The notes below the pieces were generated by a model. The model did not search any database. It saw only the letters and a list, made by a program, of their open reading frames with translations, and was not told the DNA's origin. The position numbers were made by a program, and so were the translations under genes. A stretch of DNA of 41,741 bases, from positions 1 through 41,741 of the IMG/VR virus record IMGVR_UViG_3300027782_003709, one strand, 5' to 3'. The stretch comes from a virus. Below are positions 1-41,741 of the stretch, one piece after another. Positions within the stretch are counted from its first letter, which is position 1; every line of letters starts with the position of its first letter.

Positions 1-2
1 CT

Positions 3-410
3 AAGCAGTTATTTGCAGACCTGCAAAATGTAATGAGTGTTAAAGAAGGTTATAATCTTTGGGAGATTGCTCCTGAATATGATTGGAAAGGTTTAAGAGA
101 GAACTATATCTTTGGAAACTTGTTTGAGGTTGGTTCAATAGTTGAGAGTTGTAATACTGGATTAAGAGGTGAGGTTATTAGGTCTGGTGCTAATCATTTA
201 ATTTGTGTTACTGAAGATGGAGTTATGTTCAAATCTTGGATTAAAGATGTTTGTGAATATACAGAAGTTAAAATGGACAGTAAAACAAGAGAACCAGGAA
301 AACCAAATACATTAGTTGGGACTAAAGGATATTTGGATTATGTTGCATCTATGACGCCTGGAGCAACTGTAGGAACTATAAATAAAAAAAGGAATTCTAT
401 AAAAAGTTAA
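3..410 (+). CDS. conserved hypothetical cyanophage protein, probably cut by the window edge
   Basis: The frame is open from the window edge and reads KQLFADLQNV before the first methionine at 33, so the true start probably lies outside. Residues after that methionine include the segments LWEIAPEYDW, GLRGEVIRSGANHLICVTED and FKSWIKDV, which look like a small beta-barrel (KOW-like) region. The C-terminus is basic. An alternative is a start at 33, overlapping a TAA stop (31-33) of another frame. The next gene starts directly after the stop. I recognise the style from cyanomyovirus structural or internal proteins, but cannot assign a function. Confidence 0.6.
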   Translation, partial: KQLFADLQNVMSVKEGYNLWEIAPEYDWKGLRENYIFGNLFEVGSIVESCNTGLRGEVIRSGANHLICVTEDGVMFKSWIKDVCEYTEVKMDSKTREPGKPNTLVGTKGYLDYVASMTPGATVGTINKKRNSIKS

Positions 411-1622
411 ATGACTAACATTTGGACAAATAGTTTTGAAGACGTAAGAAAACCTTATTTTGAGATGGAAGACCCTTATACTTCTTTACAAGAAAAGAAA
501 GAAGGTAAGGAAGTTAAGAGATGGTGGGATGATGATGGTGATGGAAAAGGATATGAGGAAGGAGAAGTATCTGGTAAGTTTAAGAAGAAGAAAGTAAAGG
601 AAGAAATTGAACAAGTTGATGAAAATAGAATGGCTTCTCGTATGGGGAAAATGCCTTCAGCACCTGCTAAAGTTGGTAAGGCAACTCATTCAATCAAGGA
701 CCTTGTTCCTTCAAAACCACCATCATCAGAAGAAAAAGCAAAAGCAAGAAAGGCACTTAAACTTGGTGAAGGTATGCATAAAGATGCTGAGACTGGTGAA
801 GTTGTCAGCAAAGCAGTACCAGGCAAAACTTATTATCCTGCTCAACCAATGAAGAAAACTTCTGTAGCAAAAGCAAAAGAAACTCAAAAAGAAGAAACCT
901 TATATACCAGCAAGTCATCACAAGAAAAAATTGACGTAAGAAAAGGTATTAAAAATAAAATTGATACCAAACCAACTACTGCTGAGGAAGTTGAAACTTG
1001 GGTTGCTGAACTTGTTGCAGAAGGTTATGACCTTTCTGAGTTCACTTGGGATGAGATGACTGATATCTACCTTGATGAAGGAGGAAGTTCTGCTATGGCT
1101 CCCAGAGGTGATTATCAAACCACCACTGCAAATGCAACTCAAAAGCAAGACCCTAATGCTCCTTTGATTGCTGCAAAAGCAAAAGCAGCAAAAGCAAAAG
1201 TTACTAAGGAAATTGCAGACCTTCAAGTTGCTAAGCAATCTCAGAGAATGAAAGTTGATACTAATGAATCTGTAATTCTTTACCTTGCTCATAGACCTGA
1301 CCCATTTGAAAATCTTGATGAGGCAGTATTTGACCCAAAAAAGTCTAAGATGAGATCTGCAGAAGCAAGGTCTCAGAGAACTATGACTTCTGCTCAAAGA
1401 GCAGCAGCAAAAAAAGAAGGTGAAAGAACTGCTAAAATTCATAGCAAAGGTGAAACTGTTCTTGCAGGTTTAACAAAACCACAAAGAAAATCTTCACAAC
1501 CTATGGGCACTACCCAATCTTCCAAACCTGCTGCCCCAGCAGCAAATAGAAAGGTTACTGGTAAGTATGACCAACTTGCTAAAAAAGCAAGTGCTATTTT
1601 GAAGAGTGCTCAAGATAAATAA
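411..1622 (+). CDS. putative internal or structural virion protein, Lys/Ala/Glu-rich
   Basis: 403 residues, starting on the base after the previous stop. The N-terminal part has the segment RWWDDDGDGKGYEEGEVSGK, typical of cyanomyovirus internal proteins. A central segment (about residues 193-225) has the pattern VAEGYDLSEFTWDEMTDIY. The rest is low-complexity, rich in Lys, Ala, Glu and Gln, and probably disordered or coiled. No enzymatic motif was found. The composition and the similar gene at 7977-9062 suggest a prohead core, internal or DNA-associated virion protein. This is inference from family style, not from a catalytic motif. Confidence 0.6.
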   Translation: MTNIWTNSFEDVRKPYFEMEDPYTSLQEKKEGKEVKRWWDDDGDGKGYEEGEVSGKFKKKKVKEEIEQVDENRMASRMGKMPSAPAKVGKATHSIKDLVPSKPPSSEEKAKARKALKLGEGMHKDAETGEVVSKAVPGKTYYPAQPMKKTSVAKAKETQKEETLYTSKSSQEKIDVRKGIKNKIDTKPTTAEEVETWVAELVAEGYDLSEFTWDEMTDIYLDEGGSSAMAPRGDYQTTTANATQKQDPNAPLIAAKAKAAKAKVTKEIADLQVAKQSQRMKVDTNESVILYLAHRPDPFENLDEAVFDPKKSKMRSAEARSQRTMTSAQRAAAKKEGERTAKIHSKGETVLAGLTKPQRKSSQPMGTTQSSKPAAPAANRKVTGKYDQLAKKASAILKSAQDK

Positions 1623-1651
1623 GATAGGAACATTCTTTATACGAGGTTATT

Positions 1652-1831
1652 ATGTCAGCACTAATCGCATGGGCACTTGCTAATCAAGCACTTATTGCAA
1701 CTGTACTTTTTGCAGTTTCTGAAGCACTTGGAGCAAACCCAAAAGTAAAGGCAAATGGTATTCTTTCACTTATTCTTTTACAAGTCCAAGGAAAATTAAA
1801 AGAAAAAGGTGCTAAAGATTTAACTCCTTGA
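1652..1831 (+). CDS. small hydrophobic protein, 59 aa
   Basis: A 59-residue reading frame starting MSALIAWALANQ, with an AGG ribosome-binding site about six bases upstream. The N-terminal half is hydrophobic (ALIATVLFAVSEALG), followed by a second hydrophobic stretch (GILSLILLQVQG) and a Lys-rich tail. It is therefore probably membrane-associated or an amphipathic virion peptide. It is followed by a strong terminator. Similar small proteins occur in late operons of cyanomyoviruses. The function is unknown. Confidence 0.6.
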   Translation: MSALIAWALANQALIATVLFAVSEALGANPKVKANGILSLILLQVQGKLKEKGAKDLTP

Positions 1832-1863
1832 GTTTAATAAAATAAAATACTTTATGTCTATTT

Positions 1864-1890
1864 GGGGGAGTTTGATACTCCCCCATTTTT
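1864..1890 (+). terminator. rho-independent terminator
   Basis: An 8-bp stem GGGGGAGT/ACTCCCCC closes a five-base loop, and the 3' side runs into ATTTTTAT. It ends the unit of the small hydrophobic gene. The last T also belongs to the following late-promoter box. Confidence 0.85.
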
Positions 1891-1898
1891 ATAAATAA
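1890..1898 (+). promoter_or_regulatory. T4-type late promoter box
   Basis: TATAAATAA, the extended -10 sequence recognised in T4-like phages by the gp55 sigma factor with gp33. It lies directly behind a terminator and 32 bases before the start at 1930. Confidence 0.75.
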
Positions 1899-1929
1899 TA
1901 CAAGAAGGAAACTAATTTAGGTATAACAA

Positions 1930-2481
1930 ATGGCTCTTTGGGGAACAGCAGATAGTATTTACTCAACTGGTACAGTTAGTGTTAATTATACAAACAAAAC
2001 AATTACTGGTTCTGGAACTTCTTTCAGAGCAGCAACTGTAGGTAGTGTAATTACAATTGGTGCTGGTGGAACTTTTGGTCAAGCAGTAATTTCTGCAATT
2101 ACATCACAAACTGTAATTTCTATTGCAACTACTCAATACTTGAGTGGAGCACCAATTGCTGGTGTTGCATATACTATGTCACAGAAACCAGTTTATACAC
2201 TTGAAGATTCTAACTATAATATTAGACAAACCACTTCTACAGGTGTAACTAACTTCATTGAAGGTGTTGATTCTAATGAAGCAACCATTGCTAAAGTAGC
2301 AGGATCAAAATATGCAGTAGCACATCCTGGTTGGGTTGGTGTTCACACCTATGTTGATATGCATGGCAATCTTAGAGTTAAATCAGAAACTCTTGTTGCA
2401 TTCTCTGGAATTAGTTCTGGAACACCTACATATACAGCATTTGGTGATGCTAATGATGATGCAATTCTTCCTGATAGTTAA
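1930..2481 (+). CDS. putative virion structural protein
   Basis: 183 residues, rich in Thr, Ser, Gly and Val, with the alternating pattern of beta-strands. The N-terminus (MALWGTADSIYSTGTVSVNY) resembles cyanomyovirus structural proteins, and the segment ITGSGTSFRAATVGSVITIG is typical of phage structural beta-sandwiches. It is driven by its own late-promoter box, which supports virion expression. No catalytic residues were recognised. The exact place in the particle cannot be told from sequence. Confidence 0.6.
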   Translation: MALWGTADSIYSTGTVSVNYTNKTITGSGTSFRAATVGSVITIGAGGTFGQAVISAITSQTVISIATTQYLSGAPIAGVAYTMSQKPVYTLEDSNYNIRQTTSTGVTNFIEGVDSNEATIAKVAGSKYAVAHPGWVGVHTYVDMHGNLRVKSETLVAFSGISSGTPTYTAFGDANDDAILPDS

Positions 2482-2484
2482 TTT

Positions 2485-2856
2485 ATGAAGTTTGATGAAT
2501 TGAATGAAGATAATTATATATTATTTGCTATCAAGTATTATGATAATCCCCAAGCAGTCACACAAGATGATTTCTTTGAAGACCTGAATAGGTTTAAATA
2601 TATCAAAAAGTTGTTAAGAAGATATGTAAAATCAGGAGAGTTAAAAACAACTCTCCTGATTAATCATTTTATAATTGTCTTTAATATCTTTAATGATGCT
2701 GCACTTCCACTTTTATTTTTTAAAATAGAAAAGGAATTATGGTCTTCTATGAAAACTTTTTTATTATATCTAAACAGAATACCAGAATATCCAAAATCAT
2801 TTTTAAATGATATTCCAATTGATGAAAATTGTTTAAAAATTTTAGAATCCTTATAA
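2485..2856 (+). CDS. conserved hypothetical protein, 123 aa
   Basis: Starts three bases after the structural protein stop. The N-terminus MKFDELNEDNYILFAIKYYDNPQ and the Lys/Arg-rich helix RFKYIKKLLRRYVKSG match a small protein family common in cyanomyoviruses. It is all-helical in appearance, without signal peptide or metal site. The stop is directly followed by the next ATG, so the two genes are probably translationally coupled. Function unknown. Confidence 0.65.
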   Translation: MKFDELNEDNYILFAIKYYDNPQAVTQDDFFEDLNRFKYIKKLLRRYVKSGELKTTLLINHFIIVFNIFNDAALPLLFFKIEKELWSSMKTFLLYLNRIPEYPKSFLNDIPIDENCLKILESL

Positions 2857-3042
2857 ATGGAAAACTTAAAATTGGACCATATTATAAATATTATTAGGGA
2901 GGAAATGACTGCCACAGGTGGAAATTTAGCTGGACTTCCTCCAGATCAACCACCAGTAGATTTAAGAAAAGGAAAAAGAAGAAATTGGAATCCTTTCTTT
3001 AAAAATCTTGCAAAAATGCAAAGAAGAAAACCACAACCATAA
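2857..3042 (+). CDS. conserved hypothetical protein, 61 aa
   Basis: The start abuts the previous stop. The short protein has a conserved-looking core GGNLAGLPPDQPPVDLRKGK and a basic C-terminus ending RRKPQP. This GLPPDxPPVDLR core recurs in small proteins next to the 123-aa gene in other cyanomyoviruses, from general knowledge of these phages. Function unknown. Confidence 0.65.
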   Translation: MENLKLDHIINIIREEMTATGGNLAGLPPDQPPVDLRKGKRRNWNPFFKNLAKMQRRKPQP

Positions 3043-3049
3043 AAATCCA

Positions 3050-3442
3050 ATGTATACTCCCCCTCAAACAATAGAAACAAAAGTAGCGATTCTTGAGGAG
3101 AAGCTTCATACTACTGAGCAATTGATGCAACGTATTGAGAGTGCAATCGAAAAGATGAGTGAAGTAAGTGCGAATGTGACTAAAATGTTGGCAGTTCATG
3201 AGCAAAAGATTGAAGGTAATGATAAGGTAGATGCTATTCTATTTGCAAAGATTGATCAGTTAAGTGCTAAAATGGATACTGATCACAATATAGTATTGGA
3301 TAAATTACAAGGATTAGAAAAAAAAGTTTGGATTGGTATTGGAATTTTTGCAGTAGTGACTTTAATCATCAATAACTCAGAAATGCTGGCAAGTATCTTG
3401 ACAAAGACTCAAGACACAGGTAGGATGGAGAGACTAAGATAG
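3050..3442 (+). CDS. small coiled-coil membrane protein
   Basis: 130 residues from the ATG at 3050 (MYTPPQTIETKVAILEEKL). An upstream in-frame ATG at 3008 lies inside the previous gene and is less likely. Residues about 10-85 form a long heptad-like helix. A single membrane segment (WIGIGIFAVVTLIIN) follows near residue 100, with a short polar tail. The shape, a coiled coil anchored by one C-terminal helix, could suit an inner-membrane or lysis-related role, but there is no specific motif. Confidence 0.6.
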   Translation: MYTPPQTIETKVAILEEKLHTTEQLMQRIESAIEKMSEVSANVTKMLAVHEQKIEGNDKVDAILFAKIDQLSAKMDTDHNIVLDKLQGLEKKVWIGIGIFAVVTLIINNSEMLASILTKTQDTGRMERLR

Positions 3443-3455
3443 TATTCCTTTTATA

Positions 3456-4457
3456 ATGAGTTTCATTGATTCCAAATATATTGGATTGGTATCAGCAAGA
3501 TTAGAAAAATTTAAGAGGGTTAAGAATAATCTTTATAATTTTAGATGTCCTTATTGTGGAGATTCTCAAAAATATAAAAATAAGGCAAGGGGATATATCT
3601 ATCAATCAAAGAACGATCACAATTACAAGTGTCATAATTGTGGAGCATCAAGATCTTTTACTAATTTCCTAAAAGATATGGATACTCTTTTGTATGACCA
3701 GTATGTAATGGAAAGATATAAAAATGGATTAACTGGTAAGAGATCTAATACACCAGAACCAGATTTTAATTTTAAAAAACCTACTTTTACAAAAAAATCT
3801 TTTGATTTACCTACACTAGCAGAATTAGATAAAGAACATCCTGCAGTAAATTATGTAACAAGTAGAAAAATTCCAAACAAATATTTGAAGGAATTATATT
3901 ACTGTGAAAAATTTAAAGAGTGGACTAATACTCAGAAACATACTTTTGATTTTACAACACACGAAGAACCAAGAATCATAATTCCACTTATTAATAAGGG
4001 AGAAATATTTGGGTTTCAAGGTCGTAGTTTGGATAAAAATTCAAAAGTAAAATACATAACAATTATTCTTGATGATCATCACCCAAAGATTTATGGATTG
4101 GATAAAGTTGATTGGACCAAACCAGTTTATATAGTAGAGGGTCCATTTGATAGTATGTTTATTGACAATGCTATTGCAATGGTTGGAGCTGACATAGACA
4201 AAATGTTTTTTGTTACTAATTTTGAAACAGAATTTGTAATGGTTTATGATAATGAAAAAAGAAACAAACAAATTGTAGATAGGATAGAGGGGGCAATTGA
4301 TTCAAGTTTTCCAGTAGTGATTTGGCCAGACACTATTGTAGAAAAAGATATAAATGATATGGTATTGGCTGGACGAGATGTCCAGAGCATTGTAGAATGT
4401 AACAACTATTCTGGTTTAGAAGCAAAACTCAAATTCATTACTTGGAAAAAAATATGA
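3456..4457 (+). CDS. 61: DNA primase, T4 gp61-like
   Basis: 333 residues. A zinc-ribbon with cysteines 31, 34, 59 and 62 (RCPYCGDS and YKCHNCGA) is followed by a TOPRIM-like catalytic core that includes VYIVEGPFDSMF and VMVYDNEKR, the acidic residues expected to bind metal. This is the layout of T4 gp61, which makes RNA primers for lagging-strand synthesis with the gp41 helicase. The length matches the family. The stop overlaps the nrdA start in an ATGA arrangement, linking primase with nucleotide supply. Confidence 0.9.
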   Translation: MSFIDSKYIGLVSARLEKFKRVKNNLYNFRCPYCGDSQKYKNKARGYIYQSKNDHNYKCHNCGASRSFTNFLKDMDTLLYDQYVMERYKNGLTGKRSNTPEPDFNFKKPTFTKKSFDLPTLAELDKEHPAVNYVTSRKIPNKYLKELYYCEKFKEWTNTQKHTFDFTTHEEPRIIIPLINKGEIFGFQGRSLDKNSKVKYITIILDDHHPKIYGLDKVDWTKPVYIVEGPFDSMFIDNAIAMVGADIDKMFFVTNFETEFVMVYDNEKRNKQIVDRIEGAIDSSFPVVIWPDTIVEKDINDMVLAGRDVQSIVECNNYSGLEAKLKFITWKKI

Positions 4458-6754
4458 GCAACGGAACAAAGGTAGTTAAGAGAAATGGTTCTATTGAATC
4501 ATTAGATCTTGATAAGATGCACCTTATGGTGGAAGAAGCATGTAAAGGTCTTGCAGGGGTATCTGCATCACAGGTAGAGATGCAATCTGGTATTCAATTT
4601 TATGATGGTGTGTCTACAAAAGAAATTCAAGAAATTTTGATTCGTGCTGCATCAGATTTGATTGATTTGGAGCATCCAAATTATCAGTTTGTTGCTGCAA
4701 GACTTCTTTTGTTTTCTGTTAGAAAAAATCTATATGGTAAACTTCATGAATTCCCAACTTTAGAAAATCACATTTATGCTTGTGTTGAAAAAGGAGTTTA
4801 TGATACTGAAATTTTTGTAAAGTATTCTAAGGAAGAAATTGAAAAAGTAAATACTTTTATAGACCATGAAAGGGATATGTTGTTTACTTATGCTGGTCTT
4901 CGTCAGGTAGTAGACAAGTATTTGGTTCAGGATAGGAGTTCTGCTATAGTTTATGAAACTCCACAATTCATGTATATTATGGTTGCTCTGACTATGTTTG
5001 CAGAGTACCCAAAAGAAACTCGTTTAGACTATGTTCGTAGGTACTACAATGCAATCTCCAAACACAAAATCAATATTCCAACGCCAATCATGGCAGGAGT
5101 TAGAACGCCACTTCGTCAATTTGCAAGTTGTGTTCTTGTTGATGTTGATGACACCCTCGATAGCATCTTCAGTAGTGATATGGCTATTGGCAGGTATGTT
5201 GCTCAAAGGGCAGGCATCGGTATCAATGCAGGCAGAATCCGTGGTATCAATGCTAAAATTAGAGGGGGTGAAGTGGCTCACACTGGAGTTGTACCGTTTC
5301 TCAAAAAGTTTGAAGCAACTGTCCGTTGTTGTACGCAAAATGGCATACGAGGAGGAAGTGCGACAGTCCACTTCCCAATCTGGCACCAAGAAATAAGTGA
5401 TATTCTTGTTCTTAAGAATAACAAAGGAACAGAAGATAATCGTGTTCGTAAGTTAGATTACTCCATTCAAATTAGCAAGTTGTTCTATGAAAGATTCATT
5501 GCAAATGAAGAAATCTCATTATTTTCCCCACACAATGTTCCTGGTCTGTATGATGCTTTTGGCACTGATAGATTTGACAACCTTTATGTGGATGCAGAAC
5601 GAAATGAATCTATTCCAAGAAAAACTATTGGGGGTCAAGAACTCTTTCTGGCACTTCTAAAAGAACGTGCTGAAACAGGTCGTATTTACATTATGAATAT
5701 TGACCACTGCAACTCACACTCTTCCTTCTTAGATAAGGTTGAAATGAGTAATCTTTGTCAAGAGATTACACTTCCAACTAAACCACTTCAACATATTGAT
5801 GACCCTGAAGGTGAGATTGCCCTTTGTATTTTGTCTGCTATTAATGTAGGTAAAGTTAAGGATGATACTGAGTTTGAAGAACTTTGTGAGTTGTCAGTAA
5901 GAGGTCTAGAAGAACTGATTGATTATCAGAACTATCCAGTTGAAGCAGCAGAGATTGGAACCAAAGCACGTAGGTCTTTGGGTATTGGATATATTGGACT
6001 TGCTCACTATCTTGCTAAACTTGGATTCAAATATGATTCTCAAGAAGCATGGGATGCAGTTCATGGATTGTCTGAATCTTTCCAATATTTCTTACTTAAA
6101 GCATCTAATAAGATTGCTAAAGAAAAAGGTTCTTGTAAGTATTTTTCAAGGACTAAGTATTCACAAGGAATTCTTCCTATTGATACTTACAAAAAAGATG
6201 TTGATGAAATCTCATCTATTCCTCTTCAGCATGATTGGGAATCCCTTAGGGCATCTATTAAAGAGTTTGGGTTGAGGCACTCTACGCTCACTGCTCAAAT
6301 GCCCTCAGAATCAAGTTCTGTAGTTTCAAATGCAACAAATGGAATTGAACCTCCAAGAGGATATATGTCTATCAAGAAGTCTAAGAAAGGACCTCTTAAA
6401 CAAATTGTTCCCCAGTACCAACATCTTAAGAACAATTATACGTTGCTTTGGGATATGCTTAGCAATCGTGGGTATATTAATATTGTTGCAGTTATGCAGA
6501 AGTTCTTTGATCAAGCAATTTCTGGAAACTGGTCCTATAATCCAGAGAATTATGAGGATAATGAAGTTCCTGTTAGCGTAATGGCACAAGACCTTCTTAC
6601 CACATACAAATATGGTTGGAAGACATCTTATTACCAGAATACATATGATAATAAGACTGATGAAGTTAAAGATGAATCTACCAACATTAATGATCTAATT
6701 AAAGAAATCTTAAGTTCAGAAGGAGAAGAAGATTGTGAATCCTGTAAAATTTAG
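4454..6754 (+). CDS. nrdA: ribonucleoside-diphosphate reductase alpha subunit, class Ia
   Basis: 766 residues from the ATG overlapping the primase stop; an upstream ATG at 4442 would add four residues and is less likely. An ATP-cone lies at about 1-90. Active-site residues are visible: C226 (RQFASCVLVD), N433, C435 and E437 (SNLCQE), and C458, matching the E. coli radical and redox residues. The tyrosine pair for radical transfer is at about 726-727 (TSYYQNT), and the tail has a C-x-x-C-type thiol pair (ends EDCESCKI). It reduces ribonucleotides to deoxyribonucleotides together with the downstream NrdB. The glutaredoxin at 32979 is a candidate electron donor. Confidence 0.97.
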   Translation: MSNGTKVVKRNGSIESLDLDKMHLMVEEACKGLAGVSASQVEMQSGIQFYDGVSTKEIQEILIRAASDLIDLEHPNYQFVAARLLLFSVRKNLYGKLHEFPTLENHIYACVEKGVYDTEIFVKYSKEEIEKVNTFIDHERDMLFTYAGLRQVVDKYLVQDRSSAIVYETPQFMYIMVALTMFAEYPKETRLDYVRRYYNAISKHKINIPTPIMAGVRTPLRQFASCVLVDVDDTLDSIFSSDMAIGRYVAQRAGIGINAGRIRGINAKIRGGEVAHTGVVPFLKKFEATVRCCTQNGIRGGSATVHFPIWHQEISDILVLKNNKGTEDNRVRKLDYSIQISKLFYERFIANEEISLFSPHNVPGLYDAFGTDRFDNLYVDAERNESIPRKTIGGQELFLALLKERAETGRIYIMNIDHCNSHSSFLDKVEMSNLCQEITLPTKPLQHIDDPEGEIALCILSAINVGKVKDDTEFEELCELSVRGLEELIDYQNYPVEAAEIGTKARRSLGIGYIGLAHYLAKLGFKYDSQEAWDAVHGLSESFQYFLLKASNKIAKEKGSCKYFSRTKYSQGILPIDTYKKDVDEISSIPLQHDWESLRASIKEFGLRHSTLTAQMPSESSSVVSNATNGIEPPRGYMSIKKSKKGPLKQIVPQYQHLKNNYTLLWDMLSNRGYINIVAVMQKFFDQAISGNWSYNPENYEDNEVPVSVMAQDLLTTYKYGWKTSYYQNTYDNKTDEVKDESTNINDLIKEILSSEGEEDCESCKI

Positions 6755-6776
6755 AACAACTGCTGAGAGTAATAGA

Positions 6777-7919
6777 ATGGTAAATGGAATGACTGTGTTT
6801 AATACCAAAGAGGTGGATGCTAAAAAACAACCTATGTTTTTTGGTCAACCTCTTGGGGTTCAAAGGTATGATTCTTATAAGTATCCTGTCTTTGATAAAC
6901 TGACTCAACAGCAGTTGGGATATTTTTGGAGACCAGAAGAAGTTTCTTTGCAAAAAGATCGTTCAGATTATGGACAACTTCGTCCTGAACAAAAACATAT
7001 TTTTACTTCTAACTTAAAGTATCAAATTCTTCTTGATTCAGTTCAAGGTAGAGGTCCTGGTATGGCATTTATTCCATACTGTTCACTTCCTGAACTGGAA
7101 GCATGTATGACTGTATGGGAGTTTATGGAGATGATTCACTCCAGGTCTTATACTTATATTATTAAGAATGTTTACTCTGACCCTACAGAAGTCTTTGATA
7201 CTATCTTAAATAATGAAAAGATTTTAGAACGTGCAGAATCAGTTACTGGAGCATATGATGATTTCATCAATAGTGTTCAAAATTATGGAAGCTCTAATCT
7301 TTGGGTACATGCTATTGAAGGTGCTGGTAGTGCCAGAGAAGAAAGATTAGAAATTAAAAGAAAACTTTATAGGGCAATTGCTAATGTCAATATTCTCGAA
7401 GGCATCAGATTCTATGTCTCATTCGCTTGCTCGTTTGCGTTTGGTGAACTCAAACTTATGGAAGGATCCGCTAAGATTATCTCTCTTATCGCCAGAGATG
7501 AAAACCAGCATCTTGTCATTACTCAGAACATCATCAACAAGTGGCGTGAAGGAGACGATCCAGAAATGCAGCAAATTGCTAAAGAGGAAGAGGAATGGGT
7601 AAAAGGTGCTTTTGAAAATTGTGTAAATGAAGAAAAGCTTTGGGCAGAATACCTATTCAAAGATGGTTCAATGATTGGATTGAATGATAAGTTGCTGGGT
7701 AACTATGTTGAATGGATTGCTAATCGTAGAATGAAGTCTATTGGTATCAAACCAATGTATGATATTTCTTCAAAGAATAATCCTCTTCCTTGGACTGAGC
7801 ATTGGATTAGTTCTAAAGGTCTCCAAGTAGCACCTCAAGAAACAGAAGTTGAGAGTTATGTGGTTGGTGGTATTAAGCAGGATGTAAAGAAAGATATGTT
7901 TTCTGGATTTAAATTATAA
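6777..7919 (+). CDS. nrdB: ribonucleoside-diphosphate reductase beta subunit, class Ia
   Basis: 380 residues. The di-iron and radical site is seen as E118, H121 and Y125 (EMIHSRSYTY), with a second carboxylate/histidine set in ISLIARDENQHLVIT. Start choice: ATG 6777 has GAGAG seven bases upstream; ATG 6789 (MTVFNT) is also plausible. A GTG at 6735 has AGGAG in front but lies inside the conserved NrdA tail. The protein supplies the tyrosyl radical to NrdA. It ends before a clear terminator, so primase, nrdA and nrdB form one unit. Confidence 0.95.
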   Translation: MVNGMTVFNTKEVDAKKQPMFFGQPLGVQRYDSYKYPVFDKLTQQQLGYFWRPEEVSLQKDRSDYGQLRPEQKHIFTSNLKYQILLDSVQGRGPGMAFIPYCSLPELEACMTVWEFMEMIHSRSYTYIIKNVYSDPTEVFDTILNNEKILERAESVTGAYDDFINSVQNYGSSNLWVHAIEGAGSAREERLEIKRKLYRAIANVNILEGIRFYVSFACSFAFGELKLMEGSAKIISLIARDENQHLVITQNIINKWREGDDPEMQQIAKEEEEWVKGAFENCVNEEKLWAEYLFKDGSMIGLNDKLLGNYVEWIANRRMKSIGIKPMYDISSKNNPLPWTEHWISSKGLQVAPQETEVESYVVGGIKQDVKKDMFSGFKL

Positions 7920-7923
7920 TTAT

Positions 7924-7950
7924 GAGGGTCCTTTGACCCTCTTTTTTTTT
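7924..7950 (+). terminator. rho-independent terminator after nrdB
   Basis: A 7-bp stem GAGGGTC/GACCCTC with a CTTT loop is followed by nine T residues. It closes the nucleotide-reductase unit and directly abuts a late promoter. Confidence 0.9.
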
Positions 7951-7958
7951 ATAAATAA
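7950..7958 (+). promoter_or_regulatory. T4-type late promoter box
   Basis: TATAAATAA beginning on the last T of the terminator tract, 19 bases before the ATG at 7977. It is the same terminator plus late-box arrangement as at 1864-1898. Confidence 0.8.
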
Positions 7959-7976
7959 CTAAAAAGTATTCATAAG

Positions 7977-9062
7977 ATGGACTCACAAGAATTTCGTAGT
8001 CTTCAAGAAGCATATTTGGAAGTTATTGAAAATCAACAACTTAATGAGGGATATAAAAATTTTCCTTATGATAAAGTTAAGGCAAAAGCAAAAAAACTAG
8101 CACCGGGTCGTGATGATTTGGGGAGGGAACCACTTACAGCACCTAAGGCACCCAATACACCTCAAAAAGACCTTAATAGAGCAACCAAATTAAGACTTGC
8201 TACACATTTACATCATTCTGAAGGTCCAAAACAAAAAGAAAAGATAAATAAAGGTCCAGAAAGTCTATTATACAAAAAAAGAAGTAAGACAGTTTCTGAT
8301 AGTTATAATTACTACGACATCATTCTCTCACATTTACTTGATGAAGGATATGCTGAAACCCCAAAAGCAGCAGAAGCAATTATGGTGAATATGAGTGAAG
8401 AGTGGAAAGAAGAGATTGTGGAAGCAAGAGATGATGATGCAAGGGAGATGAGAAGACTTGCTGCTGCTGAAAGACGTGCAGGCAACTCTGATAGAATGGA
8501 TGCAAAGACAGCATCAAAGTATGCTGGATCAGAAGCACAGTCAGCAGCAAGAGCAGATAAAAAATCTAAAGGTAAGCATATTCATGGAATGACAGATTCC
8601 TATGAAACAAATGGAGATCTGGTTGATGAAGGTTACAAGGAAATTGGTAAAGAAAAAGAATCTGCTATGTATCGTAGAGCAGGAAATCTTGCTCGTACTT
8701 CACTTGTATCCAAAGGTAAGAAAAAGGAAGAAGCACAAACCAAGTCTGCTAAAATCGTAAGTGCTATCACTAGACAAAAAGAAAATGAAAGATTTAATCG
8801 TATTGGACAATCACCTTTACATAATAAAGAACAACTTGAACTTCAATTAAGAGCACATTTAAGAGAGCGTGCACTTGATGCTTCTGAAACGAAAGAAAAA
8901 GAAAGTGTATACAAGGCAATCAAACCTTCAAAACTTGCTAAGTCCTATCCTGAAAAGTCTCCTAAGGAACTCAAGAGTTTGAGATATGCTATCTCAACAA
9001 ACCAAGCTAAGAAGAATATGGATACTTCCAGATCAGATAAGAGGTATGGTGTAGAAAAATAA
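7977..9062 (+). CDS. putative internal or structural virion protein
   Basis: 361 residues, highly charged, without membrane segment or enzyme motif. The N-terminus (FRSLQEAYLEVIENQQLNEGY) and the segment YNYYDIILSHLLDEGYAETP (about residues 110-135), followed by AIMVNMSEEWKEEI, are repeated motifs of cyanomyovirus internal or virion proteins. The remainder is Lys/Ala/Arg-rich. It is under a late promoter and overlaps the next gene by one base (TAATG). A role in capsid assembly or as a packaged DNA-binding protein is inferred only. Confidence 0.6.
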   Translation: MDSQEFRSLQEAYLEVIENQQLNEGYKNFPYDKVKAKAKKLAPGRDDLGREPLTAPKAPNTPQKDLNRATKLRLATHLHHSEGPKQKEKINKGPESLLYKKRSKTVSDSYNYYDIILSHLLDEGYAETPKAAEAIMVNMSEEWKEEIVEARDDDAREMRRLAAAERRAGNSDRMDAKTASKYAGSEAQSAARADKKSKGKHIHGMTDSYETNGDLVDEGYKEIGKEKESAMYRRAGNLARTSLVSKGKKKEEAQTKSAKIVSAITRQKENERFNRIGQSPLHNKEQLELQLRAHLRERALDASETKEKESVYKAIKPSKLAKSYPEKSPKELKSLRYAISTNQAKKNMDTSRSDKRYGVEK

Positions 9063-9499
9063 TGCAGTTCAATTTCCAGTTTGGGAAAAAGAAACCTGAC
9101 AACAAGAGTATTATTATTGTAAGTCTTGTTGTCACTGCACTTATTTCTACATTATCTCAGTGCACACATATAAACCAAAATAGTCTGTGGGATATCTTTG
9201 ATGAAGTTCAAAGAAAGTTCTTCCCACAGACTATTTTTAATGAGTTGATTATAAAGGATCCTGAGAAATTGGATAGAAGGGTCAAGAGGGATGTTGATCG
9301 TGCCCTTGAGGAGTATGAGGCATGGGAGAGGTCTCTACCCCCTAGGATGACCAACAAGACCATCCTCAAGGAGATAGAGGACCCCAAGTACTCAGAGACC
9401 CAGAGACTGACAGTAAGGGATGCTATTTACTATGAGTGCCCAGAAGGAGTTATGGGCATCAGAGGAGCATGGGTTGACAAAGACCCCAACTGTCAGTAG
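9062..9499 (+). CDS. conserved hypothetical membrane-anchored protein, 145 aa
   Basis: Starts on the last base of the previous stop (TAATG). Residues about 16-32 (SIIIVSLVVTALISTLS) form one membrane segment or uncleaved signal, followed by a cysteine at 33. The lipobox is poor because Q precedes the Cys. The outer part is helical and charged, ending with two cysteines. Base use near the 3' end is richer in C and G than in its neighbours. Spanin-like geometry is conceivable but unproven. Confidence 0.6.
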   Translation: MQFNFQFGKKKPDNKSIIIVSLVVTALISTLSQCTHINQNSLWDIFDEVQRKFFPQTIFNELIIKDPEKLDRRVKRDVDRALEEYEAWERSLPPRMTNKTILKEIEDPKYSETQRLTVRDAIYYECPEGVMGIRGAWVDKDPNCQ

Positions 9500-9521
9500 A
9501 ATCACTCTGTTAGCTATGAAG

Positions 9522-9529
9522 GATAAATA
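9522..9529 (+). promoter_or_regulatory. probable late promoter box
   Basis: GATAAATA 23 bases before the start at 9552, in the only gap between two genes here. It fits the NATAAATA late-box pattern seen elsewhere in the window. Confidence 0.55.
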
Positions 9530-9551
9530 CTAGCTCATAAGATTACTTTAT

Positions 9552-10004
9552 ATGAGCTATGAGAATCCTTGGAAATATCAAGGAAAGATTTTTGAATCTG
9601 AGGATATTCAAGACAATTTTGGATTTGTTTATCTTATTACAAATAAAATAAATTCAAAACAATATATTGGAAGAAAGTATTTTTGGCAATTTAGAACGCC
9701 AAAAGGTAAAAAAAGAAAAGTAAAATCTGAATCTGATTGGAAAAAGTATTATGGGTCTTGTCCAGAACTTAAAGAAGATATCATCAAGTATGGTAGAGAG
9801 AATTTTGTTAGAGTTATTCTCTCAATACATCAAACAAAAGGCAAAACTAATTATGAGGAAACAAGGCAACTCTTTGTCAACAACGTCCTTACAGAATCCC
9901 TTGACAACGGAGAACCAGCATTCTATAATAGCAATATCTTATCGAGGTACTTCAGAAAAGATTACTATGAATCAGACTCAAATGAGGAGAATGTGTCAAA
10001 ATAA
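9552..10004 (+). CDS. SegE-like GIY-YIG family protein
   Basis: 150 residues. Residues 24-45 carry the GIY-YIG signature in variant form (FGFVYLIT, then QYIGRKYFW), followed by a basic stretch and KKYYGSCPELKEDIIKYG, the pattern of SegE-like GIY-YIG proteins of T4-like phages. A glutamate (YEETRQLF, about residue 103) could be the metal ligand. A GIY-YIG nuclease would cut DNA and may help its own spread or genome recombination. The domain call is good. Activity is unknown. Confidence 0.8.
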   Translation: MSYENPWKYQGKIFESEDIQDNFGFVYLITNKINSKQYIGRKYFWQFRTPKGKKRKVKSESDWKKYYGSCPELKEDIIKYGRENFVRVILSIHQTKGKTNYEETRQLFVNNVLTESLDNGEPAFYNSNILSRYFRKDYYESDSNEENVSK

Positions 10005-10164
10005 AGTTGATGATATCATCGATAGGATGCATGAGTTGTGTAATCAAGGTAGGACAGATGATGCTGCTGCTTTGTATGCAGAAATCCAAGATTGGGTGGT
10101 TCAAAAAACCAATATTGAAGTTATGTCTTTAGATTACATTATGAGGGAATTTAGGGACTACTAA
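9967..10164 (+). CDS. small helical hypothetical protein, 65 aa
   Basis: Starts inside the end of the GIY-YIG gene (38-base overlap) in another frame; ATGs at 9982 and 9991 are alternatives. The protein (CQNKVDDIIDRMHELCNQGR and DDAAALYAEIQDWVVQK) looks like a two-helix acidic/amphipathic unit. Codon use and a clean stop before an intergenic region support it. Function unknown. Confidence 0.55.
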   Translation: MNQTQMRRMCQNKVDDIIDRMHELCNQGRTDDAAALYAEIQDWVVQKTNIEVMSLDYIMREFRDY

Positions 10165-10285
10165 ATAATCGCTCATTATGATTTTTATTATGAGACCTTG
10201 ATAATGAATTAGAGCCCAGGAAAGTGCCTCCCGAGAGGGTTGGTGTACCCCCTTTCTATTGGGATGTAGAGTTCTATTAAATTTA
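10165..10285 (+). other. structured leader in front of the lysozyme gene
   Basis: A 121-base gap. It can fold as nested stems: CCCA (10215-10218) with TGGG (10260-10263), GAAAG (10220-10224) with CTTTC (10252-10256), and inside them CCC-GAGA-GGG (10230-10239), a small GNRA-type hairpin. No ribosome-binding site is obvious before the ATG. I infer a folded 5' leader that may control lysozyme translation. Confidence 0.35.
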
Positions 10286-10921
10286 ATGCAAAATTTCTTT
10301 ACAGTAACCTTGCCCCTTTTGGCAGCGGTTACAACCAGTTCGGCAACACTGCCTACAGTATTTCCTCCTTTATTGAGTGGTCCTCCACCATATTCTATTA
10401 TTAAAGAGTTTAATACAAAGACAGCGACCAAAGAGGTTGCTCCCGAAAAGTCAAAAGAGAAAAGGTTAATTTGTAAAGGGTGTAATGAAAATGAAAATGT
10501 AGCCTTGGATTATTTCCAAGACATTGGAATTAAAGATAAAAACGCCCTTGCTACCATCATGGGCAACATTAAACAGGAATCAACATTTCAGTCTAATGTT
10601 TGTGAAGGTGGTAGTAAAAGATCATACTACAACTGCTATGGTGGTTATGGTTTGATTCAATGGACTTCATCAAATAGATATTATGGATTGGGTGACTTTG
10701 CCAAAAGATATGGTGGAAGTCCTTCCAATTTAAATACACAACTTAAATATTTGACAAATGAAGTTCAGTGGAAGAAAATAGAAAATAGGATGAAAACTCC
10801 TGGACATTCTATTGACAGATATATGAATTATGCTTATAATTGGATTGGTTGGGGTTATCATGGAGCTAGAACATCTTATGCTTATGATTATGCCAATCGT
10901 TTTATTTTAGTTAATGCATAA
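10286..10921 (+). CDS. phage tail-type lysozyme with signal sequence
   Basis: 211 residues from ATG 10286; a TTG at 10259 would add nine. Residues 1-20 form a hydrophobic signal or anchor (FFTVTLPLLAAVTTSSA), followed by a Pro-rich linker. From about residue 65 the catalytic domain of the Phage_lysozyme2 family follows: GNIKQESTF with candidate catalytic E98, then YGLIQWTSSNR and the NWIGWGYHG end motif. It should cleave peptidoglycan, in the periplasm if the signal is used. Four or more cysteines may form disulfides. It may act in lysis or entry. Confidence 0.8.
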   Translation: MQNFFTVTLPLLAAVTTSSATLPTVFPPLLSGPPPYSIIKEFNTKTATKEVAPEKSKEKRLICKGCNENENVALDYFQDIGIKDKNALATIMGNIKQESTFQSNVCEGGSKRSYYNCYGGYGLIQWTSSNRYYGLGDFAKRYGGSPSNLNTQLKYLTNEVQWKKIENRMKTPGHSIDRYMNYAYNWIGWGYHGARTSYAYDYANRFILVNA

Positions 10922-10930
10922 TTAGTATAT

Positions 10931-10946
10931 GGGGAGGACGCTCCCC
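10931..10946 (+). terminator. hairpin after the lysozyme gene
   Basis: GGGGAG/CTCCCC with a GACG loop, lying between the lysozyme stop and tRNA-Gly. There is no strong T-tract, so it may be a weak terminator or an RNA-processing or stability hairpin. Confidence 0.5.
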
Positions 10947-10953
10947 TCATTAT

Positions 10954-11025
10954 GCGGTTGTAGTTCAGTGGTAGAACGCTATCCTTCCAAGTTAGATGTC
11001 GCTGGTTCGAATCCAGTCAGCCGCT
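10954..11025 (+). tRNA. tRNA-Gly (anticodon UCC)
   Basis: A full cloverleaf: acceptor GCGGTTG pairs with CAGCCGC, the D-arm is GTTC..GAAC, the anticodon loop CTTCCAA gives UCC (reads GGA), and the T-arm loop is TTCGAAT. Discriminator base is U. The 3' CCA is not encoded. It would support GGA-rich phage mRNA against a host with different codon use. Confidence 0.93.
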
Positions 11026-11045
11026 TTACATTTTAAATTAAGACC

Positions 11046-11297
11046 ATGATAAAAATTAGATGCAAAAATTGTAACACAGAATTAGAATCACATCCAATAA
11101 GAACTAAATGTTGTGGATGTGATAATTTAACTACATTAAAAGGAGAAACCATTACTGCATTGGACTTGACATTAGTTGAGTTATTGAGTAATATGGGTAA
11201 GAAAGAAACCAAAAAAGTTCTTTCAAATGAAGACCTTGCTTTTCAAGAGTCTAGAAAAAATCGTAAAATTAGAAAATTGGAGTTTGAAATTAAATGA
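11046..11297 (+). CDS. small zinc-ribbon protein, 83 aa
   Basis: Two cysteine pairs at the N-terminus (CKNC at 6-9 and CCGC at 22-25) make a probable zinc ribbon, followed by an amphipathic helix and a very basic tail (SRKNRKIRKLEFEIK). Such proteins commonly bind nucleic acid or RNA polymerase, but nothing here fixes the target. The stop overlaps the next start (ATGA). It sits between the two tRNA genes. Confidence 0.7.
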   Translation: MIKIRCKNCNTELESHPIRTKCCGCDNLTTLKGETITALDLTLVELLSNMGKKETKKVLSNEDLAFQESRKNRKIRKLEFEIK

Positions 11298-11449
11298 GTT
11301 GGGAACCCCCAAAGTTAGGAAAAAGTGATATTGAATTAATCACACTTGCTCTGGACGACTACATATATTATTCCAAACAAGATGGAATGGATGTAAGGGA
11401 AGCAGAAAAAATAATGCTTAGATTAAATGACCACTTACAAAAATTTTAA
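11294..11449 (+). CDS. small acidic hypothetical protein, 51 aa
   Basis: Starts in an ATGA overlap with the zinc-ribbon gene and encodes MSWEPPKLGKSDIELITLAL, then DDYIYYSK and a helical end LRLNDHLQKF. It is directly followed by another small gene with no gap. Overlap at both ends supports translation. Function unknown. Confidence 0.6.
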   Translation: MSWEPPKLGKSDIELITLALDDYIYYSKQDGMDVREAEKIMLRLNDHLQKF

Positions 11450-11605
11450 ATGGACCAACACACCTATGATAATTGGGTGAAAATAAAAGAAACATTTGAA
11501 AAATCTGGTAATACAAATAATATGTTTTATAAAAGAGCATGTGCTATTCTAAAATCTAGAGTAGATCCTATGGACACATTTTGGAAAAATAAATTTGATT
11601 CTTAA
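11450..11605 (+). CDS. small hypothetical protein, 51 aa
   Basis: The ATG directly follows the previous TAA. It encodes MDQHTYDNWVKIKETFEKSG, then NNMFYKRACAILKSRVDPMD, a helical polar protein. It is the third member of a chain of tiny genes ending in the antitoxin-like gene. Function unknown. Confidence 0.6.
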   Translation: MDQHTYDNWVKIKETFEKSGNTNNMFYKRACAILKSRVDPMDTFWKNKFDS

Positions 11606-11611
11606 CTTATT

Positions 11612-11815
11612 ATGGAAAAGTTTACAGTAGAAGAATTTCAAACAGACTTTGATAATCTTCTTGATCGTGTAGAAGGTGGAGAGTCTTTTATTATTACATA
11701 TGAAGAAAAAGAAGTAGTAATAATGCCTGCACAAGACTATGACTGCATAGTAGATACTATAGAAGAAAATGACGACCTAATTCGAATACACACTGATCAT
11801 GAAGAAGGTTGTTAA
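11612..11815 (+). CDS. Phd/YefM-like antitoxin-type protein
   Basis: 67 residues. The N-terminus TVEEFQTDFDNLLDRVEGGESFIITYEEKEVVIMPAQDYD follows the Phd/YefM antitoxin fold: helix, then the strand pattern for DNA-binding dimerisation (..VEGGE..IIT....VV.MPA..YD). The tail is acidic, where such proteins bind their toxin. No RelE/Doc-type toxin gene is next to it. It may be a transcriptional autoregulator or an orphan antitoxin countering a host toxin. That role is inference. Confidence 0.65.
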   Translation: MEKFTVEEFQTDFDNLLDRVEGGESFIITYEEKEVVIMPAQDYDCIVDTIEENDDLIRIHTDHEEGC

Positions 11816-11823
11816 TTTTTTTT

Positions 11824-11894
11824 GGGAGTATAGCTTAATGGTAGAGCAGGCTCCTTATAAGGGCTGTGTCTGGGTTCAATTCCCAGTATTCCTA
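11824..11894 (+). tRNA. tRNA, probably Ile (anticodon UAU)
   Basis: Acceptor GGGAGTA pairs with TATTCCT (two G-U pairs), D-arm GCTT/GAGC, anticodon stem GGCTC/GGGCT, loop CTTATAA giving anticodon UAU (reads AUA), and T-arm CTGGG/CCCAG with loop TTCAATT. The CCA end is not encoded. AUA is frequent in an AT-rich phage and rarely has a U-starting anticodon in bacteria, which usually use modified CAU. Confidence 0.82.
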
Positions 11895-11916
11895 TTTGCT
11901 ATTTGCAAATAGCAAA
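11895..11916 (+). repeat. 22-nt perfect palindrome behind the tRNA
   Basis: TTTGCTATTTG followed immediately by its exact reverse complement, with no spacer. It begins on the base after the tRNA discriminator. It may be a tRNA 3' processing or stability hairpin, or a binding site for a dimeric protein. Confidence 0.8.
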
Positions 11917-12120
11917 TGCAAAAGTCACGGATGGACTTTAACAGTACTGGTCGGGAACCCCCTCGAAGTCATGGAGAGACTTAAAAAATACTGGTGGAGT
12001 CAATATGACCCTCATTAGGTTTCCAATTTCCTTAAAAAATTGGTGGTGCGGATGGAGGTTACTCCCGCCTGGTTTCTAATTTCCAGTTAAAAAATTAGTG
12101 GCGAGCCTGCAAACACGGAA
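11917..12120 (+). ncRNA. structured RNA region upstream of gmd, candidate wcaG-type element
   Basis: No coding frame is supported. Hairpins include AAAGTC/GACTTT (11921-11939), AAGTC/GACTT (11966-11982), CCAATTT/AAATTGG (12023-12043) and CTAATTT/AAATTAG (12076-12098). The last two are copies with a matched C-G to T-A change. Each is followed by GTGG or TGGTGG after an A-run, as is a third arm pairing CAGTA (11942-11946) with TACTG (11989-11993). The wcaG RNA motif is known from cyanophages before exopolysaccharide genes. Here the genes are gmd and fcl, so position fits, but I cannot match the consensus from memory. Confidence 0.45.
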
Positions 12121-12126
12121 TCTTAG

Positions 12127-12154
12127 GAGGGGTTTACAAAACCCCTCTTTTTTT
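12127..12154 (+). terminator. rho-independent terminator containing the gmd -35 box
   Basis: A 9-bp stem GAGGGGTTT/AAACCCCTC with a 3-base loop is followed by seven T residues. It ends transcription from the tRNA and RNA region. The right part is also promoter DNA for gmd. Confidence 0.9.
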
Positions 12155-12161
12155 GTATAAT
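12133..12161 (+). promoter_or_regulatory. sigma70-type early promoter for gmd operon
   Basis: TTTACA, a 17-base spacer, then TATAAT. The -35 box lies in the terminator stem-loop and the spacer contains its T-tract. It is 20 bases upstream of the gmd ATG, so the operon can be read by host polymerase early. Confidence 0.8.
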
Positions 12162-12181
12162 AATAGAAAAGTACTTTGTAT

Positions 12182-13183
12182 ATGAAAGTTGCGTTAATTA
12201 CTGGTATTACTGGACAAGATGGGTCTTACCTTGCTGAACTTCTTCTTGAAAAAGGATATGAAGTTCATGGTATTGTTCGTAGAAGTTCTCTTATTAATAC
12301 TGATAGGATTGATCACATTTACTCCCAATTAAAACTTCATTATGGAGATTTATCTGATGCTACTAATTTAATTAGAATTATTAAAGAAGTTCAACCAGAT
12401 GAAATTTATAATCTTGGTGCTCAAAGTCATGTAAAAGTTTCTTTTGAAATGCCTGAGTTTACTGGACAGGTTGATGGTCTTGGAACTCTTAGAATTTTAG
12501 AAGCAGTTAGGTTGCTTGGTTTGGAACATAAAACTAGAATCTATCAGGCATCTACATCAGAACTTTATGGATTGGTTCAGGAGATTCCTCAAAAAGAAAC
12601 TACCCCATTCTATCCAAGGTCTCCTTATGGAGTTGCTAAAATCTATGGATATTGGATTGTAAAGAACTATAGAGAATCCTATGGAATGCACGCAAGTTCT
12701 GGTATTTTGTTTAATCATGAATCACCAAGACGTGGTGAAACATTTGTAACTAGAAAGATTGTCCTTGGACTTTCTAATATTCAAAAAGGAAATCAAGATT
12801 GTCTTTATCTGGGTAATCTAAATGCAAAACGTGACTGGGGACATGCTAAGGATTTTGTTGAAGCAATGTGGTTAATGCTTCAACAAGATGAACCAGAAGA
12901 CTTTGTAATTGCTACTGGAAAACAATATTCAGTTAAAGATTTTGTTGAAGAAGCAGCACCTTATTTTGGAATGAAAATTGCTTGGGAAGGTGAGGGATTA
13001 AATGAAGTTGGTATTGATAAACTTACTAAAAAAACAGTCATCCAAGTCAATCCTAAATATTTTAGACCTGCTGAAGTAGAGACTTTGTTAGGTGATGCCT
13101 CTAAGGCAAAAGAAAAACTAGGTTGGATACCTAAAATTTCATTTAAAGAATTAGTTGAGGACATGTGTGTTTATGGACAGTGA
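12182..13183 (+). CDS. gmd: GDP-mannose 4,6-dehydratase
   Basis: 333 residues of an extended short-chain dehydrogenase. The NAD(P) motif TGITGQDG is at 7-14; STSELYG lies at 124-130, with the catalytic Thr/Ser-Glu; Y149 and K153 form the YxxxK pair. It converts GDP-D-mannose to GDP-4-keto-6-deoxymannose, the branch point for GDP-fucose, GDP-colitose and related sugars. The start is ATG 12182; a TTG six bases earlier is less likely. It is first in the operon and overlaps the next gene by 11 bases. The substrate must come from the host, as no manB/manC is seen. Confidence 0.95.
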
Positions 13184-14117
13184 TAGTAAAATTTTTATTG
13201 CGGGTCATAAAGGACTTGTAGGATCTGCAATTATAAGAAAATTAAATAGTTTAGGATATAAAAATATTCTTACTGTAGATAAAAGGGTAGTAAATCTTAC
13301 TGATGTTGAAGGAGTTAATTGTTTTTTTAAAGTAAAAAAACCAGATTATGTTTTTCTTTCTGCTGCTAAAGTAGGTGGTATTGGATATAATAAAGAATAT
13401 CCTGCAGATTTTATTAGAGAAAATCTTCAAATTCAAACTAATGTAATTGATGCTGCCCATAGATATGGATGTAAAAAACTTCTTTTTATGGGGTCTGCTT
13501 GCATTTATCCTAAGCTTGCACCAGTGCCTATTAAAGAAGAATATTTAATGACTGGTCCTCTTGAGGAAACTAACATTTCATATTCTATTGCAAAGATTGC
13601 TGGATATGTAATGTGTAAAAAATACACAGAACAATATGGAATGGACACTGTTTCAGTAATGCCTAATAATCTTTATGGTATTAATGATAATTTTAATATT
13701 CAACAGTGTCATGTAATTCCAAGTTTTATTAATAAATTTATTACAGCAAAAGAAAAGAGGTTATCTTCTGTTACTTGTTTTGGTGATGGTAGTCCTACTA
13801 GAGAATTTTTATTTTCTGATGATCTTGCTGATGGACTTATATTTTTAATGAATAATTATAATGATCCAGAAATTATTAATATTGGTCCAGAAAGAGAAGT
13901 AAGTATTAAAGAACTTTCTGAACTTGTTGCTAAATTAGTTGGTTATAAAGGAGAATTATTTTGGGATATTGATAAACCAAATGGAACTCCTAGAAGGGCA
14001 CTAGATACATCCAAAATGAATTCTCTTGGGTGGAAATCTCAAACATCATTGGAAGATGGATTAAAAACTACTATTGATTGGTTCTTAGAAAATAGAGGTA
14101 ATTATGAAAGGGTATAA
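13173..14117 (+). CDS. fcl: GDP-L-fucose synthase, or GDP-L-colitose synthase
   Basis: 314 residues. Motif GHKGLVGSA at 11-19 binds NADP. S108, Y137 and K141 form the reductase triad, and C110 (GSACIYP) and H180 (CHVIP) match the epimerase residues of E. coli GDP-fucose synthase one position further on. It performs C3/C5 epimerisation and C4 reduction of the Gmd product. Because the next gene resembles ColD, it could instead act on the 3-deoxy intermediate like ColC. Sequence alone does not separate these. Also called wcaG. Confidence 0.92.
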
Positions 14118-15285
14118 GTGGCCATTAATGAAAAATACTTTATCTTTTATGGATAGAGTTAAACTTGCTAAATTTGTTTTAACTTCTGATAAGTTTACTC
14201 AAGGTAAACAAGTAGAAACTTTTGAACAAAAATGGTCAAAGTGGTTAGGATGTAAACATTCTTTATTTGTAACTTCTGGAAGTACTGCAAACTTTCTTTT
14301 AGTTGCTGCTATTATTGAAAAATATAATTTTAAAAAAGGAGATAAAGTTCTTCTTCCAGCATGTACTTGGGTTACAAATATCAATCCTATTATTCAACTT
14401 GGATTAACACCTATTTTTTGTGATATTAATTTATACAATTATAGTTTTAGTGAAAGTAATTTAATTGAAATTTCAAAAAAACACCCAGATATTAAATTAG
14501 TTTTTGTTACTCATTTGCTTGGAATTCCTGCAGATGTGAATACATACAAACAAATTTTTCCTAATGCATTATTCATAGATGATGTTTGTGAATCTCATGG
14601 TTGTGAATCTATCTTTAATAAAAAAGTTGGATCAGATAGTTTAGGTGCAACTTTTAGTTTTTATTTTGGACATCATATGTCTACAATTGAAGGTGGAATG
14701 ATTTCTACAAATGATACTGAATTGTATGATTTGATGAAACTTAAAAGATCCCATGGAATGGCTAGGGTATCTGATAATTTTGAAAAATATGCAAAAGAAA
14801 ATCCAGAGATTGAAAAGTCATTTCTTTTTGTAAGTGATGGATATAATTTTAGAAATACTGAACTTGCAGCAGTATTGGGATTATCTCAACTTAAAAGATT
14901 GGATAAATTTATCCATCAACGTAAAATAAATTATGAAAAGTTTGTTTATATGTCCAATAAAACTAAACTTTTTCATTTGGTAGATTATAATTTTGGTAAT
15001 AGTTGTTTTTGTTTTCCCTTTATTTGTAAAACAAAAGAAATAAAAGAAAAATTAATTTCTTTGTTTAATGAATATAAAATTGAATATAGACCAATTGTTG
15101 GTGGTAATTTATTAAGACAACCTTATTTAAAGGGATATCAAATAGAATCTAGCTCAGAACATTTTAATGCAGATATACTTCATGAAAATGGAGTATATAT
15201 TGGAAATAGTCAGTTTGTAACTAATAAAAATATTAAACTTCTTAATACTATTTTAATTAAATTAAATGAAGCACATTCTTTCTGA
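14104..15285 (+). CDS. ColD-like GDP-4-keto-6-deoxymannose 3-dehydratase (DegT/AHBA-type PLP enzyme)
   Basis: 393 residues of the DegT/DnrJ/EryC1/StrS fold: SGSTAN at 58-63, D159 or D160 (FIDDVCESHG) for the PLP ring nitrogen, and SFYFGHHMSTIEGG at 185-198. The usual PLP-binding lysine, four residues after the Phe, is replaced by H190. This His is the hallmark of the 3-dehydratases ColD and RfbH (E1) rather than aminotransferases. ColD has about 388 residues with His188 and uses the Gmd product, made two genes upstream. It overlaps the fcl stop by 14 bases. I favour ColD function; the exact sugar is unproven. Confidence 0.8.
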   Translation: MKGYKWPLMKNTLSFMDRVKLAKFVLTSDKFTQGKQVETFEQKWSKWLGCKHSLFVTSGSTANFLLVAAIIEKYNFKKGDKVLLPACTWVTNINPIIQLGLTPIFCDINLYNYSFSESNLIEISKKHPDIKLVFVTHLLGIPADVNTYKQIFPNALFIDDVCESHGCESIFNKKVGSDSLGATFSFYFGHHMSTIEGGMISTNDTELYDLMKLKRSHGMARVSDNFEKYAKENPEIEKSFLFVSDGYNFRNTELAAVLGLSQLKRLDKFIHQRKINYEKFVYMSNKTKLFHLVDYNFGNSCFCFPFICKTKEIKEKLISLFNEYKIEYRPIVGGNLLRQPYLKGYQIESSSEHFNADILHENGVYIGNSQFVTNKNIKLLNTILIKLNEAHSF

Positions 15286-16015
15286 AGGAATGCCTAGAGG
15301 GTTTCTTTCTAATTATATTTCTATCTTATCTTCATTTTACAAATTAAAAAATGTAGAACCTGAAAATATTTTTATTTCATCTAATATGTTTTCTTTATAT
15401 GGACACCCATCAAATTGGTTTAATGAAGAAAAAATTTTTGATGGAGATTTTCAATACCATGAGTCTGGTAAATTTTGGAGTCTTTCTCCTTGGCCTACTG
15501 ATGATGAATTAATTATAGGTGAATATAAAAAATACTTTGATTATAATAAAAGATGTCAAACTTATCTTAATGATAATTTACATCAAATTAAAAATTGTTT
15601 AGGAGTTCATTATAGAGGTACTGATCATAATCATACCAATAGAGTTCCTTTTGATACTTATATTAATTCTATTTTAGATGAATTAAAAGTAAATGAGTAT
15701 AATCAAATTTTTATTTGCACTGATGAAGATGGAGTAATAGAAGCAATATCTAAAATTCTTTTTGATCAAATTGGATTTACTAATATTTTATATAATAATA
15801 CTATTAAATCAAAAGATAATAGAGCATTGCACTTTAGTGGGCATAATGAAGAAACTAAGGTAGAATTGGGCAATCAAGTTTTATTGGATTCTCATTCTAT
15901 TTCCAAATGTGATTCTGTTATTTGTAAAACTTCTAACATTATAAATTATGCTAGAATATTAAATCCCAATTTAAAACCGATCTATCAAGATAAAGATTCC
16001 CAATTTATAGGATAA
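15266..16015 (+). CDS. putative fucosyltransferase, GT23/NodZ-like
   Basis: 249 residues. VHYRGTD at 114-120 resembles the Arg-rich nucleotide-sugar motif (HxRRxD) of GT23, NodZ and O-fucosyltransferases. A later segment LDSHSISKCDSVICKTSNIINYARIL has the SxxI..SN...A pattern of the same superfamily. It would transfer fucose or a related deoxy sugar from a GDP donor made by the preceding genes. It overlaps the dehydratase gene by 20 bases. The acceptor is unknown. Confidence 0.7.
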   Translation: MKHILSEGMPRGFLSNYISILSSFYKLKNVEPENIFISSNMFSLYGHPSNWFNEEKIFDGDFQYHESGKFWSLSPWPTDDELIIGEYKKYFDYNKRCQTYLNDNLHQIKNCLGVHYRGTDHNHTNRVPFDTYINSILDELKVNEYNQIFICTDEDGVIEAISKILFDQIGFTNILYNNTIKSKDNRALHFSGHNEETKVELGNQVLLDSHSISKCDSVICKTSNIINYARILNPNLKPIYQDKDSQFIG

Positions 16016-16017
16016 TA

Positions 16018-16887
16018 ATGAAGTCAATTTGTTTTTTTAATCATTACCATAATGGTGATTTGTTTAATAGTAAATCATTTATTAAAGAAATAGTTTCTAA
16101 TATTAATACAAAATTTTATTATGGTCATAACAATAGTTCTATTGTTATTTCTGATTTAAATGTAGAATATAGATCTATTCCAGATATAGGATGCTATGAA
16201 AAGTTTTTAGATACTGAAGAAGTATTTTATATTAATACTTGGATTGGTTGTTATTTTGGAGAAGGTGTTGAACACTCTGGGGAGTGTACCTTATTATTTT
16301 CTTATAATATGTTTGAAAGTATATACCAAAAAATTAATGAAGTATTTGGAACAAGTTTGAATTTAAATGTAATAGAATCTTATCTCCCATTTATAGATTA
16401 TTCTAAATTTGATTGTTCTCAAGTGGACAAATTCTTAGATAACTATACATCAAAAAAAGTATTGTTTTCTAATGGTCCTTGTTTATCTGGGCAATGTAAT
16501 TATTATGGAGATATGGAACCAATAATTACAGACATAGCAAAACAACATCCTGATAAAACTTTTATTGCTACGCATAAATTTAATTCTAATTTAGAAAATG
16601 TAAAATTTACTAGTGATATTATTGATTTTACTGGGTGTGACTTAAATGAAATTTCTTATCTTTCTACATTTTGTGATATAATTGTAGGTAGAAATTCTGG
16701 TCCATTTTGTTTTTCTACTACACTTGAGAATTTAAATAATCCAGATAAAACATTTTATGCTTTTGGAGAAAGGGAGACAGATTGTTTTGCATATAAAATG
16801 GATCTTAAGTGTAATTTTATATTTGAATATTATTCAAATGTAGATAACTTGAATAATTCTATATCTTCTTTAGTAAATCAATTATGA
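16018..16887 (+). CDS. putative glycosyltransferase, family uncertain
   Basis: 289 residues between two fucosyltransferase-type genes. The N-terminus (SICFFNHYHNGDLF) and a C-terminal block (FCDIIVGRNSGPFCFSTT, about 218-235) resemble GT-B enzymes in which a donor-binding loop precedes a glycine-rich turn, such as heptosyltransferases. No clear DXD motif is present. It starts two bases after the previous stop and overlaps the next gene by four (ATGA). Glycosyltransferase is inferred from these hints and operon context. Confidence 0.5.
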   Translation: MKSICFFNHYHNGDLFNSKSFIKEIVSNINTKFYYGHNNSSIVISDLNVEYRSIPDIGCYEKFLDTEEVFYINTWIGCYFGEGVEHSGECTLLFSYNMFESIYQKINEVFGTSLNLNVIESYLPFIDYSKFDCSQVDKFLDNYTSKKVLFSNGPCLSGQCNYYGDMEPIITDIAKQHPDKTFIATHKFNSNLENVKFTSDIIDFTGCDLNEISYLSTFCDIIVGRNSGPFCFSTTLENLNNPDKTFYAFGERETDCFAYKMDLKCNFIFEYYSNVDNLNNSISSLVNQL

Positions 16888-17696
16888 AAAGAAAAATAAA
16901 TTTAGTTGGAACTTCATTTACACATTTAACTGGTGGTAATAAAGGATATTCTGTTCATGGTAAAGAATCAAAATATATTGAATGGGTAACTGATGAATTA
17001 TGTGAAGAAACTTTTTATGTAGATGGTTGGATTAACCAAGCATTTTATGATAATATTACTAGTACAAAATATGCTTGGTTATTAGAATCTAAATATGTAA
17101 CTCCAGATATTGTAAATCAAATTAAAGAAACCCCTCAAAAATATCTTGATACATTTAAATATATTTTTACACATAATAAAGAACTTTTAGATATTGATGA
17201 TAGATTTAAATGGTGCCCTGCTAATGGATTTTGGATTAAAGAAGCAAAGGTATATCCAAAAACTAAAATGATTTCTTTTATTACATCTAATAAAAATTTT
17301 ACAGAAGGTCATAATAAAAGATTGCAATGGGTTGATATGATTGGAGACCAAGTAGATCTTTTTGGTAGAGGATTTAATGAAATTGAAAATAAAGAAGAAG
17401 GTCTTTGTGATTATATGTTCTCAGTTGTAATTGAAAATGGATTTTATAAATCATACTTCACTGAAAAAATTCTTGATTGTTTCGCTACTGGTACTATTCC
17501 TGTTTATTTGGGATCTCCAGACATTAAAAATTATTTTAATGAAGATGGAATTATAGATTTATCTGAAGAATTTGATGTTTCTGAAGAAATATACTATAAT
17601 AAAATGGATGCTATTATTGAAAATTTAGAAAAAGTTAAAGATATTGAAATCCTTGAAGATTTTATATTTAAACAATATTTGGAGCATAATGAATGA
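16884..17696 (+). CDS. alpha-1,3-fucosyltransferase-like, GT10
   Basis: 270 residues, shorter than bacterial GT10 enzymes of 350-450. The signature is at 180-214: VVIENGFYKSYFTEKI, then CFATGTIPVYLGSPDI, matching the GT10 pattern (..ENS...YITEK...A..AG.VPV..G). E184 and K195 are among the expected GDP-fucose-binding residues. It shares ATGA overlaps with both neighbours. The GDP donor (fucose or colitose) would come from the first three genes. Confidence 0.82.
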   Translation: MKRKINLVGTSFTHLTGGNKGYSVHGKESKYIEWVTDELCEETFYVDGWINQAFYDNITSTKYAWLLESKYVTPDIVNQIKETPQKYLDTFKYIFTHNKELLDIDDRFKWCPANGFWIKEAKVYPKTKMISFITSNKNFTEGHNKRLQWVDMIGDQVDLFGRGFNEIENKEEGLCDYMFSVVIENGFYKSYFTEKILDCFATGTIPVYLGSPDIKNYFNEDGIIDLSEEFDVSEEIYYNKMDAIIENLEKVKDIEILEDFIFKQYLEHNE

Positions 17697-18472
17697 TAGG
17701 GTTTAATGCACTTGGAAACTATGGACATATTGGAAATCAAATGTTTCAATATGCAGCAGTTAAAGGAATTGCCACTTATCATGGATATGATTGGTGTATA
17801 CCAAGTCGTGAAAATTTTGGAAAATATTATCCAATGAGAAGTAGCATCCATGATGCTTTTAATATAATTTGTAATGAAGGTATGATTGATGGAGAGACTT
17901 TAGAGGAGAACCAATTTAAATTTGATGAAGAGTTTTTTAAAAATTGTCCAAACAATATAAACCTTCTTGGGTATTTTCAAACTGAAAAATATTTTAAACA
18001 TATTGAAGAAGATGTTAAAAAAGATTTTTCCTTTGATTCAAAAGTAATTGAAGAATGCCTTGGTCATATTAAAACATTAGGTGATGAAGTTATTTCTTTG
18101 CATATTAGGAGAGGGGATTATTTAAATCTTCAATCTTATCATCCCAATATTCCATTAGAACATTATGAAGTAGCACTATCAAAACTTCCAAATGTTCCTG
18201 TGCTTATTTTTTCAGATGATCCTGAATGGTGTTTGAGTAAAGAATTATTTACTTCTGATAGATTTAATATATCATTTACAGAAAATCCTGTACATGATAT
18301 GTGTTTAATGACTTTATGTAATTATCATATTATTGCTAATAGTTCTTTTAGTTGGTGGGGAGCATGGTTATCAAATAGTAAACATGTAATAGCACCTAAA
18401 ATATGGTTTGGACCTTCTTTACCGAATCATGATACTTCAGATCTTTATCTTAATAATTGGGAGGTTTTATGA
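17693..18472 (+). CDS. alpha-1,2-fucosyltransferase-like, GT11
   Basis: 259 residues with GT11 motifs: GNQMFQYA at 14-21, HIRRGDY at 137-143, FSDD near 173, and NSSFSWWGAWLS at 216-227. These are the conserved blocks of bacterial 1,2-fucosyltransferases that use GDP-fucose. The length is near the lower end of the family. It starts in ATGA with the GT10 gene and ends in ATGA with the next. A colitose donor is possible given the ColD-like gene. Confidence 0.88.
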   Translation: MIGFNALGNYGHIGNQMFQYAAVKGIATYHGYDWCIPSRENFGKYYPMRSSIHDAFNIICNEGMIDGETLEENQFKFDEEFFKNCPNNINLLGYFQTEKYFKHIEEDVKKDFSFDSKVIEECLGHIKTLGDEVISLHIRRGDYLNLQSYHPNIPLEHYEVALSKLPNVPVLIFSDDPEWCLSKELFTSDRFNISFTENPVHDMCLMTLCNYHIIANSSFSWWGAWLSNSKHVIAPKIWFGPSLPNHDTSDLYLNNWEVL

Positions 18473-19116
18473 ATTTAAATGATTATTTTAAAAAATTATA
18501 TTGTATTAATTTAGACAGTAGACCAGATAGATGGGAACGTGCTAAAGAACTTTTTGATCAACATGGTCTTGATGTAGAAAGAGTTTCTGGTATTAATGGT
18601 TCTCAACTTGGATTAGATTTTGGCCCAGAAATTAAAGAAGGTGCAATTGGATGTTCTCTTTCTCATTTGTTTACTATTAAATATGCTCAACAAAATAACC
18701 TTGACAATTTTCTTCTTTTAGAAGATGATGTTGAGTTTGATGATGAAATCAATCAAAAGTTTTTTTCTTACATAGATCAAGTTCCAGATGATTGGGAAAT
18801 GCTTTATCTTGGGGGACAGCATTTTCATGGAATGAATTTAAAGCAAGTTAATCAAAATATATTTAAATGTGAATACACACTTGCAGCCCAATCAGTTGGT
18901 ATTAGAAATACTTTATATCAAAGATTGATTGATAAAGTAATGAATATTTCTAAAATTAATGATATTCATTATGCAGAAATGCATAAGCATATTAATGCTT
19001 ATGTAATTGTTCCACACTTAACTTGGCAAAGAGTAAGTTATTCTGATATTGAAAAGGTTACTGTGGATTATACTTTTCTCAAAAACCATAGATATCCTGA
19101 ATGGGGGAAACCATGA
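18469..19116 (+). CDS. glycosyltransferase family 25
   Basis: 215 residues from ATG 18469, which overlaps the GT11 stop and has GGGAGG four bases upstream. INLDSRPDRW at 13-22, GCSLSH at 61-66 and LLLEDDVEF at 82-90 are the GT25 (LPS galactosyltransferase type) landmarks; EDD binds the metal and nucleotide sugar. It forms a pair with the following gene of the same family. The acceptor may be LPS or a phage surface glycan. Confidence 0.88.
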   Translation: MNLNDYFKKLYCINLDSRPDRWERAKELFDQHGLDVERVSGINGSQLGLDFGPEIKEGAIGCSLSHLFTIKYAQQNNLDNFLLLEDDVEFDDEINQKFFSYIDQVPDDWEMLYLGGQHFHGMNLKQVNQNIFKCEYTLAAQSVGIRNTLYQRLIDKVMNISKINDIHYAEMHKHINAYVIVPHLTWQRVSYSDIEKVTVDYTFLKNHRYPEWGKP

Positions 19117-19895
19117 CAGACACTTCTACAGTAAAAAAGAAACTTAAGGGGATGGGTCCTGTCCTTTGGATTAATTTAGATACAGAAACAAACAGACAGG
19201 AGCATATGAATGGTTTGTTTGATTTCTATGAAATACCTAATACAAGAATCTCTGCTATTGATGCAAGAGGAAATAATGATGTTAGTGATTTGTTGATAGG
19301 TAAATTTCCAGAATTAGTTACTCAAGGTGAACTTGGGTGTACTATGTCGCACTTAAAAGCAATCAAACATTTTTACTTTAAAACACAATTAGATTCTATT
19401 ATTATCTGTGAGGATGATATTGTATTTGATACAGTACCTTACTGGCCATTTACTTGGAATGGATTTATGTCCTATGCTCCTTATGATTGGGATGTACTTC
19501 AGTGCGCTATTACCAGTACTAAGAACTTGAGAGCAAATCTTCATCCAAGATTGATTAATGATTTTTGTGCTGCATTTTATGTTATCACAAGACATCATGC
19601 TGCAAAAATTTTAAAGTTGCATTGTAGGGGGGATAAGTATAGATTAGATCAAAAACTTAAACCAAGAGCTACATCAGAAGAAATCATTTATAATACTGGA
19701 AGAACTTATTCGATTCCTTTATTTACTTATAGGTATGATTTTGAATCTGGTATTCATCAAGACCATGTTGAAATCTTTCACAAAAATAATGTAGAAGGTG
19801 TACTTAATTTTTGGAAAAACAGACCACCAGAGATGGGAACTGAACAATTATTGGATTATGATTTTTATGGTTTCTGGGAACCTTTGGTGGGTTGA
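19113..19895 (+). CDS. glycosyltransferase family 25, second copy
   Basis: 260 residues from ATG 19113 in ATGA overlap, with GGGGGA before it. WINLDTETNR at 19-28, GCTMSH at 75-80 and ICEDDIVF at 98-105 match the GT25 pattern of its neighbour, but the rest has diverged and there is an extended C-terminus (about residues 180-260). Last gene of the sugar operon. Its stop codon overlaps the -35 box of the porin promoter. Confidence 0.87.
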   Translation: MTDTSTVKKKLKGMGPVLWINLDTETNRQEHMNGLFDFYEIPNTRISAIDARGNNDVSDLLIGKFPELVTQGELGCTMSHLKAIKHFYFKTQLDSIIICEDDIVFDTVPYWPFTWNGFMSYAPYDWDVLQCAITSTKNLRANLHPRLINDFCAAFYVITRHHAAKILKLHCRGDKYRLDQKLKPRATSEEIIYNTGRTYSIPLFTYRYDFESGIHQDHVEIFHKNNVEGVLNFWKNRPPEMGTEQLLDYDFYGFWEPLVG

Positions 19896-19920
19896 CAAAA
19901 CTCTTCTTATGAGATAAGAT
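19892..19920 (+). promoter_or_regulatory. sigma70-type early promoter for porin
   Basis: TTGACA, a 17-base spacer, then TAAGAT. The -35 overlaps the GT25 stop codon. The last three bases of the -10 are the first three of the late box GATAAATA. Confidence 0.8.
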
Positions 19921-19925
19921 AAATA
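19918..19925 (+). promoter_or_regulatory. late promoter box fused to the porin -10
   Basis: GATAAATA overlaps the TAAGAT -10 box. A hairpin AATCCTA/TAGGATT (19934-19950) follows in the leader. The gene may be read early and late. Confidence 0.55.
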
Positions 19926-19988
19926 TGTACTTGAATCCTATTGTAGGATTTCTTAACAATTGTCGTTTAGTACTAATACAAAAAGTTT

Positions 19989-21596
19989 ATGAAAATCAAA
20001 CAACTGATGCTTGCACCTGTTGCTCTTGGAATGATTGCTCCTGCTGCTGTAAATGCCGCAGACATTAATTTGGCAGCAGTCAACCAATATGCTTCGGCAG
20101 AACAGGTCACAAGTGTCACACAATTCTCTGATGTAAAACCTACTGATTGGGCATATCAGGCACTCAGCAACCTAGTAAATCGTTATGGTTGCGTTGCAGG
20201 ATACCCTAATGGTACTTTTGCAGGTGGGAAAGCAATGACTCGTTTTGAGGCAGCAGCACTTCTGAATGCCTGCCTTGATCGTGTCACTGAAACAACTGAT
20301 GAACTCAAGAAACTCCTTGCAGAGTTTGATACAGAACTAACTATTCTAACTGCTCGTGTGGATGGACTTGAGAACAAAGTTCGTACTCTTCAAGCACAAC
20401 AATTCTCAACCACCACTAAATTGGCAGGTGAGGCAAGTATGATTCTGGGAGGTGTTCCTGGATTCGGTCCTAAGAATGGTCTGAATGGTTCAAAGCAACA
20501 AGGTGGTGGGAACACAACCTTTAACTATGACCTTCGTATCAACCTGGATACATCATATAACGGTCAAGATTTGTTGCGTACTCGTTTGCGTACTGGTAAC
20601 TTCTCCAAGTATCCTTTTGGTACTTCAACCAGCAATATCTTTAAACTGGATAAAGCAGAAGACTGGAACAATCAAGTCTACATTGACCGTCTTTACTACC
20701 AGTTCCCTGCAGGTAAGCAAAATCAATTCAAGTTTACTGTAGGTGCTCTGGTTCGTAACACTGAGATGGCATGGATTCCTACTGCCTATAAGTCAAACAT
20801 TCTTGATACATTTGCTGTTGCTGGCACTGGTGGTGTTTATAACAAGGCAACTGGTGAAGGTTTTGGTGTTCAGTGGAAGCAACCTGTAGCAAAAGGCAAA
20901 CCTGGATTTGTTGCTAACGTTAACTATGTTGTTAATGGTTCTGGTGTGAATAGTGCCAATACCACTTGTACTGCTGGTTGTAAGAATGGTGCATCAGGTG
21001 CTGATAGTAACTATGGTGTTTTCAATTCTGAATCAGGTATCAACTTGATGACTCAGGTTGGTTATAAGGCTCCTCAATGGGGTGTTGCTGCTGGTTATCG
21101 TTATGGTAGCACTCAGTCTGGTGTTCGTTCTGCAAATGGTGCTGCTGGTGCTACACTTGGTAATAACCAAGAAGGCAATAGTGTTGCATTGAATGCTTAC
21201 TGGCAACCCAAGAAAACTGGTATTGTTCCTTCAATCAGTGCTGGTTATGGTTATAACTTCGTAAGTGGTTATAATGTTGCTACAACATCTTCCTTTAAGA
21301 ATACTGCACAATCTTCCAGGTCTTGGATGATTGGTCTTCAGTGGGATGATGCTTTTGTGAAGGGTAATGCTGCTGGTATTGCTTTTGGTCAACCTGCAAA
21401 CTCTGCTGGTGCTACTGGTAGCAGTCCTTGGTTGGTTGAGTGGTTCTACAAGTATCAAGTATCTGATAACATCTCTGTTACTCCTGCTCTGTTCTATGCC
21501 TCTGGTTATAGTTCACAGACTGGCAATAGTTCCAGTGAAGGTGTTTATGGATTCAATGGACTTGGTGGTGTAATTCAGACAACCTTCAAGTTCTGA
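19989..21596 (+). CDS. cyanobacterial-type porin with SLH domain (Som/OprB family)
   Basis: 535 residues. The signal peptide has a cut after VNA near residue 24. An SLH domain at about 45-95 (FSDVKPTDWAYQALSNLV and YPNGTFAGGKAMTRFEAAA) binds cell wall, followed by a coiled-coil spacer (about 100-140) and a beta-barrel ending in Phe (TTFKF). This is the cyanobacterial Som-type outer-membrane channel, so it probably acts in the infected cell, changing uptake of small solutes or masking receptors. Base use is richer in C than the sugar operon, suggesting separate acquisition from a host. Confidence 0.92.
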   Translation: MKIKQLMLAPVALGMIAPAAVNAADINLAAVNQYASAEQVTSVTQFSDVKPTDWAYQALSNLVNRYGCVAGYPNGTFAGGKAMTRFEAAALLNACLDRVTETTDELKKLLAEFDTELTILTARVDGLENKVRTLQAQQFSTTTKLAGEASMILGGVPGFGPKNGLNGSKQQGGGNTTFNYDLRINLDTSYNGQDLLRTRLRTGNFSKYPFGTSTSNIFKLDKAEDWNNQVYIDRLYYQFPAGKQNQFKFTVGALVRNTEMAWIPTAYKSNILDTFAVAGTGGVYNKATGEGFGVQWKQPVAKGKPGFVANVNYVVNGSGVNSANTTCTAGCKNGASGADSNYGVFNSESGINLMTQVGYKAPQWGVAAGYRYGSTQSGVRSANGAAGATLGNNQEGNSVALNAYWQPKKTGIVPSISAGYGYNFVSGYNVATTSSFKNTAQSSRSWMIGLQWDDAFVKGNAAGIAFGQPANSAGATGSSPWLVEWFYKYQVSDNISVTPALFYASGYSSQTGNSSSEGVYGFNGLGGVIQTTFKF

Positions 21597-21605
21597 TAAT
21601 AATTT

Positions 21606-21629
21606 GGGGGTTGACAAACCCCCTTTTTT
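21606..21629 (+). terminator. terminator after porin containing the hli -35 box
   Basis: GGGGGTT/AACCCCC with loop GACA and six T residues. The sequence TTGACA, which spans the end of the left arm and the loop, is also the -35 of the next promoter. Confidence 0.88.
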
Positions 21630-21639
21630 CATATATAAT
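21611..21639 (+). promoter_or_regulatory. consensus sigma70 promoter for hli
   Basis: TTGACA, 17 bases, then TATAAT: a perfect consensus in a phage. It overlaps the porin terminator in the same way as the gmd promoter. The hli ATG is 27 bases downstream of the -10. Confidence 0.88.
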
Positions 21640-21666
21640 ATTGTTGTAAAAGTTTATAAAACTTAA

Positions 21667-21876
21667 ATGACTGTAACAATTAATGAACATGGACAACAAA
21701 ACATGTTCGCAAAAGAACCCACAATGTATATTACGGAGGAAGATATGGAAAAGCATGTATTTGAAACTCACAATGAACGTGCAGAAAAATTAAATGGAAG
21801 ATTTGCAATGATTGGATTTATTGCTGCTATTGGTGCTTATGCACTGACTGGGCAAATTATTCCTGGAGTGTTTTAA
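21667..21876 (+). CDS. hli: high-light-inducible protein
   Basis: 69 residues. The Hli/ELIP signature is at 37-67: ERAEKLNGRFAMIGF, then the membrane helix ending ALTGQIIPG, with the chlorophyll-binding E-x-x-N-G-R. Such proteins protect photosystems under excess light and help keep the host alive while the phage replicates. An internal ATG at 21745 has a strong GGAGGA, but the N-terminal region (MFAKEP) is common in phage Hli, so the full start is kept. It is driven by its own consensus early promoter. Confidence 0.95.
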   Translation: MTVTINEHGQQNMFAKEPTMYITEEDMEKHVFETHNERAEKLNGRFAMIGFIAAIGAYALTGQIIPGVF

Positions 21877-21884
21877 AATCCCAA

Positions 21885-21892
21885 CATAAATA
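21885..21892 (+). promoter_or_regulatory. possible late promoter box
   Basis: CATAAATA shortly after hli and just before a terminator. If active it would make only a short RNA unless read through. Weak support. Confidence 0.25.
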
Positions 21893-21907
21893 GGTATTCA
21901 TACTTAT

Positions 21908-21938
21908 CCTTGCTCTAAATATAGGGCAGGGATTTTTT
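21908..21938 (+). terminator. rho-independent terminator after hli
   Basis: A 10-bp stem, CCTTGCTCTA with TAGGGCAGGG (G-U pairs included), an AATA loop, then A and six T residues. It isolates hli as a one-gene transcript. Confidence 0.8.
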
Positions 21939-21944
21939 ATTTTA

Positions 21945-22022
21945 ATGGTATACTATTTCTTTTTAGTGTATTTTATTTCTATGATGGTAGTAATTATAAT
22001 AAAAACATCTAAATCTAAATAG
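21945..22022 (+). CDS. possible tiny membrane peptide, 25 aa
   Basis: ATG to TAG in the hli to peptidase gap. It encodes MVYYFFLVYFISMMVVIIIK and a short Lys/Ser tail, so one hydrophobic helix. No ribosome-binding site is clear and the AT-rich sequence could give this by chance, so it is only a candidate. Confidence 0.25.
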   Translation: MVYYFFLVYFISMMVVIIIKTSKSK

Positions 22023-22046
22023 GATAGTTGTTAAACATATAATAAA

Positions 22047-22742
22047 ATGAAAGTAGATCTTCATAACTTTTTTCTACATTATGATGAAAAGAATCCAAAG
22101 CACGTTGCAGCAGTAGAGCAATTTGAAAAGGATTTGGAACAAAAGCAACCAGATTTGATTCAAGATGAATCTAACTGGGTAAGAATTTACAGGGAAAAGG
22201 CACCAGTTCCTGCACAAGTAGGAGTATTATCAGTTCCATATTACCCACAAACAGATAACTACAGAGATGCTAATCGCACTTGCAACAGTTCTTCTTGTGC
22301 TATGTGTCTTGAATATCTTAAACCAGGCACTCTAAAAGGAGCAAAGGGTGACGATGCTTACATTCAAAAAGTATTTGCAATTGGTGACTCTACAGATCAT
22401 GCAGTACAAACCCGTGTTCTTGAGGGTTATGGTGTTAAGTCATACTTTAGTTACAATCTTTCTTTTTCTGATCTTGATAAGAGTTTATCTGCTGGAAAGC
22501 CTGTTGTTATTGGCATTCTGCACAGGGGTTCTCTTTCTGCACCTACTGGCGGGCACATGGTTGTAGTGATTGGTAAGAAAGGTAGTGATTATGTGGTGAA
22601 TGACCCTTATGGAAGTTTAAATGATGGATACACTGGTGCTGTTACTAATGGTAAGGGTGCTGTGTATAAGAAGTCTGATCTAACTCACAGATGGTTAGAT
22701 CATGGTAAAGATAAGACTGGATGGGGTAGAATTTTCAAATGA
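22047..22742 (+). CDS. C39-like (papain-fold) cysteine peptidase
   Basis: 231 residues. The C-terminal two-thirds has LSVPYYPQTDNY, then a Cys in TCNSSSCAM (C84), H170 in GGHMVVVIG, and D186 in VVNDPYG, giving the Cys-His-Asp set of the C39-like family. It lacks an obvious signal peptide. Such domains in phages can process proteins or cut peptidoglycan cross-links. It overlaps the next gene by four bases (ATGA), pairing with an exported nuclease. Confidence 0.8.
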   Translation: MKVDLHNFFLHYDEKNPKHVAAVEQFEKDLEQKQPDLIQDESNWVRIYREKAPVPAQVGVLSVPYYPQTDNYRDANRTCNSSSCAMCLEYLKPGTLKGAKGDDAYIQKVFAIGDSTDHAVQTRVLEGYGVKSYFSYNLSFSDLDKSLSAGKPVVIGILHRGSLSAPTGGHMVVVIGKKGSDYVVNDPYGSLNDGYTGAVTNGKGAVYKKSDLTHRWLDHGKDKTGWGRIFK

Positions 22743-23113
22743 AAATAATATTACTTATACTTTTATTTTCTCTTCCTGTTCATGCTGAAGTAATTACTAA
22801 AGTTCATGATGGAGATACTGTAACCACAGCATCAGGAGAAAAGATTCGTCTTGCTTGTATCGATGCTCCAGAAATAACTAATAACAAGCATGGTAAAAAG
22901 GATCCTGTTGGAGGTCCAGCATCACAAAAATGGTTATCTAAATTAATTCTGAATACTGATGTAAAGATTCAAAGAATTACCAAAGATCTTTATGGCAGAA
23001 CAGTAGCAAGACTATTTCTTGCTGATGGTACTGAAGTGAATCAAAAAGCAGTTACCACCAAACACGCTGTGATTTATATGTCAAAACCTTGTGAATGGGC
23101 AAATAAGAAATAA
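22739..23113 (+). CDS. staphylococcal-nuclease-like secreted nuclease
   Basis: 124 residues. A signal peptide (KIILLILLFSLPVHA, cut near residue 16) is followed by the SNase core: HDGDT at 23-27, RLACIDAPE at 37-45 and LYGRTVARLF at 84-93. The Asp, Arg and Glu positions are those of thermonuclease. The core is short. Export to the periplasm is predicted, so it may degrade incoming competitor or extracellular DNA. It ends directly against a convergent minus-strand gene. Confidence 0.9.
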   Translation: MKIILLILLFSLPVHAEVITKVHDGDTVTTASGEKIRLACIDAPEITNNKHGKKDPVGGPASQKWLSKLILNTDVKIQRITKDLYGRTVARLFLADGTEVNQKAVTTKHAVIYMSKPCEWANKK

Positions 23114-23305
23114 TTATTTTCCTTCTTGTTTGTGTATCCAAACTTTTAAATCTTTGACATACTTTCTTAATATCTCTGCTTGTTCTTCGTGCCACAAATC
23201 ACCAGTTTCCAAATGAAGTCTGGTATGATTATCTATTGCCTTTAGGATATTATGAATGGGAGTATTCCAACATTCACGCTTGGGAGTGTTCCATTCGCGT
23301 GCCAT
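23114..23305 (-). CDS. conserved hypothetical protein, 63 aa
   Basis: On the minus strand, with its stop on the base after the nuclease stop. The sequence begins MAREWNTPKRECWNTPIHNI and has a helical body (LWHEEQAEILRKYVKDLKVW). Similar short proteins with WNTP motifs occur in other cyanomyoviruses. It begins six bases after the small basic gene, so the two form a minus-strand pair. Function unknown. Confidence 0.65.
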   Translation of the reverse strand: MAREWNTPKRECWNTPIHNILKAIDNHTRLHLETGDLWHEEQAEILRKYVKDLKVWIHKQEGK

Positions 23306-23311
23306 GATGGA

Positions 23312-23425
23312 TTACTTTTTCTTACCACCATTTTTTGCTTTTTTCGCAGTAGCATTACCTTGATTTTGTTTAGGTTGCTTTCCGCCAGCAGATCCTTTAT
23401 TTCCTTTGTTTGCTGACTTTGCCAT
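23312..23425 (-). CDS. small basic protein, 37 aa
   Basis: Minus strand, MAKSANKGNKGSAGGKQPKQ followed by NQGNATAKKAKNGGKKK: almost only Lys, Gly, Asn, Ala and Gln, without hydrophobic core. It is probably disordered and nucleic-acid binding. It is first of the minus-strand pair. Similar Lys/Gly-rich miniproteins are known in cyanophages, but no role is established. Confidence 0.6.
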   Translation of the reverse strand: MAKSANKGNKGSAGGKQPKQNQGNATAKKAKNGGKKK

Positions 23426-23446
23426 TGTGGTACTACATTGACTTAT

Positions 23447-23454
23447 TATTTATT
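23447..23454 (-). promoter_or_regulatory. possible minus-strand late promoter box
   Basis: AATAAATA read on the minus strand, 22 bases upstream of the 37-aa gene. It is divergent from the plus-strand box at 23479. Confidence 0.4.
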
Positions 23455-23478
23455 GTAATTTTAATTAAAGAACTAAAA

Positions 23479-23487
23479 CATAAATAA
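23479..23487 (+). promoter_or_regulatory. late promoter box for the fiber-like gene
   Basis: CATAAATAA 26 bases before the ATG at 23513. Confidence 0.65.
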
Positions 23488-23512
23488 TAATAGTCAAAAA
23501 TTTTTTAAATAT

Positions 23513-25783
23513 ATGTCAGCGTCAAACACAACTTACAGAGCATTTGCTGAGAAGTTGGGTGCATCTGATGCCACCCAATTTGTAGGAGACAGGGGAGAAC
23601 TTTTCTGGGATCCAGAAAATGCCAATCTTTCCATGTCAGATGGAGAAACTCCTGGTGGTATTGGAATTAAAACTCGTAATCTTGAAGCATTTGAATCAAA
23701 CAAAGATACTTCACAGTGGCTTACTATTTTTGGTAATCTTACATCAGACTGGAAAGGATACTATGGTTCTGGATCAGCAGTAGATAGTAATGGTTTATTA
23801 TGGGTTGTTGGTGGATATGATGGTGTTGGACTTAAAGCAACTATATCAGTATTTGATACTAATGGGGTAATGAATGCCCCAGGAACTGGGGAGGCAAACT
23901 GGAGATTTGTTTATGATGGTGCTAATGCAGATCGTCAATATGGTGAAGCAATTGCCATTCATAAAGATCCAGAAAATGGTGATAGTGCCTATGTAGTTAT
24001 TAGTACTGATGATAGTACTGATGAAATTATTCTTGCTAAATTAACAATTGGAGAAGGTATAAATCTTGAGTGGGCTCGTGAAATTGATGGTTCAAATTCA
24101 GAAGAAGCAACAGATGTAATTGTTGATGCCCAAGGTTATGTTTATGTCTGCGGAAGCACCAGATCTCAAGGTGTTGGATATAGAGAAGGATTTATTGCTA
24201 AGTTTGATCCAGATGGTGGTTGTCTCTGGAAGCAAATTATTGAAGGATCTGGATTCAAAAAAGGAGAAGCACTTGCAATAGATGGTAGTCATCTCTATGT
24301 TGTAGGACAAACTACAAATTCTGGAGAAGGTGGTGCTGATATTTTTGTTGCTAAATTGTCTATTGTAATTGGTGATGATGACACTGCTCCAACATTTGTA
24401 TGGCAGAAAACTCTTGGATTCCCTGAGTCTAGTGATTGGGAATATGGATATGGTGTTGCAGTAGGAACTTCTGGCAATGTTTATGTTACTGGAAGTGCAG
24501 TTCCTACAGAGGTAATGGCAAGTTCATCAATTTATGTTGCTAAACTCAATTCTGCTGGAGCAATTGTTTGGCAGAAATCTTTGACTGATACTGATTATTC
24601 ATATGGTGCAGCAGTTTCATTAGATGCTGAAGAAAATCTTTATCTTTCTGGATATATTGAGGTTGATTATGCAGAATATGAGCAAACAATTGCTCCTCAA
24701 TATGACGATTTAATTATTGCTAAGTATAGTTCTGATGGTGAATTAAAATATGCAAAATCATTTGGAACCAAGTATTATGAAGAGTCTTTCTATCACTGGG
24801 GACATCGTTCTCTAACTGTAGAGGGTGATTATATCTTCATCACTGGTTATACTGAAAATATTGACAGAAATAATGGAAATGGATTTGTTGCAAGATTTAG
24901 AAAAGATGGTGAATTTGAAGGTGTTTATGGTGACTTTGTAGCACAAAATATTTTAATGCAATCTGTCAATACAAATCTTGTTCTTGCTGATGCAGAACTT
25001 ACATTAACAAATGCAAGTGATATTGATGTAAATATTTTGGTAGTTGGATCAGGGGAAGATTTCTATCTTGATGAATATGATTATTCAACTCCTTATCCTG
25101 ACGATGGACATGAACTAGGATTTAGAACATTTAGTCGCTCACCTTATGAAATTAGAGTTCGTGGTGTAATCTCTGCAGATACAACCATTACCAGAGAATT
25201 AAATGTAAATGGTATTTCATTCTCTAATACCGGAGGAGACGATAGAAACATTTGTATTGGTGAAGGTGGTGGAAGCAATCATGATGGTGCAGATGACAAC
25301 ATTTACTTAGGTTATCTTGCTGGATTTAGAAATGCCTATGGCGATAACAACATCTTTATGGGCAAATATGCTGGAAACCAAAATGTTGAATCAGATCATA
25401 ACATCTACTTAGGTAGAGATGCTGGCAGACAAGCAACTGGTGGTAGTAATGTTTTTATTGGTGGTTATGCTGGAGATTCCCAAACTGGTGGTGGTGGTAA
25501 TGTCTTTATTGGTGGTTATGCTGGAGATGACCAAACTGGTGGTAATAATAATGTTGTTATTGGATATAATATAAATCTTAATGATACTGGTGCATCTACT
25601 CAACTTAAGATTGGTTCTGATGGTGATTATTGGTTGAGAGGTGATTCTGCTAGATCTGTTTATATTAAAACTAATCTTGTCTTTGAATCCAATAATACAC
25701 AAATTGTTATGAAAGATTCCACTGGAGCACTATGGTCAGTTGGAGTTGGTACTACTGGAGTATTGACAGCAACTCCTGTTTGA
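23513..25783 (+). CDS. beta-propeller fiber-like virion protein with YadA-type repeats
   Basis: 756 residues in three parts. The N-terminus (YRAFAEKLGASDATQFVGD) resembles cyanomyovirus fiber or collar proteins. About 70-480 holds six propeller-like repeats, each with a strand pair such as VDAQGYVYVCGS or VGTSGNVYVTGS. About 570-690 holds hexapeptide-rich repeats (NIYLGYLAG, NIFMGKYAG, NVFIGGYAGD twice) like heads of trimeric adhesins. The late promoter supports a virion part, probably binding host surface sugars. The exact location on the particle is inferred. Confidence 0.75.
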   Translation: MSASNTTYRAFAEKLGASDATQFVGDRGELFWDPENANLSMSDGETPGGIGIKTRNLEAFESNKDTSQWLTIFGNLTSDWKGYYGSGSAVDSNGLLWVVGGYDGVGLKATISVFDTNGVMNAPGTGEANWRFVYDGANADRQYGEAIAIHKDPENGDSAYVVISTDDSTDEIILAKLTIGEGINLEWAREIDGSNSEEATDVIVDAQGYVYVCGSTRSQGVGYREGFIAKFDPDGGCLWKQIIEGSGFKKGEALAIDGSHLYVVGQTTNSGEGGADIFVAKLSIVIGDDDTAPTFVWQKTLGFPESSDWEYGYGVAVGTSGNVYVTGSAVPTEVMASSSIYVAKLNSAGAIVWQKSLTDTDYSYGAAVSLDAEENLYLSGYIEVDYAEYEQTIAPQYDDLIIAKYSSDGELKYAKSFGTKYYEESFYHWGHRSLTVEGDYIFITGYTENIDRNNGNGFVARFRKDGEFEGVYGDFVAQNILMQSVNTNLVLADAELTLTNASDIDVNILVVGSGEDFYLDEYDYSTPYPDDGHELGFRTFSRSPYEIRVRGVISADTTITRELNVNGISFSNTGGDDRNICIGEGGGSNHDGADDNIYLGYLAGFRNAYGDNNIFMGKYAGNQNVESDHNIYLGRDAGRQATGGSNVFIGGYAGDSQTGGGGNVFIGGYAGDDQTGGNNNVVIGYNINLNDTGASTQLKIGSDGDYWLRGDSARSVYIKTNLVFESNNTQIVMKDSTGALWSVGVGTTGVLTATPV

Positions 25784-25803
25784 TTACTAACTAAAACTTT
25801 CAA

Positions 25804-25830
25804 AGGGACTCCGAAAGGGGTCTCTTTTTT
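25804..25830 (+). terminator. rho-independent terminator before psbA
   Basis: AGGGACTCC/GGGGTCTCT (two G-U pairs) around a GAAA tetraloop, followed by a T-run. It closes the fiber-like gene. The psbA -35 box begins five bases later. Confidence 0.85.
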
Positions 25831-25834
25831 ATGC

Positions 25835-25863
25835 TTGACACCATTTGTGTTCTGTGCTACAAT
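25835..25863 (+). promoter_or_regulatory. sigma70-type promoter for psbA
   Basis: TTGACA, a 17-base spacer, then TACAAT. The last three bases of the -10 start the late box AATAAATA (25861-25868), so psbA could be transcribed in both phases. Confidence 0.82.
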
Positions 25864-25868
25864 AAATA
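25861..25868 (+). promoter_or_regulatory. late promoter box fused to psbA -10
   Basis: AATAAATA overlapping the TACAAT box of the early promoter. Confidence 0.5.
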
Positions 25869-26012
25869 GATGTTAAGGAATCAAGACATTTCTTAATCTT
25901 CTGTAACCGAGATCATCAGAAGTAAAGCATCTCTCATACCTGCACTGGAGGGTGGTGTAGGATATACTGTACTTTTTCAGTTCCCCCTGAATTCATACTT
26001 ACCCTTTTACAA
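25869..26012 (+). ncRNA. structured psbA 5' leader, candidate PhotoRC-type RNA
   Basis: 144-base leader with two hairpins: CTTCTG/CAGAAG (25898-25922), and a longer one (25949-25988) built from AGGG/CCCT, GGA/TCC and ACTG/CAGT with an 8-base loop. PhotoRC motifs are known upstream of psbA in marine cyanobacteria and cyanophages, so position and form fit. No Shine-Dalgarno is visible at the ATG, so folding may decide translation. Confidence 0.5.
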
Positions 26013-27092
26013 ATGACTGCTACTATTGCTACACGCAATTCTACTAACCTCTGGGAATCTTTTTGCCAGTGGGTTACTTCTACAAACAACCGTCTCTATG
26101 TTGGTTGGTTTGGTGTTCTGATGATTCCAACGTTGCTTGCTGCAACTATTTGTTTCATCATTGCTTTTGTTGGTGCTCCTCCTGTGGACATTGATGGCAT
26201 TCGTGAACCTGTTTCTGGTTCATTAATGTATGGTAACAACATCATCTCTGGTGCTGTTGTTCCTTCTTCTAATGCTATTGGACTTCACTTCTATCCTATT
26301 TGGGAAGCTGCTTCTCTGGATGAATGGTTGTATAATGGTGGACCTTTCCAACTTGTTGTATTTCACTTCCTTATTGGCATCTACTCCTATATGGGTCGTG
26401 AATGGGAACTCTCTTACCGTTTAGGTATGCGTCCTTGGATTATGGTTGCTTACTCAGCACCTGTTGCTGCTGCATCTGCTGTATTCCTGGTCTATCCTTT
26501 TGGTCAAGGTTCTTTCTCTGATGCTATGCCTCTTGGCATTTCTGGTACTTTTAACTATATGCTTGTTTTCCAAGCTGAGCATAACATTCTGATGCACCCC
26601 TTCCATATGTTGGGTGTTGCTGGTGTCTTTGGTGGTTCATTGTTCTCTGCAATGCATGGTTCACTTGTAACCTCATCACTGGTTCGTGAAACTACTGAAA
26701 CTGAAAGTCAGAATTATGGTTATAAGTTTGGTCAAGAAGAAGAGACATACAACATTGTTGCTGCTCATGGATACTTTGGGAGACTTATCTTCCAATATGC
26801 TTCATTCAACAATAGTCGTTCACTGCACTTTTTCCTTGCTGCCTGGCCTGTTGTAGGCATTTGGTTTGCTGCACTTGGTGTTAGCACCATGGCATTCAAC
26901 CTGAATGGTTTCAACTTTAACCAGTCCCTGCTTGATAGTCAGAACAATGTCATCCCTACTTGGGCAGACATTCTGAACCGTGCTGGACTTGGGTTTGAGG
27001 TAATGCACGAAAGGAACGCACACAATTTTCCACTGGATCTTGCTGCTGCTGAGACAACTCAAGTTGCTCTAACTGCACCTTCTATTGGTTGA
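26013..27092 (+). CDS. psbA: photosystem II D1 protein
   Basis: 359 residues, full length, with the five membrane helices and conserved landmarks: [11 protein letters not shown] (a Gln at the D1:1/D1:2 marker), H in [11 protein letters not shown] for iron/chlorophyll binding, the plastoquinone pocket around [15 protein letters not shown], and the C-terminal processing site LDLA-A. It replaces the light-damaged host D1 during infection. It is intronless. Base use is close to a cyanobacterial gene. It has its own early and late promoters, terminator and structured leader. Confidence 0.99.
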
Positions 27093-27114
27093 TAACCACT
27101 CATAAAATGAGTAG

Positions 27115-27142
27115 AACTACCCCTATATGGGGTAGTTTTTTT
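27115..27142 (+). terminator. rho-independent terminator after psbA
   Basis: AACTACCCC/GGGGTAGTT with loop TATAT and a seven-T tract. A second small hairpin ACTCAT/ATGAGT (27098-27112) precedes it. Confidence 0.9.
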
Positions 27143-27147
27143 ATGCA

Positions 27148-27155
27148 AATAAATA
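27148..27155 (+). promoter_or_regulatory. probable late promoter box
   Basis: AATAAATA between the psbA terminator and the HNH gene, 21 bases before ATG 27176. Confidence 0.5.
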
Positions 27156-27175
27156 CTTATAAGTCGCAGGTACTT

Positions 27176-27547
27176 ATGGTTCCTCTGCATTCGCCTAAGG
27201 ACTATCTGTTTAATCTTCACACATCATCTAAAAGTGAAGCAAAACGATTATGGAGGCAGAATATAAAGGATGCATGGAATCTCCAATGTGCTTATTGTGA
27301 ATCTAAAGAAGACATAACACTAGACCATATTCTTCCCCAGTGTAAGGGTGGTCTAGATATTAAGACTAATGTAGTTGCTTGCTGTCATTCTTGTAATCAA
27401 TCTAAGGGACATACTCCTTGGGAAGAATGGTATTATAATCAGTGTTTCTTTACAGAAGAAAACTATGATAAAATTAATAACTGGATGAAACCTGAAAAAC
27501 CATCTAATTTGTATAGATATCCTCCTAGAAAAAATTATGTACCTTAA
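27176..27547 (+). CDS. HNH homing endonuclease, F-CphI-like
   Basis: 123 residues from ATG 27176 with an AGG site (GCAGG) upstream; longer in-frame starts at 27089 and 27143 run through the psbA terminator and late box. Zinc-binding pairs C38/C41 and C70/C73 flank the HNH core D50-H51 (TLDHILPQ) and N65. An HNH nuclease beside psbA is known in cyanophage S-PM2 (F-CphI), where it drives homing of the psbA locus. Here psbA lacks an intron. It may spread the psbA region between phages. Confidence 0.85.
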   Translation: MVPLHSPKDYLFNLHTSSKSEAKRLWRQNIKDAWNLQCAYCESKEDITLDHILPQCKGGLDIKTNVVACCHSCNQSKGHTPWEEWYYNQCFFTEENYDKINNWMKPEKPSNLYRYPPRKNYVP

Positions 27548-27667
27548 ATGATATCTTCAGAAACTCCATATAAACTTTTAGAAATTATCCAAGATACTTG
27601 GACTCAACTTTACAGACCTATAAAAAAGGACTATAATAAGACAACAGAATCAAAATCTAAAAAATGA
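27548..27667 (+). CDS. small hypothetical protein, 39 aa
   Basis: Starts on the base after the HNH stop and ends in ATGA with the next gene. It encodes MISSETPYKLLEIIQDTWTQ and a Lys-rich tail. Overlaps at both sides suggest a real link in an operon. Function unknown. Confidence 0.5.
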   Translation: MISSETPYKLLEIIQDTWTQLYRPIKKDYNKTTESKSKK

Positions 27668-28422
27668 AATTACTTCATGTAGTTTTTTCTACCAATAGAG
27701 TAGAGTTTTTGAAAAAAACATTTGAAGCACAAAAAAAGTTTGATTATACTGGGTTAGATGTTCACCATCTTTTTATAGATGATTATCCAATTGGCAGGGA
27801 TAATGATTCATTAGCAGAGTTTGTGATTGCTAATGGATATAATGAAATTATATTTCATGAAGAAAATAAAGGTATTACAAAAACTTGGCAAGAACTTTTT
27901 GATATAATTAAAGAAAGGGACTATGATTATATTCTTCATCATGAGGATGATGTTGAGTTAATGTATCCATTAAAAGTTATGGATATGATTGAACTTCTTC
28001 AACAAGACAATACTCTTTCTCAAATTCAATTAAAAAGAAACAATTGGTATGGTCATGAGACAGAAGAAGTTGGTCCAAGAGAAGATGATGTAATATTTAA
28101 AAATTATAGATATGAAAAAGCAACACCATATTTTTGGATGCTGATGTCCTTGTATCCAGCATGGATTGCTAAGGAACCAATTTTAGAAGAAAGTGGATTC
28201 AATCCTTCTGAATCAGTTATAGCGCATTACTTACAAAACAAATATAATATTGGGGCAGGATTGTTAAAAACTTCTGATGGTGGTATGATGGTAAATCATA
28301 TTGGTGACTATTTTCATGGTAAAAGAGTTGCAGAAAATGAGCCTGGATGGGAAGGATTTAAATCTATTGATCCTAATATAAAATATTGTTCTAGAACTGG
28401 TAATTATTGGAATGAAAGTTAA
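27664..28422 (+). CDS. glycosyltransferase, GT-A (GT2-like)
   Basis: 252 residues. The N-terminus MKLLHVVFSTNRVEFLKKTF and ILHHEDDVEL at 90-99 (EDD as the metal and nucleotide-sugar site) form a short GT-A domain. A C-terminal block of aromatic and Gly residues probably forms the acceptor side. It opens the second sugar island and overlaps the next gene by 11 bases. Donor and acceptor are unknown. Confidence 0.72.
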   Translation: MKLLHVVFSTNRVEFLKKTFEAQKKFDYTGLDVHHLFIDDYPIGRDNDSLAEFVIANGYNEIIFHEENKGITKTWQELFDIIKERDYDYILHHEDDVELMYPLKVMDMIELLQQDNTLSQIQLKRNNWYGHETEEVGPREDDVIFKNYRYEKATPYFWMLMSLYPAWIAKEPILEESGFNPSESVIAHYLQNKYNIGAGLLKTSDGGMMVNHIGDYFHGKRVAENEPGWEGFKSIDPNIKYCSRTGNYWNES

Positions 28423-28978
28423 TTTAATTGTTGCTGATGATTTTTATTATAACCCAGATGATGTAAGAAATTTTGCTTTATCACAAGAGTTTTCTGTACG
28501 TGGAAATTATCCAGGAATGAGAACTAAATCTTTTCTTAATGATAGTCACAAAGAAGTAATTAATTCTTTAGTATCTCATGCTGCTGGTGGAGTAACTGAT
28601 TGGTTACTTGATGAAAATGGAGATGGATATACTGGTTCATTTCAAATTTGTACTGCTATGGATCGTACTTGGATTCATTCTGATTATAATAATATGTGGG
28701 CAGGGGTATGTTATCTAACTCCTGATGCTCCTTTAAGTGGAGGTACTGCTCTTTATAGGCACAAAGAAAGTGGGGACAGGCAATCCATAGACAATATAGA
28801 TCATGGTGAACATGGGCATGATTATACTAAATGGGATGTAGTTGATAAAATAGGAAATATCTACAATAGATTAATTTTATATCCTGGTAAATTGTTTCAT
28901 GCTTCTATAGATTATTTTGGAAATGATATGCAAACAGGTAGATTATTTCAAACGTTCTTTTTTAATACTAGGTATTGA
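28412..28978 (+). CDS. 2-oxoglutarate/Fe(II) oxygenase-like protein (DUF6445 type)
   Basis: 188 residues. H89-x-D91 (WIHSDYNN) with H163 (GKLFHASIDYFG) fits a facial triad, and R153 (NRLILYPG) may hold 2-oxoglutarate. The segment WAGVCYLTPDAP is shared with the protein at 31131. Such enzymes hydroxylate small molecules, sugars or proteins. Here the location between sugar genes suggests a glycan or its carrier. It is followed by a two-base gap to the mutase gene. Confidence 0.7.
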   Translation: MKVNLIVADDFYYNPDDVRNFALSQEFSVRGNYPGMRTKSFLNDSHKEVINSLVSHAAGGVTDWLLDENGDGYTGSFQICTAMDRTWIHSDYNNMWAGVCYLTPDAPLSGGTALYRHKESGDRQSIDNIDHGEHGHDYTKWDVVDKIGNIYNRLILYPGKLFHASIDYFGNDMQTGRLFQTFFFNTRY

Positions 28979-28980
28979 TA

Positions 28981-30027
28981 ATGAAAACAGCATATGTAAT
29001 TGGAGCAGGAACTGCTGGAGCAACTTCAGCAAGAATTTTAAAAGATAATGGATTTAATGTAGAGGTATTTGAAACTAGAGAATATATTTCTGGTAATTGT
29101 TTTGATTATATTGATGAAAAAACAGGATGTGTAGTTCATGCTCATGGACCTCATGCTATTCATACTGACAGTGAAAGAGTGTGGAAATGGTTAAATCAAT
29201 TTGCTACCTTTAATGATTTTTCAGTTCAAGTATGGGCTAATACAAATCTTGGTAGAATTCCAATTCCTTATAATGATAATTCTGATAAAATTATTGGAAG
29301 AAGATTATCTGATAATGAAATTAAAGAATTAGTTTTTAGAGATTACTCTGAAAAAATGTGGGGAGTTAAAATGGAAGAACTTCCTATGAGTATTTTAAAT
29401 AGAGTTCCTGTTAGGAGAAATGGAACTGAAGGATCTTTTACTCAACAAAAATTTCAAGGTCTTCCTAAAAATGGTTTTGTAGATATGTTTAAGAATATCT
29501 TTGATGATATTCCTGTTCATACTAATGTTCCTGAGGATGAATGGAGAAATCTTAAAGATAAATGTGATCTGTTTGTGTATACTGGAAAGGTTGATAGATA
29601 CTTTGATTATCAATATGGAAATCTATCATATAGATCTCTTCACTTTGAACATGTGTATTGTCCCAAAACACCTTATATTCAATTAAATGAATGCAATTCT
29701 AAGAACAAATGGAATAGGGCAATTGATCATTCTTATTGGTATAATCAAGAAGTAGAAACAACAATAGTAACTAGAGAATATCCAGTTGAATATGTTGAAG
29801 GAATTAATAATCCATATTATCCTATGATTTTTGGTAAACATTTGCAACAATTTGAACAATATAAACCTTTAATGGAAGCAGAAAAAAATACTATTTTTGC
29901 TGGTAGAACAGCAACATATAAGTATTTGACTATTGATCAAACAATAGCAAGGACTGCAAACAAATTAAAAAGAATGGGTTTTGCTGATTCTATTCTTACC
30001 CCAACTATGGACCTTGAAATTTTATGA
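28981..30027 (+). CDS. glf: UDP-galactopyranose mutase
   Basis: 348 residues. The FAD motif GAGTAG is at 8-13, HGPHAIHTDSERVW at 55-68, and YTGKVDRYFDYQYG and SYRSLHFEH in the middle, all family hallmarks; the C-terminus has FAGRTATYKYLTIDQT. It interconverts UDP-galactopyranose and UDP-galactofuranose, so the phage can supply Galf for the nearby transferases. The start is ATG 28981; a TTG six bases earlier is less likely. ATGA overlap with the next gene. Confidence 0.93.
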   Translation: MKTAYVIGAGTAGATSARILKDNGFNVEVFETREYISGNCFDYIDEKTGCVVHAHGPHAIHTDSERVWKWLNQFATFNDFSVQVWANTNLGRIPIPYNDNSDKIIGRRLSDNEIKELVFRDYSEKMWGVKMEELPMSILNRVPVRRNGTEGSFTQQKFQGLPKNGFVDMFKNIFDDIPVHTNVPEDEWRNLKDKCDLFVYTGKVDRYFDYQYGNLSYRSLHFEHVYCPKTPYIQLNECNSKNKWNRAIDHSYWYNQEVETTIVTREYPVEYVEGINNPYYPMIFGKHLQQFEQYKPLMEAEKNTIFAGRTATYKYLTIDQTIARTANKLKRMGFADSILTPTMDLEIL

Positions 30028-31112
30028 AAAACTGTAAAATTTGTTTAAATGTAATGGTGGGTAATGAATCCCATGTGATAGAAAGAATGTTAAATTCTTG
30101 TTATCAATATATTGATTATTGGATTATTCAGTGTAATGGAACTGATAATACTCAAGAGATTATTGAAAATTTCTTTAATGAAAAAAATATTCCTGGGTAT
30201 TGTTATACTACTGAATGGCATTATCCAGGTTGGAATAGTGATGATTTAGTTCAAGAATGTTTTAAGCATGATCATGGATGTGATTGGCTTCTTAGAGTTG
30301 ATGCTGATGAACAAATTCAAGTGGATGATGATTTTGATTGGAGTGTACTTGATAATACATCAATCCAAAGTTGGGATGTAACTGCAAAAACTGATGGTGC
30401 TATTTGGGGAAGAAATAGAATTTGGAATGCAAATTATCCTTGGAGATTTAAGCATGATAAAAGGCATGAATGTATCATTCTTCCTGGATGTGGTCCAACA
30501 GAAGAAGAATTTCAAAGGGTTACTTTGTCTCCTAAATTTAAACATTATATTATTAATGATGGAAAGACATGGGTTAATCCTACAAAGTTTTTAACTGATG
30601 CAATGGAATTGGAAAATCAACATGTTACTGGTGGTACTCTTTTAACTGATTTATATCATTTTTTCTATATTGGAAAAAGTTATAGTGATTGTTATGGTGA
30701 AGATGTTTTTCCTTTGGGATATGAACATCAAAAAGAATATGCTCGTAGATGTATTTTTTACTGTCAGCAGTATGTAGATTGTATGAATTCTGCAAATGAA
30801 ATGACATACTATGCTCAATACCTTGTTGGTAATGCTTATAAGTTTTGTCAAGAATATGATAAAGCAATTGAAGCATATTCAAAATGCAAATCATTATGTT
30901 CAGATAGAAATGAACACTTATGTGGGTTATCTGAATGCTATTATAATCTTGAAGATTATGAAACTATGTTCATTTATACTAGTATGTTAAATCAACCAAG
31001 TAGAAAAAATCCTTATCCATCTTTACAATTCCTTATTCATACTGGTGCCTATTATGATACTGGACAATATGTTCAATACTTACATCAGCTTGCATTAGAA
31101 AAATTAACATAG
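30024..31112 (+). CDS. GT2-like glycosyltransferase with TPR-like C-terminus
   Basis: 362 residues. The GT2-type domain (about 1-230) has CLNVMVGNESHVIERM at 7-22 and VDADEQ at 92-97, the DxD-type site. The C-terminal third (about 255-350) has helix pairs such as YLVGNAYKFCQEYDKAIEAY, a TPR pattern that may bind a partner or acceptor. It starts in ATGA overlap with glf. A Galf transferase is plausible only from context. Downstream, TATAAT (31113-31118) could be a weak promoter -10. Confidence 0.75.
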   Translation: MKNCKICLNVMVGNESHVIERMLNSCYQYIDYWIIQCNGTDNTQEIIENFFNEKNIPGYCYTTEWHYPGWNSDDLVQECFKHDHGCDWLLRVDADEQIQVDDDFDWSVLDNTSIQSWDVTAKTDGAIWGRNRIWNANYPWRFKHDKRHECIILPGCGPTEEEFQRVTLSPKFKHYIINDGKTWVNPTKFLTDAMELENQHVTGGTLLTDLYHFFYIGKSYSDCYGEDVFPLGYEHQKEYARRCIFYCQQYVDCMNSANEMTYYAQYLVGNAYKFCQEYDKAIEAYSKCKSLCSDRNEHLCGLSECYYNLEDYETMFIYTSMLNQPSRKNPYPSLQFLIHTGAYYDTGQYVQYLHQLALEKLT

Positions 31113-31130
31113 TATAATGAGTTTATTTGA

Positions 31131-31715
31131 ATGAATTTTTTAACACAAAGTACTATTAATTTACAATACAATAAAAGAATTTTTGTAGTAGATAATTTTT
31201 ATTCTGATCCACATGCAGTTAGAGAGTTTGCTATACAACAAGAATTCCATGATGACCTTAGATATTATAAGGGCAGAAGAACTCATGAACAATTTTATGT
31301 TCCTGGAACTAAAAAATCATTTGAAAATATCATAGGACAACCAATTAATATTTGGGAACAGTATGATATGTGTGGAGTTTTTCAATCTTGTAATCCAGAA
31401 GATGCTCTTGTTTATCATACTGACCTTCAAGAATGGGCTGGTATGGTATACTTAACACCAGATGCTCCATTTCAATGTGGGACTTCAATGTATGCCCATA
31501 AAGAAACAAAAGTTAGACATACATCTGATCCTGGATATGAAACAGCATTTGATGGAGGATACTATGATAAAACTAAATTTGAATTAGTAGATGTAATTGG
31601 TAATGTTTTTAATAGATTGGTTATTTTTAATGGTAAATGTATTCATGCAGCATCAGAATATTTTGGACAAACGGTAGAAGATTCTAGATTATTTCACATG
31701 TTCTTTTTTGATTGA
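31131..31715 (+). CDS. 2OG/Fe(II) oxygenase-like protein, paralogue (DUF6445 type)
   Basis: 194 residues. H96-x-D98 (YHTDLQEW) and H172 (NGKCIHAASEYFG) form the metal triad, with R162 (NRLVIFNG) and the shared block WAGMVYLTPDAP. It is related to the protein at 28412 but clearly diverged, so the pair arose by duplication or separate gain. It sits between two sugar-transfer genes. The substrate is unknown. Confidence 0.7.
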   Translation: MNFLTQSTINLQYNKRIFVVDNFYSDPHAVREFAIQQEFHDDLRYYKGRRTHEQFYVPGTKKSFENIIGQPINIWEQYDMCGVFQSCNPEDALVYHTDLQEWAGMVYLTPDAPFQCGTSMYAHKETKVRHTSDPGYETAFDGGYYDKTKFELVDVIGNVFNRLVIFNGKCIHAASEYFGQTVEDSRLFHMFFFD

Positions 31716-31716
31716 T

Positions 31717-32973
31717 ATGATTAATTACAAATTTAGTATTATTACTCCAGAGCATAAGAAAGATAATATACCTTTTCTTATGGAATTGTTTGATACAATT
31801 AAAAGTCAAACTTATAATAATTGGGAATGGATTATCTATTTGAATGGAGATTGTAAACCAGGACATCTTCCTCAAGAATTAAAAGACCATCCTCAAGTAA
31901 AATTTTATACTGGTATTACAAATCCTAATGTTGGATTTATTAAAAATAAAGCATTTTCTTTAGGACAAGGAGATATTCTTGTAGAGGCAGATCATGATGA
32001 TTTACTTTCTGAAGATTGTTTGGAGGAATTAAATACTGCATTTCAAGATGAAGAAGTAGGGTTTGCTTATAGTGAAGATCTTCTTTATGATATGAGAGGT
32101 GATGAATATAAAATTCCTTGGAATTCTGAAAATGGGTGGACTTATAAATGGATGAATTTTAGAGATGAAGAATTTATCAAGATTGATGCTTTCCCTCCTA
32201 CAAGCCATAGTATTGGTATCATTTGGTATGCCCCAGACCATGTAAGAGCATGGAGAAGAAGTGTCTATGAAGAACTTGGTGGACATAATCCAGAATTAAA
32301 TATTTGTGATGACCATGAGTTGGTAATTAGAACATATCTACATACTAAGTTCAGTTTTATTCAAAAAGTTCTTTATTATTATAGGTGGCTTCCTGGTAAT
32401 GATAATACTCAGACTCAAAGAATTGATGACATTCAGATTAAAACATTTGAATTGTTCCATCAATATGGACAAGCACTTGCTGAAAGAGATGCAGATCTTA
32501 AAGGTTTGATGAAAGTTGATATTGGTGGTGGGTTGTTTCCAAGACCAGGATATGTTACAATTGATCAAGAGGGTGGAGACATCACCTGTGATTTGAATGA
32601 AGGTATTCCATTACCTGACAATAGTGTTGGTGTTATTAATGCCAGCCATGTTCTTGAACATTTAAAGGATCCAATCAAATCTATGAGTGAAATCCATAGA
32701 GTTCTTTGTGATGGGGGTTGGGCATTTATTGAAGTTCCTTCTACTGATGGTAGGGGAGCATGGCAAGACCCAACTCATGTAAGTTATTGGAATCAAAATA
32801 GTTTCTGGTATTATACTAGAGCAGAAAAAGCACAGTTTATTAGGAACAATTCAATTAGATTTCAAGAATTTAGAATGGAAACTAATTGGTGGGAAGATAA
32901 TATAGCAGTTGTTAATGCTTGGTTATGTGCCATCAAATCAAATGAAAAACGTCCACATCCAGTAAAAATTTGA
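31717..32973 (+). CDS. GT2 glycosyltransferase fused to SAM methyltransferase
   Basis: 418 residues. The first 240 are a GT2 domain: FSIITPEHKK near the start and ADHDDLL at 91-97, with CDDHELVIRTY near 197-207. From about 266 a class I methyltransferase follows (VDIGGGLFPRPGYVTID, INASHVLEHL and EIHRVLCDGGWAFIEV). It should add a sugar and methylate the same or a neighbouring residue, capping a chain. The ATG at 31717 follows the previous stop by one base. Confidence 0.85.
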   Translation: MINYKFSIITPEHKKDNIPFLMELFDTIKSQTYNNWEWIIYLNGDCKPGHLPQELKDHPQVKFYTGITNPNVGFIKNKAFSLGQGDILVEADHDDLLSEDCLEELNTAFQDEEVGFAYSEDLLYDMRGDEYKIPWNSENGWTYKWMNFRDEEFIKIDAFPPTSHSIGIIWYAPDHVRAWRRSVYEELGGHNPELNICDDHELVIRTYLHTKFSFIQKVLYYYRWLPGNDNTQTQRIDDIQIKTFELFHQYGQALAERDADLKGLMKVDIGGGLFPRPGYVTIDQEGGDITCDLNEGIPLPDNSVGVINASHVLEHLKDPIKSMSEIHRVLCDGGWAFIEVPSTDGRGAWQDPTHVSYWNQNSFWYYTRAEKAQFIRNNSIRFQEFRMETNWWEDNIAVVNAWLCAIKSNEKRPHPVKI

Positions 32974-32978
32974 CAATT

Positions 32979-33227
32979 ATGAATTTTACAGTTTACAGTA
33001 AAGGGGGATGCCCCTATTGCGATAAAATTAAAACAATCCTTAATGCACTAAGTATTTCAAAGGGTTCTCCAATTGTTTGTTATGAACTTGATACTGATTT
33101 TACCAGAGAAGAGTTCTATGCAGAGTTTGGACAAGGATCAACATTTCCTCAAGTAATTATGAATCAACAACACCTTGGAGGATGTTCTGATACAGTAAAA
33201 TACTTGCAAGAAAATTCTTTGCTTTGA
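32979..33227 (+). CDS. nrdC: glutaredoxin
   Basis: 82 residues. Thiol pair C11-P-Y-C14, TFPQV (cis-proline) at 55-59 and GGCSD at 67-71 are complete glutaredoxin motifs. It reduces disulfides with glutathione and can feed electrons to class I ribonucleotide reductase. nrdA/nrdB lie about 25 kb away in this window, so it is a candidate partner. It follows the sugar island by five bases, and a late-promoter box follows its stop. Confidence 0.9.
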   Translation: MNFTVYSKGGCPYCDKIKTILNALSISKGSPIVCYELDTDFTREEFYAEFGQGSTFPQVIMNQQHLGGCSDTVKYLQENSLL

Positions 33228-33234
33228 CTACTTC

Positions 33235-33243
33235 TATAAATAA
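33235..33243 (+). promoter_or_regulatory. T4-type late promoter box
   Basis: TATAAATAA eight bases after the glutaredoxin stop, upstream of a long structured leader. Confidence 0.7.
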
Positions 33244-33418
33244 TAACAAGACCCCTGTTAACAGGGGAGTTGAATTAATTTTGAGGGGGAAAACTCCAAG
33301 CAAAAAAACATTTTCAATATGTTTTGAACGGGTGGTTTCTTTCTTAAATAGAAAAATAACCATCTACTTTAATTTTTCCTTGAATATAGGAAAACCAAAG
33401 TAGTTTAGGAGAATTAAA
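33244..33418 (+). ncRNA. structured leader RNA of the small membrane protein gene
   Basis: 175 noncoding bases: a perfect 16-base palindrome CCCCTGTTAACAGGGG (33252-33267), hairpin AAAACAT/ATGTTTT (33305-33325), stem GGTGGTT/AACCATC (33331-33364), and stem CTACTTT/AAAGTAG (33364-33403) with an inner TTTTCCT/AGGAAAA. AGGAG follows eight bases before the ATG. It could be a 5' UTR or a separate small RNA. Confidence 0.5.
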
Positions 33419-33643
33419 ATGATTGCAATAGCTCTTGTTTTTTCAGTGTTGTTTGTTTTCTTATCATTAGTTGTTGGTGGTCTGGTTGGATGGACGCTCA
33501 AGCAGCATCTTTCTCAAAGAGAACCCTACACATATCATCCAGAAATGTTTGATGAAAATGGTAATGTAGTTTCTGATGAACTTATAGCATTCAGATTTGA
33601 AAATACTGAACATATGGAAGAGGAAGAAGATTTAGAAGATTAA
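33419..33643 (+). CDS. small membrane protein, 74 aa
   Basis: One N-terminal membrane helix (IAIALVFSVLFVFLSLVVGG, 2-21) and a cytoplasmic-type tail with YTYHPEMFDENGNVVSDELI and an acidic end. The AGGAG ribosome-binding site is strong. The tail motif (PEMxDENGN) is familiar from conserved cyanomyovirus proteins in this location. Function unknown. It follows a long structured leader, so its expression may be tightly controlled. Confidence 0.7.
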   Translation: MIAIALVFSVLFVFLSLVVGGLVGWTLKQHLSQREPYTYHPEMFDENGNVVSDELIAFRFENTEHMEEEEDLED

Positions 33644-33660
33644 CTAATGGAGATTGAGTT

Positions 33661-34095
33661 ATGAGATTACCACCAGACCAATTGGTGTCTGAAATTATTC
33701 AAAGAGTTTCTAATGCCAAAACTAGAGACGAAAAGATTGAAATTTTAAGACATTATGATAGTCCTGCTTTAAGGTCTGTTCTTATTTGGAATTTTAATTC
33801 CAAAGTAGAATCAGTATTTCCTGAAGGGGATGTACCTTATACCCCTAATGATGCTCCTGCTGGGACAGAGCACACTAGATTGATTCATGAATGGAGAAAG
33901 TTTAATCACTTTGTAAAAGGTGTGAGTGATATTACTCAAGTAAAAAGAGAAGTGATGTATATTCAAATGTTGGAATCTCTTCATCATTCTGAAGCAGAAA
34001 TTCTTTGCCTTATTAAGGATAAACAACTTCATAAAAGATTTAAAATTACTAAAGTTGTAGTTCAGGAGGCATTTCCTGACATAGTTTGGGACTGA
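33661..34095 (+). CDS. conserved hypothetical protein, 144 aa (DUF6433-like)
   Basis: Helical protein with LVSEIIQRVSNAKTRDEKIE, YDSPALRSVLIWNFN and a Lys-rich C-terminal helix (LCLIKDKQLHKRFKITK). It resembles DUF6433 proteins, a T4-like cyanophage family from the replication region. GGAG lies before the ATG. No enzymatic site was seen; a DNA-metabolism role is inferred only from position. Confidence 0.7.
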   Translation: MRLPPDQLVSEIIQRVSNAKTRDEKIEILRHYDSPALRSVLIWNFNSKVESVFPEGDVPYTPNDAPAGTEHTRLIHEWRKFNHFVKGVSDITQVKREVMYIQMLESLHHSEAEILCLIKDKQLHKRFKITKVVVQEAFPDIVWD

Positions 34096-34098
34096 TTA

Positions 34099-34353
34099 AT
34101 GGGAGAAAGAATTAATATTATCCATAAAGATTGTGAAAAATCTGCATCAAAGGATAAATCTCTTCCATTAAATTCTTACATTGTATCATACAACTCTAAA
34201 GATAGAGTAATGTATGATATTGTGCAAGGAACTAAAGTTGCTATCTTTGATCATTATTATGATCAATATAGAAATCTTCTTTCCATGAATTGGACTGAAG
34301 GTAAAGTTAATCCAAAAATGTATGGATATACTGCTAAGAAGGTAAAGAAATGA
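34099..34353 (+). CDS. conserved hypothetical protein, 84 aa
   Basis: Starts three bases after the previous stop. It has RINIIHKDCEKSASKDKSLP, VSYNSKDRVMYDIVQG and a Tyr-rich core (FDHYYDQYRNLL), then GKVNPKMYGYTAKKVKK. It is soluble, probably with beta structure. The ATGA overlap with speD suggests co-translation. No known fold recognised. Confidence 0.65.
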   Translation: MGERINIIHKDCEKSASKDKSLPLNSYIVSYNSKDRVMYDIVQGTKVAIFDHYYDQYRNLLSMNWTEGKVNPKMYGYTAKKVKK

Positions 34354-34679
34354 TGGGGAAGCATTACCTATTAAATCTTTATGAATGCTCAGAAGTTCTT
34401 TTGAACAATGAGCATTTTCTTATGGACTTATTGGAAAATGCAGCAGTAGCATCAGGTGCCACAGTTTGCCAAACCATTTATAAAAAGTTTGAACCACAGG
34501 GTGTTACTGTCCTTTGTTTACTTTCGGAAAGTCATATAAGCATCCACACGTGGCCTGAAGAAGAAAAGGCTGCTGTGGATGTTTACACTTGTGGGGATTG
34601 CAATCCTAAGATAGGATGTGATATAATTATCCAGCAACTCAAAGCAGAAACTCATACTGTGAGTTATATTGAAAGATAA
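34350..34679 (+). CDS. speD: S-adenosylmethionine decarboxylase proenzyme
   Basis: 109 residues. The self-cleavage site E60-S61 (LLSESHISIHTWPE) makes the pyruvoyl group; H66 and C80 (VYTCGDC) are the other catalytic residues. It decarboxylates SAM for polyamine synthesis, which may help pack phage DNA or balance host metabolism. It is prokaryotic SpeD size. A second ATG at 34353 gives the same protein minus one residue. Known as an auxiliary gene of cyanophages. Confidence 0.95.
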   Translation: MMGKHYLLNLYECSEVLLNNEHFLMDLLENAAVASGATVCQTIYKKFEPQGVTVLCLLSESHISIHTWPEEEKAAVDVYTCGDCNPKIGCDIIIQQLKAETHTVSYIER

Positions 34680-34837
34680 TGGATAGAGAAAAAGTTAGAA
34701 TGATTGTTAGAAATATAGACCTTTTAGTTCATTCTTTAAAACAAGAACTTGAAAGTCTTCCTGATGAAGTTACAGCAAAAGAAGATGTTACTATTGGTCC
34801 ATATATTGGAGATTATGATGAGGTATTTGGTGGATGA
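34679..34837 (+). CDS. small hypothetical protein, 52 aa
   Basis: Starts on the last base of the speD stop (TAATG) and ends in ATGA overlap. It encodes a helix (REKVRMIVRNIDLLVHSLKQ) and an acidic tail ending DYDEVFGG. Both overlaps and the even codon use support translation. Function unknown. Confidence 0.65.
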   Translation: MDREKVRMIVRNIDLLVHSLKQELESLPDEVTAKEDVTIGPYIGDYDEVFGG

Positions 34838-35010
34838 AACTTAAGAAAATGTTAAAGACTCTTAGAGAAGTAACAGAAAAACAATCTGAATTGTATACTC
34901 TAGCAGAGATGGATTATATGAAACATCAACTTCAAGTAATTGAAAGTGAAATTAAAAAAATTGAACACAGAGACTATAAAGGATTTGGAAAAAATGAACC
35001 CAGAAGTTAA
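34834..35010 (+). CDS. small coiled-coil protein, 58 aa
   Basis: ATGA overlap with the preceding gene. The sequence MLKTLREVTEKQSELYTLAEM and the helix HQLQVIESEIKKIEHRDY form one long coiled coil. Similar short coiled-coil proteins precede thyX in other cyanomyoviruses. Its end overlaps the thyX start by 17 bases. Function unknown. Confidence 0.65.
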   Translation: MKLKKMLKTLREVTEKQSELYTLAEMDYMKHQLQVIESEIKKIEHRDYKGFGKNEPRS

Positions 35011-35683
35011 ACTTATTTCAGTAACACCTGATGCAGAAAAGCACATGTCTTACTGTGCTCGTGTAAGCAATCCAAGTAATCAAGAGAATGATAACTTCTC
35101 TGGATTACTTAAGTATTGTATTAAACATCAACATTGGAGCATCTTTGAACAGGCATCAATGACTGTTGAGATTAATACTACACGTGGTATTGCAGCACAG
35201 ATTTTGAGGCACAGGAGCTTTACATTCCAAGAATTTTCTCAGAGGTATGCAGATACAAATCTTCTGACTTCTTCCATTCCTCTTCCAGAACTTCGTAGGC
35301 AGGACAAAAAGAACCGTCAGAACTCCACGGATGACCTTCCAGCAGACCTTAAGATTGAACTCTACTCCAAGATACTAGACCACTTTACTGCTGCTCAGGA
35401 CCTCTACAATGAACTCCTAGATGCAGAAGTGGCAAAGGAGTGTGCTAGGTTTGTACTGCCCTTAGCAACACCTACAAGATTGTATATGACAGGATCTGTG
35501 CGTTCTTGGATACATTATATTAATCTTCGTTCAGCACATGGAACACAAAAAGAACATATGGATATTGCAGAAGCAGTTCGTTGCATCTTTACTTGTCAGT
35601 TTCCCTCTGTATCTGCTGCTCTTGAATGGACTCGTGAAGATTGTCCAGAGTGTCAAGATGCTCCTTCTATTACTATTGAATAA
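34994..35683 (+). CDS. thyX: flavin-dependent thymidylate synthase
   Basis: 229 residues from ATG 34994; an upstream ATG at 34940 lies within the coiled-coil gene. The ThyX motif RHR-x7-S is at 72-82 (RHRSFTFQEFSQRY at 72-85), binding FAD and dUMP. It methylates dUMP to dTMP using tetrahydrofolate and a reduced flavin, supplying thymidylate for an AT-rich genome. Length and motif fit the family. Confidence 0.96.
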   Translation: MNPEVKLISVTPDAEKHMSYCARVSNPSNQENDNFSGLLKYCIKHQHWSIFEQASMTVEINTTRGIAAQILRHRSFTFQEFSQRYADTNLLTSSIPLPELRRQDKKNRQNSTDDLPADLKIELYSKILDHFTAAQDLYNELLDAEVAKECARFVLPLATPTRLYMTGSVRSWIHYINLRSAHGTQKEHMDIAEAVRCIFTCQFPSVSAALEWTREDCPECQDAPSITIE

Positions 35684-35707
35684 ATATTTTTATATTTGAT
35701 ATATCTT

Positions 35708-35950
35708 ATGGCAATTTATCCGATTATACACAAAGAAACAGGAGAGACTAAAGTAATTGAAATGAGTGTTCATGATATTACTGAATGGTATACTAACAAT
35801 CCAGAATGGAAAAGAGATTGGTCTCAAGGATCAGCAAGTCCAGGAGAAGTTGGTGAGTGGAAAGATAAACTAATTGCTAGAAATCCAGGATGGAATGACG
35901 TTCTTGGAAAGGCATCAAAAGCACCAGGATCACGTGTAAAAAAAATCTAA
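35708..35950 (+). CDS. conserved hypothetical protein, 80 aa (FmdB-like core, no zinc ligands)
   Basis: The N-terminus MAIYPIIHKETGETKVIEMSV and HDITEWYTNNPEWKRDW resemble the beta-hairpin of small FmdB-type regulatory proteins, but the cysteines of a zinc ribbon are missing. The C-terminus is basic (SKAPGSRVKKI). ATG 35708 is favoured over an ATA-type start upstream. It precedes phoH, as is common in cyanomyoviruses. Confidence 0.65.
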   Translation: MAIYPIIHKETGETKVIEMSVHDITEWYTNNPEWKRDWSQGSASPGEVGEWKDKLIARNPGWNDVLGKASKAPGSRVKKI

Positions 35951-35959
35951 CCTAAAACC

Positions 35960-36724
35960 ATGCCAAGAAACAGAAGAAGGAACACAGAAGATAATCCCAT
36001 TGATATTGGCACTACTAACAATAAAAATAGGAAAAAAAGAAAACCAATTAATGCTGATGGTTTAGTTGATATTCAACCATTAACTAAGAATCAAACAATT
36101 TTATTTGATTCTTATGATTTAGATAAACATCTATTTGTTTATGGATGTGCTGGTACTGGTAAGACATTCTGTGCTTTATACTTAGCACTCAAAGATGTTT
36201 TGGATGAATTGACTCCTTATGATAAAGTAGTTATTGTTAGGTCACTTGTAGCAACAAGGGAAATTGGGTTCCTTCCTGGAGACCATGAAGATAAGTCAAG
36301 TCTTTATCAGATTCCTTATAAGAATATGGTAAGGTATATGTTTGAACTTAACTCTGATGCTGACTTTGAAATGCTTTATGGAAACCTTAAGGCACAAGAA
36401 AGTATCAAGTTCTGGAGTACATCTTTCCTCAGAGGCACTACATTAGATAATTCTATTATCATTGTTGATGAATGCCAAAACTTGAATTTTCATGAACTTG
36501 ATAGTATAATTACAAGGGTTGGGGAAAACTCTAAGATTATGTTCTGTGGAGATGCTACTCAATCCGATCTTACCAAAAATAATGAAAGAGATGGTATTCT
36601 AAACTTTATGAAAATCATTCAAAGAATGCCTGAATTTGAATCTATTGAATTTGGTATTGAAGATATTGTTAGGTCTGGATTAGTCAAATCTTATATTGTT
36701 AATAAAATAGCAGCTGGTTTTTAA
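35960..36724 (+). CDS. phoH: PhoH-like ATPase
   Basis: 254 residues. Walker A GCAGTGKT at 62-69 and Walker B IIIVDE at 166-171 with CGDATQSD behind form the P-loop core. PhoH proteins are common in cyanophages; a role in phosphate stress or RNA metabolism has been suggested. A basic N-terminal tail (RRNTED, KNRKKRKP) may bind RNA. The stop overlaps the next ATG by one base. Confidence 0.93.
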   Translation: MPRNRRRNTEDNPIDIGTTNNKNRKKRKPINADGLVDIQPLTKNQTILFDSYDLDKHLFVYGCAGTGKTFCALYLALKDVLDELTPYDKVVIVRSLVATREIGFLPGDHEDKSSLYQIPYKNMVRYMFELNSDADFEMLYGNLKAQESIKFWSTSFLRGTTLDNSIIIVDECQNLNFHELDSIITRVGENSKIMFCGDATQSDLTKNNERDGILNFMKIIQRMPEFESIEFGIEDIVRSGLVKSYIVNKIAAGF

Positions 36725-37404
36725 TGTTCAATCATATTGATATTTCTCTTCCCAAACTTGAAAGGGAACAGATTGATGGTGTAAGGTATTACAAAGTGCC
36801 TGGGGAGGGTAACCTTTCCAGGTTGGTTTCTATTACATCAGTTACAAGTTTTCATAACAGACACATCTTTGAGAAGTGGCGAAAAAAAGTAGGAGAAGCA
36901 GAAGCAAACAAAGTTAATAAACAAGCAACCAGTCGTGGGACTGATATGCATACCTTAACTGAAAACTATCTTCTTAATGTTCCAGAACTTCCTAAGGTCC
37001 AACCCCTTTCAGAAACCTTATTTAAGATTGCTAAACCAGAATTAAATAAGATAAATAATATCTATTCATTAGAAGGTGCTCTCTATAGTAAAGTTCTTGG
37101 TATTGCAGGTACTGTGGATTGTATTGCAGAATATAATGGAGAACTTTCTATTATTGACTTTAAGACATCAAAGAAAGCAAAACCCAGAGAATGGATTGAA
37201 CATTACTTTGTTCAGGCAGTAGCATATGCTTGTATGTTCTATGAGTTAACTGGAATTCCTGTTAAAAAACTTGTCATTCTTATGGCTTGTGAAGATGGGG
37301 ATTGCGTTGTCTATGAAGAGTATGATAAAATGAAGTATATTAGGTTACTTAATGGATACATTAAAGATTTCATCCAACATAAATTAAAAGAATATGGAAA
37401 CTAA
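36724..37404 (+). CDS. PD-(D/E)XK nuclease
   Basis: 226 residues. RGTDMHTLTE (71-80), E118, D132 (GTVDCIAEY), D145-x-K147 (IIDFKTSKK) and Q164 (FVQAVAYACMF) complete a RecB/Cas4-type exonuclease site with the RGTxxH block. It probably trims DNA during replication or recombination. It starts in TAATG with phoH and overlaps gp33 by 11 bases. Confidence 0.88.
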   Translation: MFNHIDISLPKLEREQIDGVRYYKVPGEGNLSRLVSITSVTSFHNRHIFEKWRKKVGEAEANKVNKQATSRGTDMHTLTENYLLNVPELPKVQPLSETLFKIAKPELNKINNIYSLEGALYSKVLGIAGTVDCIAEYNGELSIIDFKTSKKAKPREWIEHYFVQAVAYACMFYELTGIPVKKLVILMACEDGDCVVYEEYDKMKYIRLLNGYIKDFIQHKLKEYGN

Positions 37405-37651
37405 ATTAAAGAATGCATTAGAATCAAAGTTTTTATGCCAAGCAAAATTTTCTCAACTAATTGAAGATTTAGTAAAGAATAATGAGGATATGAACTACAT
37501 TGATGCTATAGTGCATTACTGTGAAGAGAATGGATATGAAGTAGATTCAGTTAGCAAACTGATTAGCAAACCACTAAAGGAAAAACTTAAGTGTGATGCT
37601 ATTAATTTAAATTTTTTAAAAAGAACATCCAGAGCTAAACTTTTGATATGA
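37394..37651 (+). CDS. 33: late-transcription coactivator gp33
   Basis: 85 residues. The body (FSQLIEDLVKNNEDMNYIDAI, then VHYCEENGYEVDSVSKLI) and the end LNFLKRTSRAKLLI match T4 gp33, which joins the sliding clamp with the polymerase carrying gp55 for late promoters. It is consistent with the many NATAAATA boxes here. ATGA overlap with gp59. Confidence 0.88.
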   Translation: METKLKNALESKFLCQAKFSQLIEDLVKNNEDMNYIDAIVHYCEENGYEVDSVSKLISKPLKEKLKCDAINLNFLKRTSRAKLLI

Positions 37652-38232
37652 CACCATTTGATGCCTATAAAACTTACCTTGCATTGAAGAATCATTTTAG
37701 TAAATCAAATTATGATTATTTTAAATATGCAGGTAAGTCAAGGGCATCAGTAGCATCATTTGAAAAACGTAAAGATAAGTATTGGTTTGAAAGAATCAGT
37801 AGGCAAAAAGATGATAATGAAATTAAAGAGTTCTTTGTTGCCAACTTGGTAGAAGCAGATGATTCATCAAGTGTATGGATTGGTAATGTCATAAGAGAAG
37901 GAGATACCTGCTACAAAGAATGGCAGAAGAAACAACAAAGTTTGAAGTACTTGTTTACCCAAGAATCAGAACAAATGTTGTCTTCAAACAACCTAGAACA
38001 GTTATTTGATTGTTCAAAGCAACATCCTCCTGTTCTTAAAATGTTCCTGAGCGGGAAAATTAGTATAGAAACACTAGTCATTTGGGATAAAATTTTCCTG
38101 TTCAGGAACATCTTTGACAAAAAACTTTTAGACCCTGTATGGGAATTAATGTCACTAAAGATACAAAAATATTCTCCATTCCTAAATATTAATGTAGAAG
38201 ATTACAAAAAAGTTTTAAGAAATATAGTGTAG
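37648..38232 (+). CDS. 59: helicase loader gp59
   Basis: 194 residues. The start MTPFDAYKTYLALKNHFSKS is the gp59 opening, followed by KYWFERISRQK, EIKEFFVANLV and a C-terminal helical domain (LKMFLSGKISIETLVIWD). T4 gp59 loads the gp41 helicase on gp32-covered forks. The position gp33-gp59-gp32 supports it. It overlaps gp33 in ATGA. Confidence 0.92.
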   Translation: MTPFDAYKTYLALKNHFSKSNYDYFKYAGKSRASVASFEKRKDKYWFERISRQKDDNEIKEFFVANLVEADDSSSVWIGNVIREGDTCYKEWQKKQQSLKYLFTQESEQMLSSNNLEQLFDCSKQHPPVLKMFLSGKISIETLVIWDKIFLFRNIFDKKLLDPVWELMSLKIQKYSPFLNINVEDYKKVLRNIV

Positions 38233-38239
38233 AGGGTAT

Positions 38240-38575
38240 ATGTCTTTCTTTGATTCAGAGATAGTAAAGAAGGAATTGAAGAGTATAGAAACTCTTCAAA
38301 GGCAATTGACAAGAAGCGTATTAAGATTGCCTATAATGTCTAAGGTAGAAAAGTTAGAACATGTCAATCTTCTATCTGAACTTTTAGAAAAACAAAAAAT
38401 ATTGTATACAAGGGTAAGTTTATCTGATGACCCAGAAGCAATTGAAATGAAAAACCGTATTTTAGAATCTTCAAAGCTTCTTGGGTATGGAAATTCTGGT
38501 GATATGTCTATTATTTTTGAAAATATGAACAAGGTTATCCAAAGAATTAAAAGAGAAGCAGAGGTTGACAAGTAG
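38240..38575 (+). CDS. DUF1825-like protein between gp59 and gp32
   Basis: 111 residues, helical. MSFFDSEIVKKELKSIETLQ and EKQKILYTRVSLSDDPEAIE match the DUF1825 proteins of cyanobacteria and their phages. No enzymatic motif. It sits between two replication genes, and the promoter of gp32 overlaps its end. A replication or chaperone-like role is a guess. Confidence 0.75.
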   Translation: MSFFDSEIVKKELKSIETLQRQLTRSVLRLPIMSKVEKLEHVNLLSELLEKQKILYTRVSLSDDPEAIEMKNRILESSKLLGYGNSGDMSIIFENMNKVIQRIKREAEVDK

Positions 38576-38593
38576 CCTCTGCTTTGCTATGAT
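38558..38593 (+). promoter_or_regulatory. sigma70-type promoter for gp32 in a hairpin
   Basis: TTGACA (38565-38570), a 17-base spacer, then TATGAT (38588-38593). A stem GCAGAGG/CCTCTGC (38558-38582) places the -35 in its loop, repeating the hairpin-promoter layout of gmd and hli, though here the T-tract is weak. It overlaps the end of the DUF1825-like gene. Confidence 0.75.
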
Positions 38594-38641
38594 GTCTGTG
38601 GATAATTAATCCTACCAATCCTATTAATCCGAGGTAATCTA

Positions 38642-39532
38642 ATGTCGTTTTCCGACCTTAAAAAGAAATCCAGTCTTGGTTCTCTTACTTCTAAACTAGT
38701 TCAAGAAGTTGAGAAGATGAATACATCCAGTGGTTCTTCAGATGATCGTCTGTGGAAGCCTGAGGTAGATAAAGCAGGTAATGGTTTTGCTGTTATTCGC
38801 TTTCTTACTGCACCAGAAGGTGAAGACCTTCCTTGGGCAAAGGTGTATACTCATGCATTCCAAGGTACTGGTGGGTGGTTTATTGATAACTGCCTGACTA
38901 CAGTTAATCAAAACTGTCCTGTGTGTGAAGCAAACCGTGAGTTGTGGAACACAGGTAGTAAAGCAAATCAAGAGATTGTTCGTGAGCGTAAGCGCAAACT
39001 GTCTTACTACTCAAACATTTATGTTGTGAGTGATAATTCACACCCTGAAAATGAAGGTCGTGTGTTCCTTTATAAGTATGGGAAAAAAATCTTTGATAAG
39101 ATTATGGCTGCTATGCAACCAGAGTTTGAGGATGAAACTCCAATCAATCCTTTTGATTTTTGGGCTGGTGCTAACTTCAAAGTAAAAATTACTAAGAAAG
39201 ATGGTTACTGGAACTATGATAAATCAGATTTTGAATCTCCTGGTACTCTTGGAGATTTTGATGATGATGTGCTTGAAGGAATCTGGAAGAAGGCATACTC
39301 TCTTACAGATTTTACCAATCCAGAATCTATGAAAACCTATGAGCAACTTGATACTCGTTTGAAATCAGTTCTGGGCAAACCCAAAACACAACCTAAGGTT
39401 GATGAATCTTTTGAGAATGAGGAAGAGTTTTCTGCTCCTCCTAAGAAGGAACCATCATTCACTATCTCTAAATCTTCTGATGAAGATGAGGATGATACAC
39501 TGAGTTACTTCCAGCGATTGGCTGAGGAGTGA
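38642..39532 (+). CDS. 32: single-stranded DNA-binding protein gp32
   Basis: 296 residues. Basic N-terminus (SFSDLKKKSSLGSLTSKL), zinc ligands H71, C84, C92 and C95 (HAFQGTGG and CLTTVNQNCPVC), OB-fold core, and an acidic C-terminus ending EDEDDTLSYFQRLAEE for partner contacts. It coats ssDNA in replication and recombination. Its own promoter separates it from gp59. The stop abuts the stop of convergent gp53. Confidence 0.95.
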   Translation: MSFSDLKKKSSLGSLTSKLVQEVEKMNTSSGSSDDRLWKPEVDKAGNGFAVIRFLTAPEGEDLPWAKVYTHAFQGTGGWFIDNCLTTVNQNCPVCEANRELWNTGSKANQEIVRERKRKLSYYSNIYVVSDNSHPENEGRVFLYKYGKKIFDKIMAAMQPEFEDETPINPFDFWAGANFKVKITKKDGYWNYDKSDFESPGTLGDFDDDVLEGIWKKAYSLTDFTNPESMKTYEQLDTRLKSVLGKPKTQPKVDESFENEEEFSAPPKKEPSFTISKSSDEDEDDTLSYFQRLAEE

Positions 39533-40186
39533 TTATCTGGGGGAGAGGACTCTTAAGTTCTCTCCCTTTTTAGTAGAATCATTTACATATTGGGAAGAAA
39601 ATCCATAAGACATAATTCTCTTCATATCATCAATAGCAGTTTGTAAGTATCTGTTTCTTAGCACATAGATATTTCTTTTGTTATCATTCTGTTGGATTTC
39701 ATATTCATAAACACTTACCATCTTAACTGGATTCTTGGTTACTGATACTTGATCATAATAGGTTATGGAAAAGTTTGAATCTACAATCTTGCCAGCAGGA
39801 ACTACAAGTTTTCCTTTTGAATCTATGACTGCTGTTGTTTCATAATGATGAGGTGCTACAAGTTCTGCCTGAGTATATTTTCTTTCTAAGTAATCTGAAA
39901 ATTCCGAATCAGATAAAGGCCATTCCGTTCTTAAATTAATAATATTATTTGAGATAAGAACTACCCAATCATAGGTAGAACTACCATAAAGTTTTTCTGC
40001 TATTTGTTCTGGTCTTTCTTCACCTATAATTTTATACTTGGTAAAGGTAACTGCATTTTTAAAAAAGTCATCACGAATCTTTGCTCTACGAAATAGATTC
40101 TTGACTCTTACATAATCATAAGAAGAGTTTCTATTTGGTTGTTGGGACTGGTAAAGTAAGTCCGATACTTCTCTGAAATACGTCAT
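39533..40186 (-). CDS. 53: baseplate wedge protein gp53
   Basis: 217 residues on the minus strand. The N-terminus SYDYVRVKNLFRRAKIRDDF and YGSSTYDWVVLISNNIINLR (about 67-86) are gp53 hallmarks, with LysM-like GEERPEQIAEKLYGS. It joins baseplate wedges at the tail end. It starts in TAATG overlap with gp48. The 3' end is read through the gp32 terminator in the opposite direction. Confidence 0.93.
   Translation of the reverse strand: MTYFREVSDLLYQSQQPNRNSSYDYVRVKNLFRRAKIRDDFFKNAVTFTKYKIIGEERPEQIAEKLYGSSTYDWVVLISNNIINLRTEWPLSDSEFSDYLERKYTQAELVAPHHYETTAVIDSKGKLVVPAGKIVDSNFSITYYDQVSVTKNPVKMVSVYEYEIQQNDNKRNIYVLRNRYLQTAIDDMKRIMSYGFSSQYVNDSTKKGENLRVLSPR
39541..39571 (+). terminator. terminator of gp32, inside gp53 coding sequence
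   Basis: GGGAGAGGAC/GTTCTCTCCC (10 bp, one G-U) with loop TCTTAA and TTTTT. It starts nine bases after the gp32 stop and lies in the last codons of gp53 on the other strand. Confidence 0.85.
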
Positions 40187-41586
40187 TAATTTCTTCCTCT
40201 TACTGGTCCAATAAAGTTAGGATCTCCTTCTTGTGGAATAACTGATAATCCTCCAAACAAATTTCTATCAGGTCCAACACTACCAAGTTCTTTTTCAGGA
40301 AACTCATAATCACTGTTATATACAGGAGTCAATTCACTAAATCCTAATTGAAGAGTAACTGAAATTGGTTGTGATGTTACTTTAGAATCTTTATATGCAG
40401 CATAAAGACCATCAGGAGTATAATTAACCCCACAAGTAATTAATGCACAAGTTTTAAATTGAGGTAAACTCAATAATTCAGAACCCTTTTCCGAAGGTAA
40501 AAATTTAACTGTAAAAACATTGGGGGTTCCTAAAAAGAAACTAGTTTGTTTATTGTTTCCTCTTATTGGAGCCATTCCTTTTTTAAAAAACTTAATGATA
40601 TTTCTAATCTGAATTGCTTCTTTTTCACTTCTTGGTGTTAATCTAAATGCAAGACCAAATGCTTTTAGTTTTGGACCATTAAAAAGTAATTCTAAGTTTG
40701 GATTTGGAATAGTTCCAGTTCTTCTTGTAAGGTATGACTCTGGATTTATTTGAAATCCTATCCCACTAATTAAATTTGCAGCAGCTTTTGCTGCAAGATA
40801 TTGGTTTGCTCTTCCAGCAATTCCTTGATTTGCCAAACCATTTCCAATAGTTCCTCCAAAAGTATTAAGTGCTCTAATTAAGTTAGCTCCTGCAGCATCT
40901 TTTACTACCTGTGTTCCACCGGCCATCAATCCAGCAGCAATAGAAGATAACTTATCAGAACCCCAATCAACTTCAACTGATTCTGTTAGATTATTAGTCA
41001 TAGGTAAAGTCACAGAACCAAGTATTTGGGATTTAGTAGCAAAGTCATTTTCTCTATTTGATAGTGCTCCAGCAAAAGCACTTCCAGATGTATTAATGTC
41101 TGGTGTTACATACTTTAACATTTGTATAAACACACGATCTTGGTTGCGATTTGCAATATTTTCTGGATAATACCAGTTCTTATAAGAATTGGAAGTTTGA
41201 TCTGTTTGCAAATCTTTAAGTGCATTATTAAATGAACTTAAATCTGGATTTGGATCGTTTGCTGGATTATTTCCAGGATTATTTCCAGGATCTGCACCAG
41301 TTGGATTTTCTTGTGTTCTTCTTGGTGGTGGGGGAGTAGTTTGAGATACATTAGGTGAAAGAGTTTTTGCTACTTCTAATGAATCAGTTATTAAATTTCT
41401 ACGGTTTAATCCTTCTAAAAAAGGTCCAGCTCCATCTACAGTTACTACTTTGGATGCTGGTTTATTTGAATTTCCTGTAAGTAATTCTTGTGTTCCTGTA
41501 GAATTTAAAATAACAAAATTACCGTCAGGATCTACATTTATTTGAAAAGTTTTATTATTTGATTTTGATAAAAACTTAGCAGCCAT
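40186..41586 (-). CDS. 48: baseplate tail-tube cap gp48
   Basis: 466 residues. The opening MAAKFLSKSNNKTFQINVDP, a Pro/Asn-rich linker (about 85-115), and the body with NPESYLTRRTGTIPNPNLELLF and FKLTPRSEKEA-type region (AFRLTPRSEKEA) fit gp48, which caps the baseplate and starts the tail tube. The order gp48-gp53 is as in other cyanomyoviruses. It begins directly after the stop of the upstream gene (TAG then ATG). Confidence 0.9.
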   Translation of the reverse strand: MAAKFLSKSNNKTFQINVDPDGNFVILNSTGTQELLTGNSNKPASKVVTVDGAGPFLEGLNRRNLITDSLEVAKTLSPNVSQTTPPPPRRTQENPTGADPGNNPGNNPANDPNPDLSSFNNALKDLQTDQTSNSYKNWYYPENIANRNQDRVFIQMLKYVTPDINTSGSAFAGALSNRENDFATKSQILGSVTLPMTNNLTESVEVDWGSDKLSSIAAGLMAGGTQVVKDAAGANLIRALNTFGGTIGNGLANQGIAGRANQYLAAKAAANLISGIGFQINPESYLTRRTGTIPNPNLELLFNGPKLKAFGLAFRLTPRSEKEAIQIRNIIKFFKKGMAPIRGNNKQTSFFLGTPNVFTVKFLPSEKGSELLSLPQFKTCALITCGVNYTPDGLYAAYKDSKVTSQPISVTLQLGFSELTPVYNSDYEFPEKELGSVGPDRNLFGGLSVIPQEGDPNFIGPVRGRN

Positions 41587-41741
41587 CTATCTACCCCACA
41601 CCTTGTCTGAACGGATTGGTATCTCTACCCCACCCAAGTCCCTTACAAATTCCTCTACTGGTAATAGACACATAGTTTGCCATTCTTGCTGTGCTAAGAT
41701 TAAGTAAGGACTTCTTACTTCTGATATTAAGTATTTATGTG
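41587..41741 (-). CDS. partial conserved hypothetical protein at window edge
   Basis: Minus-strand frame open from the window edge (reading from 41739) to TAG at 41587-41589, 50 residues. It ends LILAQQEWQTMCLLPVEEFV, then GGVEIPIRSDKVWGR, a plausible folded C-terminus. It precedes gp48 with no gap, so it is probably part of the baseplate operon. The start is outside the window. Confidence 0.7.
   Translation of the reverse strand, partial: HKYLISEVRSPYLILAQQEWQTMCLLPVEEFVRDLGGVEIPIRSDKVWGR

Follow-up and report, generated by a model that had tools for sequence, protein, structure and literature searches.

An extended form of the cyanophage wcaG RNA ahead of gmd: a structured array that may form the 3' end of an upstream transcript

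The window, i.e. the whole stretch of 41,741 nucleotides analysed here (IMG/VR virus record IMGVR_UViG_3300027782_003709), is a genome fragment from a T4-like cyanophage, with psbA (PF00124), a PhotoRC-II RNA, tRNA genes, a GIY-YIG endonuclease gene, and a sugar-nucleotide cluster led by gmd. The endonuclease gene (9552-10004) is of the SegE type (PF19835), and a Phd/YefM-like antitoxin gene (11612-11815) is found just 5' of a tRNA-Ile gene. A non-coding stretch spans from this tRNA gene to the ATG of gmd at 12182 and holds the RNA described here (Table 1). A palindrome, TTTGCTATTTGCAAATAGCAAA, is present at 11895-11917, between the tRNA gene and the array of RNA structures.

Table 1. Positions in the window of the wcaG array and of the features on either side of it.
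Feature	Position	Strand	Basis
tRNA-Ile (anticodon tat), directly 5' of the array	11823..11895	+	ARAGORN; Rfam tRNA 62.7 bits
5' unit 1: stem AGUC/GACU (11923-11926 with 11934-11937), loop ACGGAUG, loop-to-linker contact C11928-G11944, then CUGGUCGG	11923..11954	+	model R1 43.3 bits, E 3e-13
5' unit 2: stem AGUC/GACU (11967-11970 with 11978-11981), loop AUGGAGA, contact U11972-A11988, then CUGGUGGA	11967..11998	+	model R1 43.9 bits, E 2e-13
Small hairpin GUC-AAUAU-GAC, between the 5' units and wcaG	11999..12009	+	from letters; layout GAGTCA..TGACC in most homologues
wcaG RNA (RF01761), full length	12015..12112	+	cmscan 94.8 bits
Pseudoknot a (probable): P1 GG (12018-12019)/CC (12030-12031), loop UUU, P2 CCAAUU (12023-12028)/AAUUGG (12038-12043)	12018..12043	+	covariation; P1 complementarity
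Hairpin GGAG/CUCC, 3' of invariant GGUGGUGCGGAUGG	12054..12065	+	homologue alignment; also in Rfam consensus
Pseudoknot b: P1 CUGG (12069-12072)/CCAG (12083-12086), loop UUU, P2 CUAAUU (12076-12081)/AAUUAG (12093-12098), A-rich third loop	12069..12098	+	top-ranking covarying column pairs in the RNA
Intrinsic terminator: stem 12127-12135/12139-12147, U-tract 12148-12154	12127..12154	+	letters; terminators behind homologues
Promoter-like site overlapping the terminator: -35 TTTACA 12133-12138, 17 nt, -10 TATAAT 12156-12161	12133..12161	+	letters; composite behind homologues
gmd, GDP-mannose 4,6-dehydratase, first in the sugar cluster	12182..13183	+	PF16363 E 6e-153

The feature at 11917-12120 is the known cyanophage RNA wcaG in an extended form, with extra units 5' of the part covered by RF01761. 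The Rfam model matches end to end (model positions 1-98 of 98, E 6e-17), and the score is far above the gathering score of 42 bits. A preliminary description, made from the sequence alone, had proposed a structured, covarying RNA ahead of gmd and had named wcaG as a candidate; the family was confirmed by the model, the structure by two-sided stem changes in 73 homologues, and the location by the match of the downstream gene to GDP_Man_Dehyd of Pfam. The description regarded the RNA as a candidate wcaG with unfamiliar repeated units. Added units do exist (at 11923 and 11967), but the GGTTTC repeats to which it pointed are the two halves of wcaG itself, and its 'third arm', although present, is actually two copies of another unit. 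The smaller hairpins that it mentioned were recovered as GGG/CCC near 11953-11960 and as the GUC/GAC and GGAG/CUCC hairpins of Table 1. The 3' limit of the feature is the terminator, slightly beyond 12120. The marine cyanophage context of the family is seen here as well, since homologues occur in Synechococcus phages and both psbA and PhotoRC-II are within the window.

Homologues were collected with exact DNA patterns from IMG/VR contigs and from annotated phage genomes, and 73 diverse sequences were aligned. The two halves of wcaG in the window are GGTTTCCAATTTCC...AAATTGG (12018-12043) and GGTTTCTAATTTCC...AAATTAG (12071-12098), and, as had been noticed earlier, the pair C12024-G12042 of the first copy is T12077-A12097 in the second. 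Taken alone, a single paired change within one sequence could be chance. Among the 73 sequences, however, the stems of both halves are paired in 100% of the alignment cells and show two-sided changes at 11 of their 12 pairs, including all 6 pairs of P2 in pseudoknot a. When both stems and the loop pairing of the second half are taken together, 99.8% of cells are paired and two-sided changes occur in 266 cells, compared with 70.2 in shuffles, which ignore that the homologues are related to one another; the covariation score is 0.636 against 0.239 and is lost when the partner is slid by 1-3 columns.

Over the whole RNA, covariation is strongest at two column pairs that join the 4 nt ahead of UUU with the loop of the second half, and this loop pairing is found as CUGG/CCAG, CCUG/CAGG, CUAG/CUAG, and CCAG/CUGG. 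This pairing folds the second half into a compact H-type pseudoknot. In the first half there is an analogous, shorter loop pairing (GAG/CUC, AGG/CCU, UGG/CCA), for which three Watson-Crick pairs are possible in 58 of 87 distinct sequences, compared with 27.3 +- 4.1 when partners were dealt anew. The first half is thus probably a pseudoknot too, graded no higher because the alignment is unsteady in this part. These loop pairings set the RNA apart from the published motif only as far as the consensus structure line of Rfam is concerned, since that line is nested and cannot display pseudoknot pairs. Plain minimum free energy (MFE) folding was rejected as a source of structure: it did not recover the phylogenetic structure, and the z-score of 11896-12160, -2.05, is weak alone, although MFE folding cannot see pseudoknots.

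In a homologue search with 11896-12180, phage matches covered positions 27-268 of the query and reached 5' past the Rfam model, so that the RNA of the window extends about 95 nt further 5' than the wcaG motif and includes two more units outside the model. Each unit is 32-34 nt long and is made up of a stem of 4-5 bp, a loop of 7 nt with GG in it, an A-rich linker, and CUGGUSG. In the window, a covariance model built for the unit found exactly the two places listed in Table 1, and the third best match scored 7.5 bits. Rfam scans of the window and of 11 phage loci gave no family matching the 5' units. Among 176 wcaG homologues with at least 500 nt of upstream sequence, 154 have one or two 5' units within 900 nt upstream.

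Within the unit, position 2 of the loop covaries with a base of the linker located 3 nt before CUGG: 111 of the 113 distinct units have C-G or U-A at these two positions, and the control gave a mean of 64 and a maximum of 79. The same contact is present in 52 of the 53 units of an alignment for which the stem was used as a selection criterion. Therefore, it appears that the loop contacts the linker and that the fold is again pseudoknot-like. When units were selected without the stem, its positions 1-4 were paired in 88, 93, 82, and 73% of cases, compared with 67, 59, 69, and 53% in shuffles.

In each of 17 complete phage genomes wcaG occupies a single locus, with one match in 15 and two adjoining matches in two, and nearly all strong matches to the unit in these genomes are beside wcaG. 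There are two exceptions. In S-RS29, a lone 5' unit is found right after tRNA-Leu and before a TTGACA-17-TATGAT site; in S-SCSM1, a unit is about 2 kb upstream of wcaG, with genes for a carbamoyltransferase and mannose-6-phosphate isomerase between them. Cargo of this kind varies by phage and also includes a small membrane protein and the MATKGTAAKS family. In six loci (L038, L060, L086, L181, L241, and L258) an SD-like GGAG lies in a unit hairpin (CTGGTCGGGAGCAAACCCCTTATG) just before a small ORF of the MSK...RYIGN family; this GGAG could control translation of the ORF.

The array follows closely on the gene upstream of it. The distance between the end of the upstream ORF and the start of the first unit has a median of +1 nt, and in 111 of 146 cases the two are within 20 nt of each other or overlap. 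The small genes inside the array behave similarly, their stop codons lying 0-9 nt before the next unit in 27 of 69 cases and 10-30 nt before it in 31 of 69. An upstream gene family was seen in 104 loci by single-linkage clustering, which is rough and may chain. Read-through of the stop codon caused by a pseudoknot placed at it was considered and rejected, as the median extension of 16 codons is close to the 14 expected by chance.

Behind wcaG, an intrinsic terminator was called by motif in 122 of 148 distinct 120-nt stretches, compared with 0.3 per set in dinucleotide shuffles, and it starts at a median of 11 nt past the wcaG core. A promoter-like site, also a motif call (TTK-N3-N17-TANNAT), is found behind wcaG in 110/148 stretches, and in 99/148 the U-tract is within the promoter spacer, i.e. 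the -35 box is in the terminator hairpin. The -35 boxes are frequently TTGCAT, a poor match to the consensus, and a stricter promoter matrix gave 51 sites behind wcaG. The same promoter motif is present ahead of the array in just 4/140 cases. In the window, the -10 box ends about 20 nt before the ATG of gmd. Start codons of sugar genes are generally about 65-75 nt past the wcaG core, which leaves little room except for a terminator and a promoter. A second composite of this type (TTGGGGGTTGACAAACCCCCTTTTTTCATATATAAT) is present at 21611 in the window, where there is no wcaG; therefore, it appears to be a general element of these phages.

The downstream gene is sugar-related in at least about 55% of homologues. 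Single-linkage clustering gave one spurious giant cluster here, and the genes were classed by motif instead: of 128, 25 are gmd, 33 GAGGFIG epimerases, and 11 cytidylyltransferases, with further sugar genes among the remainder. The association of wcaG with sugar genes is therefore real in this sample too, and a conserved genome position may be its simple cause.

The array usually lies flush with the upstream stop codon, promoter-like sites are rare ahead of it and common behind it, and a terminator usually follows, all of which argues against a 5' leader. Overall, the surroundings suggest the 3' end of an upstream transcript rather than the 5' leader of sugar genes, and we infer from the motifs that the upstream transcript carries the RNA. 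A proposed scheme can be described as follows. Transcription would enter from the upstream gene, here tRNA-Ile and the Phd-like antitoxin gene, cross a compact pseudoknot-like array made of two 5' units and the two RF01761 pseudoknots, and halt at the terminator directly 3' of it. The gmd gene would start from its own promoter, with the -35 box inside the terminator hairpin and the -10 box past the U-tract; since this promoter is placed in and after the terminator, normal gmd mRNA would not contain wcaG. The tightly folded tail may shield the upstream mRNA from exonucleases, and/or the array may be released as a stable phage RNA whose invariant unpaired segments (GGUGGUGCGGAUGG, UUU, and the A-rich loop) would bind a host factor. 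That the array is such a structured 3' end, as a protective tail and/or a released stable RNA, has in our judgement about an even chance of being right. The general claim is more tentative and we would sooner doubt it than accept it: that wcaG forms the 3' portion of a modular pseudoknot array which phages put behind genes as an mRNA 3' end of a new, structured type, usually fused to a terminator-promoter hybrid, and that its long-standing assignment as a riboswitch is wrong.

Several findings count against the 3'-end reading. The frequent sugar-related gene downstream is not required by a pure tail role, three loci (L021, L078, and L126) lack a terminator and have a coding start right behind the RNA, and several 5' units stand directly before a small ORF with an SD-like GGAG and are possible leaders. 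A literature search for transcript data on wcaG found none, the published Syn9 transcriptome lying outside its reach.

The published proposal (Weinberg et al. 2010, PMC2864571) is that wcaG (RF01761) is a leader of exopolysaccharide genes, based on its consistent upstream location, and later cyanophage papers restate this regulation without experiment. Acting on the sugar cluster as a riboswitch or attenuator, the RNA would sense a metabolite and thereby set passage through the terminator into gmd. The cyanophage origin and the adjoining sugar-nucleotide gene agree with the published motif, as do the downstream gene classes found here; the terminator directly behind a structured RNA would suit an attenuator, and strongly conserved unpaired segments are typical of ligand-binding RNAs. 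In the published description the RNA belongs to the 5' UTR of exopolysaccharide or high-light genes; gmd does follow here, but with a terminator and a promoter between it and the RNA said to regulate it. The array has no promoter of its own in front, and some wcaG RNAs are followed by tRNA or hli genes instead. No clear antiterminator pairing was found when terminator arms were compared with the upstream RNA, the arms pairing with their own upstream RNA over 7.77 nt, a marginal excess over the 7.59 +- 0.07 nt for arms from other loci. The GDP-sugar-sensing leader of gmd implied by the preliminary description fares poorly for the same reasons, with a terminator and a sigma70-like promoter intervening at 12127-12161, and the leader proposal as a whole appears doubtful. 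Less probable still is a trans-acting phage small RNA, a terminated 3' piece that would be processed off to pair with or sequester a host target; such a role would agree with the one locus match per genome in 15/17 phages, the defined 3' end, and the conservation of unpaired positions, but most of the conserved segments are inside compact folds.

The units might also flank variable small genes as a boundary element that aids homologous exchange between co-infecting phages. Different cargo genes do lie between units in different phages; however, compensatory changes reflect selection on RNA pairing, which a DNA site would not need, and exchange could be a by-product, which makes this explanation very improbable. 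Conservation of an expressed peptide can practically be dismissed. Hypothetical proteins are annotated over the RNA in Syn9 (gp208; L134 1927-2085), Syn1 (Syn1_206; L137 1235-1324), S-RSM4 (L135 1181-1294), and S-BM3 (L131 1241-1330), but all three frames of the window contain stops, core lengths are not multiples of three in a consistent way (30, 21, and 22 sequences in the three classes modulo 3), and no frame is open in most rows. These annotated proteins are probably not real genes.

Since 2010 wcaG has been listed as a candidate cis-regulatory riboswitch. If the RNA instead belongs to the upstream transcript as its tail, looking for a sugar ligand in connection with the downstream gene is misdirected. 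The wcaG family itself was already known; the 5' units absent from Rfam and the re-interpreted context are added here, and cultured phages, for example Syn9 or S-SM2, would allow direct tests of the array, the 5' units, and the terminator-promoter hybrid. In a scan of a genome collection with the wcaG pattern, the raw pattern matches, among those listed, were scattered over unrelated bacterial groups.

Other RNAs of this kind can be compared. The STAXI motif (RF01728) is described in PMC2864571 as a pseudoknot in two or three repeats, of unknown function, and so resembles the array; unlike it, STAXI is enterobacterial and lies near DNA-binding and antirestriction genes, and it had no Rfam match in the window at the gathering score, nor in 11800-12250 at E up to 5. 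PhotoRC-II, the other cyanophage RNA of the window (RF01717, 56.4 bits, 25884-25975), is ahead of psbA (26013-27092) and is unrelated to wcaG in model and position. The manA RNA (RF01745) is, like wcaG, a cyanophage RNA of unknown function that has been assigned to sugar genes, but it has a different model, which has no match in the window. In S-CREM1, a manA RNA (L130 1768-1982) directly abuts tRNA-Leu on one side and tRNA-Asn on the other, not far from wcaG; manA, too, may be an element linked to gene ends or to tRNAs.
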